Counted from the first letter of the stretch, positions 1 through 64,000 are shown. The stretch is DNA of 64,000 nt from Oceaniferula flava (GCF_016811075.1 NZ_JAFBGL010000004.1:186001-250000), one strand, 5' to 3'. Translations and numbers: made by a program. Notes: generated by a model from the sequence alone, not told the origin.

Positions 1-62
1 GAAAATGTCCAGTGACGGGGTGCCTGACAGACGTGATTCTCGAGCTGGCCACCGCGACTTTC

Positions 63-79
63 ACCGACAACAGGTCGGT
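63..79. promoter_or_regulatory. Short inverted repeat upstream of the first gene
   Basis: Perfect 6-bp arms, ACCGAC and GTCGGT, separated by five bases. It ends about 77 bases before the first start codon. It could be an operator or the end of an upstream transcript. No U-tract follows, so a terminator is unlikely. Nothing else is recognisable in bases 1-140. Confidence 0.25.
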
Positions 80-156
80 AATCTGGCTATTTTTCGCCCC
101 CTTCTACGTGTTTTCACACTTTGCTTTTCTCGAAGCATGCAGGAGGATGCTCGAGC

Positions 157-1485
157 ATGTTTGAAACCGACCAGCCTCTCACCATTGCCACCTGTGGCTG
201 TGGATCGCGCGCTCGCACCTACTCCAGTATCGCTACGACATTGGGCAATCGCTACTCCGTGGTGGCTGGGGCTGACCCCATCCCCGAGCGCCGGGAGGCG
301 ATGCGCAACATTTCCAACAACCCGGATTTCCGAAGCTTCAACAGCGCCGACGAGCTGCTTGCGGAAGACCGACTGTCCGACGTGATCATCATCGCCACCC
401 AGGACGGATACCACTTCGAACCGGCGAAGAAAGCGCTGGAAAAAGGATACCACCTGCTGCTGGAAAAACCAGCTGCCCAGACGCTGGATCAGACCCTTGA
501 GCTGGCGCGACTCGCTAAGAAATACGATCGTAAGATCCTGCTTTGCTTCGTGCTGCGCTACACTCCTTTCTATTCCAAAGTTCACGAGGTCATCAGCTCA
601 GGAGAGCTCGGTGAAATCATCTCCATCCATGCCAATGAGGGCGTGGAAGCCTGGCACCAGACCCACTCATTTGTCCGCGGTCATTGGGGGAAAACCAGTG
701 AGTGCACACCGATGATCATCGCCAAGTGTAGCCACGATACAGATTACCTCGCCTGGCTGATGGGCAGTCGTTGCAAGGCCGTCAGCTCATTCGGCAGACT
801 CTCACATTTCACCGCCGAGAACGCACCCGCCGGTGCGATCGACCGATGTGTCTCCGGTTGCCCGCATGCCGCCCCCCAAGGAGGCAACTGCATGTATGAC
901 GCCCACCACTACATCGGCAAACACAAGCGCTGGTTAGACATGGTCTACCCCCACCCTACGGAACGCAGTGACGAAGAGGTGTTAGAATGGTTGAAGACCT
1001 CCCAATGGGGACGCTGCGCATGGCGCTGCGACAACGATGCCGTGGACCACCAGGTGGTCAATATGGACTTTGAAAATGGTGCCACCGCCAGCCTGACCAT
1101 GACGGCTTTTGATCTGGGAAGATCCATCGAAGTCTTCGGAACCAAAGGCGTCCTGCGTGGCGGACACTCGATGAAAGAGGCCACCGACGTCGATATCACC
1201 GTGCGCAATCACGCCACCGGAGTCACTGAGAACATCGTGTTGGAAAACGACATCGCCGATGGTTACAAGGGCCACGGAGGTGGCGACTACGGACTGGTGA
1301 ATGCCATGGACACGATCTTCCGCGGCAGCGGTCCGGACAGCACACTGATCGAGAACTCCATCGAAGGCGTCCTGATCGGGTTTGCCGCCGAAGAATCGCG
1401 CGTGAACGGTGGCCAACTGATCCCCATTACCCACCGGGTGGAAGCTCCCAACCCAGAGCCAGAACCAGAACCGACACTCGTCTGA
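157..1485 (+). CDS. Gfo/Idh/MocA family NAD(P)-dependent oxidoreductase
   Basis: A 442-residue sugar or inositol dehydrogenase-like protein. The N-terminal Rossmann fold is followed by the family's EKP motif (LLLEKPAAQT, about residue 107), which carries the conserved lysine near the nicotinamide. The C-terminal half has the usual alpha/beta substrate and oligomerisation domain. A cysteine-rich stretch around residues 225-245 (CVSGCPHAAPQGGNC) could bind a metal or be structural. The ATG at 157 is preferred over an upstream TTG at 121 because an AGGAGG lies ten bases before it. There is no signal peptide, so it is probably cytoplasmic. The substrate cannot be told from sequence. It stands alone, pointing towards the antiporter gene on the other strand. 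Confidence 0.85.
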   Translation: MFETDQPLTIATCGCGSRARTYSSIATTLGNRYSVVAGADPIPERREAMRNISNNPDFRSFNSADELLAEDRLSDVIIIATQDGYHFEPAKKALEKGYHLLLEKPAAQTLDQTLELARLAKKYDRKILLCFVLRYTPFYSKVHEVISSGELGEIISIHANEGVEAWHQTHSFVRGHWGKTSECTPMIIAKCSHDTDYLAWLMGSRCKAVSSFGRLSHFTAENAPAGAIDRCVSGCPHAAPQGGNCMYDAHHYIGKHKRWLDMVYPHPTERSDEEVLEWLKTSQWGRCAWRCDNDAVDHQVVNMDFENGATASLTMTAFDLGRSIEVFGTKGVLRGGHSMKEATDVDITVRNHATGVTENIVLENDIADGYKGHGGGDYGLVNAMDTIFRGSGPDSTLIENSIEGVLIGFAAEESRVNGGQLIPITHRVEAPNPEPEPEPTLV

Positions 1486-1527
1486 TCCATCGCTCCAAAG
1501 CCGGAGCACGCCGCAATGATCAGGCAG

Positions 1528-1800
1528 CTAGCCCTTCCGCTTGCTGCCCGGCTTGGTGCGGTGCTCGCCAAAGTATTTTTCACTGCGGTAGCGCAGCCAC
1601 ACCCTGAGCGTCTGCGGCACCTGCTCGCGCTGCTCCTTGGTCAAGATTTCGTAGAGCGCCATCGCCTTCTCGCGCTCGCCCCGGCAGGCGCGGTTGTTGT
1701 GAGCATCCCAGTAGCTACGTGCGGCGCGGATGCGGCGGTTCACCTCCTTGATCAGCGCCTTGCCGACCAGGGGTTTGTTTTTGTTTTTCTTAGCCGGCAT
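1528..1800 (-). CDS. Small basic hypothetical protein overlapping the antiporter gene
   Basis: 90 residues, rich in Lys and Arg at both ends (starts MPAKKNKNKP, ends KPGSKRKG), with a central helical stretch containing several Tyr and Trp. It has no signal peptide or membrane segment. The start codon lies inside the last codons of the upstream antiporter gene, an 11-base overlap, so the two are probably translated together. The composition suggests a nucleic-acid- or ribosome-binding protein, but no family is recognised. A GTG immediately upstream is an alternative start. Confidence 0.6.
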   Translation of the reverse strand: MPAKKNKNKPLVGKALIKEVNRRIRAARSYWDAHNNRACRGEREKAMALYEILTKEQREQVPQTLRVWLRYRSEKYFGEHRTKPGSKRKG

Positions 1801-3064
1801 CACGTTCCGCGTTTCTGGCCAGCGTCTTGGCGACCAATGATTTCAAACTCAGACCCTGCACCGAAATGGAGAAAATCACAATCACATAGGTGGCCAGCAA
1901 AATCACATCACGGATCTCCCCCTGACTCGTGGGAATCGCCAGAGCCAATGCCACAGAGATCCCACCGCGTAATCCACCCCAGGTCAGGATTTTTGCCGAG
2001 CCTGTGGTAAAGGTGCGCCACGGCCTGAGCAGGGTGATGGGAATAGACACCGCCACGTAACGCGCCAGCAGGGTCACCGGAATCAACACCAGCCCCGCAA
2101 TCAACACAGGCGTTGAGAAATCGAGAACGAAGATTTCCAAACCAATCAGCAGGAATAACAAAGCATTGAGAATTTCATCAATGAGCTCCCAGAAGGTGTC
2201 GATTTGCAGCCGTGTCTTCTCGCTCATCGCATCCTCGCGGCCATGGTTGCCAATCATCAGACCCGCCACCACCATCGCCAGCGGACCGCTAATATGAAGA
2301 GACATGGCCAAGCGGTAGCCAGCGGTCACCAGAGCCAGCGTCAGCAAAACTTCCACGTGGTAATGATCGATCGATTTCAATAACCGGTAACAGCCATAGC
2401 CCAGCACTCCACCCAGCAACAAACCACCCCCGGCCTCCTTGAGAAATAGCATCGCGATGTCCCCCGGCTCATGTCCATGACCAGCATCCGGACCGAATCC
2501 GGCAATTCCTAACAACGCGATATAAACCACCACACCGACCCCATCATTGAATAACGACTCGCCAGTAATCTTGGTTTCCAGCGACTTCGGTGCGCCTGCC
2601 GTTTTCAAAATCCCCAACACCGCCACAGGATCGGTGGGTGAGATCAGTGCACCAAATACCAGACACCAAATCCACGGGATCCCGAGCCCAAACGCCTGGA
2701 ACAGGAAATACGACACCGCCCCGATCAGAAAGGTGGAAACAACCACCCCCAAACTCGCCATGATACTAACAATGCGTGCCTGCTTCTTTAGCTCATTCAG
2801 ATTCACATGCAGCGCCCCGGCAAAGAGCAGGTAACTCAGCATGCCATTCATCAATGCCTTGTTAAAATCGATGCGTGTCACGAACTCATCCACCGCCTCG
2901 GTGAGATCCGGCGAAAATTGGCCGATGCCGATGAAGATCAAACTCATCGCCAGACCAATCAACATGATGCCAATGGTGGTCGGAAGCTTGATCCAGCGGT
3001 AGTTCACATAGGAAAATAGCGCAGCCAGACTGAGTAGGATGGCGGTGATGTCGAGAAACTCCAT
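1790..3064 (-). CDS. CPA1-type Na+/H+ antiporter (NhaP-like)
   Basis: 424 residues, about 12 hydrophobic segments, an integral inner-membrane monovalent cation/proton antiporter. Family motifs are clear: ISPTDPVAVLGIL (the TDP segment), GESLFNDGVGVVVY (the FNDG ion-binding segment) and GGLRGGISVALALAIP near the C terminus. The length matches a compact NhaP-type exchanger without a cytoplasmic RCK domain. The ATG at 3064 (MEFLDITAILL) is chosen because it puts the first membrane helix at the N terminus; a longer frame upstream begins with arginine-rich non-membrane sequence. It is followed by, and overlaps, the small basic gene. Likely role: sodium tolerance and pH homeostasis. Confidence 0.88.
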   Translation of the reverse strand: MEFLDITAILLSLAALFSYVNYRWIKLPTTIGIMLIGLAMSLIFIGIGQFSPDLTEAVDEFVTRIDFNKALMNGMLSYLLFAGALHVNLNELKKQARIVSIMASLGVVVSTFLIGAVSYFLFQAFGLGIPWIWCLVFGALISPTDPVAVLGILKTAGAPKSLETKITGESLFNDGVGVVVYIALLGIAGFGPDAGHGHEPGDIAMLFLKEAGGGLLLGGVLGYGCYRLLKSIDHYHVEVLLTLALVTAGYRLAMSLHISGPLAMVVAGLMIGNHGREDAMSEKTRLQIDTFWELIDEILNALLFLLIGLEIFVLDFSTPVLIAGLVLIPVTLLARYVAVSIPITLLRPWRTFTTGSAKILTWGGLRGGISVALALAIPTSQGEIRDVILLATYVIVIFSISVQGLSLKSLVAKTLARNAERDAG

Positions 3065-3183
3065 AGCTAGGGCCGCATCATGCCGTGGATGCCTCCAGCG
3101 GCAAGTCAGGAATCCACCCAGCCCCATTCGCCTGCATGACCCGGATCGCCAATCGTCAACAAGGGACAAAACGCCAAGCAACT

Positions 3184-3732
3184 ATGAAATTACTCCACAC
3201 CCTCGCCATCCTCAGCCTCACCCTGATCACCGCCTCCGCAAACATTCACGACGACATCCGCCAGCTCAGCCGCGAGAAGTTCAAGCTTACACTGCAAACC
3301 GGCAAAATCTTCAGCAAACATCAACTCCACGAAAATGCAGAATATGAAAAACTGCAAAGCGCCTCCCTCGCTGCATCTCGCGAATACAACCAAACCCGAC
3401 GCGCCCACCCGACACTGAAGCCGCTCTATGCCAAAAGCGATGCCACCCAGAAAAAGATGATCCAAGCGAGAATGAATAAGGACAGGGAGGCCTCGAGCGC
3501 CGCCACCCGGGAGTTCACCCAGATTCGCATGGAAATCGAGAAAACCGCCGCTTCCATCCCCGAACTCAAGGCGGCCCAGCAAAAGGCCATCGACGCCAAT
3601 ACCGCCGCCGAGGCAAAGAAACTTGAACTGTTGCAAACCGTGCCGGAAGGCAAGGCCCACGCTGAGAAAATTGAGGCACTGGATGCCAAAATCACCGAGC
3701 TTCGCAAGCAGATGAAGTTGACCAAACCTTAG
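3184..3732 (+). CDS. Exported coiled-coil protein of unknown function
   Basis: 182 residues. The first 19 residues form a classical signal peptide (MKLLHTLAILSLTLITASA). The rest is charged, alanine- and lysine-rich, and shows long heptad-like helices, so a periplasmic coiled coil is likely. No catalytic motif is visible. It is convergent with dinB and the two stop codons overlap (TTAG shared by both strands at 3729-3732). The function is unknown. Confidence 0.7.
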   Translation: MKLLHTLAILSLTLITASANIHDDIRQLSREKFKLTLQTGKIFSKHQLHENAEYEKLQSASLAASREYNQTRRAHPTLKPLYAKSDATQKKMIQARMNKDREASSAATREFTQIRMEIEKTAASIPELKAAQQKAIDANTAAEAKKLELLQTVPEGKAHAEKIEALDAKITELRKQMKLTKP

Positions 3733-4772
3733 TCGGGAAACATCTCTAACTGCGGGTCGTCTTTTTCATCCACAAGCCGCACACCGATGCCGAACAGGCG
3801 CACCGACTTGCCGTGGCCGCGCGACCAGGCTTCATCTAACAACAATCGAAACACCTCGGCATTGAGCTGCCCCTGGGCACTCTCCGCCGTAGTTCTGGTG
3901 AAGTCGGAAAACTTTAGTTTCACCACCAGTGAGCGCACTTTGCGATCGCGGTATTTCCCCAGCAACAGCTCCTGGATCTCCTCCTGCATCTGCTGCAGCA
4001 TCGGCAACAAGTCGGCAGGATGAGTCACATCCTCGGTGAAGGTGTTCTCCTTGCTAATCGATTTCCGACTGCGGTGCGCCTTCACCTCGCGCTCGTCATG
4101 CCCCCGGCTGAGTTCATGGAGCTCCAGCCCCCACTTGCCAAAGCGGCGCGACATCTCGAACTTATCGAAGCGCTGTAGGTCACCGCAGGTTTTGACACCC
4201 AGTCGGGTCAGTTTTTCCTGCATCCGCTTTCCCACCCCCCAAAGTTTCGAAACAGGAAGCTCACACATGAAGTCGGCGATCTGCTCCTGCTTCACCTCAA
4301 ACTGACCGTTCGGTTTGTTCCAGTCGCTGGCAATCTTCGCCAGCATTTTGTTCGGCGCGATCCCCGCGGATGCCGTCAGCCGGGTCTCTTCAAAAATCTG
4401 CGCACGGATCTCTCGCGCGATGGCCGAGGGCGTCGACTGCCAATGGCTAACATCAAGATAAGCCTCGTCCAAAGAAAGCGGTTCGATCAGCTCGGTGAAC
4501 CGACCAAAAATCGCTCGGATCTTCGCCGACTCCGCCCGGTAGAGGTCGAACCTCACCGGCAGCATGATCAGCTGCGGGCAGGCCTGCACCGCCTTGAAGC
4601 CCGGCATCGCCGAGCGCACTCCATATTTCCTCGCCTCATAATTCGCCGCACAAATCACCCCGCGCCGACTACTGCCGCCGACCGCCACCGGCTTGCCACG
4701 CAAATCCGGATTCTCACGCTCCTCCACGGCAGCGTAAAAACAGTCCATATCAATGTGGATCAACTTCTTCAT
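3729..4772 (-). CDS. dinB: DNA polymerase IV (Y-family translesion polymerase)
   Basis: 347 residues, the normal length. The catalytic carboxylates are present: Asp8 and Asp10 in IDMDCFYAAVE, and Asp102-Glu103 in SLDEAYLDV. Next come the conserved SAGIAPNKMLAKIASD segment, the helix-hairpin-helix (KLWGVGKRMQEKLTRLGV) and the little-finger domain. The C terminus ends QLEMFPD, a good match to the sliding-clamp-binding motif. The start at 4772 puts the family N terminus MKKLIHIDMD first; a longer frame adds eight unlikely residues. No LexA box was recognised upstream. About 95 bases covering its first nine codons and its leader are duplicated at 7637-7734. Confidence 0.95.
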   Translation of the reverse strand: MKKLIHIDMDCFYAAVEERENPDLRGKPVAVGGSSRRGVICAANYEARKYGVRSAMPGFKAVQACPQLIMLPVRFDLYRAESAKIRAIFGRFTELIEPLSLDEAYLDVSHWQSTPSAIAREIRAQIFEETRLTASAGIAPNKMLAKIASDWNKPNGQFEVKQEQIADFMCELPVSKLWGVGKRMQEKLTRLGVKTCGDLQRFDKFEMSRRFGKWGLELHELSRGHDEREVKAHRSRKSISKENTFTEDVTHPADLLPMLQQMQEEIQELLLGKYRDRKVRSLVVKLKFSDFTRTTAESAQGQLNAEVFRLLLDEAWSRGHGKSVRLFGIGVRLVDEKDDPQLEMFPD

Positions 4773-4836
4773 CACGGCGGAATCCCCTTCCGGCAAAAGA
4801 CTCTCCCACAGGAGAAAAAGGGCAAAGAAAATCGTG
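4742..4836. repeat. Direct repeat, left copy: dinB 5' end and leader
   Basis: This 95-base segment covers the first codons and the upstream leader of dinB. It recurs in the same orientation at 7637-7734 with three substitutions and three inserted bases by eye. The two copies bracket the RAYT transposase, the ankyrin gene and the lipoprotein gene. Confidence 0.9.
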
Positions 4837-4921
4837 CGCTCTTGCCTAACGCGCCTCCACAGCCACGGAACAAGGATGTTACGCCAGCCCCAGCCCCCTC
4901 ATCTCAGAACATGATCCCAGC

Positions 4922-6040
4922 TCAGCCTAACGGCTCTTTTCTCAGTTCCCGCATGGAGTAAAGGCGGGGGTTCTTATTCTGCCAGCCGACACCACGCAGG
5001 CTCCTCGCTCCACTTTTTCGTTTCTCTCCGAAACGGTCGCGTGCGCCCTGAAAAACGCCTTCCACGAAGGCCTTGCTCCCGAAAACCATGCCGTCGCTGA
5101 AATAACGCACCCGGCAGCGCATGGATTCGCCCAATGTTAGTTTGCCTCCGCGACCTAACACCTTCTCGACTTCCTCGCGGCGAAAACCTTTCCTAACGCG
5201 TCGGGGTTTCCTCTGTTCCGGCATCTCTCCGCTGTGAAGCTCCTCGGCAAAGGCTTCCTCGCCATCGGCAAAAAGCATCATCCGGTAGCGCTCCGCCACG
5301 CCGTCATCCCATGGCAGACACACCTGTTCGGCATTGCCGTCAGCATCACGTTGCTGGTCAAAGGCATCCGCGCCAGCCAGCACTCGGCAAATTCCTTGGC
5401 GTGCCCGTTGGCCTCCCATCGGCTGCATCGCCTTGCCATAGGAACACCACTTGTAATCCTCCGGCCGCTCCACCATGCCTGCACGGATCGGGTTCAGATC
5501 GATGTAAGCCGCCATCACACGCGCCGCATACCCGTCCTGCACCAGCACACTCTTGAAGCGACCTTCCCACAAAGTCCCGCGCCGACCATGCGCTCCGTTA
5601 TACCACTGGGTAAACCGTTGCTTCAGCCCTTTCATGAACTCAGAAAGGTCGTGCATGCGACAGGTGTATTTCGCCTTGAATGCCTCCGCCGCCGCGTCAG
5701 CCCCCTGGCTGCGGAGCCGACCCATCATCTGCTCGATGTGCAGGTAATATGCCCCCGAATACATCCCCTTCATCCGCGCCAAGAAGTCCTCATCGGACAT
5801 CGCCACAGCAGCCCCCTTCACCTTCGGCGGAACCTCCACCAGCAAGTGGAAATGATTGCTCATGATACAATAGGAAAGCACCTGAACCCCGCAGAACTCC
5901 TCATATTCACGCATCATCTGCACAAACATATCCTTCTCGGCCCGTCCGAGAATAAACTGTCGATCCACCACACGCGAAATGCAGTGGTAGAGGCTGGAAT
6001 CAGTCTCCGCCGTGGGAGAAATGAAACGTGGCTGACGCAT
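4922..6040 (-). CDS. REP-associated tyrosine transposase (RAYT, Y1/HUH family)
   Basis: 372 residues, an HUH single-strand transposase of the IS200-like/TnpA-REP type. The metal-binding HUH motif is HFH at residues 63-65 (SNHFHLLVEVP). The candidate nucleophile is a tyrosine in QRFTQWYNGAHGRRGTLWEGRF, probably Tyr147. The family signature YIDLNPIRAGMV lies at about 179-190. The C-terminal 160 residues are basic, as in longer RAYTs that bind REP hairpins. The gene has no inverted terminal repeats, as expected for this domesticated family. Short REP-like repeats with the word CCTGTCCCTT lie upstream and between the next genes, and are the natural candidates for its substrate. The ATG at 6040 matches the family N terminus. 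Confidence 0.9.
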   Translation of the reverse strand: MRQPRFISPTAETDSSLYHCISRVVDRQFILGRAEKDMFVQMMREYEEFCGVQVLSYCIMSNHFHLLVEVPPKVKGAAVAMSDEDFLARMKGMYSGAYYLHIEQMMGRLRSQGADAAAEAFKAKYTCRMHDLSEFMKGLKQRFTQWYNGAHGRRGTLWEGRFKSVLVQDGYAARVMAAYIDLNPIRAGMVERPEDYKWCSYGKAMQPMGGQRARQGICRVLAGADAFDQQRDADGNAEQVCLPWDDGVAERYRMMLFADGEEAFAEELHSGEMPEQRKPRRVRKGFRREEVEKVLGRGGKLTLGESMRCRVRYFSDGMVFGSKAFVEGVFQGARDRFGEKRKSGARSLRGVGWQNKNPRLYSMRELRKEPLG

Positions 6041-6095
6041 GGCAATGACAAGTAATCATGTGAACACATAAAAGTCAATGCCTTTTCCTTACAGA

Positions 6096-6112
6096 AGGCC
6101 TGTCCCTTTATA
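6096..6112. repeat. REP-like repeat, copy a
   Basis: AGGCCTGTCCCTTTATA, sharing CCTGTCCCTT with copies at about 7079 and 7592. It lies just upstream of the transposase gene start. GGCC at its centre is part of a potential small hairpin. Confidence 0.55.
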
Positions 6113-6150
6113 CGTTCTCTATACGGTCTCTGTGATTTCAACGCCGCATC

Positions 6151-6186
6151 TGACCCCAGGATGACCCCTCTTCAGTTGCTGACCCC
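6151..6186. repeat. Three direct copies of TGACCCC
   Basis: TGACCCC occurs at 6151, 6162 and 6180, just downstream of the ankyrin gene and upstream of the transposase. Spacings are 11 and 18 bases. It may be a second REP-like or degenerate mobile-element end. Confidence 0.5.
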
Positions 6187-6188
6187 TT

Positions 6189-6995
6189 TCACTTGCCCTC
6201 TCCTTTCAAAATTTTTGTAATTCGTAATTTAATATCGGAAGGCAATTTGTGTTCCTCCCTGAAAAAATCTATCATATCGTCACCCATGCTTTCTCTATCT
6301 AAATTTGTAGGTTCCCATTCCATTTCTAAATAATCAAATGCAGTTTTACCATCATTGTCGCGCGCTAATGGATTAGCACCACTATCCACTAATAATTCAA
6401 CGCAATCGACGCTACCATATTGTGATGCCAACATTAACGGTGTGACACCTTGATCCTCTTCAAAATCAAATTTAGCACCATTCATCAACAAAACCTTAAG
6501 TGACTTTATTTTATTGTTCATTGCACAAAGATTAACACTTGATGCCTCAAGCCCAAAATCAATATTTGGATCTACCCCCATCAACAAGACATCTGGCAAC
6601 ATCTTGGCAATAGCACCATCATCAAAAGTACTTGAACATATAGCATATAAGGGTGAAATTTTATCATCATATAAAATATTTAAATCCCACCCCAGACTAT
6701 TAACATACTTCAACATATCTAAATTTGGCTCATTGGCCAACAGAACTATAAGCAAGTCTCGCTGCAACTTACCCTCGCGTAAAAAACGCTTTGCAGCATC
6801 AATCTCACCCAAATTGATGAGCTTTATAATCCTCTCCTCATCAACTAAATGCTCTTGTTTATTAGATAGGAAGTCATCATTAGAAATACTTTTGTTATGA
6901 ACAAATTTATATATAACAGAAAACGATAATCCAATTATCGATGCGGATACCAAAAAAAATAGAAACTTTCTGCATTTTAAACATTTGATCTTCAT
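6189..6995 (-). CDS. Membrane-anchored ankyrin-repeat protein
   Basis: 268 residues. The N terminus is a short basic, cysteine-containing segment followed by one transmembrane helix (about residues 11-32, FLFFLVSASIIGLSFSVIYKFV). Ankyrin-type repeats follow; the clearest are GVTPLMLASQYGSVDCVELLVDSGANPLARDNDGKTAF and the preceding helix pair. The repeats should lie on one side of the membrane and act in protein binding. Base composition is strikingly AT-rich compared with neighbours, a sign of recent transfer. The ATG at 6995 is chosen so that the membrane anchor follows directly; an upstream in-frame extension is cysteine-rich and runs over a repeat copy. Its partner is unknown. Confidence 0.8.
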   Translation of the reverse strand: MKIKCLKCRKFLFFLVSASIIGLSFSVIYKFVHNKSISNDDFLSNKQEHLVDEERIIKLINLGEIDAAKRFLREGKLQRDLLIVLLANEPNLDMLKYVNSLGWDLNILYDDKISPLYAICSSTFDDGAIAKMLPDVLLMGVDPNIDFGLEASSVNLCAMNNKIKSLKVLLMNGAKFDFEEDQGVTPLMLASQYGSVDCVELLVDSGANPLARDNDGKTAFDYLEMEWEPTNLDRESMGDDMIDFFREEHKLPSDIKLRITKILKGEGK

Positions 6996-7078
6996 AAAAC
7001 TGGTTTTTTTTAAGGCGCTGGCTTTGCAGGAACAAAAAAGCCAGGTGCTACTATTCCTCCAACGTTTTTGAATACAAT

Positions 7079-7099
7079 AGCAGCCCTGTCCCTTAATAC
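7079..7099. repeat. REP-like repeat, copy b
   Basis: Contains CCTGTCCCTTAATA, identical over 14 bases to copy c at about 7623. It lies between the ankyrin and lipoprotein genes. Confidence 0.55.
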
Positions 7100-7137
7100 A
7101 ATACATTACAAATCCACAATCCACGGACTCCCCCTCT

Positions 7138-7572
7138 TTACTGAATTCCCAGCTTATCCTCTATCAGCTTCCAACTCGCTTCTTTCAGTTCATAAGTTTT
7201 GCCAGATTGTCTTTTATAATCAGCTAAACCATCTCCGTTATCATCTTCATAAGTAATTTGTCGGCCATTTTGATCCCTAGTGACAATGAGGTTCATTTCA
7301 TTGATCCCCTTGATGTGCAACTTGACTGGGTAAATGTCAGGGATTCCAGTTTCTCGATTAATTTCCCCACACTGAAAAATATGCAATCCATCAGCATTCT
7401 GAGATATTAATAATTGCAACCCTCCATAACCTGCACCCTTCACCATAATTGCCTCCCCTTGACTCAAGGAGTAAACCTTTTTGCCGCCTAATGATTCCGC
7501 TGTGTCATGGTCGTGACAGGATGAGGAAACCGAGAAAATGCACAGCAAAAGAATAAATCGTAATTTCTTCAT
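7138..7572 (-). CDS. Small lipoprotein of unknown function
   Basis: 144 residues. A signal sequence of about 17 residues ends in a lipobox-like FSVSSSC, so Cys18 or a nearby Cys should be lipidated. The mature part contains a calcium-loop-like DDNGDGLADYKR stretch near residue 115, common in exported proteins. The start at 7572 is supported by a strong GGAGG six bases before the ATG. A longer open frame upstream only reads through the duplicated dinB fragment. It is less GC-rich than the core genes and sits inside the repeat-flanked accessory block. The function is unknown. Confidence 0.72.
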   Translation of the reverse strand: MKKLRFILLLCIFSVSSSCHDHDTAESLGGKKVYSLSQGEAIMVKGAGYGGLQLLISQNADGLHIFQCGEINRETGIPDIYPVKLHIKGINEMNLIVTRDQNGRQITYEDDNGDGLADYKRQSGKTYELKEASWKLIEDKLGIQ

Positions 7573-7591
7573 ACTACCTCCAATAATCAGC

Positions 7592-7637
7592 AAAATAACG
7601 ACAGGCCAGAAAATAACGACAGGCCTGTCCCTTAATA
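7592..7637. repeat. REP-like repeat, copy c, with a perfect 16-base direct repeat
   Basis: AAAATAACGACAGGCC occurs twice (7592-7607 and 7610-7625). The second copy runs into CCTGTCCCTTAATA and creates the 12-base palindrome GACAGGCCTGTC. It abuts the duplicated dinB segment directly, suggesting that the repeat marks a rearrangement joint. Confidence 0.7.
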
Positions 7638-7734
7638 GTCCCATATCGATGTGAATCAACTTCTTCATCACGGCGGAATCCCCCCTTCCGACAAAAGACT
7701 CTCCCACAGGAGAAAAAGGGCAAAGAAAATCGTG
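7637..7734 (-). pseudogene. Duplicated 5' fragment of dinB (right copy of direct repeat)
   Basis: The first nine codons of dinB (MKKLIHIDM) and its leader are repeated here. The reading frame then leaves the dinB sequence and enters the REP-like repeat, so no functional polymerase can be made. Three substitutions and three inserted bases separate it from 4742-4836. It is the right boundary of the transposase/ankyrin/lipoprotein block and could still act as a displaced promoter. Confidence 0.88.
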
Positions 7735-7920
7735 TATGTAATGGAGGGTGGACAAGCACAATCCAATTTCATCCCAATGGAAGAGTAGGAATGCACTGCA
7801 GTATAGCGCGAGTGGATTCCGGTTCATCAACTCTTGCAGTCGGTCTTGAGAGGCTCGCGCCCAAGATCAACTCTCTACCGAGTATTCGGCCTGATGGACG
7901 GAGGACCATCTAATTTCATT
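7735..7920. other. Gap between the dinB fragment and the flavoprotein gene
   Basis: Together with the preceding repeats this is the only gene-free stretch over 300 bases (7573-7956). No credible coding frame, RNA gene or terminator was seen in this part. It is probably decayed sequence of the accessory block. Confidence 0.5.
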
Positions 7921-7956
7921 CCCGTTGCAGCCCATGGACAGGAATGTCCATGCTCC
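7921..7956 (-). repeat. 36-bp hairpin repeat, copy A, adjoining a stop codon
   Basis: Identical over 36 bases to 9313-9348. The core is a perfect 8-bp hairpin, CATGGACA-GGAA-TGTCCATG. On the minus strand it begins directly after the stop codon of the flavoprotein gene, so it may act as a terminator or mRNA-end stabiliser. Confidence 0.85.
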
Positions 7957-9102
7957 TTAGTGGCGGAGCTTTCGGAGCTTCAGCTTTTGAACTAGCCATT
8001 GAACGCCTTTGTTTTGTTTCAATCTGTATACTAGGCCGGAACGGCTGGATGGATCTGCATACCACTTCCACGAACGGCTTGAGTGCGTGTCCGCTTCCTT
8101 TTTTTGGGCAAATTGATAGAACTCGTTGATCTCCTTGTGGTCGAAGGATTGGTTTTGAAACCAGCGCGGAACGAAGACATTGCATAACACATCGACATCG
8201 TTGAGCACCTTGGACAAGCCAGTTCCGGTGGTCGGGCTCACACTTTGATAGGCGTCACCGATGGCGACCACGCCATTGAGTTCGGGCGTTCGCATTTGGT
8301 AGAAATAAGTGGCAAACATCTCCACTTTGCTGATGAGCTGAAACGGATCTGTTAGTTTTTCCAAATCAGGGAAATACTTCTGCAACGCCGGATAGGTATT
8401 GTTTTTCAACTCCTTGACTCTTGGGTCGGAGCTTTTCAACTGCGTGAACACGTTGGCTCTCATCGTCTCGCCTATGCGAAAGATGGTGATGTAATCGATG
8501 CCGTTTTTATCCGGTTTGAGAAAGTAGCCGTAGGCATTGGAATCGAATGGCGACTGGTCGGGGCGTTCGATGTCGAAGCCGTAGGATATGGATGCCAGGT
8601 CTTTATCTTCTCGATATTGCACACCTCGTTTTTTCAACAATCCACTGCGATAACCTGATGCCACAATCACCAAGGGGGCGTGCAGTGGCTCCGCGTCAGC
8701 CAAGTGGATGATTTGCGATTGGGGATGTTCAGGGTCTTCCACGATGGACTCAACCTTGGCGACGCGGTATTCGACCAGCTTCGACACCTCCTGCCTCAAC
8801 TGGTTGATCGTATCGTGGTAACGGATGCCGTATTGCTCGACATCGTGGTGCTCAGTGATGCGGCCATCGTTGTAGTTCACATTGACCCCCAAGGGATCTG
8901 CCAGCGGTCGCCTCTGGGACAGGAGATCAAATTTCGCCAGAAGATCGATTTGATCTTTCTCCAGCTTCTCGGCGCGGAACACCGGGGGGGATTGTTTGAA
9001 GCGATCCACCAAGATCACCTGCAACCCCTGGGCGGCGAGCAATTTGGCTGAAATGCATCCAGCCATCCCTGCGCCAATAATCACAACATCTGCCGACTTC
9101 AT
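7957..9102 (-). CDS. FAD-dependent monooxygenase-like oxidoreductase
   Basis: 381 residues of the PHBH/squalene-epoxidase-like flavoprotein fold. The N terminus binds FAD (VVIIGAGMAGCISAKLL), and the second FAD motif is GVVAIGDAYQSVSPTTGTGLSKVLND near residue 285. No signal peptide or membrane segment is evident. The gene stands alone and is bracketed by two copies of the 36-bp hairpin repeat, one directly after its stop codon. GC content is lower than in the core genes. The substrate is unknown. Confidence 0.8.
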   Translation of the reverse strand: MKSADVVIIGAGMAGCISAKLLAAQGLQVILVDRFKQSPPVFRAEKLEKDQIDLLAKFDLLSQRRPLADPLGVNVNYNDGRITEHHDVEQYGIRYHDTINQLRQEVSKLVEYRVAKVESIVEDPEHPQSQIIHLADAEPLHAPLVIVASGYRSGLLKKRGVQYREDKDLASISYGFDIERPDQSPFDSNAYGYFLKPDKNGIDYITIFRIGETMRANVFTQLKSSDPRVKELKNNTYPALQKYFPDLEKLTDPFQLISKVEMFATYFYQMRTPELNGVVAIGDAYQSVSPTTGTGLSKVLNDVDVLCNVFVPRWFQNQSFDHKEINEFYQFAQKKEADTHSSRSWKWYADPSSRSGLVYRLKQNKGVQWLVQKLKLRKLRH

Positions 9103-9312
9103 CGTTTATTCACATGCTGTTTCTAGCAGGTTTTCTGAGTGCAATCTGAAGTGATCACACTCTGATAGCCAGCTCAAAGTAGAGCATGTGAATGGGAGGA
9201 TGGGCTGCGGTGGGCTGCATCAAGCCTAGCAGTGGTCCGGCATAGGTTGCGCTAGGGATCGACTTTTTAGTGGGTATTGGGTCTGTGGAACGGGGGAAGA
9301 TTGATCGTGATC

Positions 9313-9348
9313 CCCGTTGCAGCCCATGGACAGGAATGTCCATGCTCC
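9313..9348 (-). repeat. 36-bp hairpin repeat, copy B, adjoining a stop codon
   Basis: Second identical copy of the 7921-7956 repeat in the same orientation. It starts three bases after the TAG stop of the DUF7133-type gene. Bases 9103-9312, upstream of the flavoprotein gene, show no gene. Confidence 0.85.
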
Positions 9349-9351
9349 ATA

Positions 9352-10842
9352 CTAGCTCTTGGGGATTTCGTTGACGGTGTAGTAGGCCTTGGTGTGGAGG
9401 AGTTTGCCTCCGTCTTTGGAAAGCATCGGGGCGAGGTTGAAATCGTGGATGTGTCCTTCGACGATGCCATCGAGGTAGACACGCACGGACATGCCATCGG
9501 CGGCTGGCACGGCTTTGGTGACCTTGGGGGTGGTGTGATCCACTTCCGGGCTACCATATCCCTCGGCGTAGATGTGGGTGTAGGTTTTCACCGTGTAACT
9601 TTCCGGTTTCGCCGCCACGTCGGGATCGACGGGTTTGGTGAAGTTGATCAGGAAGCCATCTTTCTTGATGTTGATTTCCTTGATCTCGAAGGGAGTGATG
9701 CCGCTCCAGTCGATGCGCTGCAGCGCGAAGGGCTCGGCGCCGCGCACCGGCCACTGGCGGTTGGTGGTGAATCCGCCTGCCACGAGCTGGCCTTTCGGAG
9801 TGAACTCGACGTTCATGATGCCGGTGTCCAGTCCCTCGCGGAATGGATAACAAGCACCTTGCCAGACGCCGTTGATCTCCTCGGTGGTGGCGCGGAGGAT
9901 GACACTCAGGGTGTAGTCGCCGAGGAAAAATTGATTCTCGAAAGGGCCGAATTTTCCACCGGTGGTATCGAGACGGAAGCCTGAGATCGAGCGGCCCATT
10001 TTAATATAAGGGAAGCGCACGACGGGGGGAACCAGCTCTTTGACGCGCTTCTTCTCGATCTGCATGCGCGATGGAGAGTTCGGTGTCACGGAGGGTTCGT
10101 CCATCCCAGGGACAAACTGATACCAGTTATAACTCGCCGGGTGACCGAGGAAAGCTCCCTCCTTGAGGTGCTTCAGCGAGCACGCACCGTTCCACGGTCC
10201 CTGGCTCTCGATGGTGAACATCACGCCCTCTTTGTTAGGGGCAACCCCAGCCGGACTACGCAAGCCACTGCAAACGGGGATCATTTTCCCCTCCGGAGTG
10301 ACTTTCACCGCCCAGCCGCGGAAGATGTTGTTCGAGTGGTAGGAGGCGCTCAGTCCGAGGGCGACCCAGATGTTGCCGTCCGGGTCATGCTTCGAACCAA
10401 AGGCAAACTCGTGGCCTTCGGCGTAGCCCCAATTGTTTGTGAGGGTGTCGTATTGATCCGCCACGCCGTCGCCATCGGTGTCGGTGATTTTGGTCACCTC
10501 GCCGAACTGGGTGGCAGTCATCGAGCCGTCTTTCCACGACAGGCCGAAGATCTCATCCTGGCCGGTGGCGAAGAGTTTATACTTCGGTGCCGGTGGGGAA
10601 TCGAACGCGCCATCGACGAAATAGATATCGCCACGGCGGGTGCCGACCGCCAGTCGGCCATCGGGCAAAACCTCGAAGCTGCCGGCACGCATTGGCATGC
10701 CGTTGGGCACGGGGATGGTGACGATGGGATAATACTTCGCTTCCTCATTGGCGGTCCCCCACATGCCGCCGAGGTCTTCGGCGGGAGCAAGTGCGGGAAG
10801 AGAAACGGCGAGGAGGCCGAGCAGTGATTTGATGTTTACCAT
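9352..10842 (-). CDS. Exported propeller protein, DUF7133 / PVC membrane-bound dehydrogenase type
   Basis: 496 residues with a signal peptide (MVNIKSLLGLLAVSLPALAPA). The body resembles a beta-propeller of the glucose/sorbosone dehydrogenase class found fused to or beside c-type cytochromes in PVC bacteria: repeated motifs such as LPDGRLAVGTRRGDIYFVDG, a calcium-loop-like DTDGDGVADQYDTL and GLRSPAGVAPNKEGVMF. The C terminus looks like an immunoglobulin-like domain. The start codon lies inside the stop of the cytochrome gene (7-base overlap, ATGGTAA), indicating translational coupling. A likely role is periplasmic sugar or alcohol oxidation with electrons passed to the cytochrome. Confidence 0.75.
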   Translation of the reverse strand: MVNIKSLLGLLAVSLPALAPAEDLGGMWGTANEEAKYYPIVTIPVPNGMPMRAGSFEVLPDGRLAVGTRRGDIYFVDGAFDSPPAPKYKLFATGQDEIFGLSWKDGSMTATQFGEVTKITDTDGDGVADQYDTLTNNWGYAEGHEFAFGSKHDPDGNIWVALGLSASYHSNNIFRGWAVKVTPEGKMIPVCSGLRSPAGVAPNKEGVMFTIESQGPWNGACSLKHLKEGAFLGHPASYNWYQFVPGMDEPSVTPNSPSRMQIEKKRVKELVPPVVRFPYIKMGRSISGFRLDTTGGKFGPFENQFFLGDYTLSVILRATTEEINGVWQGACYPFREGLDTGIMNVEFTPKGQLVAGGFTTNRQWPVRGAEPFALQRIDWSGITPFEIKEINIKKDGFLINFTKPVDPDVAAKPESYTVKTYTHIYAEGYGSPEVDHTTPKVTKAVPAADGMSVRVYLDGIVEGHIHDFNLAPMLSKDGGKLLHTKAYYTVNEIPKS

Positions 10843-13526
10843 TGGTATTCGATTGTTAGAGTGCTGCGCCCTTTGGGCAGAGTGACGGGGATCAGCAGCT
10901 CGCCATTGTCGCCGCTGCGGACGATGGCCTTGTGGTCATCGTCGAATTTGACCGTGAGCTTATCCACACGGTATTGGTGATCCGAGATCTTGCTGATATT
11001 CTTCCCACCTGCGGCGCGGAAGTAGAACTTCTCCTGAGCTTCGGGAGTGTCGAAGGTGAAAGTGCGCTTGAACTTGGTGGCCACACCACCTTCTAACACC
11101 TCTTCGAAAAAGTCCTCGATCATGATGTCGCCGTAGCTGTATCTGAAGGTCGGGCGGCGTTGTTTGTCCAGGCGGTATCCGCGGAACTGGTAGCCGATGT
11201 CGTGCGGGAAGAGGTAGTCCTTTTTCCCCTTATACGGCCAGTGATCGTCCATCGATTTCAGGCGATGGAATGGAACGCCGGGAGGAAACTCGATACGGTG
11301 ATCGCCGTGGGCCTTGAACGACCCGTGCTTGATGGTGACGAAGCTATTTTTCCAAAGCAGGCGCAGCGCCATTTCCTCGGAGTCGAAGGCGAGGTTGAGT
11401 CGGCCCGGATAGCCGACGCCGATTCCACGGAAGCCGGCGGTGCCGCGACCGCGAGCGATCTCCGGCTTGTCGAAGACGCGGAGCTCATCGAGCTGCACCA
11501 TCAGGCCGGCGGGTTTCTTGGCGCGGGTGCCATCGGAGAGGTAGCTCCACAGAGCCTCGATCTGCGCTTCGCGGTCGCCCTCCAGCACGTCGGGACGGGT
11601 CGATTGTCCACCGGGCCAGAAGTTCGGCATGATGCCGGTGGTGTGGAAGCGTGACGGGTTCTGCATGAACAGGTGGAACCAGTTCTTCTGAATCTTATCG
11701 GTGAGGTTCACCAGATCGAGGGCGCCGGCACCGGCGGCGTGGTGGCCGTTGAAATCGTGACAGGCGATGCAGCTGAAGCCTTTGTTACCGATCATCTCGT
11801 AGCCGGCATTCTTGGACTCCCGGATATCGCCAATCTCTGGCAACTTCACCTCCTCGAGCTTATCAACTTTACCGAAGAGCTCGACCAGGTGACCGACATT
11901 TTTCTCCCCATACTGCGGCATGCGGGTGTTCATGTAAAAGCGCTGACGGTTGCCCTTGAGCATGACTTCGGTGAGCCAATCGGGTGTCAGTTTCGCACCC
12001 ACACTGGTGAGCGCTGGTGGCAGCCGTCCTTGGTCGCCCAGCTCTGGGTGTGATCCGGTGAAGAGAGAATTCCGCTCGGTAGCAACATCACCCACACCAT
12101 CGCGCTCGTGGCAGGCGATGCAGTTGAAGGTGGTCAAGGTCTTGGCAATTTTCTCCTTATCGTTGAGCTCCTGCTTCTCGACCTTCGGCAATGCCTGCTT
12201 GATCAGCTCGCGCTGCTCGGAGTTCAGCGCGTAGTGCGCCCACTTGCCGTGGGCCTCGGTGAGGCAGCCAGCGCTTGGGTTGAGATCGGCAAACGACTGG
12301 GCCATCTTCGATTTCGCATCGAGATCGTTGTGGCAGCTGGCACAGCCTAACATGCTGAATTGCTCGCGGCCTTTCTCTGCCAATGCGGCATCCACCTTGA
12401 GTGGCGTGAACTTGGGGATCGGCTTGTTAGAGACGGAAAGCATGGAGCTCGGGATCGCTCCCCGCTTGATCCCGGGGCCTTCCATCTCGAAGGAAAATTT
12501 CGGTTTATAACCTGCGTGGAAATACGTCAGCTCCAGCTTGCGCCATCCGGGTTGCAGCTTGATCGAGCCGTTGAAGTTCTTCGGCCGGCGACGTTCGCTG
12601 GGTTGTTCCAGCAGCACTTGAACCCCCTCAACACGCAGGGTGGCGCCATTGGCCTCGAGGAAAAAGGTGTATTCCCCGGCCTCCTTGACATCGATCCAAG
12701 TTTCGAACTCCACCGCATAGCGGCGCTCTAACTTACCCAAGTGGCCGAGGTCAAAATCGCTGACTTGACCGGCGCGTTTGGCTTTGACCTGCTCGCTGTA
12801 GAGACCTTCCCAGACCAGGCCGGTGAAAAGTTTGTAGTTCACGTTGCCGGGCACCTTGGTGTCCTGCAGCAGGTAGTTGGCAATGCTGCGCACCTCCTCG
12901 GCGGGCAGCTCCAAGTCCGGCATCCTTCCGGACGGGCGGCTGTGCTGTGGGTTCTTGAGGAAAGCGATCAGGCTATCGGCGCTGTATTTCTGGTCGAGGG
13001 CGCCAAGTGGCACGGATTTCCCCGGCATCAACTCCTTGCCGGCGGCATCGCGTGGCGAGTGACAGGCAACGCAACCGCGGGTGTGGAACAGCTGGTTCCC
13101 CTGGTTCGCCGCCACGGAATCCGGTGCTTCCGGCTCAAAGGTATTCTTTTTCAGCGACAGCAAATAGTGCGTGATCGCCTTTGCCGTTTCCTTCTTCTCC
13201 TTGGCATCCATGTGGCTCAGCAGGTCCGGCATGGTGGTGCCTGGCTTGGTGCCGTGGGGATCGGTGATGAATTTCTCGATGTAAGCAGGATTCACCCGCG
13301 AGCCGATGTCTGCCAGACGCGGGGCAGTTTTTGAATCTTTGGCAAACGAGCCATCGCTCTGGTGACACGCGGCGCAGTTCAGCTCCTCGATCAGCACCCG
13401 ACCTTTCAGTGCGGGTTCGAGTTTGCTGGAAACGAGGCCTGGTAAAATAGGCTCGGCAACGACCGCTGGAGCCACGCAAAGAAGCAGGGCGGCGCCTAAA
13501 TTGAGCTGTCTGGTAAGTGAATTCAC
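10836..13526 (-). CDS. Large exported pentahaem c-type cytochrome with PA14-like insert
   Basis: 896 residues with a signal peptide (about 24 residues). Five CXXCH haem-attachment motifs are present: CAACH 51-55, CVACH 152-156, CASCH 395-399, CIACH 469-473 and CIACH 586-590. Between the second and third motif, residues 233-352 resemble a PA14/sugar-binding beta-sandwich (EFETWIDVKEAGEYTFFLEANG, then PGWRKLELTYFHAGY). The last 250 residues have no haem and are beta-rich. The protein should reside in the periplasm or at the outer membrane as an electron acceptor. It overlaps the next gene, the propeller protein, by 7 bases, so the two probably form one complex. Confidence 0.88.
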   Translation of the reverse strand: MNSLTRQLNLGAALLLCVAPAVVAEPILPGLVSSKLEPALKGRVLIEELNCAACHQSDGSFAKDSKTAPRLADIGSRVNPAYIEKFITDPHGTKPGTTMPDLLSHMDAKEKKETAKAITHYLLSLKKNTFEPEAPDSVAANQGNQLFHTRGCVACHSPRDAAGKELMPGKSVPLGALDQKYSADSLIAFLKNPQHSRPSGRMPDLELPAEEVRSIANYLLQDTKVPGNVNYKLFTGLVWEGLYSEQVKAKRAGQVSDFDLGHLGKLERRYAVEFETWIDVKEAGEYTFFLEANGATLRVEGVQVLLEQPSERRRPKNFNGSIKLQPGWRKLELTYFHAGYKPKFSFEMEGPGIKRGAIPSSMLSVSNKPIPKFTPLKVDAALAEKGREQFSMLGCASCHNDLDAKSKMAQSFADLNPSAGCLTEAHGKWAHYALNSEQRELIKQALPKVEKQELNDKEKIAKTLTTFNCIACHERDGVGDVATERNSLFTGSHPELGDQGRLPPALTSVGAKLTPDWLTEVMLKGNRQRFYMNTRMPQYGEKNVGHLVELFGKVDKLEEVKLPEIGDIRESKNAGYEMIGNKGFSCIACHDFNGHHAAGAGALDLVNLTDKIQKNWFHLFMQNPSRFHTTGIMPNFWPGGQSTRPDVLEGDREAQIEALWSYLSDGTRAKKPAGLMVQLDELRVFDKPEIARGRGTAGFRGIGVGYPGRLNLAFDSEEMALRLLWKNSFVTIKHGSFKAHGDHRIEFPPGVPFHRLKSMDDHWPYKGKKDYLFPHDIGYQFRGYRLDKQRRPTFRYSYGDIMIEDFFEEVLEGGVATKFKRTFTFDTPEAQEKFYFRAAGGKNISKISDHQYRVDKLTVKFDDDHKAIVRSGDNGELLIPVTLPKGRSTLTIEYQW

Positions 13527-13552
13527 AATGATGAGAAGGTGTGTTTTGGTTT

Positions 13553-15019
13553 TTAAATTTTAGGTGCCTCCCAGTTGGGAATGCCGGTGGCTTTTTTCTG
13601 AGCGTTGTAGCGTTCCAAGAATGGTTTTCCAACATCCAGTGGAGCATCCTCGTTGATCATCAGCGGGCGAACATCGTCCCACCATGCATCAAAGGCCTTT
13701 AGCATTTTTTCGGCCACTTCGGGAAATTGCGCGCTGACATCTGTTGTTTCCGCCGGATCTTTCTCGATGTTATAAAGCTCCTTGCCCACCAGTCGCCATT
13801 TTTCGTTACGGACGGCAAACTGTTGATATTTCGCCTGATCAGGATCGGTGTTGCCCAATCCCCAGCGTTTCGGTGCACCCGCTTTGTTCCAACGTCCAAC
13901 GTGGAAGAATAAATTACGATCGGACCACTCGGCTGCAGGATCGTTGATCAGAGGCGTCAGGCTACGACCATCGAGATCCACGCCCGCAGGAATTTCCGCA
14001 CCGGCGATGGTGGCCAGAGTGGGGAAAAGATCGTAGTGGCGGGTGAGCTTATCCACATCCACGCCGGCTTTGATTTTACCTGGGTAGCGCATGAACAGAG
14101 GAACACGTGATCCACCTTCGTGCGGGCTGCCTTTTTTACCCTTCATATTGCACGCGTAGGTGCCTCCGGAGCTACCGTTATCGGTCATGTAAATCAGCAG
14201 TGTGTTATCGGCCAGTTTCCACTCGTCGAGCTTGCGCATCAGCAGGCCCATGTTCTCATCGAGGTTCACGATCATGCCGTAAAACTTCGCGGACTTCTCA
14301 CTGCACTGGCCCTCGAACATGTCCGAGTATTTCTTATCCACGACGAATGGCCCGTGGGGTGCATTAGTCGCGAGGTAGGCAAAAAATGGCTTTTTTTCAT
14401 CGGCGCACTGCTTGATCCACCCCAGAGTCTGCTGGAAAAATACATCCGTGCAGTAACCCTTGGTTTTGACAAACTTGCCGTTGTGTTTGATCGCTGGGTT
14501 GAAGTAGCGATTCCCCGGAGCATCGCTCTGGCTGCCGAAGAAATTCTGCCCGATGCCACCGGCGCCGTGAATGAAAGTTTCATCAAAGCCACGCTGCTCC
14601 GGCTGATAGGCATCGTCATCGCCGAGGTGCCACTTGCCAAAAATCCCGGTGGTGTAGCCAGCCGATTTCAGCACTTGGGCGATGGTCGTGGCCTTGAGCG
14701 TCATGCGATCGCGCTCCAGAATCGTGTGAGTCACCCCATTCTTGAATGGTGCCCGACCCGACATCAACGCAGCCCGGGTGGGAGCGCAGGTGGGGCTGGC
14801 GTGGAAATCCGTGAAACGGGTCGACTGGCCGTAAAGCTTATCGATGTTAGGCGTTCTTAAAAACGGATGCCCGTGGCAGCTCAGATCGCCGTAACCTTGG
14901 TCATCCGTCATCACCAAAATGATGTTCGGTTTAGCACCCGACAAATCATCCGCTTGCGCGGTGATAGGTGCAAACAGCAGGGATACAGTCGTAGCTAAGA
15001 GGCGGAGCGAATAAGTCAT
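13553..15019 (-). CDS. Exported type I sulfatase (arylsulfatase family S1)
   Basis: 488 residues with a signal peptide of about 23 residues. Metal-binding VMTDDQGYGDLSCHG is followed by TCAPTRAALMSGR, where Cys78 is the residue expected to become formylglycine (CxPxR). IFGKWHLGDDDAYQP and YMTDNGSSGG are further active-site segments. It would cleave sulfate esters of polysaccharides or small molecules outside the cytoplasm. The ATG at 15019 is preferred to a TTG five codons upstream. It lies 26 bases before the cytochrome gene and 40 bases after serine dehydratase, in one leftward run. No maturation enzyme is in the window. Confidence 0.92.
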   Translation of the reverse strand: MTYSLRLLATTVSLLFAPITAQADDLSGAKPNIILVMTDDQGYGDLSCHGHPFLRTPNIDKLYGQSTRFTDFHASPTCAPTRAALMSGRAPFKNGVTHTILERDRMTLKATTIAQVLKSAGYTTGIFGKWHLGDDDAYQPEQRGFDETFIHGAGGIGQNFFGSQSDAPGNRYFNPAIKHNGKFVKTKGYCTDVFFQQTLGWIKQCADEKKPFFAYLATNAPHGPFVVDKKYSDMFEGQCSEKSAKFYGMIVNLDENMGLLMRKLDEWKLADNTLLIYMTDNGSSGGTYACNMKGKKGSPHEGGSRVPLFMRYPGKIKAGVDVDKLTRHYDLFPTLATIAGAEIPAGVDLDGRSLTPLINDPAAEWSDRNLFFHVGRWNKAGAPKRWGLGNTDPDQAKYQQFAVRNEKWRLVGKELYNIEKDPAETTDVSAQFPEVAEKMLKAFDAWWDDVRPLMINEDAPLDVGKPFLERYNAQKKATGIPNWEAPKI

Positions 15020-15059
15020 GTTAGTAAAGTTCAATCAATGGTGGCCGATCCACAATTAG

Positions 15060-16637
15060 TTAGCAGCCACAACCACTGCCGCAGGCGGTGGCGCGGCGGG
15101 CGGCGAGTTTCTCCTCGAGCGCGATGGCGGTGGGAGTGATGGAGAGGCCTCCGAGGTTGGTGCAGCGCACTTCACGGGGCATCTGGGTGGCGACGTGTTT
15201 GGCGGTATCGATGACTTCATCGAGCGGGATCACCGGATCGTAGCCGGCCAGTGCCATGTTGGCTGCGGCGAGGGCGTTGCTGGCGGCCATGACATTCTTA
15301 CCGAGGCAGGGCACCTCCACGCGGTTGGCCACCGGATCGCAGATCAGGCCGATCATGCTCTGGAAGGCCATGGAAGCGGCGGCGACGGCTTGGTTGAGCG
15401 GTCCACCGGCGAGAGTCACCATGGCAGCGGCAGCCATGCAGGCGGCGGAGCCCCCCTCGGCCTGGCAGCCACCGACTTCGGCAGCGAAGGTCCAGCGGGT
15501 CGCGATGAAGGATCCGATAATGCCACTGGCTAACAGCGCCTTGGCCATTTCCTCCTCGTCGGCGCCCATGGACTCACCCATGGCGACCACGGCACCCGGA
15601 AGCGCGGCGCAGGCACCGGCGGTGGGTGCGGCGACGATCACGCCCATGGAGCTCTTCACCTCCATCAGGGCGGTGACGTAAAGGATGATGCGGTTCAGGG
15701 CGCCGCCGTCCAGCAGCTTACCCTCACGCATCAGCTCATCAAATTTTCCACACTGGTGACCTAACACACGGTCATCGTATTCGGTGCCGGAGATCCCCTC
15801 GGAGATCGATTGGCGCACGATGCGGACGATCTTCACCATCTTGGCAATCACCTCTTCTTCGGTGAGTCCGCCGCGTTGCATTTCGTAATCGACGGCCAGG
15901 CGCCAGAGCGGGGTGCCTTTTCCGGCATCGTATTCCAGCATCTCCGCGCAGGAAGTGAAGGGCACCGAAGTATCCTTCGCGGACATCACCGGGAGGACTG
16001 GGGAGAGATGTTTTACGGAAGTGATACCGGGCAGTGTAGCGATCACCGAGTCATCGATGAAAGCCGCCGCCTTCACCTCGATCATCTGACGCCCATTCGC
16101 CTGATGCAGGATGACATCATGAGCATCCACCTGACCATCTAGAGCCGCGATGACCTCCTCAGCGGACTGATCGGTCCAGAGCAGGGTCTCGTGACAATCG
16201 CCGAACATGGAAACGGTGAAACCATCGAGATCGATGACCTCCATCATGCCGCCACCGGTGGAGATGGCGCGCAGGGTGTGGGTTTCCTGATCGTTGCGGA
16301 ATGTCAGACGGTAAGTGTTCGGGTGTGGGTCACCGGCGTCCACAGTTTCGATGCCGACGCGCACGCCGGTATCGAGAAACGACTGCATGGAGCCGGGCAG
16401 TCGGGCGTCCTCAGCCTCCCAGCCCATCAAACCGCCAAACAAGCCCATGTCGGAGCCTTGGGTATCGTGGGTATTGGGCAGTGAGCCGTTGCGATCGAAC
16501 TCCACCAACACGTCGGTGAACACCCCGTCCATCAACTCGCGACCCAGACGACCAATCCGGAGGGCGGCGGCGCAGTGAGAACTCGATGGCCCGCGCATTA
16601 CCGGGCCGATGACGTCATTGAAAATACTTACGATCAT
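15060..16637 (-). CDS. sdaA: L-serine ammonia-lyase, iron-sulfur type, single chain
   Basis: 525 residues with the beta and alpha domains of L-serine dehydratase fused in one chain. The beta domain begins with the family's GPSSSHCAAALR. The alpha domain has AAPTAGACAALPG, GCQAEGGSAACMAAAAM and GLICDPVANRVEVPCLGKN, which supply the cysteines for a [4Fe-4S] cluster. It converts L-serine to pyruvate and ammonia in the cytoplasm. The C-terminal tail ends in a small cysteine motif, CGSGCGC, which looks like an added metal- or thiol-binding tail. The start codon overlaps the preceding peptidase stop by four bases (ATGA), so it is in an operon. Confidence 0.93.
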   Translation of the reverse strand: MIVSIFNDVIGPVMRGPSSSHCAAALRIGRLGRELMDGVFTDVLVEFDRNGSLPNTHDTQGSDMGLFGGLMGWEAEDARLPGSMQSFLDTGVRVGIETVDAGDPHPNTYRLTFRNDQETHTLRAISTGGGMMEVIDLDGFTVSMFGDCHETLLWTDQSAEEVIAALDGQVDAHDVILHQANGRQMIEVKAAAFIDDSVIATLPGITSVKHLSPVLPVMSAKDTSVPFTSCAEMLEYDAGKGTPLWRLAVDYEMQRGGLTEEEVIAKMVKIVRIVRQSISEGISGTEYDDRVLGHQCGKFDELMREGKLLDGGALNRIILYVTALMEVKSSMGVIVAAPTAGACAALPGAVVAMGESMGADEEEMAKALLASGIIGSFIATRWTFAAEVGGCQAEGGSAACMAAAAMVTLAGGPLNQAVAAASMAFQSMIGLICDPVANRVEVPCLGKNVMAASNALAAANMALAGYDPVIPLDEVIDTAKHVATQMPREVRCTNLGGLSITPTAIALEEKLAARRATACGSGCGC

Positions 16638-17368
16638 GATTTTGTTGGTTTGGCTGCCCAGATGGTTTTCATCAGCTGATAGATTTCAGGCTCTGCGTCC
16701 ATCAGCTCGGCGCGGTTGAAGGGATAGAAGTCGTTGGTGCCGAAATAGGCCTCGGTCATTTCTGCGAAGAACTCTTTGTGATTGGTCAGGCCGTAGTGAT
16801 CGGTGCGTTTTCCGGTGATCACCAGGCAGTTTTTACCATGGCCGCTGGCGACGAATTTTTTGTAGGCGGCGATGATGCGGGGCTCGTCAAAGCCGATCAC
16901 CTGGTGGTGGTAGGCATGGGAAAGCTCGTGGAGAATGACCCATGGCATATCGACGATGTAGCGATGTTTCAGCATCACCTCTGCCACCGGCACATGCACA
17001 CAGTGTACCAACGTTTCATCGTAGCCTTTCTTTTTCAACCAATCCGCGCCCGGATGATATTGCATGGCGGAGAGTTCCGAGTGAGCAAGCTCGAGCACGA
17101 TGGGAACTTGCTGCATGCCGGACAGGTGAGGCTCTGGCATGACCACTTTGATTTCCGACAGGCGCATCTTCAGCTTCGCAAGAATCCGCTCGGTTTTTTC
17201 CTTCCGCTCGGGAGCGAGCAACTGGGTATCCACACGGATCGTCCAGCCCTCGATGTTCTGCTCTTTCAGCTCGGCGTGTTTGCCAGCCGGAGATGTTATC
17301 GCCTGAGCCAGGGATGCCAGGCCGAGACAGATGGCGCTGATTGCCGTAATACGTGATAAAATGTTCAT
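16634..17368 (-). CDS. Exported zinc metallopeptidase-like protein
   Basis: 244 residues. The signal peptide is MNILSRITAISAICLGLASLAQA. The zincin motif HELSH lies in VILHELSHAYHHQV, about residue 147, with a downstream glutamate helix HKEFFAEMTEAYFG as candidate third ligand, as in gluzincin-type peptidases. It is probably periplasmic. The ATG at 17368 gives a clean signal peptide. It is the first gene of the leftward run and overlaps serine dehydratase by 4 bases. The substrate is unknown; both genes could contribute to amino-acid scavenging. Confidence 0.8.
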   Translation of the reverse strand: MNILSRITAISAICLGLASLAQAITSPAGKHAELKEQNIEGWTIRVDTQLLAPERKEKTERILAKLKMRLSEIKVVMPEPHLSGMQQVPIVLELAHSELSAMQYHPGADWLKKKGYDETLVHCVHVPVAEVMLKHRYIVDMPWVILHELSHAYHHQVIGFDEPRIIAAYKKFVASGHGKNCLVITGKRTDHYGLTNHKEFFAEMTEAYFGTNDFYPFNRAELMDAEPEIYQLMKTIWAAKPTKS

Positions 17369-17626
17369 AGAATCGATGGGAAGTGGCGGATGCCGTGTGA
17401 CTTGCTGCGAGTTGGCTCTTGTGCGGCCACCATGCATACGGGAGTAGGTTCCAATTTAGTTCATTTGCCAAAATTTTCCATCCTGATCAAAGGGTCATTT
17501 TAGGACCCCAAAACCCTCCAGCACCCCCGTAATACCTTGATTCGAGGTGATTTAGAGTCAAAAATTCGCGTTAAAGCAACCGTAGCCATACGTGACAAAA
17601 GCGCTTCATTGTCTTAGCTCGACTTT

Positions 17627-18802
17627 ATGTTAACTCAAACTCACCTGACACGCTGGGCTGACGTCTTGGTCCGACACGCCACAGATATCAAACCTGGCGA
17701 CATTGTCCGCATCACCGCCCAAACCAATGCTGAGCCGCTTCTCGTGGCCGTTTACCGCAAGGTGCTTGAAGCTGGTGGCATGCCGGTGGTGAACTGCCGC
17801 CCGGAGGCACTCGGTGAAGCCTTTTTCGAACTGGCCAATGAAGATCAGCTCGACTGGGCCAGCCCATTCGCCCAGCTGGAAACCGAGAAGGTGGACGCCA
17901 CCATCAACATCGCCGCCAGCACCAACCTGCGCACCATGGATCAGTTCGATCCCGCCATCATCCAGCGCGCCGCCAAGGCGAACCGCGCCAGCCGCGAGCT
18001 GTTCTTCCAGCGCGCTGCCGTGGCCGATGATCCGAGCCTCGACTCCGAGCTCAAGCCGCTGCTGTGGTCGACCACCCTTTTCCCCACCAATGCCTACGCC
18101 CAAGACGCCGGCATGAGCCTCAGCGCCTACAGTGAATTTGTCATCAAAGCCTGCCAGCTCAACCAAGAGGACCCTGTCGCCTTCTGGCAGCAGCTCGATG
18201 AGTGGCAGAGCCTGCTCGCCGAGAAACTGATGCAAGGCAGCGAACTGCACTTCTACACCCCGGCCGGCACCGATCTCACCGTGAACACCGCGGACATGCG
18301 CTGGCTTTCCAGCCCGGGCCGCAAGAACTTCCCTGACGGTGAAGTTTACTCCGGACCGAACCTGAACGCCGACAATGGCGGCGCAGACGGCGTGGTATTC
18401 TTCGACAAACGCTGCGTCTACCAAGGTCACGCGGTGCGCAACGCTCGCATCGTGATGGAAAACGGCCGCGCCACCGAGGTCACTGCCGAAGAGGGAGAAG
18501 ACTTCCTGATTTCCATGCTCGACCAGGACGAGGGAGCTCGCCGCATCGGTGAAGTCGCCTTCGGCACCAACCGCGCGATCGACACCCCAACCGGCCAGAT
18601 CCTCTATGATGAAAAAATGGGGGGCTCGTTCCACCTTGCCTTCGGTGCCGGCTACCCGGAAACCGGCAACGTCAACAAGAGCGCGCTGCACTGGGACCTC
18701 ATCGCATCGCTCGGCGAAGGCTCGAAAGTCACTCTCGATGGCGAACCGTTCTGCATCGACGGCAAGTTCGTCACCATGCCGCCGGAAGTCACCTGGCTCT
18801 AA
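17627..18802 (+). CDS. M29 family aminopeptidase (AmpS/AmpT/PepS type)
   Basis: 391 residues, near the family's usual 400. The M29 landmarks are visible: KNFPDGEVYSGPN with the first metal-binding glutamate, RIGEVAFGTNRAI with the second, GSFHLAFGAGYPETG with the histidine, and NKSALHWDLIASL with the His-x-Asp pair near the C terminus. These bind two divalent metal ions. It should be a cytoplasmic exopeptidase. A divergent gap of 258 bases separates it from the zinc peptidase gene. It begins a rightward run with a PDZ/HEAT protein and another aminopeptidase. Confidence 0.9.
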   Translation: MLTQTHLTRWADVLVRHATDIKPGDIVRITAQTNAEPLLVAVYRKVLEAGGMPVVNCRPEALGEAFFELANEDQLDWASPFAQLETEKVDATINIAASTNLRTMDQFDPAIIQRAAKANRASRELFFQRAAVADDPSLDSELKPLLWSTTLFPTNAYAQDAGMSLSAYSEFVIKACQLNQEDPVAFWQQLDEWQSLLAEKLMQGSELHFYTPAGTDLTVNTADMRWLSSPGRKNFPDGEVYSGPNLNADNGGADGVVFFDKRCVYQGHAVRNARIVMENGRATEVTAEEGEDFLISMLDQDEGARRIGEVAFGTNRAIDTPTGQILYDEKMGGSFHLAFGAGYPETGNVNKSALHWDLIASLGEGSKVTLDGEPFCIDGKFVTMPPEVTWL

Positions 18803-18826
18803 CTCAGCTCTCATCCATCACATCCC

Positions 18827-21316
18827 ATGATCGCACAATTGACCAAAACCACCGCCTGCCTGGCCCTGCTCAGTCTGGCCCCATTCGCCCAAGGCGCCCG
18901 GCTCACCGAGCAGCCGGTCCCTGATTTCACCAAGGGAGATCCGATTGGTGAACGGCACGACTGGAACCTCGGACCCACCGGCGCACGCGGCTGGATGTGG
19001 GGCTGGAAACTGCAGACCACCAAGGCGCGGCAAATCTATGTCACCCAGGTGGACGCCGGTTCCCCAGCGGACGGGGTTTTGGCTCAAGGTGATGTGATCC
19101 TGGGAGTGGGTGGAAAAGACTTCAGCAGCGATGCGCGGATTGCCTTTGGCAATGCCATCACCGCCGCCGAAGCCACCGACGGCAAGCTGCTGCTCAATGT
19201 TTGGAAAAAGGGCAAGACCAGCCAAGTCACGCTTCAGCTGCCGGCACTCGGCGCTTATGGTGACGCGCTGCTATCGTCTGAAAAGTCTCAGAAAATCGTC
19301 GACGCCGGCTGCAAGCACATGGCCGAGCGTCTCGAGCGTGAGCTGGCCGATATCGATTACTCCAGCTGGGTCTCGAAACGCGGCCCGAGAGGCTACTCCT
19401 CCCGTGAGATCATGAACACGGTGGACGCCCTGGCGCTGCTCGCCTCCGGCAAGCCGGAATACGCGGACCTCGTCAAACAATACGCCCATCTGGTTGCTCC
19501 CCAGCAGCTCAACCTGCCGCTCTCGCCCACCGTGGGCATGGCGTCTTGGGGCTGGGGATACATCAATCTTTTCCTCTGTGAATACCACCTCGCCACCGCC
19601 GATGACTTCGTGCTGCCTGCCATTGAGAAATACAGCACCAGCATTGCCAAGGGGCAGAGCTTCATCGGCTCGTGGGGGCACGCCATGGCATGGCCGGTTT
19701 ACAACCAAGGAAAAATCCACGGCTCGCTCGGCGGCTACGGGGCACTCAATAGCGCCGGCCTGATCTGCCACATGTCGATGGTGATGGCGGAGAAATGCGG
19801 CGTCCAGAACGCTGAGATCAGCCAAGCGATCGAGAAGGCAAACAAGTTCATGGGCTTCTACGCCGGCAAGGGCGCCATCCCATACGGCGACCACTTTCCA
19901 GGCTGGGACCGCCACGACGACAACGGCAAGAACTCGATGGCCGCTGTGATTTTCGACCTGCAGAACATGCGCGACAAAGCGCAGTTCTTCGCCCACATGT
20001 CCGTGGCCTCCTACGGCGAGCGCGAGCGTGGTCACACTGGCAATTACTTCAGCTACGTCTGGGGTCCGCTCGGCACTCAGCGCGTTGGCACCGAGGCCAC
20101 CGAGGCCTTCATGAAAAAGCAACTTTGGTTCTACGATATGAACCGCGCCTGGGACGGCAGCTTCCCTTACCAAGGTGGAGCGAACTCCGGCAAAGGTGAG
20201 CACTCCTACAAAGGATGGGACGCCACCGGAGCCTTCGTGCTGAGCTACACCCTGCCGCTGAAGAAGCTGCACATCACCGGCAAGTCCATCGATGCCAGCC
20301 AGAAACTCACCGGCAGCAAGCTGGCCTCCGTGATCGAAGCGGGTGCCGGTTTCAGCAACTGGGACGAAGGGACTGATTACTTCGTCGAGAAATCTCCCGA
20401 GGAACTGATCGCCGCGCTGAAAAGCTGGTCGCCTGCCGTGCGCTTCCGCGCTGCCGCCGCCATTGCCAAGAAAGAAGGTGGCGAAAAACTCATCCCCGAG
20501 CTGATCACCATGTTGGAAAGCGACAGCCTGACCACGCGCTACGGTGCATGCCAAGGTCTCGGCGCACTGAACGAGCGTGCTGCCGCCGCGGTGAAGCCCC
20601 TGCAATCGCTGCTCTGGGAAAAAGACGCCTGGTTGCGCATTCAGGCCGCCTCCGCGCTGGCCAACATCGGCGAGGCCTCCAAGTCCGCCATCCCCGCCCT
20701 GCTCAAGCTGGCAATCACCGAGAGCGATGCGGATCCGCTGCAAATCACCCAACGCTACATCGCCTTCGGCCTGTTTGACGCCCGCGGCGTTTACGGAAAG
20801 AAAGGCCTGCTTTCGAAATCGCTCAAGGACATCGATCGCGACCTGCTCTACAAGGCGGTGCAGAAAATCCTCACCAACCCGGACGGCCGCACCCGTGGCA
20901 CCGTGGGCTCTGTTTACAAGACCCTCAGCTTCGAGGAGCTCAAGCCACTGCTGCCCGCCATTGTCAAAGCCATCGAAGAACCCAGCCCCAGCGGTGTGAT
21001 GTTCTCGAACGATATCCGCCTGCAGGGTGTCGAGATGCTCGCTCACTACAAAGTGCGCGAAGGCATGGCTCTCTGCTTGCAAATCCTCGAGATCGACAAA
21101 TGGGGCAAACGCAGACGCATCAGCAAGAGCCTCGATGTGCTCGCCAGCTACGGCGGTGCTGCGAAACCGGTCATCCCACAGCTGCACCAGCTGGAGAAAG
21201 ACCTGCTCGTGCACCCGGAAGCCAAGGGCCTAACACCTCAGATCGAACAAGTGCGCAAGCTCATCAACGACATCGAAACAGCAAAAACCGCTGTCAAACT
21301 TCGCACTCTCGACTAA
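18827..21316 (+). CDS. Exported PDZ, DUF6288-like and HEAT-repeat protein
   Basis: 829 residues with a signal peptide (about 23 residues). A PDZ-like domain is at about 60-130 (VTQVDAGSPADGVLAQGDVILGVGGKDF). Residues 140-500 form a helical barrel-like domain rich in Trp and Gly, resembling DUF6288 proteins of PVC bacteria. From about 520 there are HEAT repeats (LKSWSPAVRFRAAAAIAKKE; WLRIQAASALANIGEASKSAIPALLKL). It is probably periplasmic and acts as a scaffold or binding protein; catalysis is not evident. It lies between two aminopeptidase genes with gaps of 24 and 35 bases, so peptide handling is plausible but unproven. Confidence 0.75.
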   Translation: MIAQLTKTTACLALLSLAPFAQGARLTEQPVPDFTKGDPIGERHDWNLGPTGARGWMWGWKLQTTKARQIYVTQVDAGSPADGVLAQGDVILGVGGKDFSSDARIAFGNAITAAEATDGKLLLNVWKKGKTSQVTLQLPALGAYGDALLSSEKSQKIVDAGCKHMAERLERELADIDYSSWVSKRGPRGYSSREIMNTVDALALLASGKPEYADLVKQYAHLVAPQQLNLPLSPTVGMASWGWGYINLFLCEYHLATADDFVLPAIEKYSTSIAKGQSFIGSWGHAMAWPVYNQGKIHGSLGGYGALNSAGLICHMSMVMAEKCGVQNAEISQAIEKANKFMGFYAGKGAIPYGDHFPGWDRHDDNGKNSMAAVIFDLQNMRDKAQFFAHMSVASYGERERGHTGNYFSYVWGPLGTQRVGTEATEAFMKKQLWFYDMNRAWDGSFPYQGGANSGKGEHSYKGWDATGAFVLSYTLPLKKLHITGKSIDASQKLTGSKLASVIEAGAGFSNWDEGTDYFVEKSPEELIAALKSWSPAVRFRAAAAIAKKEGGEKLIPELITMLESDSLTTRYGACQGLGALNERAAAAVKPLQSLLWEKDAWLRIQAASALANIGEASKSAIPALLKLAITESDADPLQITQRYIAFGLFDARGVYGKKGLLSKSLKDIDRDLLYKAVQKILTNPDGRTRGTVGSVYKTLSFEELKPLLPAIVKAIEEPSPSGVMFSNDIRLQGVEMLAHYKVREGMALCLQILEIDKWGKRRRISKSLDVLASYGGAAKPVIPQLHQLEKDLLVHPEAKGLTPQIEQVRKLINDIETAKTAVKLRTLD

Positions 21317-21351
21317 TCTATCACCTAACAACAATCCCCGCCCACTGATCC

Positions 21352-22536
21352 ATGTCAGCCATTCAAGCCAACAGCCAGAAAACCTCCCGCCGCAAGCCGA
21401 AGTCATCCATTCTGTTTCACGCAGATGCCAATGACCCGGACATGCTCTACTTCAGCCGCTTCAACGCCTTCGATCCTTACATCGCCCTGACGCTGGGGAG
21501 AAAAAAAGTAGGCATCTCCCACGCCATGGAATACGGCCGCATGGAGAAGGAGTCTGACTTCGATGAAATCCTGCTACTCTCCGAGGTGCAGGCCGGAGCG
21601 CGCAAACGCTTCAATCTGGAACAAGGCCAAGCGGCAAACACCAGCCAAATGGTCGCCCATCTGGCCAAGGAGTATGGCATCGATGAGTTCAAAGTGGGAG
21701 ACCGATTCCCCACCGGCCTCGCCTTCGCCCTGCGCGATGCCGGCATTCAGGTTTCGCCATGCAAACCAGGCACGCTTTTCCCAGAGCGCATCATCAAGAA
21801 CAATGATGAGATCAAGCTGATGAAAAAAGCCAACGAGGCGGCCTGCGCCGGCTTCCAAATCGTTGCTAAGACCCTCGCCGAATCCAAGGTGAAGAAAGGG
21901 CAACTGATCCACAGCGGTCGCGTGCTCACCGCCGAACGCATCCGCGAGCTCATCGGGCAGGCGACGCTTGGCAAGGGCGCTGTTGCTCTGCACACCATCG
22001 CCTCCCCGGGCGACCAAGCGGTCGATAACCACTGCGCCGGCTACGGCCCGATCCGTGAAGGCGAGCTGATTGTGGTGGATATTTTCCCACGTCGTCAGGA
22101 AGACGGCTACTGGGGCGACATGACCCGCACCTTCCTCAAGGGCAAAGCCAGCGATGCCCAACGTCGCCTGGTCCGCACCGTCAAGAAGGCGCACCAGATG
22201 TCGCTGGACATGATCAAACCTGGCGCCACCGGCAGCAAGGTGCACCGCGATGTGCAGGCCTTTTTTGTCAAAGAAGGTTACGAGACCACCACCGACACTT
22301 CCCAGCCGGAAGGATTCTTCCACGCGCTCGGCCACGGTGTGGGGCTGGAAATCCACGAGAGCCCGATCATTGCCCCGCGTGGCAAATGGCGCTTCAAGAA
22401 AGGCATGGTCGTCACCACAGAACCCGGCCTGTATTACTACGGCCTCGGCGGCTGCCGCATCGAAGATTCCCTGCAAGTCACCGCAGACGGTAACCAAAAA
22501 TTAGCCAAAGCTCCCTACAAGTGGGAGATCGCCTAG
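21352..22536 (+). CDS. M24 family Xaa-Pro aminopeptidase
   Basis: 394 residues, creatinase/prolidase fold. The five metal ligands are all identifiable: Asp in VVDIFPRRQ, Asp in WGDMTRTF, His in FFHALGHGVGLEIHE, Glu in VTTEPGLYY and Glu in CRIEDSLQV. There is no signal peptide, so it is cytoplasmic. It removes N-terminal residues next to proline, complementing the M29 enzyme two genes upstream. It lies 12 bases before the glycosidase gene. Confidence 0.92.
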   Translation: MSAIQANSQKTSRRKPKSSILFHADANDPDMLYFSRFNAFDPYIALTLGRKKVGISHAMEYGRMEKESDFDEILLLSEVQAGARKRFNLEQGQAANTSQMVAHLAKEYGIDEFKVGDRFPTGLAFALRDAGIQVSPCKPGTLFPERIIKNNDEIKLMKKANEAACAGFQIVAKTLAESKVKKGQLIHSGRVLTAERIRELIGQATLGKGAVALHTIASPGDQAVDNHCAGYGPIREGELIVVDIFPRRQEDGYWGDMTRTFLKGKASDAQRRLVRTVKKAHQMSLDMIKPGATGSKVHRDVQAFFVKEGYETTTDTSQPEGFFHALGHGVGLEIHESPIIAPRGKWRFKKGMVVTTEPGLYYYGLGGCRIEDSLQVTADGNQKLAKAPYKWEIA

Positions 22537-22548
22537 AACCACTTCCCT

Positions 22549-24855
22549 ATGATCAAAAACGCGCTTCTCCTCTCACTCGCCCTCGCCTCCAGCAGCCTGC
22601 TGACTACCACGTCCCTGCAGGCAGAAACACCCGACCGTGTCCCGGACATCGACGCCGTGAACTGGGGCGAGATGCTCGCTCGGCACGATCTGATTTGGAA
22701 CCAACTACCCAAGCGCTGGGATGAAGCGCCCTTCCTCGGCAATGGCGAGCAGGGCACGATGATGTATCAGCTGAACCCGCGCACCCTGCGCTGGGACGTC
22801 GGCTGCTCGGCGGCCCACGATCATCGTCCGATGGCGAAGGATGATCTCACCGAGAAAAATGTCACCGTGCTGAATCGTGGCCGGCATTTCATCGGTCACC
22901 TCGAAATTCGCCTGCCTGCCAACCTCAGCGGCGGCAGCAGCCGACTCGATCTCTGGAATGCGGAAGCGACCGGCACCCTCGAAGCCAAGGCCGGAAAAGT
23001 CGAGTGGCACACCATCGCCCACGCCAATGAGCCGGTGATGCGCTTTGAGCTCAAAGGCAGCGGCAGCCTTAAGGACACTAAATTTTCCTACGTCCCCCAC
23101 GCCGCCACCAACCCACGCGCGCAGCGGGCCAAGATCCCACGAACACCCGCCAACCCAGTCGCCGTGGTCAGCGAGCTGCCGGACGGGGTGCACACCTCGG
23201 TGCACAACCTGCACGCCGGCGGTCAAACGGCCGTGGCCTGGAAACAAATCCAAAGCGGCGGCAGCACCCGCCTCTGGCTCAGCGTGAAACACAGTTTCCC
23301 CGGCAAGGAAGCCAGCAGCATGGCGGTGGCCGCCGTGCGCAAGGCCGCCAAGGCGGATCAAGCCGAATGGTTAGCCGCCCACCGCACGTGGTGGCACGAC
23401 TTCTACCCGGCGAGCTTTGTTTCCACCGGCGACCCCTACTGGGACTCGTTCTACTGGGTGCAGCAGTATAAAATCGCCAGCGCCACCCGCGACAAGGGAT
23501 GGATCATGGACAACCAAGGCCCGTGGCTGCAACCGACCGCTTGGAATGCCCTCTGGTGGAACTTAAACGTGCAGGTGGCACACAGCAATGGCACCACCGC
23601 CAACCGCCGTGAGATGGTCAGCGCCCTCAGCCACCGCCTCGACATCCTCCGCGACAACCTCGCTCTGAACGTTGCCCCGAAATACCGTGCGGACTCGTAT
23701 TCCATCGGTCGCAACACCTCGAACTGGGACCTGCTCGGCTACTCCGGCGAACCTGGAAAAGGTCGACCCAAGTTCGACGCCTCCATCGGCCGCGAGTGCG
23801 GCAACCTGATCTGGGCGATGCACAATGTGGACATGGAATACCGCTACTGGCAGGACAAGGAGCTGCGCGACAAGGTGCTCTACCCGATTTTGCTCAAGGC
23901 AGTGAACTACTACCGCCATTTCCTAACAGAGGGAGCGGACGGACTGCTGCATTTACCCAAAACTTACAGCCCGGAATACCGCATTGCCGAGGACTGCTCC
24001 TACGATATCGATCTACTCCGCTGGGGCAACAACCGCCTACTCGAGCTCGCCGCCGAACAGGGGCTGACCGAGAAAGACGAGCCGCTGATCAAGGAGTGGA
24101 AAACCATCCAAGCCAAGCTCACCCCCACGCATGTGAACGAAACCGGTTTCATGATTGGTAAAAACGTCGCCCTCACCGGCGGCCACCGTCACTGGTCGCA
24201 CCTGCTCTCGATTTACCCGCTCCGCACCATCACTCCGGAGAACGATAAAGACCGCGAGCTCATCCTGCGCAGCCTGAACCACTGGCACAGCTTTAAAAAA
24301 GGTGGCGCCGGCTACTCCGTGACCGGCGGCTCCTGCATGGCCTCCCTGCTCGGCGATGGCGATCGGGCCCTGGAGTTCCTCAATCGACTCAAACGATTCC
24401 TCCGCGCTAACACCTTCTACTCGGAAATCGGCCTACCGGTGATCGAGACCCCGATCCACGGCGCCACCGCGATGCAGGAAATGCTGCTGCAGAGCTGGGG
24501 CGAGCGACTGCGCATCTTCCCTGCCGTTCCCAAGCAATGGCCCGATGTGCAGTTCCATCAGCTACGGGGCGAAGGCGCTTACTTGGTCAGCGCTCGGCGT
24601 GAAAACGATCGCACCAGCTGGGCTCTGATCCAATCGGAAGCCGGCGGCACGGTCGAAGTCGATGCCCAGATTGCCAATGCCCAGTGGACCAGCTCCAAGG
24701 GCGTGAAAGTCACCAAATCGGGAAACGGCATCTATCAGATCACCACCGAGCCAAGAAATTGGGTGCTGTTCTGGCCCAAGGGAACCGCTCAGCCGAAGGT
24801 CAAAGTCACCGCCATCCCCCTGCGCGGCAAGCCGCACCGCTTTGGCCAACCGTAA
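22549..24855 (+). CDS. Exported GH95-like glycoside hydrolase
   Basis: 768 residues with a signal peptide (about 24 residues). The N terminus resembles the beta-sandwich of GH95 (WDEAPFLGNGEQGTMMYQL). The middle is an (alpha/alpha)6 barrel with NQGPWLQPTAWNALWWNLNVQ and SWDLLGYS/ECGNLIWAMHN-like segments, followed by VNETGFMIGKNVALTGGHRHWSHL and a C-terminal beta domain. GH95 enzymes are mostly alpha-L-fucosidases or galactosidases, so release of fucose or galactose from polysaccharide is the best guess; other six-hairpin glycosidase families cannot be excluded by eye. It is probably co-transcribed with the aminopeptidase upstream. Confidence 0.65.
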   Translation: MIKNALLLSLALASSSLLTTTSLQAETPDRVPDIDAVNWGEMLARHDLIWNQLPKRWDEAPFLGNGEQGTMMYQLNPRTLRWDVGCSAAHDHRPMAKDDLTEKNVTVLNRGRHFIGHLEIRLPANLSGGSSRLDLWNAEATGTLEAKAGKVEWHTIAHANEPVMRFELKGSGSLKDTKFSYVPHAATNPRAQRAKIPRTPANPVAVVSELPDGVHTSVHNLHAGGQTAVAWKQIQSGGSTRLWLSVKHSFPGKEASSMAVAAVRKAAKADQAEWLAAHRTWWHDFYPASFVSTGDPYWDSFYWVQQYKIASATRDKGWIMDNQGPWLQPTAWNALWWNLNVQVAHSNGTTANRREMVSALSHRLDILRDNLALNVAPKYRADSYSIGRNTSNWDLLGYSGEPGKGRPKFDASIGRECGNLIWAMHNVDMEYRYWQDKELRDKVLYPILLKAVNYYRHFLTEGADGLLHLPKTYSPEYRIAEDCSYDIDLLRWGNNRLLELAAEQGLTEKDEPLIKEWKTIQAKLTPTHVNETGFMIGKNVALTGGHRHWSHLLSIYPLRTITPENDKDRELILRSLNHWHSFKKGGAGYSVTGGSCMASLLGDGDRALEFLNRLKRFLRANTFYSEIGLPVIETPIHGATAMQEMLLQSWGERLRIFPAVPKQWPDVQFHQLRGEGAYLVSARRENDRTSWALIQSEAGGTVEVDAQIANAQWTSSKGVKVTKSGNGIYQITTEPRNWVLFWPKGTAQPKVKVTAIPLRGKPHRFGQP

Positions 24856-25000
24856 AAAAGTGTTTCAGTAAACGTTACAGAATGTATCCTTCCACGCTGG
24901 GTCAACTTTTACCCTTCATGACTCAAAATAGACCATCGCCTCCCCCCATCTGAATCGCTTACGTTGAACCTGTTGTAATTAGTTATGGTGTCACACATAA

Positions 25001-25016
25001 CAAGTGCAGGCACTTG
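25001..25016. promoter_or_regulatory. Perfect palindrome before the PEP-CTERM gene
   Basis: CAAGTGC-AG-GCACTTG, seven paired bases on each side, ends 20 bases before the start codon. It could be an operator, for example for the nearby GntR/LacI regulator, or a leader hairpin. The rest of 24856-25035 has no coding potential. Confidence 0.45.
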
Positions 25017-25035
25017 ACCAACCAAAAAAAAGCAC

Positions 25036-25866
25036 ATGAAGAATAGAACAATTAACACACTCGGCACACTCAGTGCCCTAGTATTGAGCGCTGGCCTGGC
25101 CAACGCCACCATCGTCTATCAAGACACCTTCGACGCAGCTGACGGCATCGGCACCAACACCGGCATTGGTGGTGGCCTAGTTAGCGGAACCAACATCGAC
25201 GACGCAGATCCGTTTGATGATGTAACTGGCAATGCTGTCGCACAGACCAACAGTGGCAACCGACTTACGTGGGCGCATACTGCGAATCAGTTTGTTCTCA
25301 ACTCGGGGTTCACACTCACAGTAACCTTCACCACAGCCGAACAAGCTGACACGTTCCCGTCGTTCACCTCCTCATTCGGCCTCGTCGATGAAGTCACCGT
25401 CACCACGCCTGCCGCTGACGGAGTAGGAGCATCCGGCAACCTGAATGCCTATTTATACACGGACCAAGCTTCTTTGAATACCGTGGGCTTTTCGCTGGCT
25501 AACCGCCCCGATCACGCCAACCCCGAAGCCCCAGGTCTCTACACTGACTTCGGAACACTCTCCTTGGCTTCCTCTGATCTTAACAGCGCCATTGTTTACG
25601 GCACCGAACAAACCTTCACCCTCACCGTCAACGCTGACGGCAGTGCTGCGTTTGATCTTGATGGAACCTCCGGCACACTTGCCGCCGGCGCTCTTTCCAG
25701 CCTGTTCACAGATTCTGCAGATGGCGCCTACCACTTTGTTGCCTACTCACAAGGCAACCCAGGACTCACTCTGAACTCCGTCACCATCGACGCCGTTCCA
25801 GAACCATCGTCCGCAGCTCTGCTCGGACTGGGTGGCATCGCTCTGCTGCTTCGTCGCCGCAAGTAA
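25036..25866 (+). CDS. PEP-CTERM-anchored exported protein
   Basis: 276 residues with a signal peptide (MKNRTINTLGTLSALVLSAGLANA). The middle is Thr/Asp/Gly-rich and beta-strand-rich, like a LamG/concanavalin-type sandwich. The C terminus has the full sorting signal: AVPEPSSAALLGLGGIALLLRRRK, with the PEP motif, a hydrophobic helix and a basic cluster. Such proteins are processed by exosortase and sent to the cell surface or extracellular matrix. No exosortase is in the window. A strong terminator follows. Confidence 0.85.
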   Translation: MKNRTINTLGTLSALVLSAGLANATIVYQDTFDAADGIGTNTGIGGGLVSGTNIDDADPFDDVTGNAVAQTNSGNRLTWAHTANQFVLNSGFTLTVTFTTAEQADTFPSFTSSFGLVDEVTVTTPAADGVGASGNLNAYLYTDQASLNTVGFSLANRPDHANPEAPGLYTDFGTLSLASSDLNSAIVYGTEQTFTLTVNADGSAAFDLDGTSGTLAAGALSSLFTDSADGAYHFVAYSQGNPGLTLNSVTIDAVPEPSSAALLGLGGIALLLRRRK

Positions 25867-25966
25867 GCCGCCAAACAAATTTCGGTGCCGCGTAGCCGGC
25901 CTCTTCACGGCGGGCCTCGCGGCACCATTTACCATACCACACTACGATCTTCACACTACGATCCAC

Positions 25967-26005
25967 AAAAAAGGAGTAGCCTTCATCTGAGGCTACTCCT
26001 TTTTT
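25967..26005. terminator. Bidirectional intrinsic terminator
   Basis: A 10-bp perfect stem (GGAGTAGCCT / AGGCTACTCC) with a 7-base loop, flanked by A6 on the left and T6 on the right. It serves the PEP-CTERM gene and the convergent regulator gene. Confidence 0.92.
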
Positions 26006-26034
26006 ACGCAATGAAATCGTCTTTTGTGGACGGA

Positions 26035-27129
26035 CTACTTGAATTTGACGGTCGCGCGGGGCACCGGCCCGATCGTGCCCCCGAGGACAAACTCCGCCGG
26101 GTCGGTATCGCATTTGATTTCTACATTCCCCCGCTTCACCCCCATGGACCAGCGACCGATGCGTTTGATGATCGGCTCATTCTGCCAGCGCACGTGGGCT
26201 ACCGGCGGAGAGAACCAGTAGAAGGCTGGGTCATCATCAGTGGCCATTAGTGACACCTGTTCGGGCACCAAAATCCCGTGTTTGGCAAGAAACTGCTGGG
26301 TGCCCACCCACATCGGCACCTCGTCCATGATCAGAGCAGTAGGAGGAGTGACCCGGAACAGCTCACTCAGCAGACGGTGAAAGCCTTCCGGCGTCTCTTC
26401 CCAGTCGGGGATGTTGTAGCTACTGGTTTCGATTCCATTCGATTCCAGCTCAGCCAAGAACATCCGCTCGAAGGAGCCGAGCTGTGGCACCCTGCGTTCG
26501 ACGCGAGTCAGGAATACGATGCGGCGGTGACCGTATTCGATCAATTTGCGCACCCCCTCGAGAATGGCGACACTCTTACTCGGTCCCACTCTGGAAATTG
26601 GCAACCCTCCAGCCCGTCCAAAGATCGCCAGGCATGGCAGAGATTGATCTGCAAACCACTCCAGAACCTCGCGTGAGCCTGCCACTACCAAGCAGGCATT
26701 CACTGGATTCTTAGCCAGCATCCCTTTGACCCGACTGACATCGTGCTTCAACTGCCGCAGGTCTTCTTTGAAGATAAAGGACTCGAAACCCAAACTTTCC
26801 AAATGGTGCTGCACCTCGATGATCAACTGCTGGAACTGGGCAATCTGCTCCGAGAGAGGCTCCGGCATTAGGATGCCAATGCGGATGGTCTTCTTCTGCG
26901 GTGCCTTGCGGTTGACCGAGTAGCGGCTGTAGCCATTCTCTGAAAGCTCCACCAGGCCCTCGTCCTCCAATATGCGCAATGCTGCGCGCATTGTCAGTTT
27001 GGAGACCCCTGCCTCTTCAGCTAATTTCACGACACCGGGGAGCCGACCACTCAAGGTCCCTTTCTCCAGTGAATCACGTAGCAAATCCGCGCTTTGCTCA
27101 ATAATCGAACGACGTTTTAATGGCTTCAT
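26035..27129 (-). CDS. GntR/LacI hybrid transcriptional regulator
   Basis: 364 residues. The N-terminal winged helix is GntR-like (about residues 10-75: ADLLRDSLEKGTLSGRLPG, then GVSKLTMRAALRILEDEGLVEL). The rest is a LacI-type periplasmic-binding-protein fold for an effector sugar (TIRIGILMPEP, RKLIEYGHRRIVFLTR, TALIMDEVPMW, PPVAHVRWQ). Such hybrids are frequent in Verrucomicrobiota, where they control polysaccharide-use genes. Candidate targets are the neighbouring PEP-CTERM genes and the GH36/sulfatase operon. It is probably monocistronic. Confidence 0.88.
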   Translation of the reverse strand: MKPLKRRSIIEQSADLLRDSLEKGTLSGRLPGVVKLAEEAGVSKLTMRAALRILEDEGLVELSENGYSRYSVNRKAPQKKTIRIGILMPEPLSEQIAQFQQLIIEVQHHLESLGFESFIFKEDLRQLKHDVSRVKGMLAKNPVNACLVVAGSREVLEWFADQSLPCLAIFGRAGGLPISRVGPSKSVAILEGVRKLIEYGHRRIVFLTRVERRVPQLGSFERMFLAELESNGIETSSYNIPDWEETPEGFHRLLSELFRVTPPTALIMDEVPMWVGTQQFLAKHGILVPEQVSLMATDDDPAFYWFSPPVAHVRWQNEPIIKRIGRWSMGVKRGNVEIKCDTDPAEFVLGGTIGPVPRATVKFK

Positions 27130-27328
27130 CTTGGTAATGGTGAGTTGTAGTATCTATGGGTTAATCAATCACCCAGCATAATACAGGCCAAATTCTTACC
27201 TAGCCAATTTTTAATCCCTATTTTGTGCCGATTCTTGAATTTGGGTTCCCCAGCAAAGAGAACTGGGCACTCACGATAAATACCTCTGTATAAGTGCACT
27301 AAAACAGTCGATTTAATGCATCTAAACT

Positions 27329-27360
27329 AAAAAAAGGGAACTTGCAGTGCAAGTTCCCTT
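27329..27360 (-). terminator. Intrinsic terminator of the second PEP-CTERM gene
   Basis: A 12-bp stem (AAGGGAACTTGC / GCAAGTTCCCTT) with a 3-base loop, followed on the minus strand by a T-run of seven. Confidence 0.9.
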
Positions 27361-27388
27361 CTAAATGAATGGATCACCTGTGCGTGAA

Positions 27389-28120
27389 TTACTTACGGCG
27401 GCGAAGCATCAGAGCCAAGCCACCCAGGCCAAGCAGAGCGGCGGATGAAGGCTCAGGAACAGCGGTTCCTTGGACATAGAAGGTCAGACCTCGCGTGCCG
27501 TTAACTTCGTTTGCTGTGTCAGTAAGTCGAATTTGACCACCACCAGAGGATCGTTCATCGAGCTGGAGATAATCGTCATCATTGGCATCCCCCTTCGAAT
27601 AGATCAGGAAAAAGCCGAACTCACTGTTTTCATCCACGATCAAGGAGGAATCGAGCGAGAACTGCAGGTATGAATTGGCGCCATAGCTGCCGTTCAAGGC
27701 AAAGGTTTCCTCGAACAGAGGTGTCACCGTTGTGCCGTCATAAATGTCAGCCGCGGTCTCTGTGGTGTCCCCATTGCCCGCCGTCCAGTCGGCCACAGAG
27801 CCTTGATAGACAAACAGAGTGACCTCACCACCGACGAAGGTTTGGGTAGTGTCCTTGGAGACCGTGATCGAATCGATGGCAAATTGGCCGCCAGTCGCAT
27901 TGTCGCCCGTGGTGAACACCATGCCGCGGGCATGGTTGGCGTTCGCCTCAATATCAAAGGCTCTGGTAAAGCTGTTTCGAGATTCCTCAGAGGCGATTAT
28001 ATTCCCTGTAGGAGCGTTATTCCCGAGGTTGACCAGCGTAGAGGCCGCATCAGCAAACCCTGTCGTAAGGGTCAGCGAACCGGCCACCAAAGCCATGTTT
28101 TTCCATGTATTTTTGTGCAT
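27389..28120 (-). CDS. PEP-CTERM-anchored exported protein
   Basis: 243 residues with a signal peptide (about 25 residues, ending FADA). The mature region is a Thr/Asp/Gly-rich beta-sandwich. The C-terminal sorting signal is nearly identical to that of the other PEP-CTERM protein in the window (VPEPSSAALLGLGG, hydrophobic stretch, RRRK), so both should be handled by the same exosortase. A strong terminator follows. The function of the exported domain is unknown. Confidence 0.85.
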   Translation of the reverse strand: MHKNTWKNMALVAGSLTLTTGFADAASTLVNLGNNAPTGNIIASEESRNSFTRAFDIEANANHARGMVFTTGDNATGGQFAIDSITVSKDTTQTFVGGEVTLFVYQGSVADWTAGNGDTTETAADIYDGTTVTPLFEETFALNGSYGANSYLQFSLDSSLIVDENSEFGFFLIYSKGDANDDDYLQLDERSSGGGQIRLTDTANEVNGTRGLTFYVQGTAVPEPSSAALLGLGGLALMLRRRK

Positions 28121-28268
28121 AGCAATGAATGACTCTCATCATCATCATTAACCGTCAAAGAAGTTAGCTCCAGCTGCAAGGGTCAATATTTCACCCTATC
28201 GGGAAAGATTCCCCCCTCCATGACTTACGTGACGCTCATTCCTCGCTGATGCAACCACTGACCTCAAC

Positions 28269-28304
28269 AAAAATTCCCCCTAAGAGCATGAGCCCTTGGG
28301 GGAA
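28269..28304 (-). terminator. Intrinsic terminator after the sulfatase operon
   Basis: Stem TTCCCCC(T)AAG / CTTGGGGGAA with one bulged base, followed on the minus strand by T5. It lies 42-77 bases downstream of the sulfatase stop. Confidence 0.8.
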
Positions 28305-28345
28305 GTGATTGGTTGTCAGCGGTCGGGGTGACCGCGGGCTGGAAT

Positions 28346-29860
28346 TTATTGATTTTTCCAGTCGGGTGCCTCTTCCTGAATGTTGGTCCAGAGGGCGATC
28401 ATTTTCTTTTTCAGTCGCTCGAAATCCTCAGGGCGATGCTTGCTGAGCTCGTTCGCCTGGGAACGGTCGACGCTGAGATCGTAGAGGGCGAAGCGGTTCA
28501 GTTTGGTGGATTTGACCCACTCGGAGTTACCTTGCTCGCCGCGCTTCGGCTCGAACCAGCCGATCATGCTGTAGTTGCCGTCACGCATGGCCATGCTGGG
28601 CAGGTAGCGATAGTCGTAGCCCACCGGGAACATCCAGCAAGCGGGGATCTCACGCTCCACGGCGGTCCCTTTGAGAGCTGGCATGATGTTGGTGCCATCG
28701 ATGGTGCGATCGCTGGGGACCTCGACACCGGCGAGGTGGCAAACGGTCGGTAACCAATCGGTGCCATTGACCAGTTGAGTGGAAACCGAGCCGGCTTCGA
28801 CTTTACCCGGGAGGCGAACGATGCCGGGCACGCGGTGACCGCCTTCGTAAACGTAGCGTTTCATCCCGCGCCAGTGGCCAGGTGTGCCGAAGCTGCGGTC
28901 GCGGCTGTTATCTTCCCACTGGTTGGCGGACTCCTGCACGGTGACGGGTGTTTCCGGGCCGTTATCGCTGGTGAAGACAACCATGGTGTTCTCGTCTTTA
29001 CCGAGTTTTTCCACGGCCTTCATCATGGTGCCGAGGGAGTCGTCAAGTTGGGTGACGGTGCCGTAGTAATACTTCTTATTTTCAACAATCGACTTGTTGA
29101 GCGGGCGGTGCACCTCGCCGTAGGCCACTTCAGTTTCCAGTTTATTCACCAGATCGTTGTCGTACATCTTTGAATACTTCTCCGGTGGATGAACCGGGGT
29201 GTGGGGCTCGTGATAGGAGACCACCAGGAAGAATGGCTTGCTGGGATCCGGGCGCTTGGCCATCCAGTCGCTGGCCTCCTTGACGATGGCATCGCAGTAC
29301 CACTGGGACACCTCACCGACGGGCTCGCCGTTGCGGATGAACTTGGCCGGGCTTTCCGGACCATCAAAGGCATTCACCTCGGTGGCGAACCAATGGTCGA
29401 AACCGTGATCACCTGGATCCGGCTGGTTTTTGAACTTACCGAGGTGCCATTTCCCCACGAAACAGGTATCGTATCCGTCGTCCTTGAGGAGCTTGGCGAG
29501 GGTGACTTCCTTGCTGCTCAGGTGACTGCGCTCAGGGCCGGCGATGGTGTAGAATCCCACGCGGTAGGGTGTCCGACCGGTCAGAAGGGAGGAACGTGAT
29601 GGCGAGCAGACGGTGCCGCCGGAGTGACAATCGGTCAGCCGCACGCCCTCGGACGCCAAGGCATCGATGTTCGGCGTTTTGATGATCGGGTGGCCGTAGC
29701 AACCGAGATCGCCGTAGCCGAGGTCATCGGCGAGGAAGATGATGATGTTGGGCTTTTCCGCGCTAAGCAGGGCGGGCGCCAGACAAACCAGCATCGCCGC
29801 CGACTTGAGCCAGCGGCCGAGTTTTGGAAAATGCATTCCGAATGTTTGATGTGCTTTCAT
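28346..29860 (-). CDS. Exported type I sulfatase
   Basis: 504 residues with a signal peptide of about 34 residues. FLADDLGYGDLGCYGHP binds the metal ion. CSPSRSSLLTGR carries the formylglycine cysteine, Cys85. FVGKWHLGKF, SYHEPHTPVHP and FTSDNGPETP are other active-site segments. It is the last gene of an operon with an SGNH esterase and a GH36-like galactosidase, so it probably desulfates a galactose-rich polysaccharide. The start at 29860 is chosen for its signal peptide; the longer open frame upstream overlaps the esterase gene. Confidence 0.92.
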   Translation of the reverse strand: MKAHQTFGMHFPKLGRWLKSAAMLVCLAPALLSAEKPNIIIFLADDLGYGDLGCYGHPIIKTPNIDALASEGVRLTDCHSGGTVCSPSRSSLLTGRTPYRVGFYTIAGPERSHLSSKEVTLAKLLKDDGYDTCFVGKWHLGKFKNQPDPGDHGFDHWFATEVNAFDGPESPAKFIRNGEPVGEVSQWYCDAIVKEASDWMAKRPDPSKPFFLVVSYHEPHTPVHPPEKYSKMYDNDLVNKLETEVAYGEVHRPLNKSIVENKKYYYGTVTQLDDSLGTMMKAVEKLGKDENTMVVFTSDNGPETPVTVQESANQWEDNSRDRSFGTPGHWRGMKRYVYEGGHRVPGIVRLPGKVEAGSVSTQLVNGTDWLPTVCHLAGVEVPSDRTIDGTNIMPALKGTAVEREIPACWMFPVGYDYRYLPSMAMRDGNYSMIGWFEPKRGEQGNSEWVKSTKLNRFALYDLSVDRSQANELSKHRPEDFERLKKKMIALWTNIQEEAPDWKNQ

Positions 29861-29892
29861 AATGATCAGTGTGAATGAGTGGAAAATCGTGA

Positions 29893-31422
29893 CTACTTCG
29901 AGTTGGCGTGGATGTCCCAGTCGTCCGTGCGGAACGACGAGGCGGGCAGGCCCTCTTTGTTGGCCAGGTTGGTGAAGTCGGCATTGCCCCATCCGAAGCG
30001 CACGGCGGCAGGCTTCTTAACCTCCGGGCTGCTGACGATGACTTTGTTGCCCTTGATCACCGCCTTGGCTGGGACAAATTCCTTATTCTTACCCGCGATG
30101 GTGAAGTGGCTGAGATCGGCGCCATCTTTGGCGACCAGGCCGCTACCGATGTCATCAAACTCCAGCACCATGGTGGAGCCTCGCACGCTGGCGGAGCGGT
30201 AGCTTGGGCCGGAGTCGACCACGCCTTTTTTGCCGTAATCACGCGCCAAGGCCAGGAGCGCCAGGCGCTCGCCGACAGGCTTTTTATCTTTCGGGTGGAT
30301 ATTGGTCACATTTCCCACATCCATGGTGACCACCATGCCCGTGTTCGGAACCGAGAGTGCCTTCAACTGTGCCTCACGAAGGAGGGCAGCCGGATAGGGT
30401 TCGTGTTTATACTGATAAGGTGCGATCTGGACGAAGTAGAAAGGGAAATCTCCCTGACCCCACTGCTTTCTCCAATCGTTGATCATCAGAGGGAACAGCT
30501 TGGCGTATTCGTAGGGACGTTTGACATTGGACTCACCCTGATACCAGATCACTCCGCGGAAGGCGAAGGGGATCAGCGGCTTGATCATGCTGTTGTAGAG
30601 CACGGATGGGGCCGACTGATTGAGGCCTTTGGGTTTCTTGCCACTGCGGCGGTGCAGCACACCGAGTTTTCTTTTCCATTCCGGATACTTGGCCGTCTGC
30701 TGCTTGTAGCCCTTGAGTTCCTCGGCCAGGAGGTCCGAGCGGATCCAACCCTCGATGGCAGAGCCACCCCAGTTGGTGGAGACCAGACCGATCGGGACAT
30801 CGAGCTCCTGATGCAGGCGGGAGCCGAAGAAATAAGCCACCGCGCTGAAGCTCAGCACGGAGTTCGGATTACAGACCGTCCAGCGTGCTCTGACATCGTC
30901 CTGCTCTTCGAGGGCGATGATTTGCGGCACATCGCAGAAGCGGATGTTAGGATACTTGGCCTTCTCGACGTCCTCTTTGAAATAGTCGGGTCCGAAGCCA
31001 CGCATTTTCCACTGCATGTTCGACTGCCCGCTGCAGATCCAGACTTCACCGGAGAGCACATTCTTGAGCTTTACCGAATCGTCGCCGCTGGTGACCTCGA
31101 TCGATAGTCCGGTGGAGGCCTTAGGAGTCTGCAGCTTCGCGCTCCACTTGCCGTCGCGATCGGCCACCGCTTTAATGGCAGATCTACTCCATGATGGCTG
31201 GATTTCCACCTTCGCTCCAGGTTTGGCGCTGCCCCAGATGGGGGCTTCGGTGTTGCGCTGGAGCACCATGTTGCTGGCGAACATGCCGGCGAGCTTCAGT
31301 CCGGCGGCAGGACGGGTTTGACCATTGGCCGGGGTCTTCTCAAGTGTCTTGGCAGCCTCGGCGGGCAGACTGAACAGCAGCAGAGCCATGCCCGCTGCGA
31401 GGGAAAAAGTAGGACGTTTCAT
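29893..31422 (-). CDS. Exported SGNH acetylesterase (sialate O-acetylesterase-like)
   Basis: 509 residues with a signal peptide (about 23 residues). A beta-sandwich precedes the catalytic domain. The nucleophile is Ser134 in WICSGQSNMQW; STNWGGSAIEGWI is block II-like and GVIWYQGESNVKRPYEYA is block III. Family members remove O-acetyl groups from sialic acids or other sugars; here the neighbours point to an acetylated galactan. It lies 14 bases after the GH36-like gene and 32 bases before the sulfatase. Confidence 0.88.
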   Translation of the reverse strand: MKRPTFSLAAGMALLLFSLPAEAAKTLEKTPANGQTRPAAGLKLAGMFASNMVLQRNTEAPIWGSAKPGAKVEIQPSWSRSAIKAVADRDGKWSAKLQTPKASTGLSIEVTSGDDSVKLKNVLSGEVWICSGQSNMQWKMRGFGPDYFKEDVEKAKYPNIRFCDVPQIIALEEQDDVRARWTVCNPNSVLSFSAVAYFFGSRLHQELDVPIGLVSTNWGGSAIEGWIRSDLLAEELKGYKQQTAKYPEWKRKLGVLHRRSGKKPKGLNQSAPSVLYNSMIKPLIPFAFRGVIWYQGESNVKRPYEYAKLFPLMINDWRKQWGQGDFPFYFVQIAPYQYKHEPYPAALLREAQLKALSVPNTGMVVTMDVGNVTNIHPKDKKPVGERLALLALARDYGKKGVVDSGPSYRSASVRGSTMVLEFDDIGSGLVAKDGADLSHFTIAGKNKEFVPAKAVIKGNKVIVSSPEVKKPAAVRFGWGNADFTNLANKEGLPASSFRTDDWDIHANSK

Positions 31423-31436
31423 GAATGGGATCGTGG

Positions 31437-33272
31437 TTAGTGGTTCGCGGTCTGGGTGATTTTAAGCAATCCGGATGCCGGCACTTTCCAGACCGAGGCA
31501 CCGGCTTTCAGGGTGGTGGATTCCTTGGAAATCACCTGCCCCTGGACATCGAGGATTTCCACGGTGGCGGCACCGTAGTCCTTGGCAAAACGAAGCACGA
31601 CGTCACCGCCGGCCTTGGCATTCACCACGTCGACTTGTGCCGGAACCTCGCCGTCGAGAGGGACAAATAAATCGTGATACACGGTGGCAATCAGCTTGTC
31701 CTTGCTGCGACCGATGATCAGCGGGTAGTTCTGCGCCGGCCCACGTGGTTCGAAGCGACCGTCGAGGAAGACGCTGCGGTTTTTCATCCAGTAATCCATC
31801 CAGAATGCGATCATCTGGCGGTGCGCTGCGGAGACATCACCGAGTCGCACCGAGATCTGCGGCACGCTGAACAGGATATTCTGAATTTGCAGGGCGGCAC
31901 TTTCCACCGGCTCGTCCGGATGCCACATGATCATGTCACTGTGCACCGCCGTTCGATCCGCCACCAGACGCACATCGACGATGTGCTTGCGGTTGATCGG
32001 GCCGGAGTTCGGGCAATCGACGGCACGCAGCATATTGCCATACTTGCGCATCAGCGGACCATTGTATGGCTGGCGGAATTCCAGCAAGATCTCCGGGTTG
32101 ATTTTCTTCAGTCGCGCGATGAGTTCGGTCATCATCTGATCCACGGCGACATCCACCGATGCAAGGTCCCGGCCATTGGAGGCGGTGAGGTCCTTGGCGG
32201 GGATGGCGGAGAACATCGAGATGAAATCGAGTTTCAAGCCATCCAGCCCCCAGTCACGCACGGCGGCCTCGTAGGTCTCGATCAAAAACTCGCGCACCTC
32301 CGGGTAGCGGGGGTCGAGCACGTGGGCGCCGAAGCCTTTGACGTAGCGCAGGGTCTTGCCCTTGAACTTTTTCAGTGCCTCGGATTTGTCGCCAACCATC
32401 GGCACGGAATACCACAGCAGGAATTTCTGATCGAGTGCGTGCACCTGATCGACAAAACCTTTCATGTCCGGAATGCGCTCCGGTTTCCAATCGCCGGTGA
32501 AGGCATAGCCCCGGTTGCTATCGAGCGTCTGCCAACCATCGTCGACGATGATCCCGGCCAGCCCCATCTCACCGCCGATCTTGCACTCTTCCAGCAGCTC
32601 TTTCGGGTCGAGGTGCTGGTGGTAGCTGTACCATGTCGAGTAAAGCGGCAGGCGTGCAGCCTCCGGCGTATGGGTCGGCTGATAGCCCTCTTGCGCGGCC
32701 CACCAACGGGTCACTTCCAGCAAGGATTGGTAATACGGCAGCTGGCGGGTATCAAAGCGCAGGGTGATTTCGTAGCTCTTCAGCGCCGGCTGTTTTTCCT
32801 TAAACAGGGACACCGCCAAGTAGAGTTTCGAATCCTCCTCGCGGACAAAGCCGGTGAGCAAACTCGGACGCAGAGCATCGGAAAGGGCGACGGTCATCCG
32901 GTTGCGGTCGCCAGAGTCGAAGTAGCTGTAGAGCGGCATCGCCTTCGAGCCGCGTGCGCCCACTTTCAAGCCCATGTGGCTGTTCTTTGGTTTGCTCGGG
33001 TCGGGAGTCCAGATGCCGACCATATCGACGGCCGGCACCGACCAGCTCACCGTCAGTGGTGGCGGCGTTGCGGCTTCAGGAGCTGTCAGGCTGAGGGTGG
33101 CGAGCAGCAAGTTCGGCTCGGGTGTGGCGTAGCTCCAGCTGGCTTTGAAATTCCCCAAATCTCCTTCGAGTTTGAGGTCAGCTCCTTGAATGGAGATCGG
33201 CTCGGCCGCTTGGGCGAAGCATGGAGAAAGCATCACGGCCGAAGCCACCAGAGGAAATAATCGAGGTATCAT
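31437..33272 (-). CDS. Exported GH36-like alpha-galactosidase
   Basis: 611 residues with a signal peptide (about 22 residues). The (beta/alpha)8 barrel has GIIVDDGWQ, FLLWYSVPMVG and GLDGLKLDFIS, whose Asp fits the clan GH-D nucleophile. RAVDCPNSG has the candidate acid/base Asp. A beta-rich domain is at the N terminus and a small one at the C terminus. It should release alpha-galactose from an exported-side polysaccharide. The ATG at 33272 has a GGAG ten bases before it; an upstream start at 33302 is possible but lacks this. It leads the operon with the esterase and sulfatase. Confidence 0.82.
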   Translation of the reverse strand: MIPRLFPLVASAVMLSPCFAQAAEPISIQGADLKLEGDLGNFKASWSYATPEPNLLLATLSLTAPEAATPPPLTVSWSVPAVDMVGIWTPDPSKPKNSHMGLKVGARGSKAMPLYSYFDSGDRNRMTVALSDALRPSLLTGFVREEDSKLYLAVSLFKEKQPALKSYEITLRFDTRQLPYYQSLLEVTRWWAAQEGYQPTHTPEAARLPLYSTWYSYHQHLDPKELLEECKIGGEMGLAGIIVDDGWQTLDSNRGYAFTGDWKPERIPDMKGFVDQVHALDQKFLLWYSVPMVGDKSEALKKFKGKTLRYVKGFGAHVLDPRYPEVREFLIETYEAAVRDWGLDGLKLDFISMFSAIPAKDLTASNGRDLASVDVAVDQMMTELIARLKKINPEILLEFRQPYNGPLMRKYGNMLRAVDCPNSGPINRKHIVDVRLVADRTAVHSDMIMWHPDEPVESAALQIQNILFSVPQISVRLGDVSAAHRQMIAFWMDYWMKNRSVFLDGRFEPRGPAQNYPLIIGRSKDKLIATVYHDLFVPLDGEVPAQVDVVNAKAGGDVVLRFAKDYGAATVEILDVQGQVISKESTTLKAGASVWKVPASGLLKITQTANH

Positions 33273-33374
33273 AGAAAATGCTCCAGATTCTGGAGTGTGC
33301 ATGGGACTACGTGGAACGACGGTCGCACATTACGTTTGACCCTCATTTCAACAAGGAATTCCACCCCATTGCAC

Positions 33375-33391
33375 AGGTCATTCATTGACCT
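33375..33391. promoter_or_regulatory. Inverted repeat upstream of the GH36/esterase/sulfatase operon
   Basis: AGGTCA-TTCAT-TGACCT, perfect 6-bp arms about 105 bases before the start codon. A second imperfect repeat, AGAGAA...TTCTCT, follows at 33400-33419, and CTCCAG-ATT-CTGGAG lies in the leader at 33281-33295. These are operator candidates; the binding protein is unknown. Confidence 0.4.
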
Positions 33392-33481
33392 AAGAAACGA
33401 GAGAAAGTCGCTATTCTCTAGGGATTGAGCCGTCGCAGACCGAGCCATCTCCTAGCTCAGCCGCCAGCGAGCCAGCGTCCC

Positions 33482-33688
33482 TCAATCGCGGGCAAGAAAG
33501 ATCGCCAGCGTCAGCACTGTGCCGATGCCCCAGAGCCATGCCGTGCCGGAGGTGAAATACGGGTAAAACATCAGGCCGAAACCCAGAGCCTTCGGCTGCC
33601 AGAGATCCTTCCATTTTCCATACGCCACATAAATCATCCCCAGACTTCCGAAAATCACCCAGGCGACGATGGTAGCAGGATCAAACAT
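33482..33688 (-). CDS. Small membrane protein
   Basis: 68 residues with two hydrophobic helices (about residues 5-23, WVIFGSLGMIYVAYGKW, and 44-65) joined by a short loop. Inner membrane, function unknown. It starts 6 bases after the CBM9-like gene and probably ends that operon. Confidence 0.65.
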   Translation of the reverse strand: MFDPATIVAWVIFGSLGMIYVAYGKWKDLWQPKALGFGLMFYPYFTSGTAWLWGIGTVLTLAIFLARD

Positions 33689-33694
33689 CGTCTC

Positions 33695-34447
33695 TTAGCG
33701 TTCAAATACCACCTCGCCCCAGTGCGCGGGGATGTGCATGTTCACCACTCCCTGCGGGCTCCAGACCCAGTTGTCCTCAGGGTGCTGCTGGTCCTCGGGG
33801 TTGAGACCATCACAGAGATCGGTGCCGTGCGGCGGGATGCGGACGTAGGCGCCATCGACCACTTCATGCTGCCACTGGACGCGGGAGAAGTTCACCTTCC
33901 ACATGTCGCCTATGGTCGGCGGCGTCGATCGACCAGGGTTATACTGCGCCAGTTCTTTCCATGGAAAAGCGATCTCCACCGACCAGCCATCGTCCGTGTC
34001 CGAGGGGTCGTTCAGCGTGCCACGCACGCCCACTTTCCGAATCAACCCGGGCAAATTGCAGCCTAACACCGGCTTACCTCCCTCACTGTAGGGCACCGGA
34101 AGGCTTAGCTCCCAGATGGTGCCGAGAGCATTCATTTCGAATTCGTAGTAATTGTTAGAATCACCGTCGGGATCGATGAACACTTCGAAATCGTTGTCGT
34201 TAAACATGATCTCGTTCTGCTCGGTGATAGTGCCCCAGACGTGGGGTTCTTCCATCTCGGCGGCGATGTAGAAATAGTCATCGTCCCAGGCCATCTTCGC
34301 GCGGGTGCGAAAGCGGGGTTTTAGGGAGGGGTCACCGGTGATGTCTTGAAAATCATTGGTCCAGGGCACATCGGCCCAGCCGGGATCAGAGATGAAACCA
34401 TCCAGAACCAAGGGGCGTGCGACACGCGGACAGTGGTATTTTTCCAC
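33695..34447 (-). CDS. CBM9/DOMON-like carbohydrate-binding family 9 protein
   Basis: 250 residues in the fold of family 9 carbohydrate-binding or DOMON-like domains, one domain per chain. Typical segments are VLDGFISDPGWADVPWTNDF, KMAWDDDYFYIAAEMEEPHVW, DNDFEVFIDPDGDSNNYYEFEMNALG and GWSVEIAFPW. There is no visible signal peptide, which is odd for this fold and leaves its location open. The start is GTG; no ATG is available nearby. It follows ferritin by 14 bases. The family can bind sugars or haem; which one applies here is not clear. Confidence 0.78.
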   Translation of the reverse strand: MEKYHCPRVARPLVLDGFISDPGWADVPWTNDFQDITGDPSLKPRFRTRAKMAWDDDYFYIAAEMEEPHVWGTITEQNEIMFNDNDFEVFIDPDGDSNNYYEFEMNALGTIWELSLPVPYSEGGKPVLGCNLPGLIRKVGVRGTLNDPSDTDDGWSVEIAFPWKELAQYNPGRSTPPTIGDMWKVNFSRVQWQHEVVDGAYVRIPPHGTDLCDGLNPEDQQHPEDNWVWSPQGVVNMHIPAHWGEVVFER

Positions 34448-34461
34448 AGCAGTGATGATGG

Positions 34462-34965
34462 TTATGCTTCTGCCTCAGCCTTGCGAGAGCCTAACTTATC
34501 GTTGAGATAAAGCAGGCCTGCGCTGTCGTCACCAATGCGATCTAACAAAGCGATGATATCCTCGATGCTCTTTTCCTCCTCCACTTGTTCGTCGAGGAAC
34601 CACTGCAGGTGGCTCTTGGTGGCGTGGTCGTTGAGCTTCAGCGCCAGCTCGTAAAGCTTATTGATCGAGCGGGTGTTCTCGATCTCGGTATCCAGCGCTT
34701 TTTTGAAGACTTGCAGCGGATTGCTGTAGCCGGTTTCCGGTGAAGGAATGGTGTTCAGCACCACCTTGCCACCGCGGTCCTGAAGGTATTGCAGCAGCCT
34801 CATGGCGTGGACTTTTTCCTCGTCCGACTGCATCATCATCCAGTTGGCAAATCCATCGAGGTTCTCGACGTCGAAGTATGTCGACATTCCGAGGTAGTTG
34901 TAGGAAGCGGTCAACTCCTGGTTGATCTGCTCGTTGATCGCGGCTTCGAGTTCTTCGTGAATCAT
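34462..34965 (-). CDS. ftnA: Ferritin (FtnA type)
   Basis: 167 residues, the usual length. Ferroxidase-centre residues are recognisable in NEQINQELTASYNY, SDEEKVHAMRLLQY, TEIENTRSINKLYE and FLDEQVEEEKSI. It assembles into a 24-subunit iron store in the cytoplasm. The start at 34965 (MIHEELEAAIN) matches the family N terminus. It follows a small cysteine protein by 49 bases, and a Fur-box-like palindrome lies upstream of that gene. The two are likely co-regulated by iron. Confidence 0.92.
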   Translation of the reverse strand: MIHEELEAAINEQINQELTASYNYLGMSTYFDVENLDGFANWMMMQSDEEKVHAMRLLQYLQDRGGKVVLNTIPSPETGYSNPLQVFKKALDTEIENTRSINKLYELALKLNDHATKSHLQWFLDEQVEEEKSIEDIIALLDRIGDDSAGLLYLNDKLGSRKAEAEA

Positions 34966-35014
34966 GGACGTCACCGTAGCCGACGATCTATCGGGAGGCA
35001 AGGAAGAGCTGGAA

Positions 35015-35215
35015 TTAAGCCACCACACGGAGACGTTCAATCTTGGGTAAGCGCGTGGCCAAGGGCACCGCCTTGCACAGGGCCTTCTTCGTATTCGCCA
35101 CGCGTGCGCACTTCTTACAAGCAAACTTCGGCTCCTCAGTGATCGCCGTCAATAGGTCGATGCGCTTGGCAATGTCCTTTTCCTTCCACTTGCACAATGA
35201 TTTCACTTTGGCCAT
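35015..35215 (-). CDS. Small cysteine-containing basic protein
   Basis: 66 residues, Lys/Arg-rich, with four cysteines: Cys8, the pair in FACKKCARVAN and Cys47. A small zinc- or Fe-S-binding protein is plausible. Similar short proteins with a KFxCKKC motif occur next to other genes in many bacteria, but I know of no function. It is followed by ferritin and probably shares its promoter. Confidence 0.65.
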   Translation of the reverse strand: MAKVKSLCKWKEKDIAKRIDLLTAITEEPKFACKKCARVANTKKALCKAVPLATRLPKIERLRVVA

Positions 35216-35223
35216 GTGACGCT

Positions 35224-35242
35224 AATGAGACTCAATCTCAAC
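35224..35242 (-). promoter_or_regulatory. Fur-box-like palindrome before the ferritin operon
   Basis: AATGAGACTCAATCTCAAC matches 15 of 19 positions of the Gram-negative Fur-box form AATGAGAATCATTCTCATT. The arms TGAGA and TCTCA are perfect. It lies 9-27 bases upstream of the start of the small cysteine protein that precedes ferritin. Iron-responsive control is inferred, not shown. Confidence 0.5.
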
Positions 35243-35324
35243 TTGTTGACAAGGAGAAATTTGTAGTTTTTTGACCCGTAAGTCGGTCATAGTGAATATT
35301 TAGCACCCTAGAATGCCCGATCTA

Positions 35325-36362
35325 TCAAGCATCCACGCTATCCCCATCCTCAGAGGAGTCAGTGAGCATACGGGTATATGCTGGTGTGATTTTTTCATGA
35401 AAACCGGCACCTGCACGCGTGACGAAGCTGGCCGCGATGCCGTGCTGCTCGGCGCATTCGGCCCCCCGTGATTCACCCAAGACAAAAAGTGCCGTGGCCC
35501 AGGCGTCCGCCAGCATGCAGGTGGGCGCCAAAACGGAGACTGCCTGCAGCGCGCCGACCGCTGACCGCCCGGTGGCAGGATCGATCAGGTGGTGCGATTC
35601 ACCATCCTCCATCCGAATCCGCTGCTCGGCGATGCCGGAGGTGGCCAGAGAGATTCCGCAGAGCGCCGCCACGGTTTGCGCTTCGGCAGCTTGTTTTCCC
35701 ATCGGATCGAGAGCAACCCACCACGGCTGACCGTCCGGCTTGCATCCTTCGCCCCGGAACTCGCCACCGATTTCCAAGAGAAAATCATGGATGCCCAGTT
35801 GCTTCAGTCCGGCGGCGGCGTGATCGATGGCGTAGCCTTTGGCGATGGATGAGAGGTCGAGCTGACAGTGGCCAGCGTGTGATGCGCTGCCATCGGCACG
35901 CAGACTGAGATCGCGCCAGCTGCCACGCGTGTCCGGCATCTGCTCAGGAGCGCCGGCGTGCGGGCCGAAACCAGCGCCGGCGACAAGTCGGCCCACCGTG
36001 GGATCGTAAACTCCGTCTGTTAGTTTGGCAATTTCCAGAGCCTGCCGCAGCACAGCTCTAAATTCTGGCGACAGCTGAAACCGCTCCCCTGCCGGCGCCG
36101 CATTGAACCGACTCAGCTCCGACTCCGCATCCCAGTGGCTCATCTGCCGGATCACCAAGTCAAAGCTGAGCTCAGCCCGCCGGCGGATGTGGGTGGAGGA
36201 AATGTGTGGCGGCCGCTGGTAGTGCAGTCGCCAGTAGCTGCCCATGGTCTCACCTTCTAACAACACCACCTCCAAGCCGGAGTTGGCACCGCGCAGGTGA
36301 TCGAGCGTCAGGTCCGTGGGGATCAGAACCTGGCGCTCGTTCGGCGGCTGTGGAGAAGCCAT
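35325..36362 (-). CDS. apbE: FAD:protein FMN transferase (ApbE)
   Basis: 345 residues. ApbE landmarks: GETMGSYWRLHY, DLSSIAKGYAIDHAAAGL, LLEIGGEFRGEG, HHLIDPATGRSAVG and LADAWATALFVLGES. It links FMN from FAD to threonine or serine in exported proteins. There is no obvious signal peptide or lipobox, so export is uncertain; the true start might differ. It is the last gene of a leftward series with PepSY, DUF2271 and DUF4198 proteins. The DUF2271 protein carries a plausible target motif (DGVSGPT). Confidence 0.92.
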   Translation of the reverse strand: MASPQPPNERQVLIPTDLTLDHLRGANSGLEVVLLEGETMGSYWRLHYQRPPHISSTHIRRRAELSFDLVIRQMSHWDAESELSRFNAAPAGERFQLSPEFRAVLRQALEIAKLTDGVYDPTVGRLVAGAGFGPHAGAPEQMPDTRGSWRDLSLRADGSASHAGHCQLDLSSIAKGYAIDHAAAGLKQLGIHDFLLEIGGEFRGEGCKPDGQPWWVALDPMGKQAAEAQTVAALCGISLATSGIAEQRIRMEDGESHHLIDPATGRSAVGALQAVSVLAPTCMLADAWATALFVLGESRGAECAEQHGIAASFVTRAGAGFHEKITPAYTRMLTDSSEDGDSVDA

Positions 36363-36389
36363 AAATATCTGCTGATACTGGCTTTCCCC

Positions 36390-37205
36390 TTATTCAGGAA
36401 GGACTTCTAGGGTGACAGCGTAGGTGGCGTAATCGTAGAGGGGAGCTCCGTCGAGCTCGCCGCTTTTCTTCTCGATCACTGCTTCCATCCAGTAGCGACC
36501 CGCTTCTTTCAAGGTGATTGAAAACTTCCCTTCGGAGTCGGTTTTGATTTTGATTTCCTCCGGATCGTTACGGAATCGATCACCTCCCTTGATCAACACC
36601 ACGTCCACCTCGGGAGCGGGTTTTCCGTTGAGGTGCATGGTGAAGGTTGCCTTTTCACCGGCGAAGAGATCGTTCGGATGGGTATCGGTCACTACAAGCT
36701 CAAGCCCTTTGCCGAGTGGTTTCAGAGCTTCCTTGTTAGGCTTTCCAGCGGTGACGAACGTAGCGGTGCGGCGGATGTAATTGTAGATGCCGACGTCTGG
36801 TTTCTTGGTAATACCTTCGGCCTTCAGCTTCGCCATATCGCCGCGCCAGCGTTTGTTCTCACCGTCCTCTTTCCAGTGCGCACTAATGCCCGAGCGCAAA
36901 CCGTAAATCTGATAGGAGCCCTCCTTGGCAAGTTCCAGATCGAAGGTGCTGCGGAGTTTTCCGGTGCTGGGATTCTGCAGTGTCACAGGTTTCCCATCCG
37001 GCCCAACGGCCACCAAGGGATCGGTGGGTAGCGGAACGTAGTTAGGGAAAAACAGGTTGTTAGAGACGCAGGCATCAAAGGTGACCCATGGGCTTTCTCC
37101 TGAAAGCACCGTGGTCGATGGCAGAATCCACACCCGGTGAGCGTGGGCCAAGTGACTGGCCAGAGCCAGAACAGCGGCAGCGAGAAGACAGGGTTTCAAT
37201 TTCAT
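36390..37205 (-). CDS. Exported DUF4198 protein, paralogue 2
   Basis: 271 residues with a signal peptide ending near LAHA, followed immediately by HRVWILPST, a DUF4198 start that leaves a histidine at the mature N terminus. The middle contains FAGEKATFTMHLNGKPAPEVDVVLIKGGDRFRNDP, and KFSITLKEAGRYWMEA marks the last beta-sandwich. It is a close paralogue of the next upstream gene. DUF4198 proteins are periplasmic and associated with metal uptake. The N-terminal histidine could help bind a metal. Confidence 0.85.
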   Translation of the reverse strand: MKLKPCLLAAAVLALASHLAHAHRVWILPSTTVLSGESPWVTFDACVSNNLFFPNYVPLPTDPLVAVGPDGKPVTLQNPSTGKLRSTFDLELAKEGSYQIYGLRSGISAHWKEDGENKRWRGDMAKLKAEGITKKPDVGIYNYIRRTATFVTAGKPNKEALKPLGKGLELVVTDTHPNDLFAGEKATFTMHLNGKPAPEVDVVLIKGGDRFRNDPEEIKIKTDSEGKFSITLKEAGRYWMEAVIEKKSGELDGAPLYDYATYAVTLEVLPE

Positions 37206-37224
37206 GATAAACCGAGGTTAAAGA

Positions 37225-38046
37225 TTACTCGGGGAGCACCTCGAGGGTGGCGGTGTAGGAGGAGCGTTTGGAAAGCGGCACGCCGTCGATTTCGCCGCCG
37301 TCTGCGGAAACACTGGCATTGATCCAGTAGCGCCCCGCCTCTTTCCAAGTGATGGAGAACTCACCCTTCTCGTTGGTGGTCACTTTGACCTCGCCGGCAT
37401 CGTTGCGGAAGCGATCGTTGCCTTTGACCAGAGTGACTTCCGTCGCTGCGGCTGGCTTGCCATTGAGATGCAGGGTGAAGGTGGCTTCCTCACCGGCGAA
37501 AAGATCGTTTGGATGGTTGTGGGTGAAGACGATTTCCAAGCCCTTGCCAGTGGGCTTCAGGGCTTCTTTGTTAGGCTTGCCGGAGGTCACGAAGGTGACC
37601 ACGCGCGAGACGTTCTCGGAGAGGCGGACGCCTTCTTTTTTCGCCAACCCTTCCTTGGCCAACTCCTCGGCGGTGCCGCGCCAGCGTTTGCGCTCGTCGC
37701 CCTCTTTCCACATCGCAGACAGTCCGTCGCGACCGGAAAAAATCTGATACGTCCCCTCCTGGCTGAGTTCCAAATCGAAGGTGCTGCGGAAGTGGCCTTG
37801 GCTGGCATTTTGGATGCTCGCTGCTTTGCCGTCAGGCCCAATCACTTGCACTGATTCGGGGTCGACTCCGCGGTGGTTGGCAAAGAAGAGGTTGTTCGAT
37901 ACCGCGGCGTCAAAGGTCACCCAGGTGTTCTCTCCGGAGAGCACGGTGGTGGATGGCAACAGCCAAGCGCGGTGGGACAAGGCGGGCTGAATGGCGCAGC
38001 CGATCAGGGCGGTGGCGAGGGCGGTGGTCTTGATGGTTTTTTTCAT
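37225..38046 (-). CDS. Exported DUF4198 protein, paralogue 1
   Basis: 273 residues, a tandem paralogue of the downstream gene along its whole length (shared HRxWxLPSTTVLSGE, NNLFF, RSTFDLEL, GRYW). The signal peptide ends near ALS with HRAWLLPST following, so the mature protein would again start with His. It probably arose by gene duplication inside the operon. Gaps to its neighbours are 16 and 19 bases. A metal-binding periplasmic role is inferred. Confidence 0.85.
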   Translation of the reverse strand: MKKTIKTTALATALIGCAIQPALSHRAWLLPSTTVLSGENTWVTFDAAVSNNLFFANHRGVDPESVQVIGPDGKAASIQNASQGHFRSTFDLELSQEGTYQIFSGRDGLSAMWKEGDERKRWRGTAEELAKEGLAKKEGVRLSENVSRVVTFVTSGKPNKEALKPTGKGLEIVFTHNHPNDLFAGEEATFTLHLNGKPAAATEVTLVKGNDRFRNDAGEVKVTTNEKGEFSITWKEAGRYWINASVSADGGEIDGVPLSKRSSYTATLEVLPE

Positions 38047-38062
38047 GATTTGTTAGGTTTTA

Positions 38063-38581
38063 CTATTTCGATTTCGCTTCGATGGGAGTGACGCTGACCT
38101 CACCGAGTTCGGATTTTCCAGTGGCCTTCTCGGCGCTGAGTTTCTTGCCATCCCAGCTGAAGGGGATTTTTACCAACTCACGTCCGCCAACTTCGCGGGA
38201 GGCTTCGACGACGAGGGTGTATTTCCCACCGGCGAGTGGTGGCAATTTCGCCAGTGCCTCGGTGATGGCAAATTTGTGTTTCCCCGGTGGGCGGGTGGGA
38301 CCGCTGACGCCATCGACTGGCATGTCCAGCTCCCGACCTGAACGACGCCACCACTGGCGCAGGTCCTTGAGCCACTTCTCGCCTTCGTCGTTTTTCATCT
38401 CGGTGTCATAGCAGACGGTGAGGTTGGCGACGTGGCTGCGGTCGGCGTTTTCAATCCATGCGGCGACGTAGGGCCGATGGTATTCTGAGACTTTCAGGCG
38501 CGGGATTTCGACTTCGAGCTGATAGCCTTGGGCGTGCACGGCAGTGGCTCCGCCGAGGAGAAGCAGGGTGGATTTTTTCAT
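38063..38581 (-). CDS. Exported DUF2271 protein, candidate flavoprotein
   Basis: 172 residues. Signal peptide about 17 residues (MKKSTLLLLGGATAVHA). The DUF2271 domain contains QLEVEIPRL, RPYVAAWIENADR and HVANLTVCYDTEM. Residues 90-96, DGVSGPT, resemble the ApbE flavinylation motif D-x-x-S/T-G-A-T/S, with Pro in place of Ala. Thr96 would carry the FMN. ApbE is encoded in the same gene series. Likely role: periplasmic electron carrier between the PepSY membrane protein and an iron substrate. Confidence 0.82.
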   Translation of the reverse strand: MKKSTLLLLGGATAVHAQGYQLEVEIPRLKVSEYHRPYVAAWIENADRSHVANLTVCYDTEMKNDEGEKWLKDLRQWWRRSGRELDMPVDGVSGPTRPPGKHKFAITEALAKLPPLAGGKYTLVVEASREVGGRELVKIPFSWDGKKLSAEKATGKSELGEVSVTPIEAKSK

Positions 38582-38596
38582 AATGGATAGATGCTG

Positions 38597-39253
38597 TTAG
38601 TGGACAAAAAAGATAACAAGGAGAATGGGCACCAAAATGCCAGCGGCGACGATTGGCCAGGTGCTCGGGCGGCGTTTGGCATGCACCCAGAGCAGCACCA
38701 GACCGGTGAGGCAGAAGATCACACAGGCGCCGGAAAAGATATCGAGAAACCACGACCATGCCTTGCCGGTGTGGCGACCCTTGTGCAGATCGTTGAGGTA
38801 GGAAATGACACCACGATCGGTGTGTTCGTAGGTGAACTCGCGGGTTTCGCGGTCGATCATCAGCCAGGCATCGCCACCGGGGCGTGGCATGCTGAGGTAG
38901 ATCTCATACTCGGACCACTCGGCATCGCGACCTTTCAGCGGGGCGCCGATCTCCTTGCCCAGGTGGGCGGCGACATCGGACGGCAGTGGCTTTTTTTCAT
39001 CCTCCGCCTCTTCCTGATAGGCGATGCCTGCGGAGATGGACTCGGGGACTTCGCCGCTTTTTTCCGTCACCTCAGGCTCTGCGGGGATATCCGCGGCGTG
39101 GTTCAGGGTGATGCCGGTGAAGGCAAAGAGCAGCATGGCAAACAGACAAATCGCACTGCTGACCCAGTGCCAGAGATAGAATTGTTTGGTCCAGAACGCC
39201 TTCTTACGGCGTTTCTTCGGCCGTGGTGTTGGCGATGGTTCTGTGCTGCTCAT
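38597..39253 (-). CDS. PepSY-associated transmembrane protein
   Basis: 218 residues. A basic N terminus, first helix about 27-50 (FYLWHWVSSAICLFAMLLFAFTGITLNH), a periplasmic PepSY domain (about 60-165) and two C-terminal helices (about 170-218). The histidines near the helix ends (LWHW, LNH, DLHKGRH) are placed like haem ligands in PepSY-type ferric reductases. It probably carries electrons across the inner membrane to the exported DUF2271/DUF4198 proteins. The start is 15 bases upstream of DUF2271. Confidence 0.82.
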   Translation of the reverse strand: MSSTEPSPTPRPKKRRKKAFWTKQFYLWHWVSSAICLFAMLLFAFTGITLNHAADIPAEPEVTEKSGEVPESISAGIAYQEEAEDEKKPLPSDVAAHLGKEIGAPLKGRDAEWSEYEIYLSMPRPGGDAWLMIDRETREFTYEHTDRGVISYLNDLHKGRHTGKAWSWFLDIFSGACVIFCLTGLVLLWVHAKRRPSTWPIVAAGILVPILLVIFFVH

Positions 39254-39280
39254 GGGCGTAGTTAACCGTAGGCTCTCAAC

Positions 39281-39302
39281 GAATCAAGTGATTCAAGTGA
39301 TG
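39281..39302. promoter_or_regulatory. Palindrome and direct repeat before the PepSY gene
   Basis: GAATCA-AG-TGATTC is a perfect 6-bp inverted repeat, and TCAAGTGAT occurs twice in a row. It lies 28 bases upstream of the PepSY start and is a candidate operator for the PepSY-ApbE operon. Confidence 0.4.
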
Positions 39303-39366
39303 ATATCTCGCGGGATTGATCTGGGGATGAATGCGGGGTGATGCGGTGGAAAAGACTTGGGCAAAT

Positions 39367-39401
39367 AACCCCACGCGCGACGCGAAGTCGCACGCAGGGT
39401 T
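39367..39401 (-). terminator. Hairpin after the siderophore receptor gene
   Basis: A 15-base stem with a few mismatches or wobbles (AACCCCACGCGCGAC / GTCGCACGCAGGGTT) and a 5-base loop. The T-run is poor, so it may attenuate rather than stop transcription into the PepSY gene. Confidence 0.55.
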
Positions 39402-39415
39402 AGCTTACACACCAA

Positions 39416-41557
39416 TCAGAAGCTGTATTTCACCGAGACCGTGGCGGTGCGGCCTGCGCCAGGGATGAAGTGACCACCACCGACCTGATCCACGTAGTCC
39501 TCGTCGGTGAGGTTGGTGACGTTGAGCTGCAGGGAGACGTCTTCGTTCACCTGATAGGAGGCAAAGGCATCGTAGGTGGTGTAGGATGGAGCGATACGAC
39601 CTCTACCGTTATCACGATCCCCCACGTAGCGAATGCCACCTCCGATCGTGAGATCATCGGTGAGATCATAGGTGGTCCAGATGGAGAACGAGTGCTCGGG
39701 GGTGTTGCCAATCGTGCCACCTTCGAGGCTCGGATCCGGATCGCTCTTCTGCTCGCCATCGAGGTAGGTGTAGCCAGCGAAGACACTCCACTTATCGGTG
39801 ATCTTACCGGTCAGGCCCAGCTCGACACCCTGCACTTGGATGTCGCCTTCTAACACGGTGTCACCCGTGCTGGGATCGGTGGTGCGGGCGTTGGTTTTGT
39901 TGGTTTTGAAAATCGCTGCGTTGAAACCGATGCGATCGTCCATCCAGGTCCACTTCGTTCCCAGCTCCCAGGTTTCCGATTCTTCAGGGTCGAGTCCCAG
40001 GTTGGCATTGCCCCGGCCGAAGGAAAGCGCCTCCGCCGATGGGTTCACCGAAGTGCCGTAGGCGAAGTAAATCGTTCCATTCTCCGCTGGTTTGTAGGAA
40101 ACCGATGAGCGCCAGCTGACGAAGTTATCGACTTGCGACGCGTCACCAATTTCGGCATCGAAGTTATCATAGCGCAGCCCTCCGTTGAACGACCACTGGT
40201 CATTGAACTTGATGGTATCGTAGAGGAAAAATCCAATCGTGCTCGTGCGGGCCACCGTGGTGCCGGTGCTCGAGTAAGTAGAGGTATCGACGCCGTGCGC
40301 ATCCGGATCGTAGAGGTCGGTGCCAGGGGCTCCGGAATCGTCCGAGGTGCGGCCTTCGTTGACATCTTTTTCCCAGGTGTAATCAGCCCCGGCGATCAGC
40401 GTGTGTTCCCAGCCACCGGTCTTGAAGCGGTAGTTGAGATCGAAGGCCAAGGCTGTAGTCGTGGTGGTCTGCAGGCGGAACTTCTCATCGGTGCGACGCA
40501 CATCGTAGGGGTCCGCAGTGGTGCTATCCAGACGTGGCGCGGTGATCAGGGAGTCGCGATGGTTGCGACCGTAGCGAGCGATGGCACGCAGGTCCAAGTC
40601 CGCATTGACGCTGTGCTTCACCTCGGCGGTGAAAATATCGGTGTCCACGTGGGAATAATCGCGATCGATGAGGCCATACCAGTTGTTAAAATCGACACCG
40701 GATGGCACCTCATTGTTCACCCATGGAATGCCGTAGTCCGGCATGTTATCGGCCGACATGTGCATGTAGCTGAGGGTGGTGACGGTGTCCGTTCCCAAAC
40801 CAAACGCGATGGACGGAGCGATCCCCCAGCGTTCGTTTTCCACCCAATCACGACCGGAATTCGAGGCAGAGTGACCGAGCAGGTTGAGGCGGAATGCGGA
40901 GGTCTCGGAGAGCGGCTGGTTCCAATCGAGGGTGACGCGGTAGAAGTCATCGGTGCCCACGCCGAATGTTAGATCGCGGAGTTGCTCCAGCTTCGGAGTC
41001 TTGGTGGCGAGGTTGATCGAGCCGCCGGTGGAGCCGCGTCCGGTGTCCGTGGAGCCGGGGCCTTTGGAAACTTCGATTTGCTCGTAGTTGAACGGGTCGC
41101 GTGTGTAGCCGCCGATGTCGCGGATGCCATCGATGAAGAAATCCGTGCGGGCATCGAAACCACGCAGGGTCAGCTGATCGCCGGCAGGAGTTCCGCCTTC
41201 GCCCGCTTGCAGGGAAATCCCCGGCACGTTGCGCAGGGCATCCGCGATGGTGGTGGCGTTCTGCTGCTTGATCAGCTCTTCAGGCACCACGGTGATGGTG
41301 CGTGGGATCTCACTTAGCGGGGCCGGGTATTTTGGGGAGGCCAGCTTGGTTGGGTTCAGCTTGCTGCCTTCGGTGGCATTGATCACGGAAGGATCGAGCT
41401 GGCCGTCGTCGTCGCTATCGGACTCGGCTGCGCCGGCCCCTCCTGCCATGAGCATGGCTCCGGCGATGCTTCCTGCGGTGGCGTATTGACCAAAAATCGA
41501 CGCCTGGCGTAGGCTGCGCGGCGACTGTAAACCGTTTCTCTGTTCGTTATGTTTCAT
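39416..41557 (-). CDS. TonB-dependent siderophore receptor
   Basis: 713 residues with a long signal sequence (about 44 residues). The plug domain is present (LSEIPRTITVVPEELIKQQ, DALRNVPGISLQAGEGGTPAGDQLTLRGFDARTDFFIDGIRD) and the barrel ends in the usual aromatic residue (VSVKYSF). The sequence resembles catecholate/hydroxamate receptors such as Fiu or FhuE. No N-terminal signalling domain is present. It should import ferric siderophore across the outer membrane. The ATG at 41557 gives the signal sequence; it lies 13 bases after the FMN oxidase gene, so both are probably one transcript. No Fur box was recognised in front of this pair. Confidence 0.9.
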   Translation of the reverse strand: MKHNEQRNGLQSPRSLRQASIFGQYATAGSIAGAMLMAGGAGAAESDSDDDGQLDPSVINATEGSKLNPTKLASPKYPAPLSEIPRTITVVPEELIKQQNATTIADALRNVPGISLQAGEGGTPAGDQLTLRGFDARTDFFIDGIRDIGGYTRDPFNYEQIEVSKGPGSTDTGRGSTGGSINLATKTPKLEQLRDLTFGVGTDDFYRVTLDWNQPLSETSAFRLNLLGHSASNSGRDWVENERWGIAPSIAFGLGTDTVTTLSYMHMSADNMPDYGIPWVNNEVPSGVDFNNWYGLIDRDYSHVDTDIFTAEVKHSVNADLDLRAIARYGRNHRDSLITAPRLDSTTADPYDVRRTDEKFRLQTTTTTALAFDLNYRFKTGGWEHTLIAGADYTWEKDVNEGRTSDDSGAPGTDLYDPDAHGVDTSTYSSTGTTVARTSTIGFFLYDTIKFNDQWSFNGGLRYDNFDAEIGDASQVDNFVSWRSSVSYKPAENGTIYFAYGTSVNPSAEALSFGRGNANLGLDPEESETWELGTKWTWMDDRIGFNAAIFKTNKTNARTTDPSTGDTVLEGDIQVQGVELGLTGKITDKWSVFAGYTYLDGEQKSDPDPSLEGGTIGNTPEHSFSIWTTYDLTDDLTIGGGIRYVGDRDNGRGRIAPSYTTYDAFASYQVNEDVSLQLNVTNLTDEDYVDQVGGGHFIPGAGRTATVSVKYSF

Positions 41558-41570
41558 GTTTCGTAGGTAG

Positions 41571-42668
41571 TTAGAAATGGGATGAGTGGGAGAGGATGGC
41601 GGGCGCTTCACTGAGGTCACGGCATCCGGTGAGCAGCATCGCGACTTCCAGCTCGTGCTGGAGAAGCTTGAGAACGTGGGCGACTCCGGCCGCTCCGGCG
41701 GTGGTCAGTCCGTGTAAGATGGGGCGGCCTAACAGCACCGCATCAGCGCCCAGTGCCAGCGCCTGCAGAACATCGCTGCCGCAGCGAATGCCACCGTCCA
41801 CCAGCACTGGCACCTTCTTTTCCACCGCCGCGACGATGTGTGGCAGGGCGCTGCGTGTGGCGGGCAGTTGGTCGAGGGTTCGGCCGCCGTGGTTCGAAAC
41901 GATGAGGCCGTCGGCGCCGTGATCGATCGCCTCGACCGCATCCGCCGGGTGCAGGATGCCTTTGATAAAAATCGGCAAGGTGGTGAGCTCCCTTAGCCAA
42001 GCGACATCCTGCCAGCTGGGAATGGCCGCGAGCAATGCGGGGTCAAAGGCAGAGGCCGACTGCGGCGGCGCGGGTAAATCGCGCAAGTTGACCGCCTCCA
42101 CGGCATCCGACAGGCGGAAGCCAGATCGCTGCTCGGCATTGCGGATGCCGTGCACCGGAGCATCCACGGTGAGCACAATCGCCTCGTAACCGGCCTGCTC
42201 CACACGGCGGATCAGCTGCTTGGTAAAATCTTTGTCGTGCTGAATGTAGAGCTGGAACCACAGCGGGGTGCCGTCCGCCTGATTGGCAATATCCTCCACC
42301 GAGGTGCTCGCCTGGGTGCTGACGATGTAGGGGGTGCGCAGCGCGCTGGCGGCAGTGGCGGTCGCGATTTCGCCCTCGGGGTGGAATAGCTTGTGGTAGG
42401 CCGTGGGGCCAATCAGCAAAGGGCTGGCCAGCCGGCGGTTCAGGATCGTGGTCCGGGTGTCCGCGTGATCAAACTTCCGCAGCACCCGCGGCCAGAGCGA
42501 CGCCTCACCCCAGGCCTCGGTATTCGCTCTGAGCGTGCGTTCACTCCCTGCCCCACCATTGAGGTAGGCGAGGTTTTGGGCCGAGAGGCGTTTACTAGCG
42601 AGACGTTGGTAGTCGGCTAGGGAAACGGCGTCGGCGGGAATAACTCCCTGGTGGGTGGCATCGGTCAT
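41571..42668 (-). CDS. FMN-dependent alpha-hydroxyacid oxidase/dehydrogenase
   Basis: 365 residues, family of lactate dehydrogenase LldD and glycolate oxidase. Signature segments: AYLNGGAGSERTLRANTEAW, TPLWFQLYI, LPIFIKGILHPADAV, VSNHGGRTLDQLPA with the catalytic histidine, and VDGGIRCGSDVLQALALGADAVLLGRP for the FMN phosphate. It oxidises a small 2-hydroxyacid; which one is unclear. It is cytoplasmic. Its place directly before a siderophore receptor is unusual. It may provide electrons or process a hydroxyacid siderophore part. Confidence 0.9.
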   Translation of the reverse strand: MTDATHQGVIPADAVSLADYQRLASKRLSAQNLAYLNGGAGSERTLRANTEAWGEASLWPRVLRKFDHADTRTTILNRRLASPLLIGPTAYHKLFHPEGEIATATAASALRTPYIVSTQASTSVEDIANQADGTPLWFQLYIQHDKDFTKQLIRRVEQAGYEAIVLTVDAPVHGIRNAEQRSGFRLSDAVEAVNLRDLPAPPQSASAFDPALLAAIPSWQDVAWLRELTTLPIFIKGILHPADAVEAIDHGADGLIVSNHGGRTLDQLPATRSALPHIVAAVEKKVPVLVDGGIRCGSDVLQALALGADAVLLGRPILHGLTTAGAAGVAHVLKLLQHELEVAMLLTGCRDLSEAPAILSHSSHF

Positions 42669-42675
42669 GTGACGG

Positions 42676-42691
42676 GAGCTTGTATAAGCTC
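42676..42691. promoter_or_regulatory. Perfect palindrome before the FMN oxidase gene
   Basis: GAGCTT-GTAT-AAGCTC lies 8 bases upstream of the start codon. It is a candidate operator for the oxidase/receptor operon. The remaining gap, 42692-42769, shows nothing else. Confidence 0.45.
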
Positions 42692-42769
42692 ACCTTCACA
42701 GTCGTGCTCACGCTGGATTGTCTCGCTTTAGCGGTCAATTGACATCCAGCCGTTTTTCCCACCCATTCC

Positions 42770-44125
42770 CTATTCCTGTTTAAGGAAAATGCGTTTCTCT
42801 TTGTAGGTAATCACCGCGTAAGTCTCACGCAGGAAATCGGCACCGAAGAGGCCGACGTAGTCGAGGCCCGAGTCAAAACGATCGAGATCTGTAGCGAGGA
42901 TTTTGCGTTTGCGGAATACCGCTTTCCCCAGAGAAACCGAGTCCACATCGGTGGCAGCTGCAGGTGCTTTGCCGCCGACACCCCAAACTTCCTTGGTCAT
43001 CGAGCCGACTTTGGCGCCGTGTTCCTTCGCCGCATCAATGTGCAGCAGGGAGTTGTCCGCTCCAGTGTCGATCATCCAGGTGACGTCGTTGTCGTTGAGT
43101 TTGCCATCGACAAATATATGGTTGCCGCGGCGCTCATATTCGAAGCTTAGGTATTGACGCAGCTCCAGCAGCTCGTTGATTGTTAGACTACGGCAATGAC
43201 GCAGGAAGGTGGCACGGGCCTCCGTCCAGCTGATGACGTAGGCGGCATCCTCAGGTGAGAGCAGGGAAATAGGGACCTGCACGTTTTTGCCATTTTGCTG
43301 AGCAATGGTCGCCACGGTGGATGTCTTGGAGGCGATCAATCCACGGTAGATTTTGCCGCGTTTGGTTTTGAAAATACGGAAGCTCAGTGCGTCTTCGGAG
43401 GTGTCACCCTCGGTCTCGTTAACGTCTGATCGATCCGGGCGGATGAACAATTTGCGCTCGCGGTAGGTGATCACCGCTTCGAGGTCGGAGAGGACTTCAG
43501 CGCCTAACAAACCATCGTCGCGCACCTTGGCTCCGGGGGCCATATCCTTAGCCATGTCGGTGGCCATGATCTGACGATCTTTGAAAACCGCCTCACCGAC
43601 CTTGAATTCATCCACCTGAGCGAGAGCTGCCGGGGCTTCGCCGGAGACGCCGTAAACTTTGTAATCGAATGGCCCGAGCGCCGCGCCGACGCGTTTGCAG
43701 GCGCCGGTGTGCAGCAGGCTGCTGCCGGCACCGGTATCGAGCACCATCTTGGCCGGCTTGCCATTGATTTCGAGCTGCACCATCATCGTGTTCCCCTCGA
43801 GCTTGATCGGAATAGCCTCGTAGCCACGCAGGGTGAGCAGCTCACCAACGGAGAGACTGCGGCACTCGCGCAGGAACACTGCCTTGGCCTTATTCCAGCT
43901 TTTGACGTAGGATCGATCGTCCTCGGACAAAGTGGTCAGCGGCACCGTAGCCCGTTTGCCATTTTCTAACAAAAACACCACCGCCGTCTCATTTTTATCG
44001 ACGATCACGGCACTGATCGAGTTGCCATTGGTGGCCGTGAACTTGCGATATTCGATCCCCTCTTTCGCGGTGGCGGTGAAGGGCAGGAACAAACAAGCAG
44101 CAGCGATGAGGGTTGTTAGTTTCAT
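42770..44125 (-). CDS. Exported double SHD1/retropepsin-like aspartic protease
   Basis: 451 residues with a signal peptide (about 20 residues). The chain is a tandem duplication. Each half has an SHD1 domain (about 26-80 and 249-302) and a retropepsin-like domain: first with MVLDTGAGSSLL (Asp130) and GLLGAEVL near 205, second with MIDTGADNSLL (Asp353) and GLFGADFL near 425. Retropepsins normally need two chains; here two catalytic aspartates in one chain could form an internal pseudodimer like pepsin. It is probably periplasmic. It lies 22 bases downstream of another SHD1 protein gene. The substrate is unknown. Confidence 0.85.
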   Translation of the reverse strand: MKLTTLIAAACLFLPFTATAKEGIEYRKFTATNGNSISAVIVDKNETAVVFLLENGKRATVPLTTLSEDDRSYVKSWNKAKAVFLRECRSLSVGELLTLRGYEAIPIKLEGNTMMVQLEINGKPAKMVLDTGAGSSLLHTGACKRVGAALGPFDYKVYGVSGEAPAALAQVDEFKVGEAVFKDRQIMATDMAKDMAPGAKVRDDGLLGAEVLSDLEAVITYRERKLFIRPDRSDVNETEGDTSEDALSFRIFKTKRGKIYRGLIASKTSTVATIAQQNGKNVQVPISLLSPEDAAYVISWTEARATFLRHCRSLTINELLELRQYLSFEYERRGNHIFVDGKLNDNDVTWMIDTGADNSLLHIDAAKEHGAKVGSMTKEVWGVGGKAPAAATDVDSVSLGKAVFRKRKILATDLDRFDSGLDYVGLFGADFLRETYAVITYKEKRIFLKQE

Positions 44126-44147
44126 GGGGAAAATGGGTGACTGGGTA

Positions 44148-45383
44148 TTAGCGGAAGTCGTTGCTCTTGATGTAGTCCGACCAATCCTTGGTGAACGCTT
44201 CCACGGAATCGAATCCGAAAATGCGGGCGATCTCCGAGGTGTCTGGAATCTGGTTCGAGGTGTGGATCTGGCGGGTCAGCTTCGCGTAGGAGGCAATCCG
44301 CTTCGGGGTGCTCTGCATATAGCTGGAGAAAGAATACATCAGCACGAGCTTCTCAGGATCGAGCTTGTGCACATCGAGATCGAGCATCTCCTGCAGCTTC
44401 GGCTCCACCTTGCCACGCTTCACCAGCGAGCGCAGGGTGCGGGCCCATGAGCGACCGTCTTTGAAGCCGCTTTTGGAGGCGATCTCACCTTCGCTGCCGC
44501 TGCTCAGCAGGTTCGTCTGAGTTTTTTTACAAAGCAGGATTTCCTTGTAGTAGGCGTGGCCGGTTTGCAGGGCAAAAAACCCTCTACCACTGACCTGCGA
44601 CATACCGCCGAGCTGGAAACTGTAGAGCGCCGAGCAGATCACGTGGGTCTGGAAAGGCACGAATTCATCGCGGAAAGCTTTGCTGTCGCGGGTGTGAAAA
44701 ACCGTGGCGCGCGGCATCAGATTGAGGTCTTTGGCTTCCCCTTCCGGCACGAACATATTGACGGACCCGACCTTGTCCCAGACGTTCTCAGTGTGCATGG
44801 CGGCGTCTTGCTGGCCGGCTTTTTTCAGGAAGTTCACCTGATACTCGCCGAGCGCTTCGTAGGTTTCCTGACCATCCGGCACGATGACGAGCATCTTTTC
44901 ATCCCCCCAGTTGGCGCGGAACTCCATGTGCTGGAAGGCCATGCCGTGCCAGCAGGCTTCGGCAGTTTCAGCCAGTCCCTTGACCCGGATTTTTCCGTTG
45001 GAGGCAAAGACAAAGTGCTCGGTCTCGTGCAGCTTGAACGAGAGGTCAGACTCGCCTGGGAAATTGAGGATCTGCTCCATCTCCTTGAGGAAATCGTTCG
45101 GCAGCTTGATTTCGTGTTCCGGCACGGTGATGTCGCCTTTGAAAATGAGCTCCTTGTCCGCTTGGGCGAACTCGACGAGATACTGTCGGTCGGCCAGCGA
45201 AAGGTCGGCCGCTTTCAGTTTGATCTCGGAAGGTTGTTTGGTGACCAGGTAAACTTCCTCCCCGTCCAGCTTCAGAAACTGAGCCTCAACGGTGGTGCCT
45301 TTAATGGATGTCCAAGTGCGAAATTCCGCAGCCTCAATCATGGCGGCAGCAGAGAAAAAGAGGGCGGTAATCAGTGATTTCAT
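44148..45383 (-). CDS. Exported SHD1 protein with a degenerate peptidase-like domain
   Basis: 411 residues with a signal peptide (about 18 residues). SHD1 domain about 19-72 (FRTWTSIKGTTVEAQFLKLDGEEVYLV). The rest resembles DUF1570/peptidase-MA-like domains, but where HExxH is expected the chain reads HVICSALYSFQLGG, so zinc catalysis is unlikely. FFALQTGHAYYKEI matches the usual segment after the zinc site. It is probably a binding protein or pseudo-peptidase. The ATG at 45383 gives the signal peptide; the longer frame upstream is cysteine-rich and unlikely. It shares an operon and the SHD1 domain with the double retropepsin. Confidence 0.75.
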   Translation of the reverse strand: MKSLITALFFSAAAMIEAAEFRTWTSIKGTTVEAQFLKLDGEEVYLVTKQPSEIKLKAADLSLADRQYLVEFAQADKELIFKGDITVPEHEIKLPNDFLKEMEQILNFPGESDLSFKLHETEHFVFASNGKIRVKGLAETAEACWHGMAFQHMEFRANWGDEKMLVIVPDGQETYEALGEYQVNFLKKAGQQDAAMHTENVWDKVGSVNMFVPEGEAKDLNLMPRATVFHTRDSKAFRDEFVPFQTHVICSALYSFQLGGMSQVSGRGFFALQTGHAYYKEILLCKKTQTNLLSSGSEGEIASKSGFKDGRSWARTLRSLVKRGKVEPKLQEMLDLDVHKLDPEKLVLMYSFSSYMQSTPKRIASYAKLTRQIHTSNQIPDTSEIARIFGFDSVEAFTKDWSDYIKSNDFR

Positions 45384-45489
45384 CGGATAGTGTGTAAGAT
45401 GTTGATAGAGCTCATTGCACGGGGAAAACGTGCACTGCTGCACATATACCCCGCCACGACACTCAAACGAGATCAAAAGTGATTGCGGT

Positions 45490-45525
45490 AAAAAAAAATC
45501 GCGCAGCCCCGGTGAGCCGCGCGAT
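45490..45525 (-). terminator. Intrinsic terminator of the aldo/keto reductase gene
   Basis: An 11-bp stem on the minus strand (ATCGCGCGGCT / GGCTGCGCGAT, two wobble pairs) followed by T9. It lies 19 bases after the stop. Confidence 0.9.
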
Positions 45526-45543
45526 CTGTTTCCATAAGGTTCG

Positions 45544-46563
45544 TTAGTGCATCGGGTAGAGAATTTCCTTCGTCACCGCATCGATGGCCGCCATCACCTC
45601 GTCGTCCAAGGTGAGGTCCGCGGCGGCAAAAATGGCATCCAGCTGTTCTTCACAGGATGCACCCACGATGGTGGATGCGACAAAGTCATGTTGCTTGCTC
45701 CAGGCCGTGGCGAGGGTGACCACATCCATATCGGCCTCCTTGGCGATCTCGATCATCCGGGCTGTGGTTTCCAAGCTTTTGTCGTTCACAAAGCGTGAGG
45801 CCATCGCTTTTTGGCGTGGCTGGCCGTTCTTGAGGTAGTCGCTGAAGCGAGCCCCTTCCGGCAGTTTGCCATCGTTGTATTTTCCAGACAGCACACCGCC
45901 GGCGAGGGGGCTGTAGGGGAGCAGGCTGACATTTTCGTGTCGGCACACTTCAGCCAGTTCGTCTTCGAAACGGCGGTTGTTGATGGAGAAGTTGTTCTGG
46001 ATGGTGTCGTAGCGTGTCAGCCCGTGCGTGTCGCTGGTCCACAGCGATTTCATCAGGCCGTAGCTGGTTTCGTTGCTGACACCGATCGCTCTAACGAGCC
46101 CTTCTTCCACCAGCTCGTCGAGCGCGGCCAGGGTGTCCTCGCAGCGCATGCCGTGGTCCGGCCAGTGGACCTGGTAGAGGTCGATGTAGTCGGTTTGCAG
46201 TCGGCGCAGACTGCCTTCCACCGCCTTGCGGATGTGGTGACGGTCGAGCGCTGCCTTACCTCCTCGGACTGGTGGGTTGAACCAGCCGTGGGCGGCACCG
46301 GCGACCTTGGTGGCGATGATCAGGCTGTCGCGATCTTTCCCCTTCATCCACTCCCCCACCCAAGTTTCGGTGAGGCCGGCTAATTCCTTGGACGGCGGCA
46401 CCGGGTAAATTTCAGCCGCGTCGAAGAAATCAATCCCCGCATCCACGGATCTGTCCATAATACGATTGCTCAATGCCTGATCGCACTGCTGCCCGAAGGT
46501 CATCGTTCCCATGCAGATTTCGCTAACAACGATGCCGCTTTGTCCCAGTCGGTTTTGCTTCAT
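45544..46563 (-). CDS. Aldo/keto reductase
   Basis: 339 residues. The catalytic tetrad is visible: Asp and Tyr in [12 protein letters not shown], Lys in IIATKVAG and His in YQVHWPDHG. The C-terminal [15 protein letters not shown] and [11 protein letters not shown] match the Tas/YajO-like subgroup. NADPH-dependent and cytoplasmic. The ATG at 46563 is chosen because it gives the family N terminus ([20 protein letters not shown]). It is divergent from the TerC gene with a 66-base gap. The substrate is unknown. Confidence 0.9.
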
Positions 46564-46629
46564 GGCCCTATCATGCGCCATGATCTCGGCTTGGCAAGCA
46601 CCCACAGGCCTGCTATTCCCTAGCGCGCT

Positions 46630-47409
46630 ATGGAATACGCCATCGACCTCCTCATGCTCATCGCCTTGCAAGCCGTGCTCGGCTTCGACAACTTGCTCTA
46701 CATCTCTCTGGAGTCCAAACGGGCGCCCTTGGAAAAACAAAAAGCCGTCCGCACCTGGGGCATCGGCATTGCTGTGGTGCTGCGAATTGTCCTACTCTTC
46801 GTCCTGCTGAAGATGATGAATGCCTTCAAGGAGCCATGGACTCATCTGGACAATGCCTTTGTCAAAGCAGACATCAGCTTCGCCGCCATGATCACTCTGT
46901 TTGGTGGTGCCTTTATCATCTACACCGCCATCAAGGAGGTCATGCACATGATGAGTCTCGAAGAACATCACGAAGCGAAAAAAGACCGCGCCACCACCAG
47001 TGCGGCGAAGGTCATCGCGATGATCGTGATGATGAACTTGGTATTTTCCTTCGACTCCATCCTCAGCGCCATTGCCATCACCACTGTCGGTTGGGTGGTT
47101 TCCATCGCCATCGTCGTCAGTGGTGTTCTGATGATTGTGCTCGCCGACAAGGTCTCCGAATTTCTCCAGAAAAACCGCCTCTACGAAGTGCTCGGTCTGT
47201 TCATCCTGCTGATCGTGGGCGTGATGCTGGTTTCCGAAGGCGGCCACAAGGCGAACCTCAGCTTCTTCGGACATCCGGTGCATGCGATGAACAAAACCAC
47301 CTTCTACTTCGTCATCGCCGTGCTAGTGCTGATGGACGTGGTGCAAGGCCGCTACCAGAAAAAGCTCATGGCCGAAAAGAAAAAGAAACACGGCTCGCTT
47401 GTTGCCTAA
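46630..47409 (+). CDS. TerC family membrane protein
   Basis: 259 residues with about seven hydrophobic helices. The two TerC motifs are present: [13 protein letters not shown] near the N terminus and [13 protein letters not shown] near residue 145, whose acidic residues are thought to handle metal ions. The cytoplasmic tail is Lys-rich. Family members are linked to tellurite resistance, and some have been reported to export Mn(II) or help metal loading of exported proteins. It starts the rightward run into the pigment-like cluster, so a link to envelope enzymes is possible. Confidence 0.88.
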
Positions 47410-47449
47410 GCCCCCCTCATCGAACACTGCCAACCCCACCGTGCATCCC

Positions 47450-48058
47450 ATGAAACGCCTCACCGCCATCGCACTGACCGCCCTCTCTGTCATCGCACCC
47501 GCCTCTGCCGGGGAGCTCAGCTACACCCCTGCTGAAAAGCAGGAACCGTCATGGAAACGCCGCGTTATGGATGTGGAAACCGGCTTGATCTGGAACGTCG
47601 GGAATAACACCCCCATTTCCTACCGCATCGTCCCGACCCAAATCTCATGGCGTCTGCCGTATTCGATGAAAAAGGACTTCGCGAATGGCTCCAAGCTCAT
47701 CGCCAGACACCAGTTCTCACTGATCGGCGATTACATCCAGCACGGACCTGAGGACTATTACTTCGGCATCTCCGCGGCACCATCGATCGAGTGGTGGTCG
47801 CCCAACGATAAGTGGTCGGCCTACTTCGCCATCGGCGGCGGCGTTGGCCTGACCAACAGCACTGATGTGGTCGGTGGCCAGGGGCAGGATTTCACCCTGA
47901 ACTGGTTTGCAAAATCCGGCTTGCGCTATCAGGTCAGCCAAGATTTCGGCATCTACGGCGGTGCCTTTTTCCAGCACCTATCCAATGGTGGCCAAACCGA
48001 CCCCAACCCAGGCGTCGATGCCTTGGGCTTCACCATGGGGGTCAGCTTCTCCTTCTAA
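47450..48058 (+). CDS. Outer-membrane acyloxyacyl hydrolase (PagL-like)
   Basis: 202 residues with a signal peptide (about 20 residues). The mature chain is an 8-strand beta-barrel by pattern. FFQHLSNGGQTDPNPG near the C terminus matches the PagL active-site segment (His-x-Ser-Asn), and the chain ends in the aromatic FSF. PagL removes the 3-O-acyl chain of lipid A. The ATG at 47450 gives the signal peptide and follows TerC by 40 bases. Two lipid-A-type acyltransferase genes lie further along the cluster, so lipid remodelling is a shared theme. Confidence 0.82.
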   Translation: MKRLTAIALTALSVIAPASAGELSYTPAEKQEPSWKRRVMDVETGLIWNVGNNTPISYRIVPTQISWRLPYSMKKDFANGSKLIARHQFSLIGDYIQHGPEDYYFGISAAPSIEWWSPNDKWSAYFAIGGGVGLTNSTDVVGGQGQDFTLNWFAKSGLRYQVSQDFGIYGGAFFQHLSNGGQTDPNPGVDALGFTMGVSFSF

Positions 48059-48080
48059 CCAACACCGATCCATCACGCCG

Positions 48081-49496
48081 GTGAACATCGTCGAGGAGAT
48101 CAAAAAACGCCAGCACGGCAGCCTCATCGCCATCCGCGACGGCGATCGTCAGATCAGCTACGAGGCGCTTTTTGCCAGTGTCGCGGAGGTCAGCGAACAA
48201 CTCCGGGCGCAGCCGGCATGGCCGAATCAGCTGCTACCACGCATCGGGGTGAAGTTTCCCAACGGCCTGGGCTACATTGTGGTTGCCTTGGCAGTGTTAG
48301 AGACCGGTTCCTGCTTCGTCCCCATCCCCGATGAATTGACGGAGGCCGAGCAGCAGCAACTGATCACCGCCACCGCCTTGCACGCTGTGATCTCAGAGGA
48401 TCACTCGGGGCAGATCGACTTAGCCTTCGATTTGGGTCAGGCACGTCTGGCAGCGTGCCCCGCCAGCCAGCCAACATTTCCGGAGCATGCATTCAACGCG
48501 ATCGGCCCCGCATTCATCCGCTTCAGCTCCGGCACCACCGCGGCCTCCAAGGGCGTGGTGCTCTCACACAGGTCGTTGTTAGAACGGATCGCGGCGGCGA
48601 ATGAGGGACTGAAGATTCAAGCCGGCGAAACCGTGCTTTGGACCCTGCCGATGGCGCATCACTTCGCGGTGTCCATTGTGCTCTATCTGTATTACGGAGC
48701 GACCACGGTGTTAGAAACCTCGCACCAGCCTGAACAAATCTATCAAGCGGCCAAGGAGTCCGGCTCGCAGCTGCTCTACGGCAGTCCATTTCACTTCGCG
48801 CAACTGGCACAGTGCCGCTGCGCCGAGCCACTGCCCCAGCTCCGACTCGCCATGTCCACCGCCTCCGCCCTCAGCGAGGGAGTGGCCCAGGCCTTCGAGC
48901 AGCGCTTCCAGCTCCCGCTCACCCAGGCGCTCGGCATCATCGAGGTCGGCCTGCCGGTGATGAACCTGCGCCATGCCAGCGATCGCCCAACCGCACTGGG
49001 TCAAGTGCTTCCCGCCTACCGTTGGCGCAGCCACGCCCATGGAAACGACCCCAACATCGGCGAGCTCCAGCTCCAAGGCCCGGGGATGTTCGATGCCTAC
49101 CTCAGCCCCTGGCAAACCCGCCAGGAACTCTGCCCGGACGGTTGGTTCTCGACCGGCGATTTGGTCGAGTTGTTAGAACCCGATACACTCATCATGCGCG
49201 GTCGCAGCAAGAGCGTGATCAACATCGGCGGCATGAAAGTTTTTCCCGAAGAAATCGAGGCCGTGCTGAACGAGCACAGCGGCATCGCGCGCAGCCGCGT
49301 CTTCGCCGGTGAGCACCCGGCGCTTGGCGCTTTCCCTTGCGCCGAATGGATCGCCGCAGCCGACCATGACGCCCCCACCGCGGCCGAGTTACGCGCTCAC
49401 TGTGCCGCCCGCCTGGCCGCCTACAAATTGCCAGTGCAGTTCAAGCAAGTCACCACCATTGACCTCACCGCCAGCGGCAAGGTGAAGCGTCACTGA
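48081..49496 (+). CDS. AMP-dependent synthetase/ligase (aryl or acyl activation)
   Basis: 471 residues, ANL superfamily. The P-loop-like AMP motif is IRFSSGTTAASKGVVLSHRSL, followed by GWFSTGDLVELL and RGRSKSVINIGGMKVFPEEIE with the hinge and C-terminal domain. The chain ends with SGKVKRH, whose lysine matches the catalytic Lys. A shorter N-terminal domain than acyl-CoA synthetases fits the ligases of aryl-polyene clusters. The start is taken as GTG 48081; the open frame extends upstream into the PagL-like gene without an initiation site of merit. It lies 16 bases before the flavoprotein gene. Confidence 0.85.
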   Translation: MNIVEEIKKRQHGSLIAIRDGDRQISYEALFASVAEVSEQLRAQPAWPNQLLPRIGVKFPNGLGYIVVALAVLETGSCFVPIPDELTEAEQQQLITATALHAVISEDHSGQIDLAFDLGQARLAACPASQPTFPEHAFNAIGPAFIRFSSGTTAASKGVVLSHRSLLERIAAANEGLKIQAGETVLWTLPMAHHFAVSIVLYLYYGATTVLETSHQPEQIYQAAKESGSQLLYGSPFHFAQLAQCRCAEPLPQLRLAMSTASALSEGVAQAFEQRFQLPLTQALGIIEVGLPVMNLRHASDRPTALGQVLPAYRWRSHAHGNDPNIGELQLQGPGMFDAYLSPWQTRQELCPDGWFSTGDLVELLEPDTLIMRGRSKSVINIGGMKVFPEEIEAVLNEHSGIARSRVFAGEHPALGAFPCAEWIAAADHDAPTAAELRAHCAARLAAYKLPVQFKQVTTIDLTASGKVKRH

Positions 49497-49512
49497 TCCG
49501 CCCTCTCGCCCC

Positions 49513-50805
49513 ATGCCAGATCTGCATTCAGAGAACCCCGCCATTGCCATCCTCGGAGCCGGACCTGCCGGCTGCACCTTGGCCTGCTTCCTCGCCCTGC
49601 GCGGCATTCCCTGCGTGGTGTTTGACGACGACAAACGGCCGGACTTGTTAGTCGGCGAGTCACTGGTGCCCGCCGTGGTGCAGACACTGAAAAAACTCGG
49701 CATTGAAGAGCGCGTGGCTGATTGCTCGGTGAAAAAACCGGGCGCCTCATTCTTCCACCCCAGCGACACGCGGGTGCACTTGAAGTTCACCAAACACGGA
49801 AAAAAGGAACCCGGCTACGCCTACAATGTGCCCAGGCCGGAGTTCGATAACATCCTGCGCGAGCGCGCCATCGAACTCGGCGTGCCGTTCATCCACCACC
49901 GGGCAAAGGTGCAGTGCAGCGAGCATCCGCAGCGCGATGTTGAGCTCACCGATGAGTCGTTACGCGCCGCCGGGCTAAACGATCACCCCAGGTGGTTGAT
50001 CGACGCCACCGGACGCAATCGCTTGCTGGCCCGCACCTTGGATCTACCCGCCGACACCGGCAGCCGCAAAGACGTCGCCTATTTCGCCCACTTCGATGGT
50101 TTTCTCCACGACGAAGTCATCCCCGGCCAAATCATCATCTCCATTCTCGACCACGGCTGGGCCTGGCGCATTCCTCTGCGGGGGAAATTATCGGTCGGCG
50201 TGGTGATGGATAAAAAGGCGGCCAAGAAGCTCGGCGACACGCCCGAACAACGACTCGAAACCGCCATCCATCAGGACCCGCTGATGAAAGACAAGGCGAT
50301 GCATGCCAAGCGCATCACCGAGGTGAAAACCTACACCAACTACCAGCTCATCAGCCAGCAGGGTTACGGCAAGGGTTACATCCTGTTAGGCGATGCCTTT
50401 GGCTTTGTCGACCCGATGCTCTCGCCCGGCCTGTTCATGTCTCTGGAAGCCGCTCGACTGTTAGACAAACACCTCTTTGCCAAAGGCATCGCACCACGCG
50501 ACAGCGACCAAGCGCTGGATCGATACATTAACGAGCTGCGCCACTGGCACCAGAGTTGGCAAAAACTCATCGATCAGTTCTACGACGGTCGCATCCTGCG
50601 CATGTATGAAGCCGGCAGCAGCTTCGCCGAAGGCAAACGCTACTTCAGCCCGGGAAAAATCATGGAACGCCACGTCCGCCGCGTCATCTCCAGCATGGCA
50701 TCAGGCAACGGCACCTGTTCCAGCTACAATCAAAAGCTCCTGGAGATGTGCGACAAACACATGATCTGGGACGTGCACGATGCGGATTTCTACGCGGTGA
50801 AATAA
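49513..50805 (+). CDS. Halogenase-like FAD-dependent oxidoreductase
   Basis: 430 residues. The FAD site is AIAILGAGPAGCTLACFLALRG. The second motif is YILLGDAFGFVDPMLSPGLFMSLEAARLL. The fold is that of flavin-dependent halogenases and geranylgeranyl reductases. The halogenase WxWxIP motif is modified to HGWAWRIPLRG (one tryptophan shifted), so halogenation is possible but not assured. The conserved position beside AMP ligase in flexirubin/aryl-polyene loci suggests modification of the aryl head group. It is convergent with the LolA-like gene with an 8-base gap. Confidence 0.85.
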   Translation: MPDLHSENPAIAILGAGPAGCTLACFLALRGIPCVVFDDDKRPDLLVGESLVPAVVQTLKKLGIEERVADCSVKKPGASFFHPSDTRVHLKFTKHGKKEPGYAYNVPRPEFDNILRERAIELGVPFIHHRAKVQCSEHPQRDVELTDESLRAAGLNDHPRWLIDATGRNRLLARTLDLPADTGSRKDVAYFAHFDGFLHDEVIPGQIIISILDHGWAWRIPLRGKLSVGVVMDKKAAKKLGDTPEQRLETAIHQDPLMKDKAMHAKRITEVKTYTNYQLISQQGYGKGYILLGDAFGFVDPMLSPGLFMSLEAARLLDKHLFAKGIAPRDSDQALDRYINELRHWHQSWQKLIDQFYDGRILRMYEAGSSFAEGKRYFSPGKIMERHVRRVISSMASGNGTCSSYNQKLLEMCDKHMIWDVHDADFYAVK

Positions 50806-50813
50806 ACCACCAC

Positions 50814-51458
50814 CTACTTCCACTGGTAGCGGTTCTTATCGACCACAAAAATGTCCTTCGGCAGAGCAGCGTTGAGTTCGGGTCGGGCAAATTCGGTGAT
50901 GATCACGGAGCCATCTTTTTGGGTCCACTCGATACGCTCAATGTAGTCGGTCTTCAGGCTCACCTGCAGCACCATCTGCACGATCACGCGCTTTAGTTTT
51001 CCGGACTTCGGCGACAGGGCGGCGGCATACTGGCTGCCCGTGCGGGTGACACCGGTGACTTCAAAGTTTTCCAACAAACTCTCGAAGCTTGCGGCCTCGC
51101 CAATGCCTAACATCAGGAGCAGAGGTTTCACTTTCCGATCGTTCGGATCATGGGCTTCGGCGGTCTTTTTCTTTTCGTTGAGCAAATACACCTGCTGCCC
51201 ATCGAACACGGCACTCTGCACCTTCGGGTCGCCCAGCTGCCAGCGAAAGGCCTTGCCTGGCATCAGCCAGAGGTAGCCGGTGTTCTTCACCGGCTGGGTC
51301 ATCGACGGCAGCTTCTTTGTCTGCCGCATTTTCACCTTCACAGATGTGTAGGTCTTCTGCTTAGCGTAGGATTGTTTCAGTGGCTCAAGATCAAATGCCG
51401 CCGTGGCGATCCCTAGCTGACAGACGGCCAGAACGAAAACAATGAAGGTGCGAAACAT
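50814..51458 (-). CDS. LolA-like outer-membrane lipoprotein carrier
   Basis: 214 residues with a signal peptide (about 20 residues, ending ATA). Segments such as PVKNTGYLWLMPGKAFRWQLGDP and SAVFDGQQVYLLNEKKK fit the half-barrel of LolA. It is not the housekeeping LolA by context: in aryl-polyene clusters a LolA-like carrier shuttles the lipid-linked product through the periplasm with an MMPL exporter, and an MMPL gene is nearby. It is the last gene of a leftward set with AlkB and rhomboid. Confidence 0.8.
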   Translation of the reverse strand: MFRTFIVFVLAVCQLGIATAAFDLEPLKQSYAKQKTYTSVKVKMRQTKKLPSMTQPVKNTGYLWLMPGKAFRWQLGDPKVQSAVFDGQQVYLLNEKKKTAEAHDPNDRKVKPLLLMLGIGEAASFESLLENFEVTGVTRTGSQYAAALSPKSGKLKRVIVQMVLQVSLKTDYIERIEWTQKDGSVIITEFARPELNAALPKDIFVVDKNRYQWK

Positions 51459-51515
51459 GACCGCACCCTAGCCCATCATCACCGACAATCAACTCCAGAA
51501 GGCAGGGCGAATGGA

Positions 51516-52124
51516 TCACCTACCCTGCTTCATTGTGCGAAATGTCAGGTTCACCCTCGGCGCGGTCACCTTCTTGGTTTTGGGCACGCAGTGCAGCCAA
51601 TGGCTCTGGGTCGCCCCCTTCATCTCCAACAGACTGCCGTGCTCGAGCTCCACGCTGACCGTTTCCCCAGTCACCCGGTGCTTGAGGGAAAACTTCCGCT
51701 CGGCGCCGAAGCTGACCGACGCGATGGTGGTGTTTTTTCCCAGGGATGACTCATCGTCACTGTGCCAGGCCATGCCTTCGCCGCCGTCGTGGTAGAGGTT
51801 CAGCAGGCAGGAATTGAAGCGGGTGCCGCTGAGCGCTTCGACCTTGGCCTTGATCGCTGCCAGCTCGGGCGTCCACGGCAGGGCCTGTTTGGTAGTGCCG
51901 GAGTAAGTGTAGGAAAAGTTCGAGTCGCCATACCACGCCACCTTGCGCGCGGTGGTGATGTGTTTGCCATACATCCTGACCTCGTCGTGTTTCCACGGAA
52001 TGTCCTCGAGCAGATTGTGCAAATACCGATCCGCCAGCTGCGGAGGGAAGATCGGGCCGTGATAGTGCACGATGCCATCGGCTGGCAGCAGGTTCTCATC
52101 CGGGTCGGCTGGAAAGAGGTTCAT
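51516..52124 (-). CDS. alkB: AlkB-like 2-oxoglutarate/Fe(II) dioxygenase (alkylation repair)
   Basis: 202 residues. Fe(II) ligands are His and Asp in MAWHSDDESSLG and His in QSHWLHCVPKT; RVNLTFR has the 2-oxoglutarate arginine. YGDSNFSYTYSGTTK is the nucleotide-recognition segment of AlkB2/3-like proteins. It should oxidatively demethylate DNA or RNA in the cytoplasm. The ATG at 52124 matches the family start; the longer frame upstream overlaps the rhomboid gene. It is not obviously related to the pigment-like genes around it. Confidence 0.9.
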   Translation of the reverse strand: MNLFPADPDENLLPADGIVHYHGPIFPPQLADRYLHNLLEDIPWKHDEVRMYGKHITTARKVAWYGDSNFSYTYSGTTKQALPWTPELAAIKAKVEALSGTRFNSCLLNLYHDGGEGMAWHSDDESSLGKNTTIASVSFGAERKFSLKHRVTGETVSVELEHGSLLEMKGATQSHWLHCVPKTKKVTAPRVNLTFRTMKQGR

Positions 52125-52132
52125 GACGACGG

Positions 52133-52777
52133 CTAATAGGGGGATGGATTCTGACGCGAGCCAGTGCCGGCACGCTGTGTTTTTCCCCGACTGAACATCA
52201 TCCACGCGGCGAGCATTCCGGCGACAAATCCGAACAGATGGCCTTGCCAGGAGATACCGGGTTGACCGGGCAGCACACCGCGTAACATCCCTCCGTAAAG
52301 CAGAATGATGCCTATCGAAACGACGATCCAGAAACCCGACTTCCCAACGATCCCCCGCGTCAGCAAAAACCCAAGGTAGCCAAAGATCAAGCCACTGGCG
52401 CCGATGTGATTGGTATGGCTGGGGCCGAACAACCAAAGCGCGGCGCCTCCCACCACGATGATGAACAAGGAGGCCGAGAGAAAGGCCTTACGCCCACCCA
52501 CCAGAACCAGCGATCCGAGGATGAGGAACGGCACGGTATTTGAGATCAGGTGGGTGAAACCCAGGTGTAGGAAGGGGGCAAACAAGATGCCCGGCAGGGA
52601 TGCAATCGCACGAGGTTGGATCCCGAAACGATCCAGAAAGCCACGGAAAACAAAATCGATCCCCTCCAGCCCCCAAGCAAGCGCGACCAAACCCAGAAGG
52701 AGCAGCAAATTGTCTTTCACGGCGGTGACCAGTCGGTTCCCACGGTCGCGGGAGCTGCTGTTTATCGGAGGATTCAT
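52133..52777 (-). CDS. Rhomboid family intramembrane serine protease
   Basis: 214 residues with six hydrophobic helices. The catalytic serine is in NHIGASGLIFGY (GxSG) and the histidine in SWQGHLFGFVAG. PFLHLGFTHLISNT is the L1-loop/helix-2 segment of the family. It cleaves membrane-anchored proteins inside the inner membrane. It ends 8 bases before AlkB. Some rhomboid genes occur near surface-sorting systems, but no target is visible here. Confidence 0.9.
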   Translation of the reverse strand: MNPPINSSSRDRGNRLVTAVKDNLLLLLGLVALAWGLEGIDFVFRGFLDRFGIQPRAIASLPGILFAPFLHLGFTHLISNTVPFLILGSLVLVGGRKAFLSASLFIIVVGGAALWLFGPSHTNHIGASGLIFGYLGFLLTRGIVGKSGFWIVVSIGIILLYGGMLRGVLPGQPGISWQGHLFGFVAGMLAAWMMFSRGKTQRAGTGSRQNPSPY

Positions 52778-52838
52778 CGCCGTTTAACATACCCGATGAC
52801 GACTATCTTCCGATGAAAAACTCGAGCAGTTTTCCCCA

Positions 52839-52922
52839 CCGTAGCGAAGGGTTTGCACCCTTCGTCATCTAGGGCTTCAAATACCATCAACCCAACGAAG
52901 GGTGCAAACCCTTGACTACGGG
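52839..52922. repeat. REPIN-like doublet of inverted REP hairpins
   Basis: Two arms of about 27 bases (52839-52865 and 52894-52922) are inverted copies of each other, separated by about 28 bases. Each arm also forms its own hairpin: GAAGGGT-TTGC-ACCCTTC on the left and AAGGGT-GCAA-ACCCTT on the right. Head-to-head REP pairs of this shape are the typical REPINs moved by RAYT transposases. It lies between the rhomboid and exporter genes, whose starts diverge. Confidence 0.85.
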
Positions 52923-52983
52923 AGTCGTTCAGCTGAGCTCATCTAGGTATTGCGTATCGGGCAGCCGCCACTAGAGTCATGCC

Positions 52984-55371
52984 GTGTTGAAGAAATTTCG
53001 CTCTCCCATCCTTCTCATCCTGCTGGTGCTGTTTTCCATCGCCGGGCTGACGCGTTTGAAATTTGAAACCGCGATCTTGGAGGTGCTGCCTAAGAACCTC
53101 CCCGCCATCCAGGCGCTGAAGGATTTCCAGGAACATTTTTCCGAAGACCGGGAGGTGATCGTCTTGCTCCACTCGGACGAGGAGGAAATCGTCGAGGAAG
53201 ATGTCGAAGCTCTCGCCCTGTTCCTGCGCGAACGTTGGCCGGACACCGAGGTGCGTTATAAATCAGCGTTCGAAGAGAATCCGAAACTCTTTGGTGAAAC
53301 CGTCGCCCACATCTGGAGCTACGCGCCCGCGGAAGAAATCGAGAAGCTGACAGCACGCTTGCAAGACCCCGACCAGCTCAACGCCCACCTGAACGAGGTG
53401 AAGGAAAACCTGCAGAACTCGTTCGATCAACAGCAGGCCACCATCGATTCCTACGACCCGCTGGGTTTCCTTCGCCACCCGGCACTGCAACACCTGCTCG
53501 ACAACGACGCCAGCTTCGCCAGCGACGACGGCCAGTCGCGCCTGATGATGATCCGCCGGAAGCACGAAAGCTCGATCGGCTACAACGACGACAAACTCTG
53601 GATCGAAGAAATCCGCCGCACCATCAACGAGTGGCAGCAAGAAGAAGACTACGATTACAGCTTCAAGATGACCGGCGGCCCGGTCTACAACGCGGAGATC
53701 GGTTCCAGCATGGAGCACGACATGAGTGGCACCATCACCATCACCTCCCTGTGCATCGGTCTGCTGTTTCTGCTCGTCCAGCGCAGCTTCAGCCAGCTGC
53801 TGATGATCTCTGTCTTGTTAGGCCTGACCTTTGTCATCACCCTCGGCGTGGCTGGCTGGGTTTTTCAGACCTTGAACCTGGTCAGCGTGGGCTTCGCCGC
53901 CATTCTCCTTGGTCTGGTGATTGACTACGCCGTGGTGATCATCCGGGAGTCGCCTCATGCGGTGACCACGGGGGCCGTTCCGCATCGGGCGAAGGCGATC
54001 CGCAAGATGGTCGCTCCGAGCATTCTTTGGGCCGCCGCCAGCACCTCATTGGTCTTCGGCGTGCTGATGCTGAGCACCTTCACCGGAGTGCAGCAGCTGG
54101 GAGCACTGATCGCCATTGGCCTGGTTTCCGGCGCTCTGGTGATGCTGTTGCTGACCCCGGTGATGCTGGCGCGTTTCCCCGTGAAACAGGCCAACACCCT
54201 GGTGCACCCCGCGTTTTTACCGCCTCGTATCGCCCCCTGGCTCTGCGTGCTGGCAGTGGTCGTGGCGGGTGTCCTGTTTGGCATCAAGGGCGCGCCTCAG
54301 GTGAATTTGGATCTGAAAATTGTCGAGCCGAACAACAGCGAAGCCGTCGCCGCCTTCAACACCCTGAAAGAAGAATTCTCCGCGTGGTCCGAGCAAAATG
54401 CGGTCATGCTGACCACCGCCGAATCGCTCCCCGAGCTGTCGCAAAAAACCGCGCACGCGGAGACGGTGTTGCAGGAGCTTGAAGGAAAAAATACCATCGA
54501 GCAGTTCTACTGGCCGGTGGGACTGCTGCCTAACGACGCCCTCTATCAGAACAACCGCAGTGCTCTCACCGCCCTCGCCGAGAACAGCCGCGAGATTCTC
54601 AAAACCGCAGGGGCCGCAGGCTTCAGCGAGGTCGGCCTGGGCCTCGATCAACAAATCCTCGAGGCCTTCAAGGCGCCCGCACTCAGCAGCGATGACTTGG
54701 CGCAGCGCAGTGCGGACGATCCCTTGATCGGCGCCTTTTACAGTCGAGACGCCGATGGCAGATCGTATTTCACCGGCCGTATCATGCTTGCCGAACTCCC
54801 CAGCCCCGAGGCCTTGGAAAAGCTGAAACCCCTCGACAAGGCCGAGGTCGTGGTCACCGGCTACACCATGATGCAGGCGGTTTTGCTACCACGCGTGAAG
54901 CGTGACTTCTACGTGATCTTCATCCCCGCAGCCGCTCTGCTGCTGGCCGCCTTGCTGCTCGTTTTTCGATCGTGGCGCGATGCGCTGATCTCGATCTCGG
55001 TGCTGCTCACGGCGCTGATTTTGATCAATGCCGTGGTCGTTGCCTCCGGTCAGGCGTGGAACTTCCTCAGCGGCATGGCGATCCCATTGATCGTCGGTGC
55101 AGGTATCGACTACAGCATCCACCTGATCTTCGCCCTGCGCCGGCAGGAAGGATGTTTTTCCTCGGTGTGGAATAGTGTGGGGAAAGCCATCTGCTTCTGT
55201 GGGGTGTCCACCTCCATCGGTTTCGGCTCGCTACTCTTTGCCTCGAACGAAGCCCTGCGCAGCATGGGCATGCTCTGCAGTATCGGCATTCTGATCACCA
55301 TGAGCCTAAGCCTGCTTGTAATCCCCGGCCTGTGGAAGCGGAGTCATCATCGTCGCCTCACTCGCATCTGA
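52984..55371 (+). CDS. MMPL/RND family lipid exporter
   Basis: 795 residues. Two repeats, each with one N-terminal helix, a large periplasmic domain and five further helices. Helix 4-like segments include GLVIDYAVVIIRESPHA and PLIVGAGIDYSIHLIFAL, whose charged residues suit proton coupling. The fold is that of the exporters in aryl-polyene/flexirubin loci and hopanoid transporters. It probably moves a lipid-linked pigment from the inner membrane to the periplasm for the LolA-like carrier. The start is GTG with no good Shine-Dalgarno; the next codon, TTG, is an alternative. The last 66 bases overlap the convergent flavoprotein gene. Confidence 0.88.
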   Translation: MLKKFRSPILLILLVLFSIAGLTRLKFETAILEVLPKNLPAIQALKDFQEHFSEDREVIVLLHSDEEEIVEEDVEALALFLRERWPDTEVRYKSAFEENPKLFGETVAHIWSYAPAEEIEKLTARLQDPDQLNAHLNEVKENLQNSFDQQQATIDSYDPLGFLRHPALQHLLDNDASFASDDGQSRLMMIRRKHESSIGYNDDKLWIEEIRRTINEWQQEEDYDYSFKMTGGPVYNAEIGSSMEHDMSGTITITSLCIGLLFLLVQRSFSQLLMISVLLGLTFVITLGVAGWVFQTLNLVSVGFAAILLGLVIDYAVVIIRESPHAVTTGAVPHRAKAIRKMVAPSILWAAASTSLVFGVLMLSTFTGVQQLGALIAIGLVSGALVMLLLTPVMLARFPVKQANTLVHPAFLPPRIAPWLCVLAVVVAGVLFGIKGAPQVNLDLKIVEPNNSEAVAAFNTLKEEFSAWSEQNAVMLTTAESLPELSQKTAHAETVLQELEGKNTIEQFYWPVGLLPNDALYQNNRSALTALAENSREILKTAGAAGFSEVGLGLDQQILEAFKAPALSSDDLAQRSADDPLIGAFYSRDADGRSYFTGRIMLAELPSPEALEKLKPLDKAEVVVTGYTMMQAVLLPRVKRDFYVIFIPAAALLLAALLLVFRSWRDALISISVLLTALILINAVVVASGQAWNFLSGMAIPLIVGAGIDYSIHLIFALRRQEGCFSSVWNSVGKAICFCGVSTSIGFGSLLFASNEALRSMGMLCSIGILITMSLSLLVIPGLWKRSHHRRLTRI

Positions 55372-56913
55372 GGGACGCACAAAGGCATAACGCAGCTCCG
55401 CCCAGAGCCAGATCTTGATCCCCTGGAACATCAGCTTCATGGTGGCCGGTCCGGGGGTGAACGCATTCACCGAGAGAAGATGGTGGTCGAGGTTCTTGTC
55501 GCCATACTTTCCTGCCTTGATTTTCTTATGGGCCAGGCGGCAGAGGCGACGGTTGTAGAAGCGCATGAACTTGGCGAAAAACGTGCCGGCCGGACCATCG
55601 TAGGGCATCTTGGCAAATTCGGTATCGTGGTCTTCGTAGACCAACCTAACAGGACCGATAAAGTAAGTGGCAATATCTAACAAATAAGCAACATGCATCA
55701 GCTCGGCATCGCCGATGTAGTAGTATTTGTTTTTATAAAGGGCATCGAACCAGTAGAAGTAGCTGCGTTTGTATTCGTTCTCACGCATTGCAATTTCCTC
55801 CTTCACGCATTCGCCGCTAAAGTGCTGCCGCAACAGTGCGTAGGAGCTGTAAACGGTGTGCGAACAGAAATCCAATCCCTGACTGTAAAGGGGGTCCATG
55901 AAACCGGCGGCATCCCCCGCGATGGTCCAGCCATCCCCGGCAATCTTCTCGCTGTAATACGGCAGGCCCTTGTAATAACGGTTATCATTTTCCACCGCCA
56001 CCGCGTCCTGGAACATCAACTTCCCGATCGGGTGCTTGAGCAGATGTTCATGCAAGCGCTCCGACATGCTTCCGTCTTTGGGCGGCGTGAAAATGCGTTC
56101 GTCCCAGGTGAGCCCCACGCTGACCTCCCCGCTATCGAGCGGAATGATCCAGCTCCACCATCCGTAGCCCATCAGGTGATTGGTGGAAAATCCACGCTGG
56201 GCCAAGACATGCGTGTCCAGCCCGCCCATGGCCTCGACGGATTTGGCGGAGTCGAGATCGTTGACCTTTTTAAACCTGGACCACATCGCGTTAACCGGAT
56301 GCTGGTCGGCATTGCTGTGCCAGAGCTTCAGCTTGCGCGCGAGCATGGCGGCCTTGCCGGAGGCATCGACCACCCAGCCGGCAGTGATTTCGCGCTGCTC
56401 TCCGTCCTTGGGTTTGATCACCAGGTGGTTTTTTCCCACGCCACCCAACTCGATGTCCTTGATGGTGGCGGGGCGCAGCAGTTCACAACCGAGTGCGACC
56501 GCCTCGTCTAACAAATGTGTATCGAGCTTTAATCGGTTCAGCTGAAAAGTCGGCAGTCGTCCTTGGAAAGCCGGCCCCACTTCGGACACCTTCGACGGGC
56601 AATTATCGCCCTCGCGGTGAAACCACATCCGCAGCCCGTGTTTGCCGACGTGATCCATCGACAAGTGCCTACCAACCTTCAGCACGCGAGTCAGAAAGCA
56701 GGCGGAGACCTCGGAGGTGCTCTCGCCGACCTTGCGATCGAACATCTCGGACTTCTCCACGATCAGCACCTTGAGGTCTGGAAAACGGCGTTTCAGCAAG
56801 ATCGCTGAGGCGGATCCGGAAAACGCGCCGCCGATGATCACCACATCGTAGTCGGGGGACCGGTCGACCTTTTCCGAAACAGGACCCGACATTTCTTTGG
56901 TGCATTTTTGCAT
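55306..56913 (-). CDS. FAD-dependent oxidoreductase of the halogenase/GGR type
   Basis: 535 residues. FAD binding: YDVVIIGGAFSGSASAILL and GWTIAGDAAGFMDPLYSQGLDF. A WWSWIIPLDSG segment is close to the halogenase WxWxIP motif (WSWIIP), better than in the other flavoprotein of the cluster. The extended C terminus (about 130 residues) is rich in aromatic and basic residues and may bind membrane lipid. It is likely to modify the pigment head group or polyene. The start at 56913 drops an implausible extension. The 3' end overlaps the MMPL exporter gene by 66 bases on the opposite strand. Confidence 0.85.
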   Translation of the reverse strand: MQKCTKEMSGPVSEKVDRSPDYDVVIIGGAFSGSASAILLKRRFPDLKVLIVEKSEMFDRKVGESTSEVSACFLTRVLKVGRHLSMDHVGKHGLRMWFHREGDNCPSKVSEVGPAFQGRLPTFQLNRLKLDTHLLDEAVALGCELLRPATIKDIELGGVGKNHLVIKPKDGEQREITAGWVVDASGKAAMLARKLKLWHSNADQHPVNAMWSRFKKVNDLDSAKSVEAMGGLDTHVLAQRGFSTNHLMGYGWWSWIIPLDSGEVSVGLTWDERIFTPPKDGSMSERLHEHLLKHPIGKLMFQDAVAVENDNRYYKGLPYYSEKIAGDGWTIAGDAAGFMDPLYSQGLDFCSHTVYSSYALLRQHFSGECVKEEIAMRENEYKRSYFYWFDALYKNKYYYIGDAELMHVAYLLDIATYFIGPVRLVYEDHDTEFAKMPYDGPAGTFFAKFMRFYNRRLCRLAHKKIKAGKYGDKNLDHHLLSVNAFTPGPATMKLMFQGIKIWLWAELRYAFVRPSDASEATMMTPLPQAGDYKQA

Positions 56914-57000
56914 GGTTGATCTTCTGGTATTTTGCCTATAGGAAAAAGGCGTCGTCAGCGCGTGAAGCAGCGCAGTCGTGCGCTGTATAAATACGATGTT

Positions 57001-57957
57001 ATGGCTGTAAATCAAAGCACTAATTATTCCCGTCTCGGCCTCTTCGGGGACATCCCCACGCGGATGATGAACTACGTGATCCGGACCTTTCCGGGCATGC
57101 CGGCTTGGCTCGAAGCCAGCCTACTGTATTTTTTCAGCTTCATCGTTTTTGCCCTCGCGAGACAGCAGCGGGAAGCGATCCGAGCCAACTTGAAAACCAT
57201 CCACGCCGACCTCGCCTTTTGCGAAGCTTATGTCGGGGCCTATCTGGTCTTTGTCAATTTCGGCTGGAGCTTCATCGACAGCCTGCGGGTGCGCAACGGG
57301 CAGGATGTCATCACCTGGGATGTGCAAGGTGAGGAGATCTTGCAGGACATCCGAGACAAGCAGGAAGCAGCCATCCTGTTCACTACCCACACCGGCAACT
57401 ATGACCTCGCCGCCTCCCTCTTCGCATCGCAGTTCAAGCGGGTGCTGCACACGGTGCGCATGCCCGAGCGCTCGCCGGAGCTGCAGGAGATCCGCGAGAA
57501 GGAACTGGCAGAGGACGCCGCGCAAAATTCCCACTTCCGCGTCCACTACAACAAGGAGGACAAATTGCTCGGCATCGAGCTCGCGCAACTGCTTTCCGAC
57601 GGCGAACTGCTCGCCATCCAGTGCGACCGCGTGGTCGGCCAGGTGGTGGAAATCGCCGTTCCCCTGGAGCGTGCCGACAGCAGCTTCCGCATCCCCAAGG
57701 GACCGATGACTCTGGCCTGCTTCTCGCGCTGCCCCTGCTACCCGCTTTACGTCATTCGCGAACGCCGCCGCCACTACCGGGTAATCTTCGAGCCTGCGCT
57801 GCAAGTGCCGCTGACCACCGCCGAGGGCAAACGCGCCAAACCTCGCGAGATGGACTACGCCCAGGCATGGGTGAAACAGCTGATGCGCTTTCTCGATCAG
57901 TATTCCTACCAGTGGTTTGTCTTTGAACACGCCTTCAACCCCAAGGAAACACCATGA
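57001..57957 (+). CDS. LpxL/HtrB-like lipid acyltransferase
   Basis: 318 residues. An N-terminal hydrophobic anchor (ASLLYFFSFIVFALA) is followed by the acyltransferase signature FTTHTGNYDLAASLF (HxxxxD type). IRERRRHYRVIFEP and QWFVFEHAFNP are typical of the lipid A acyltransferase family. In aryl-polyene clusters such enzymes attach acyl chains to the lipid anchor of the pigment. The ATG at 57001 is chosen from the anchor position. The stop overlaps the deacetylase start by 4 bases (ATGA), so the two are co-translated. Confidence 0.85.
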   Translation: MAVNQSTNYSRLGLFGDIPTRMMNYVIRTFPGMPAWLEASLLYFFSFIVFALARQQREAIRANLKTIHADLAFCEAYVGAYLVFVNFGWSFIDSLRVRNGQDVITWDVQGEEILQDIRDKQEAAILFTTHTGNYDLAASLFASQFKRVLHTVRMPERSPELQEIREKELAEDAAQNSHFRVHYNKEDKLLGIELAQLLSDGELLAIQCDRVVGQVVEIAVPLERADSSFRIPKGPMTLACFSRCPCYPLYVIRERRRHYRVIFEPALQVPLTTAEGKRAKPREMDYAQAWVKQLMRFLDQYSYQWFVFEHAFNPKETP

Positions 57958-58718
57958 TCGCTGGCAACTTGGTCCGTCTCGCCGTCCTGATCGCCCTCTA
58001 TGCCTGGGGGATTTGGCTGATCTCGACGGGTGCCGTCTGGCAAGGACTGCTGCTGCACCTCTGCCTGGTGGGCCCTCTGCTCTGGGGCACGCTGAACCCG
58101 AACTCGCGACTGTTTGGCCCCCTGCAGCGAACGGTTTCCGACGACCGCATCTGGCTGACTCTCGACGACGGACCTGATCCGGTCGATACACCGGCCATCC
58201 TAGAATTGTTAGAAAACCACGGCGTCAAGGCGACGTTTTTTGTCATCGGGGAAAAGGCCGACCGCTACCCGGAGCTGATCCGCCGAATCGTCGCCGAGGG
58301 GCATCAGCTGGGCAACCACACCTACAGCCACCCCCAGGGGAAATTTTGGAGTCTCGGGCCGTGGCGCACCTTGCGCGAAATCCGCCGCTGTCAGGAATCG
58401 CTGCGCAGCATCACCGGCGAAGCGCCCGAGATTTTCCGCGCGCCCGTGGGCCATCACAATGTCTTTGTCCACCCGGTGCTTCGAGCCTTCGGCATGCGTC
58501 TGGTCGGCTGGACTTCACGCGGACTGGATGGCGTGGAAAAAGATGCCAGCATCGTCATCCGCCGACTGCACCAGACCATGGCCCCCGGCAGTATTGTGCT
58601 TGCTCACGAGAGCACCCCGATCGCCGCGGAAGTGGTCGCCGCCATCCTCGAGCACGCCGAAGCGAAGGGCTGGGAATTTACATCCCCGGCTGCACCATCG
58701 AGCGCTCAGCCACGATGA
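57954..58718 (+). CDS. Polysaccharide deacetylase (CE4/NodB type)
   Basis: 254 residues with two N-terminal helices (about 6-50), so membrane-anchored. The NodB motifs are LTLDDGPDPVDTP with the catalytic base and metal Asp, and GNHTYSHP with the metal histidines; FRAPVGHHN and IVLAHES complete the site. It would deacetylate an N-acetylated sugar or lipid head group. Similar genes occur in flexirubin loci. Its last 41 bases overlap the convergent methyltransferase gene. Confidence 0.9.
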   Translation: MIAGNLVRLAVLIALYAWGIWLISTGAVWQGLLLHLCLVGPLLWGTLNPNSRLFGPLQRTVSDDRIWLTLDDGPDPVDTPAILELLENHGVKATFFVIGEKADRYPELIRRIVAEGHQLGNHTYSHPQGKFWSLGPWRTLREIRRCQESLRSITGEAPEIFRAPVGHHNVFVHPVLRAFGMRLVGWTSRGLDGVEKDASIVIRRLHQTMAPGSIVLAHESTPIAAEVVAAILEHAEAKGWEFTSPAAPSSAQPR

Positions 58719-59355
58719 GGTAGTTGTTGAATGGCGTCTTGCCCCAGAACGGTTTAATTTCGACGGTGAAACCATCGCGCTCCAAGACCTTGCGGAACAT
58801 TTCCTCCGTGGGGTAGTGCGTCGGAGCCGCCTTCATCCACGAGGTCATCTTGGCCATCATGTCGCCGAGCCAGGTGATGGAAAAACGCAGTGACTTTTGC
58901 TTCAGCGCACTGCGGATGATCAGCTTGCCGCCGTGACAAACACGCCCACCGGCAATGTGGATGAGCTTTTCCTGCTCCTCCGGGCTGAAGAATTGCAGGA
59001 TATCGAGGATGGTGACATTGCCAGCATTGATCGGCAGGCCATCGCGCGCGTCTCCTTGGGCAATCTCAACCAGTGGATAGCCTCCTTTTTCCAGCATCGC
59101 CTTGCCTCGCTCGATTTTATCCGAGTCGTAATCGATGCCCATGACCAGCGGTTGCCAGCCACGTTCGCGCAGATACATGGCGAGAATGCCAATGCCGCAT
59201 CCGATGTCTAACAACGGGAGCCCATTTCCATCCAACTCTTCATACACGCCGCCGTAGAGCGGGTCGGTGAGTAGCTTACTCTTGCTGTAATACCGCAGGC
59301 CGCGGTCGACACAGAGTGAGGAGATCTTGTTCGCAATGCTCTTACGGTCGCTCAT
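58678..59355 (-). CDS. SAM-dependent methyltransferase (class I)
   Basis: 225 residues. Rossmann-like SAM site LLDIGCGIGILAMYLRERGW, then VMGIDYDSDKIE with the ribose-binding Asp, and GDARDGLPINAGNVTILDILQFF. It fits the small-molecule methyltransferases that modify aryl head groups in aryl-polyene clusters. The start at 59355 (MSDRKSIANKI) overlaps the end of the glycosyltransferase gene by 4 bases, so the two are coupled. The open frame upstream is not coding. Confidence 0.88.
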   Translation of the reverse strand: MSDRKSIANKISSLCVDRGLRYYSKSKLLTDPLYGGVYEELDGNGLPLLDIGCGIGILAMYLRERGWQPLVMGIDYDSDKIERGKAMLEKGGYPLVEIAQGDARDGLPINAGNVTILDILQFFSPEEQEKLIHIAGGRVCHGGKLIIRSALKQKSLRFSITWLGDMMAKMTSWMKAAPTHYPTEEMFRKVLERDGFTVEIKPFWGKTPFNNYLIVAERSMVQPGM

Positions 59356-60131
59356 GGTTTCAATGTGGTTCCTTTCAGCGGGTTGCCCCCTTTGACGGCA
59401 CGCATGATCAACATGGGCAACCTGAGGATGGCCCCGATGACGAGGCGGATATACATCCATGTGAGGAGGGTATTGTCTCGAAAATATTTGAACTGGCTGA
59501 CCCCTCCGTCTTCCGCCGAGATGTACTTCACCGGTGTCGGCAGGTTCAGCAGTGGGGTGCCTCGCCAGCACATGCGGATGACCACTTCCGGGTCGAAATC
59601 AAATCGTCTGGCGAAGAGGGTGGAGGCAAAGGCATTTTTCAAAGGCTGCAGCGGGTAGAGCCGCATGCCGAACAGGGAGTCGTTGATTCCCCACCAGAGC
59701 GTGACGAAGTTGGCCCACCAGTTGGAAACCTTGCGACCGTTGACGCGGAGGGCGGGGGCGGAGGCGTCGAACACCGGTTGGCCGAGCACCAAAGCGTCCG
59801 GATATTGTTCGCCAACGGCCATGAATTTCTCCACGTAGTCGGCCGGGTGTTGGCCATCGGCATCCATGGCCAAGGCGTGGGTAAAACCCTCGTCCAGGGC
59901 CAAATTCACCCCGGCGAGAACGGCGGCCCCTTTGCCCCGGTTCTCCGGCAACCGGTGGATGCGCAGGTTTTTCCCCGATGCGTTAGAGAGCTCTTCGAGT
60001 CCGTCGGCACTGCCATCGGTGCTGCCGTCGATGATGACAAAGACGTCATCCCAAACCGCCAGAGCCTTCCTCACCGTCACCTCTAACAGAGGCCCGGTAT
60101 TGTAGGACGGAATCATGACACAGGCTTTCAT
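59352..60131 (-). CDS. Family 2 glycosyltransferase, dolichol-phosphate-mannose-synthase-like
   Basis: 259 residues. The GT-A fold begins CVMIPSYNTGPLLEVTV; DVFVIIDGSTDGSADGL and ALAMDADGQHPADYV (DAD metal motif) follow. The C-terminal 60 residues are helical and could attach to the membrane (LLTWMYIRLVIGAILRLPML). In flexirubin/aryl-polyene loci a GT2 is paired with a PlsC-type acyltransferase; here the two are separate adjacent genes (71-base gap). The donor sugar is unknown. Confidence 0.88.
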   Translation of the reverse strand: MKACVMIPSYNTGPLLEVTVRKALAVWDDVFVIIDGSTDGSADGLEELSNASGKNLRIHRLPENRGKGAAVLAGVNLALDEGFTHALAMDADGQHPADYVEKFMAVGEQYPDALVLGQPVFDASAPALRVNGRKVSNWWANFVTLWWGINDSLFGMRLYPLQPLKNAFASTLFARRFDFDPEVVIRMCWRGTPLLNLPTPVKYISAEDGGVSQFKYFRDNTLLTWMYIRLVIGAILRLPMLIMRAVKGGNPLKGTTLKP

Positions 60132-60202
60132 TCGCAATGGGGCGCACTGTTCATGAGGCCTGTGGGCATGGTTTAGCAATCAATAAAGTGGGAAATGCTG
60201 CC

Positions 60203-61030
60203 CTAACGAGGAAAACGATCCCTCAGCTCCTCGCGATAGTATTCTTCCAGTCGATCGGAAAAGGCGTGGGTGGCTTCGGATGCATCCGGGTGAATCAGCT
60301 CCCCGACCTCGACGCGGCAAACGATCGGTAACGGTGGCATTTTCCAGATCGGCCATCCTTTTTGCATGTAGCCCGAGTTCATTTTCAAAAACACCGGCAA
60401 GATCGGGCACTTGGCGGTTTTCGCCATCAGCGCTAGGCCGGGTCGGAACTTGTTCACCCGGCGGCTCTCATCGCGGGTGCGCGTTCCCTCTGGAAAAAGC
60501 AGTAGTCGCCCGCCGGATTTGAGGTATCCGGTGGCGGCGCGGACCATGTCGAGTTTGGGTCGGTTCGGCAGGAAGCCCGCAAAGCGTGTGCCGCCGTAGA
60601 GGATGGGGTTATTGGTGATCTCCGCCTTCATGATGCAGCTCACCGTGACCAATTTTCTGATCAACAAGGGGGCATCCCAGAGCGAGGGGTGGTTGCTGGC
60701 GATGATCAGCGGGCCGGCCATCTCCGCCACCGGCTCAAGCTCGTCATCTTCAATCCTGATCGCCCCCATCCAGACCAAGCCGTGGAAAAACCCGCGGAAC
60801 AGACAGCCGAGCGTGCGGTGCCCCAAGTTCCGGTGAGCCTCCGGTTTCATAAACAACACCGTCAGCGTGCTCAGCAGGTAAACGGCCAGCGCTCCTACGA
60901 TCCAATAAATGAGGGTGTAGACCAGAGCGACAGCAAAAATCACTCCCGCCACCAGACCACCATAGCGGACGTGTTCTGAAGTTTCGGAGAGCTGTGTGAC
61001 CTTCACTTCGGCAAAAATATCACAGCCCAA
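60203..61030 (-). CDS. PlsC-type lysophospholipid acyltransferase
   Basis: 275 residues. N-terminal membrane helices (about 23-60). Acyltransferase motif I is IIASNHPSLWDAPLL (HxxxxD) and motif III is LLLFPEGTRTRD. ILPVFLKMNSG is motif IV. It attaches acyl chains to a glycerol or sugar-lipid acceptor at the inner membrane. The start is uncertain: TTG at 61030, or GTG at 61006, since no ATG or Shine-Dalgarno is near. It is upstream of the GT2 in the same leftward set. Confidence 0.85.
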   Translation of the reverse strand: MGCDIFAEVKVTQLSETSEHVRYGGLVAGVIFAVALVYTLIYWIVGALAVYLLSTLTVLFMKPEAHRNLGHRTLGCLFRGFFHGLVWMGAIRIEDDELEPVAEMAGPLIIASNHPSLWDAPLLIRKLVTVSCIMKAEITNNPILYGGTRFAGFLPNRPKLDMVRAATGYLKSGGRLLLFPEGTRTRDESRRVNKFRPGLALMAKTAKCPILPVFLKMNSGYMQKGWPIWKMPPLPIVCRVEVGELIHPDASEATHAFSDRLEEYYREELRDRFPR

Positions 61031-61227
61031 GGGTCAGGGACGATCATTTTCTACTCTAGCAGAACCGATCCCAGCCGCTGCCAGCAGTCGGGCAGGCAGC
61101 CGACCTCACTCACGCTCAAGGGAACCCCGCGCGCCCGACTGCCTCATCGGCGGGTATTTTACGGTTGTGACATCGGGACCGCGCTGCTTCGATGCCGTCA
61201 CCGACATCACGTCCTCCCATCGCAGCT

Positions 61228-62109
61228 ATGATCCACCCCGGCCATGAACCTTCCGGTTTTTCCCCTTCCCCATCTGGACTTCCGGTGGGCGCCAAGGTGG
61301 CGGTGGCATTGGAATCGTCGTTTCTCGGGTTTTTCGCCCACGCCGGCTTTATCAACTCGCTGCTAGACTCGGGGATTCGTCCAGCCAAGGTCTCCGGCTC
61401 ATCGTCCGGAGCGCTGGTGGCAGCGGCCTATGCCTGCGGTTTGGAAAACGAGCGACTGAAAGAGTTCGTGCTCGATCGGAAACTGCAGCGGGCCTTCCGC
61501 GAATGGGGCACGCCGCTGCGCTGCGCCGCCGTCTTTGCCGCCTACTGCGGTCACGGCATCATCGGGGGCAAACGCGCGGTCAAACACCTGCGCCGCAGCC
61601 TGCCGGTGGACAGGATCGAGAACACCCCCAATGCCGAACTCGCGATTGGGGTGACCAATGTCAGCCGCCGCGAGCGTCAGCTGATTCGCCAGGGAGATCT
61701 GGCAGCATTCATCGTCGCCTCCTGCGCCGCCGCCCCGGTGATCAGCTCGCAGAAAATCGACGGCGAGTTCTATCTCGACGGCGGGTTCACCGATGGCGCC
61801 CCTTTCGAGCAGTGGATCGATGACGACCAGATCGATACCATCATCCTGCACCGCATCGTCAAAGACTCGGCGATGGACCGCCGATGGAACCGGGCCACCA
61901 ACATCATTTCCTGCTGGCACACCATGCATCATCTGGTCACCGAGGAACTCACCGATACCCGGCTGAAGCGGGCGGAGGCGGCAGGCAAGAAGGTGATCGT
62001 TCACGAAACCAAGACCCGCGCCGCCGGACTCATCGTTTCCAAACAACACTCGATCACGAACTACCAGACCGCCTACGACACCTGGAAAAACTCCCCCTCA
62101 CTACGATAA
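61228..62109 (+). CDS. Patatin-like phospholipase
   Basis: 293 residues. The nucleophile elbow is VSGSSSGALVAAAY (Ser59 by this start) and the catalytic Asp is in FYLDGGFTDGAPF. The oxyanion glycine box is altered (VAVALESSFLGFFAHAG), which is unusual for patatins. It may hydrolyse a lipid ester of the cluster product or host lipid. An upstream ATG at 61192 would add 12 residues. It is divergent from the PlsC gene and leads a short rightward operon with the FabZ-like and HAD genes. Confidence 0.82.
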   Translation: MIHPGHEPSGFSPSPSGLPVGAKVAVALESSFLGFFAHAGFINSLLDSGIRPAKVSGSSSGALVAAAYACGLENERLKEFVLDRKLQRAFREWGTPLRCAAVFAAYCGHGIIGGKRAVKHLRRSLPVDRIENTPNAELAIGVTNVSRRERQLIRQGDLAAFIVASCAAAPVISSQKIDGEFYLDGGFTDGAPFEQWIDDDQIDTIILHRIVKDSAMDRRWNRATNIISCWHTMHHLVTEELTDTRLKRAEAAGKKVIVHETKTRAAGLIVSKQHSITNYQTAYDTWKNSPSLR

Positions 62110-62123
62110 ACTCACCTCCCACC

Positions 62124-62549
62124 ATGCCACACGATCAAGAACTCAAACTGCTGCCACACGGACCATCGTTTCGCTTCATCCACTCCGTCACCGATCTCGA
62201 CCCCGGTGTCAGCGCCGTGGGAACTTACGACATCTCCGGCGATGAAGCATTTCTCGAAGGTCACTTTCCGAACCATCCGATGTGGCCCGGTGTCATCATG
62301 ATCGAGGCCATCGCCCAGCTCGGTGGCGTGGCAGCCCAATCGGATCCCGATCAGGAACGGCTCAACGACATGCGCCTGACCTCGGTGAAAAATGCCAAGA
62401 TTCTCGGCACCGCAACGCCGGGCGCCACGCTGGAGATCGAAGTAAAAGTCGAAGGTCGCCTGGGCAATTTGATTCAAATCTCCGGCAGCGTCAGCGTGCA
62501 AGACGGAGAGAAAATCGCCAGCAGCATCGTCATGCTCAGCGGTTCTTAA
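62124..62549 (+). CDS. FabZ-like 3-hydroxyacyl-ACP dehydratase
   Basis: 141 residues, hotdog fold. The signature EGHFPNHPMWPGVIMIEAIAQLGG contains the catalytic His and a conserved Pro-Gly; the catalytic Glu is in MIEAIAQ. The first 15 residues lack the extended helix of housekeeping FabZ. A cluster-specific dehydratase that makes polyene double bonds is likely. The start at 62124 (MPHDQELKLLP) follows the patatin stop by 14 bases. Confidence 0.88.
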   Translation: MPHDQELKLLPHGPSFRFIHSVTDLDPGVSAVGTYDISGDEAFLEGHFPNHPMWPGVIMIEAIAQLGGVAAQSDPDQERLNDMRLTSVKNAKILGTATPGATLEIEVKVEGRLGNLIQISGSVSVQDGEKIASSIVMLSGS

Positions 62550-62595
62550 CGCCCCCCTTTTTCACCCTCCTCCCAACAACACGACCCATCACACC

Positions 62596-63264
62596 ATGCG
62601 TGCTCACGACCTCATTATTTTCGACTGCGACGGCGTGCTCGTCGACAGCGAGCGTATCACCTGCACCGTCTTGGCCACCATGCTCAACGAGCTGGGGCTG
62701 GCCGCGACCATGGAGACCGCCTACGAGGAATTTGTCGGCAATTCACTGACTCGCTGCATCGATATCATCGAAGCGAAGTTAGGAACGCCCATCCCAGAAA
62801 ATTTTGTCGCCGACTTCAAACGACGCACCGGCGAGGCACTGAGCGAATCGCTGAGCGCGGTCGACGGGATCAAGGAGGCGCTGGCGGCAATCGATCTCCC
62901 GACCTGCGTCGCATCCAGCGGCGACCACGACAAAATGAAGATCACTCTCGGAGTCACCGGACTCTACTCGCACTTTGAGGGTCGCATTTTCAGTGTCACC
63001 GAGGTGGCACGCAGCAAGCCTCACCCCGATGTCTACCTCTACGCTGCCAGCAAGATGCAAACCGCTCCCGAGCGATGCATCGTGGTCGAGGACACCGCCA
63101 TTGGAGTGACCGCCGCCGTGGCTGCCGGCATGACTGTGCTGGGTTACGCCAAGCTATCCGATCCACAGCAGCTGGCCGACGCCGGTGCCATCCCCTTTGA
63201 CGACATGCACCAGCTGCCCGCACGCATTCAAGCAATCGGATCCGGGCAGTATTCGCGCAGCTGA
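62596..63264 (+). CDS. HAD family phosphatase (beta-phosphoglucomutase-like)
   Basis: 222 residues. Motif I is IIFDCDGVLVDSE with the nucleophile Asp, motif II is TCVASSG, motif III is RSKPHPDVYLYAA with the Lys, and motif IV is CIVVEDTAIGVTAA. It has the alpha-helical C1 cap. It acts on a small phosphorylated sugar or alcohol; the exact one cannot be told. The 3' end overlaps the convergent phospholipase D-like gene by 37 bases. Confidence 0.88.
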   Translation: MRAHDLIIFDCDGVLVDSERITCTVLATMLNELGLAATMETAYEEFVGNSLTRCIDIIEAKLGTPIPENFVADFKRRTGEALSESLSAVDGIKEALAAIDLPTCVASSGDHDKMKITLGVTGLYSHFEGRIFSVTEVARSKPHPDVYLYAASKMQTAPERCIVVEDTAIGVTAAVAAGMTVLGYAKLSDPQQLADAGAIPFDDMHQLPARIQAIGSGQYSRS

Positions 63265-63749
63265 CACTGCTGGCAGAGGTCGCCGAGGTAGAGGGTGTCG
63301 ATCCATTCTAACAACTCATCCAAGTGCGCCTTTTCGTCGGTGAGAAACCCGGCTTCGAAATTGCGCCGTTTGGGGTTCTTCGCGCCCATGCCCGCGCCGG
63401 TTAGATTGGCCGATCCGATGAAGGCCGTCGTGCCGTCCACCACGATCGCCTTGGTGTGAATCCGTGGGCAGAGAATGCGCTCGAACAGGTCGCTATCGAT
63501 CAGCGCCGGGTATTGATCGAAGTCCTTGCGGAAACGAGGTCCCGGCTCCTTGGCGTGAAACAATCGCACCGCGATGCCCTGCTGCACCAGATCGGACATC
63601 ACCTCAAGAAACGGCACAAACCTCCGCCCCTTGGCCACATGCATGTCCTTCAAGTCCGCGGTGACAATCCACACATACTTGCGGGCCTCGGGGATGAGTT
63701 CCACGATCACCCGCTGGTGGATGGCTTCGTTGAGAACGAGTTCGGTCAT
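63228..63749 (-). CDS. Single-HKD phospholipase D-like protein with a cysteine tail
   Basis: 173 residues. One HKD motif is present: RIHTKAIVVDGTTAFIGSANLTGAG. One motif per chain implies a dimer, as in Nuc-type endonucleases and some phospholipases D. There is no signal peptide, which favours a cytoplasmic nuclease or lipid enzyme. The C terminus has a cysteine group, CQQCQLREYCPD, that could bind a metal. The start at 63749 overlaps the stop of the truncated ligase gene by 4 bases, so the two are co-translated. Confidence 0.82.
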   Translation of the reverse strand: MTELVLNEAIHQRVIVELIPEARKYVWIVTADLKDMHVAKGRRFVPFLEVMSDLVQQGIAVRLFHAKEPGPRFRKDFDQYPALIDSDLFERILCPRIHTKAIVVDGTTAFIGSANLTGAGMGAKNPKRRNFEAGFLTDEKAHLDELLEWIDTLYLGDLCQQCQLREYCPDPIA

Positions 63750-64000
63750 GGCTGTGTGGAGTCCAGAACTTCCCAGTGGCGCGGCACCTCCCAGCTGTCG
63801 AGCTGCTCGGAGGCATGTTGCTTGAGCTGTTTCAAATCGCACCCGGGCGCCAAACGGACGGCAATTTTGACCTCCTCGAAGCGTTCAAAATCTCTGCTTC
63901 TGACGCTGGAGACCTTGGCTTCGAGAACACCTGTTAGGCTCATGCAGGCACGGGCAATTTTAGCCGGGCTGACTTTTCTGCCCGCCACATTGATCGCCTC
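63746..64000 (-). CDS. AMP-dependent ligase, C-terminal part (runs off window)
   Basis: Only the last 84 residues are in the window. They begin EAINVAGRKVSPAKIARACM, the hinge and A8-type motif of ANL enzymes (INxxGxKVxPxEIE), followed by SLTGVLEAKVSSVRSRD and the small C-terminal domain. The chain ends without the usual terminal catalytic lysine motif, so activity may be partial or altered. The rest of the gene lies beyond base 64000. It would be the second AMP ligase of the pigment-like cluster. Confidence 0.8.
   Translation of the reverse strand, partial: EAINVAGRKVSPAKIARACMSLTGVLEAKVSSVRSRDFERFEEVKIAVRLAPGCDLKQLKQHASEQLDSWEVPRHWEVLDSTQP

Follow-up and report, generated by a model that had tools for sequence, protein, structure and literature searches.

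CciT and CciO have been described as a conserved pair of a receptor and an oxygenase, with an adjacent CciO/PiuC oxygenase at 68% of the CciT genes, which is common but not universal; besides the oxygenase, PepSY and Sel1-repeat proteins were the published top neighbours of CciT, and an FMN oxidase was not mentioned (PMC12004947, PMC12004943). For PiuC, a role in metabolising the siderophore after import has been proposed (PMC12004943). The combination of PepSY, DUF2271, DUF4198, and ApbE, its occurrence alongside TonB receptors, and its connection with iron have also been published, and 231 PepSY-like flavinylation clusters with a TonB receptor were reported (Meheust et al. 2021, PMC8238504). 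In the same work, the flavinylation of a DUF2271 protein other than the one analysed here by its own ApbE was demonstrated, and the acceptor motif was given as [S/T]GA[S/T] (PMC8238504). In Caulobacter, the CCNA_03155-03159 cluster is repressed by Fur (PMC3751524), and this PepSY/DUF2271 cluster matters for fitness under iron chelation, in EDTA (PMC12004947).

The cluster analysed here, located in a stretch of 64,000 nucleotides (the window), is an iron-uptake and membrane iron-reduction system of a known kind, and its apparently new part is the clade to which its oxidase belongs. Read along the minus strand (42668 to 35325), the gene order is FMN_dh oxidase, TonB receptor, PepSY_TM_like_2, DUF2271, two DUF4198 genes, and ApbE. 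The original prediction had listed these seven leftward genes, and all of them were recovered in place, each with a strong Pfam match. The elements 3' of apbE, namely the Fur-like box, a 66-aa ORF with four Cys, and a ferritin gene, were absent from that prediction. The features are as follows.

41571..42668, minus strand: FMN-dependent alpha-hydroxyacid oxidase/dehydrogenase, 365 aa, cytoplasmic (FMN_dh, 1.4e-124)
39416..41557, minus strand: TonB-dependent receptor of the PiuA/PiuD/Fiu/CciT family (TonB barrel, 9e-60; TIGR01783 above cut-off)
38597..39253, minus strand: PepSY_TM_like_2 membrane protein (PF16357, 6.7e-77; PF03929, 4e-11)
38063..38581, minus strand: DUF2271 protein, predicted to be exported, with Thr96 as candidate FMN acceptor (PF10029, 7e-48)
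37225..38046, minus strand: DUF4198 copy a, predicted to be exported, with a signal-like N-terminus (PF10670, 5.5e-48)
36390..37205, minus strand: DUF4198 copy b, predicted to be exported (PF10670, 3.4e-50)
35325..36362, minus strand: ApbE FAD:protein FMN transferase, lacking a signal peptide (PF02424, 7.4e-64)
35226..35240, no strand: Fur-like box TGAGACTCAATCTCA, separating apbE from the four-Cys ORF and the ferritin gene
35015..35215, minus strand: conserved 66-aa four-Cys ORF, with its start 11 nt downstream of the Fur-like box
34462..34965, minus strand: ferritin, 167 aa from ATG (PF00210, 4.5e-41)

The listed ORF of the receptor starts at a GTG (41620) within the oxidase gene; the most likely start is instead the ATG at 41557, 13 nt past the oxidase stop. 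The receptor and PepSY genes are 162 nt apart, with a G+C-rich hairpin (about 39367-39401) in the gap, so that two units are likelier than one series; the hairpin was not flagged by a terminator scan that performed no better than on shuffled sequences. The oxidase and the receptor probably form a two-gene unit headed by the oxidase. The "one series" of the original prediction therefore stood as to gene order and strand, whereas a single transcription unit is improbable because of the gap and the hairpin.

The best solved relatives of the receptor were Fiu (6bpm) and 5fok, 5nec, and 5fp1, the last three of which we take to be PiuA/PiuD structures. The matches to these relatives had E-values of 8e-155 to 3e-107 versus 5e-49 for the next families, and this clear gap assigns the receptor to the PiuA/Fiu/CciT type, the family of the cciT-cciO, piuA-piuC, and fiu-ybiX pairs. 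In contrast to these pairs, there is here a third conserved partner, an FMN oxidase, and PiuC itself is missing at the window locus. The only PiuC of the genome was found on another contig (C1:405-409 kb), in a second set of the order receptor-PiuC-oxidase, and most relatives also keep PiuC/CciO by the receptor and the oxidase. Since the published pairing is itself partial, the missing PiuC is no defining failure for the receptor class.

The oxidase matched the profile of the FMN hydroxyacid oxidase family (PF01070), and no signal peptide was found in it. Six of its residues, Y35, Y141, D169, K236, H260, and R263, were invariant in the alignment of its clade and are presumably the counterparts of the catalytic residues of glycolate oxidase. 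The fold family and these catalytic residues (Tyr, Tyr, Asp, Lys, His, Arg) are shared with glycolate oxidase, lactate oxidase, and LldD/LldA, but the window oxidase sits in a distinct, supported clade that is linked to iron-receptor operons. The score was 258 bits against LldD/LldA, for which the curated cut-off requires 550, and 250 bits against L-lactate oxidase (TIGR02708), for which 645 are needed. An assignment as LldD/LldA was rejected on account of this cut-off and of the separate clade in the tree.

Conservation of the locus was examined in 117 genomes of the same family, 12 of which, including the present one, had a DUF2271 protein above the Pfam cut-off. The core order PepSY-DUF2271-DUF4198 was kept in 10 of the 11 other family loci, mostly with ApbE, and the remaining locus (L040) carries a divergent version. 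An FMN_dh gene was located within 10 kb of the core in five of those ten loci (L031, L034, L035, L037, and L041) against an expectation of about 0.05 (p below 1e-7), indicating that the proximity is not due to chance; the oxidase as a chance neighbour was accordingly discarded. Conservation of the oxidase in related clusters, which the original prediction had proposed as a check, was thus observed, and its absence from this site in all relatives, named there as evidence against the proposal, was not, because relatives keep the oxidase. In several of these relatives a gene for a PiuC/YbiX-type 2OG-Fe(II) oxygenase lies between the oxidase and the receptor, and in one (G009) the oxidase-receptor-PiuC triplet is unlinked to the PepSY core, the three proteins being 63, 65, and 70% identical to the window or family queries. 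No near oxidase was present at 6 of the 16 PiuC loci of the family, so the oxidase is not an obligatory partner of PiuC.

The linkage was also observed beyond the family. Using the oxidase alignment, 84,980 species genomes were scanned; 80 loci, picked via the oxidase and not via PiuC, were kept, and 76 of them gave usable FMN_dh relatives. PiuC was next to or close to the oxidase in 19 of the 76, with a TonB receptor in 18 cases and alone in one. These loci came from Aquabacterium, Thiothrix, Leptothrix, Zoogloea, Zhongshania, Simplicispira, Pseudomonas, Pusillimonas, Brachymonas, Comamonas, Acidovorax, Novosphingobium, Nitrosomonas, Acinetobacter, Methylophilus, as well as from Gammaproteobacteria outside these genera. 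All PiuC-linked oxidases, and the window oxidase with them, fell in one clade of the tree (35 rows, support 100/99). When the count was limited to rows that the oxidase itself had selected, PiuC accompanied the oxidase in 19 of 21 rows inside the clade versus 0 of 55 outside (Fisher p=5e-16). Four of the 35 members (L057, L061, L068, and L076) had neither the receptor nor PiuC nearby. Between PiuC and the oxidase, four loci had a gap of -4 nt, two of -1, and one of +1; these tight gaps, seen in Zoogloea, Pseudomonas, Pusillimonas, Novosphingobium, Brachymonas, and Acinetobacter, suggest translational coupling of the two genes. Hence, oxidase, receptor, and PiuC are linked in Pseudomonadota as well as in the family, frequently with overlapping genes. 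Furthermore, loci of Pseudomonas (L070), Acidovorax (L081), and Novosphingobium (L084) combine the receptor/oxidase set with the PepSY-DUF2271-DUF4198 module; ApbE was present in the latter two and was not seen in L070, which is truncated. The gene combination of the window, whose own phylum is presumably Verrucomicrobiota, therefore recurs in another phylum. No paper on the oxidase together with the receptor or PiuC was found in a literature search conducted mostly outside subscription journals. The clade is thus apparently undescribed, and it adjoins the same receptor type, usually also PiuC, in many bacteria.

We read the locus as two head-to-tail iron-uptake modules, in which the oxidase processes the imported ligand and iron is reduced in the envelope, and we give this reading a probability of roughly one half. 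In module 1, the PiuA/Fiu/CciT-type receptor would import a ferric chelate, and the dedicated cytoplasmic FMN hydroxyacid oxidase would act on its organic ligand, with the 2OG-Fe(II) oxygenase PiuC/CciO as a third partner in most relatives. In the most likely chemistry, PiuC would first hydroxylate the ligand, and the oxidase would then convert the resulting (or native) alpha-hydroxyacid group to a keto acid, whereby the chelator would be weakened, recycled, or consumed. In module 2, the PepSY haem membrane protein would hand electrons to the DUF2271 protein, periplasmic and perhaps carrying FMN, which would reduce Fe(III); the Fe(II) formed would enter through FeoB, which is present in the genome, and may be stored in the ferritin encoded next door. 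It is also possible, and is put forward here tentatively, that this oxidase clade supplies the third enzyme so far missing from the PiuA/Fiu-PiuC pathway, so that a two-step oxidative dismantling would free iron in the cytoplasm in parallel to a flavin/haem reduction in the periplasm. The receptor-oxygenase system is an entry route for siderophore antibiotics such as cefiderocol, and the linked oxidase provides a concrete clue to the intracellular breakdown of the cargo of the receptor. Conserved in one operon with that system, the oxidase narrows the possible chemistry of PiuC/CciO/YbiX, and it suggests that either the imported ligand or the product of PiuC contains an alpha-hydroxyacid.

Iron-sparing metabolism of lactate or glycolate is the main rival. 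According to this explanation, the oxidase is a general L-lactate/glycolate enzyme in an iron-regulated operon and leaves the siderophore untouched, the rationale being that FMN enzymes need no iron and can replace Fe-S-dependent lactate enzymes at low iron. Indeed, LldA of P. aeruginosa is induced by low iron, for which the authors give the iron-sparing argument (PMC11389411), and lactate and hydroxyacid oxidases are the closest solved relatives of the window oxidase. However, the clade is distinct from the LldD type and scores under both curated cut-offs, and the oxidase is tied, with overlapping genes, to one receptor/oxygenase pair and not to iron genes generally. We consider this explanation unlikely.

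Module 2 is, as originally predicted, of an already described type, a PepSY-like flavinylation gene cluster next to a siderophore-type receptor (Meheust 2021), and the predicted role in iron assimilation is likely. A PepSY-like protein (PF03929/PF16357) is encoded no further than five genes from ApbE or DUF2271, as in the published definition of such clusters (Meheust 2021), and, among the genes for which that definition asks for a signal peptide (ApbE/FMN-bind/DUF2271/DUF3570), the N-terminus of DUF2271, MKKSTLLLLGGATAVHAQG, is short, hydrophobic, and signal-like. The Caulobacter CCNA_03155-03159 cluster (PMC8238504) likewise combines PepSY, DUF2271, DUF4198, and ApbE, but it has a flavoprotein reductase, whereas the window cluster has no protein with a NAD-binding domain. 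The window further differs from the PepSY-like flavinylation clusters in the linkage to an FMN oxidase and ferritin, in the acceptor motif, in the signal-less ApbE, and in having two DUF4198 copies. These copies are about 58-60% identical to each other, and copy a shares 70% identity with the only DUF4198 protein at the G009 locus. No second DUF4198 gene was found in the other family loci examined; the tandem pair was seen only in this genome.

The covalent FMN on DUF2271 is uncertain, and less secure than was assumed in that prediction. The candidate acceptor Thr96 was invariant in the alignment of 15 sequences, but the acceptor region of the window protein, DGVSGPT, has Pro in place of the Ala of the published motif and does not match it. 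Family members read SGPT or SSPT at this site, Acidovorax has TQPT, and Pseudomonas L070 and Novosphingobium L084 have SGAT. The DUF2271 structure model was set aside, with a mean pLDDT of 68 and a poorly predicted acceptor loop. ApbE, the closest solved relatives of which are 6nxi, 5mgy, and E. coli ApbE (2o18), showed neither a signal peptide nor a lipidation site in the window or in relatives, which comprised all family members and the Acidovorax and Novosphingobium loci, and no in-frame upstream extension was found for the window protein; the two other ApbE proteins of the genome have hydrophobic N-termini. A cytoplasmic ApbE would therefore flavinylate DUF2271 before export, or else ApbE may reach the periplasm by an unrecognised route. 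The proline variant and the signal-less ApbE bear on how far the flavinylation rules extend.

In the PepSY protein, His29, His52, and His157 were invariant in the alignment, and these candidate haem ligands are consistent with haem binding. A sequence search of the PDB gave nothing meaningful, and a fold search of the PDB with the model (pLDDT 85.5) gave no significant match and no FoxB-like fold, so the putative haem path is drawn from family membership and the conserved His. The FoxB/HiuB ferri-siderophore reductases (PMC12424826) are likewise PepSY proteins that have conserved His and a neighbouring TonB receptor, but the window protein is of the short PF16357 type with DUF2271/DUF4198/ApbE partners, and its similarity to the FoxB fold was not recovered in that search. 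FoxB-type PepSY reductases work without such partners (PMC12424826), which, together with the SGPT/SSPT motif and the signal-less ApbE, favours a flavin-free module 2, in which the PepSY haems would reduce iron or the siderophore directly, DUF2271 and DUF4198 would be binding proteins, and ApbE would serve another target. We nevertheless doubt this explanation: ApbE and DUF2271 are kept together in the family, the acceptor Thr is invariant, SGAT is retained in the Pseudomonas and Novosphingobium loci, and another DUF2271 is flavinylated by its ApbE (PMC8238504).

The dependence of the PiuC family on 2OG and the frequent overlap of piuC with the oxidase gene could also mean that the oxidase does not act on the ligand and makes 2-oxoglutarate or another 2-oxo acid that feeds the neighbouring oxygenase; this is very improbable, as 2OG is an abundant central metabolite and the window locus has no PiuC. 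The least probable explanation is that of the original prediction, in which the oxidase passes hydroxyacid electrons into a flavin-based envelope chain: the genes are adjacent and both use FMN, but the oxidase, lacking a signal peptide, segregates with the receptor and PiuC where PepSY/DUF2271 is absent or elsewhere (G009, the C1 set, and most Pseudomonadota loci), and this explanation was rejected as the main reading.

A Fur-like box is shared at the family level. The pattern TGAGANTNANTCTCA had three perfect sites in the 3.95-Mb genome, one in the window between apbE and the ferritin gene, one in the receptor-piuC gap on C1, and one away from iron genes; a site with one mismatch was found at an operon that its translations identify as FbpA/FbpB-like. 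The reversed control pattern gave no perfect sites in 12 genomes. Within the window the box occurs only between apbE and ferritin, none being found within 3 mismatches upstream of oxidase-receptor or PepSY, whereas relatives carry boxes at the oxidase/PepSY starts. Perfect boxes in these 12 genomes were located at the divergent PepSY/oxidase promoter (G034), at PepSY (G011), and at receptor/piuC promoters (G019, G036, and the C1 set). With a box model trained on sites outside the tested loci, except for the C1 site, upstream regions scored 12 or more at 14 of 20 receptor, 8 of 18 piuC, and 3 of 11 PepSY genes of the family loci, and over all 480 kb of loci 38 sites were found versus 6 after shuffling. 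We infer from these sequences that the box would be bound by Fur. The 66-aa four-Cys ORF downstream of the box was present in 18 of the 117 family genomes, and several of these relatives also have a box upstream and ferritin or Dps adjoining.

A 66-amino-acid protein with four cysteines is encoded beside the ferritin gene of the window and is present in 18 of the 117 same-family genomes. The iron loci considered here are as follows.

Window 35015-35240: four-Cys open reading frame with a Fur-like box (related loci L150, L151, L152, L154, L157, and L160)
G000:C7:103881-110500: FbpA/FbpB-like ferric ABC transporter genes of the source genome (L147)
G000:C1:405178-409500: second receptor-PiuC-oxidase set of the source genome (L047)

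The Fur-like box lies directly 5' of the four-Cys gene in several loci. The four-Cys gene adjoins a ferritin gene in three loci (the window, L150, and L151); in L160, its neighbor is a Dps-like gene. A search for a family name for the protein returned none; it is possibly a small iron-regulated metal-binding protein. Elsewhere in the source genome, a perfect box was found 41 nt upstream of piuC in L047, and a box with one mismatch, TGAGACTCAAACTCA, was found 5' of the FbpA/FbpB-like operon in L147, where a Fur-family gene adjoins the transporter genes.

In clusters of the window type, ApbE had no signal peptide (window 35325-36362, L032, L033, L035, L039, L041, L081, and L084), despite the presumed export of its target. 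The acceptor motif of the Acidovorax DUF2271 protein (L081, 3051-3569) was TQPT, indicating that the acceptor-motif proline also occurs outside the family of the window.

Two further regions of the window were noted.

Window 42770-44125, minus strand, upstream of the oxidase gene: protein that matches SHD1 weakly and carries two domains of the aspartyl-protease type (gag-asp_proteas/Asp_protease_2)
Window 6001-8000: low-G+C island (0.41 vs about 0.57)

Judged by eye, the open reading frames adjoining this island resemble a REP-type (Y1) transposase (4922-6040) and an ankyrin-repeat protein (6189-7124).
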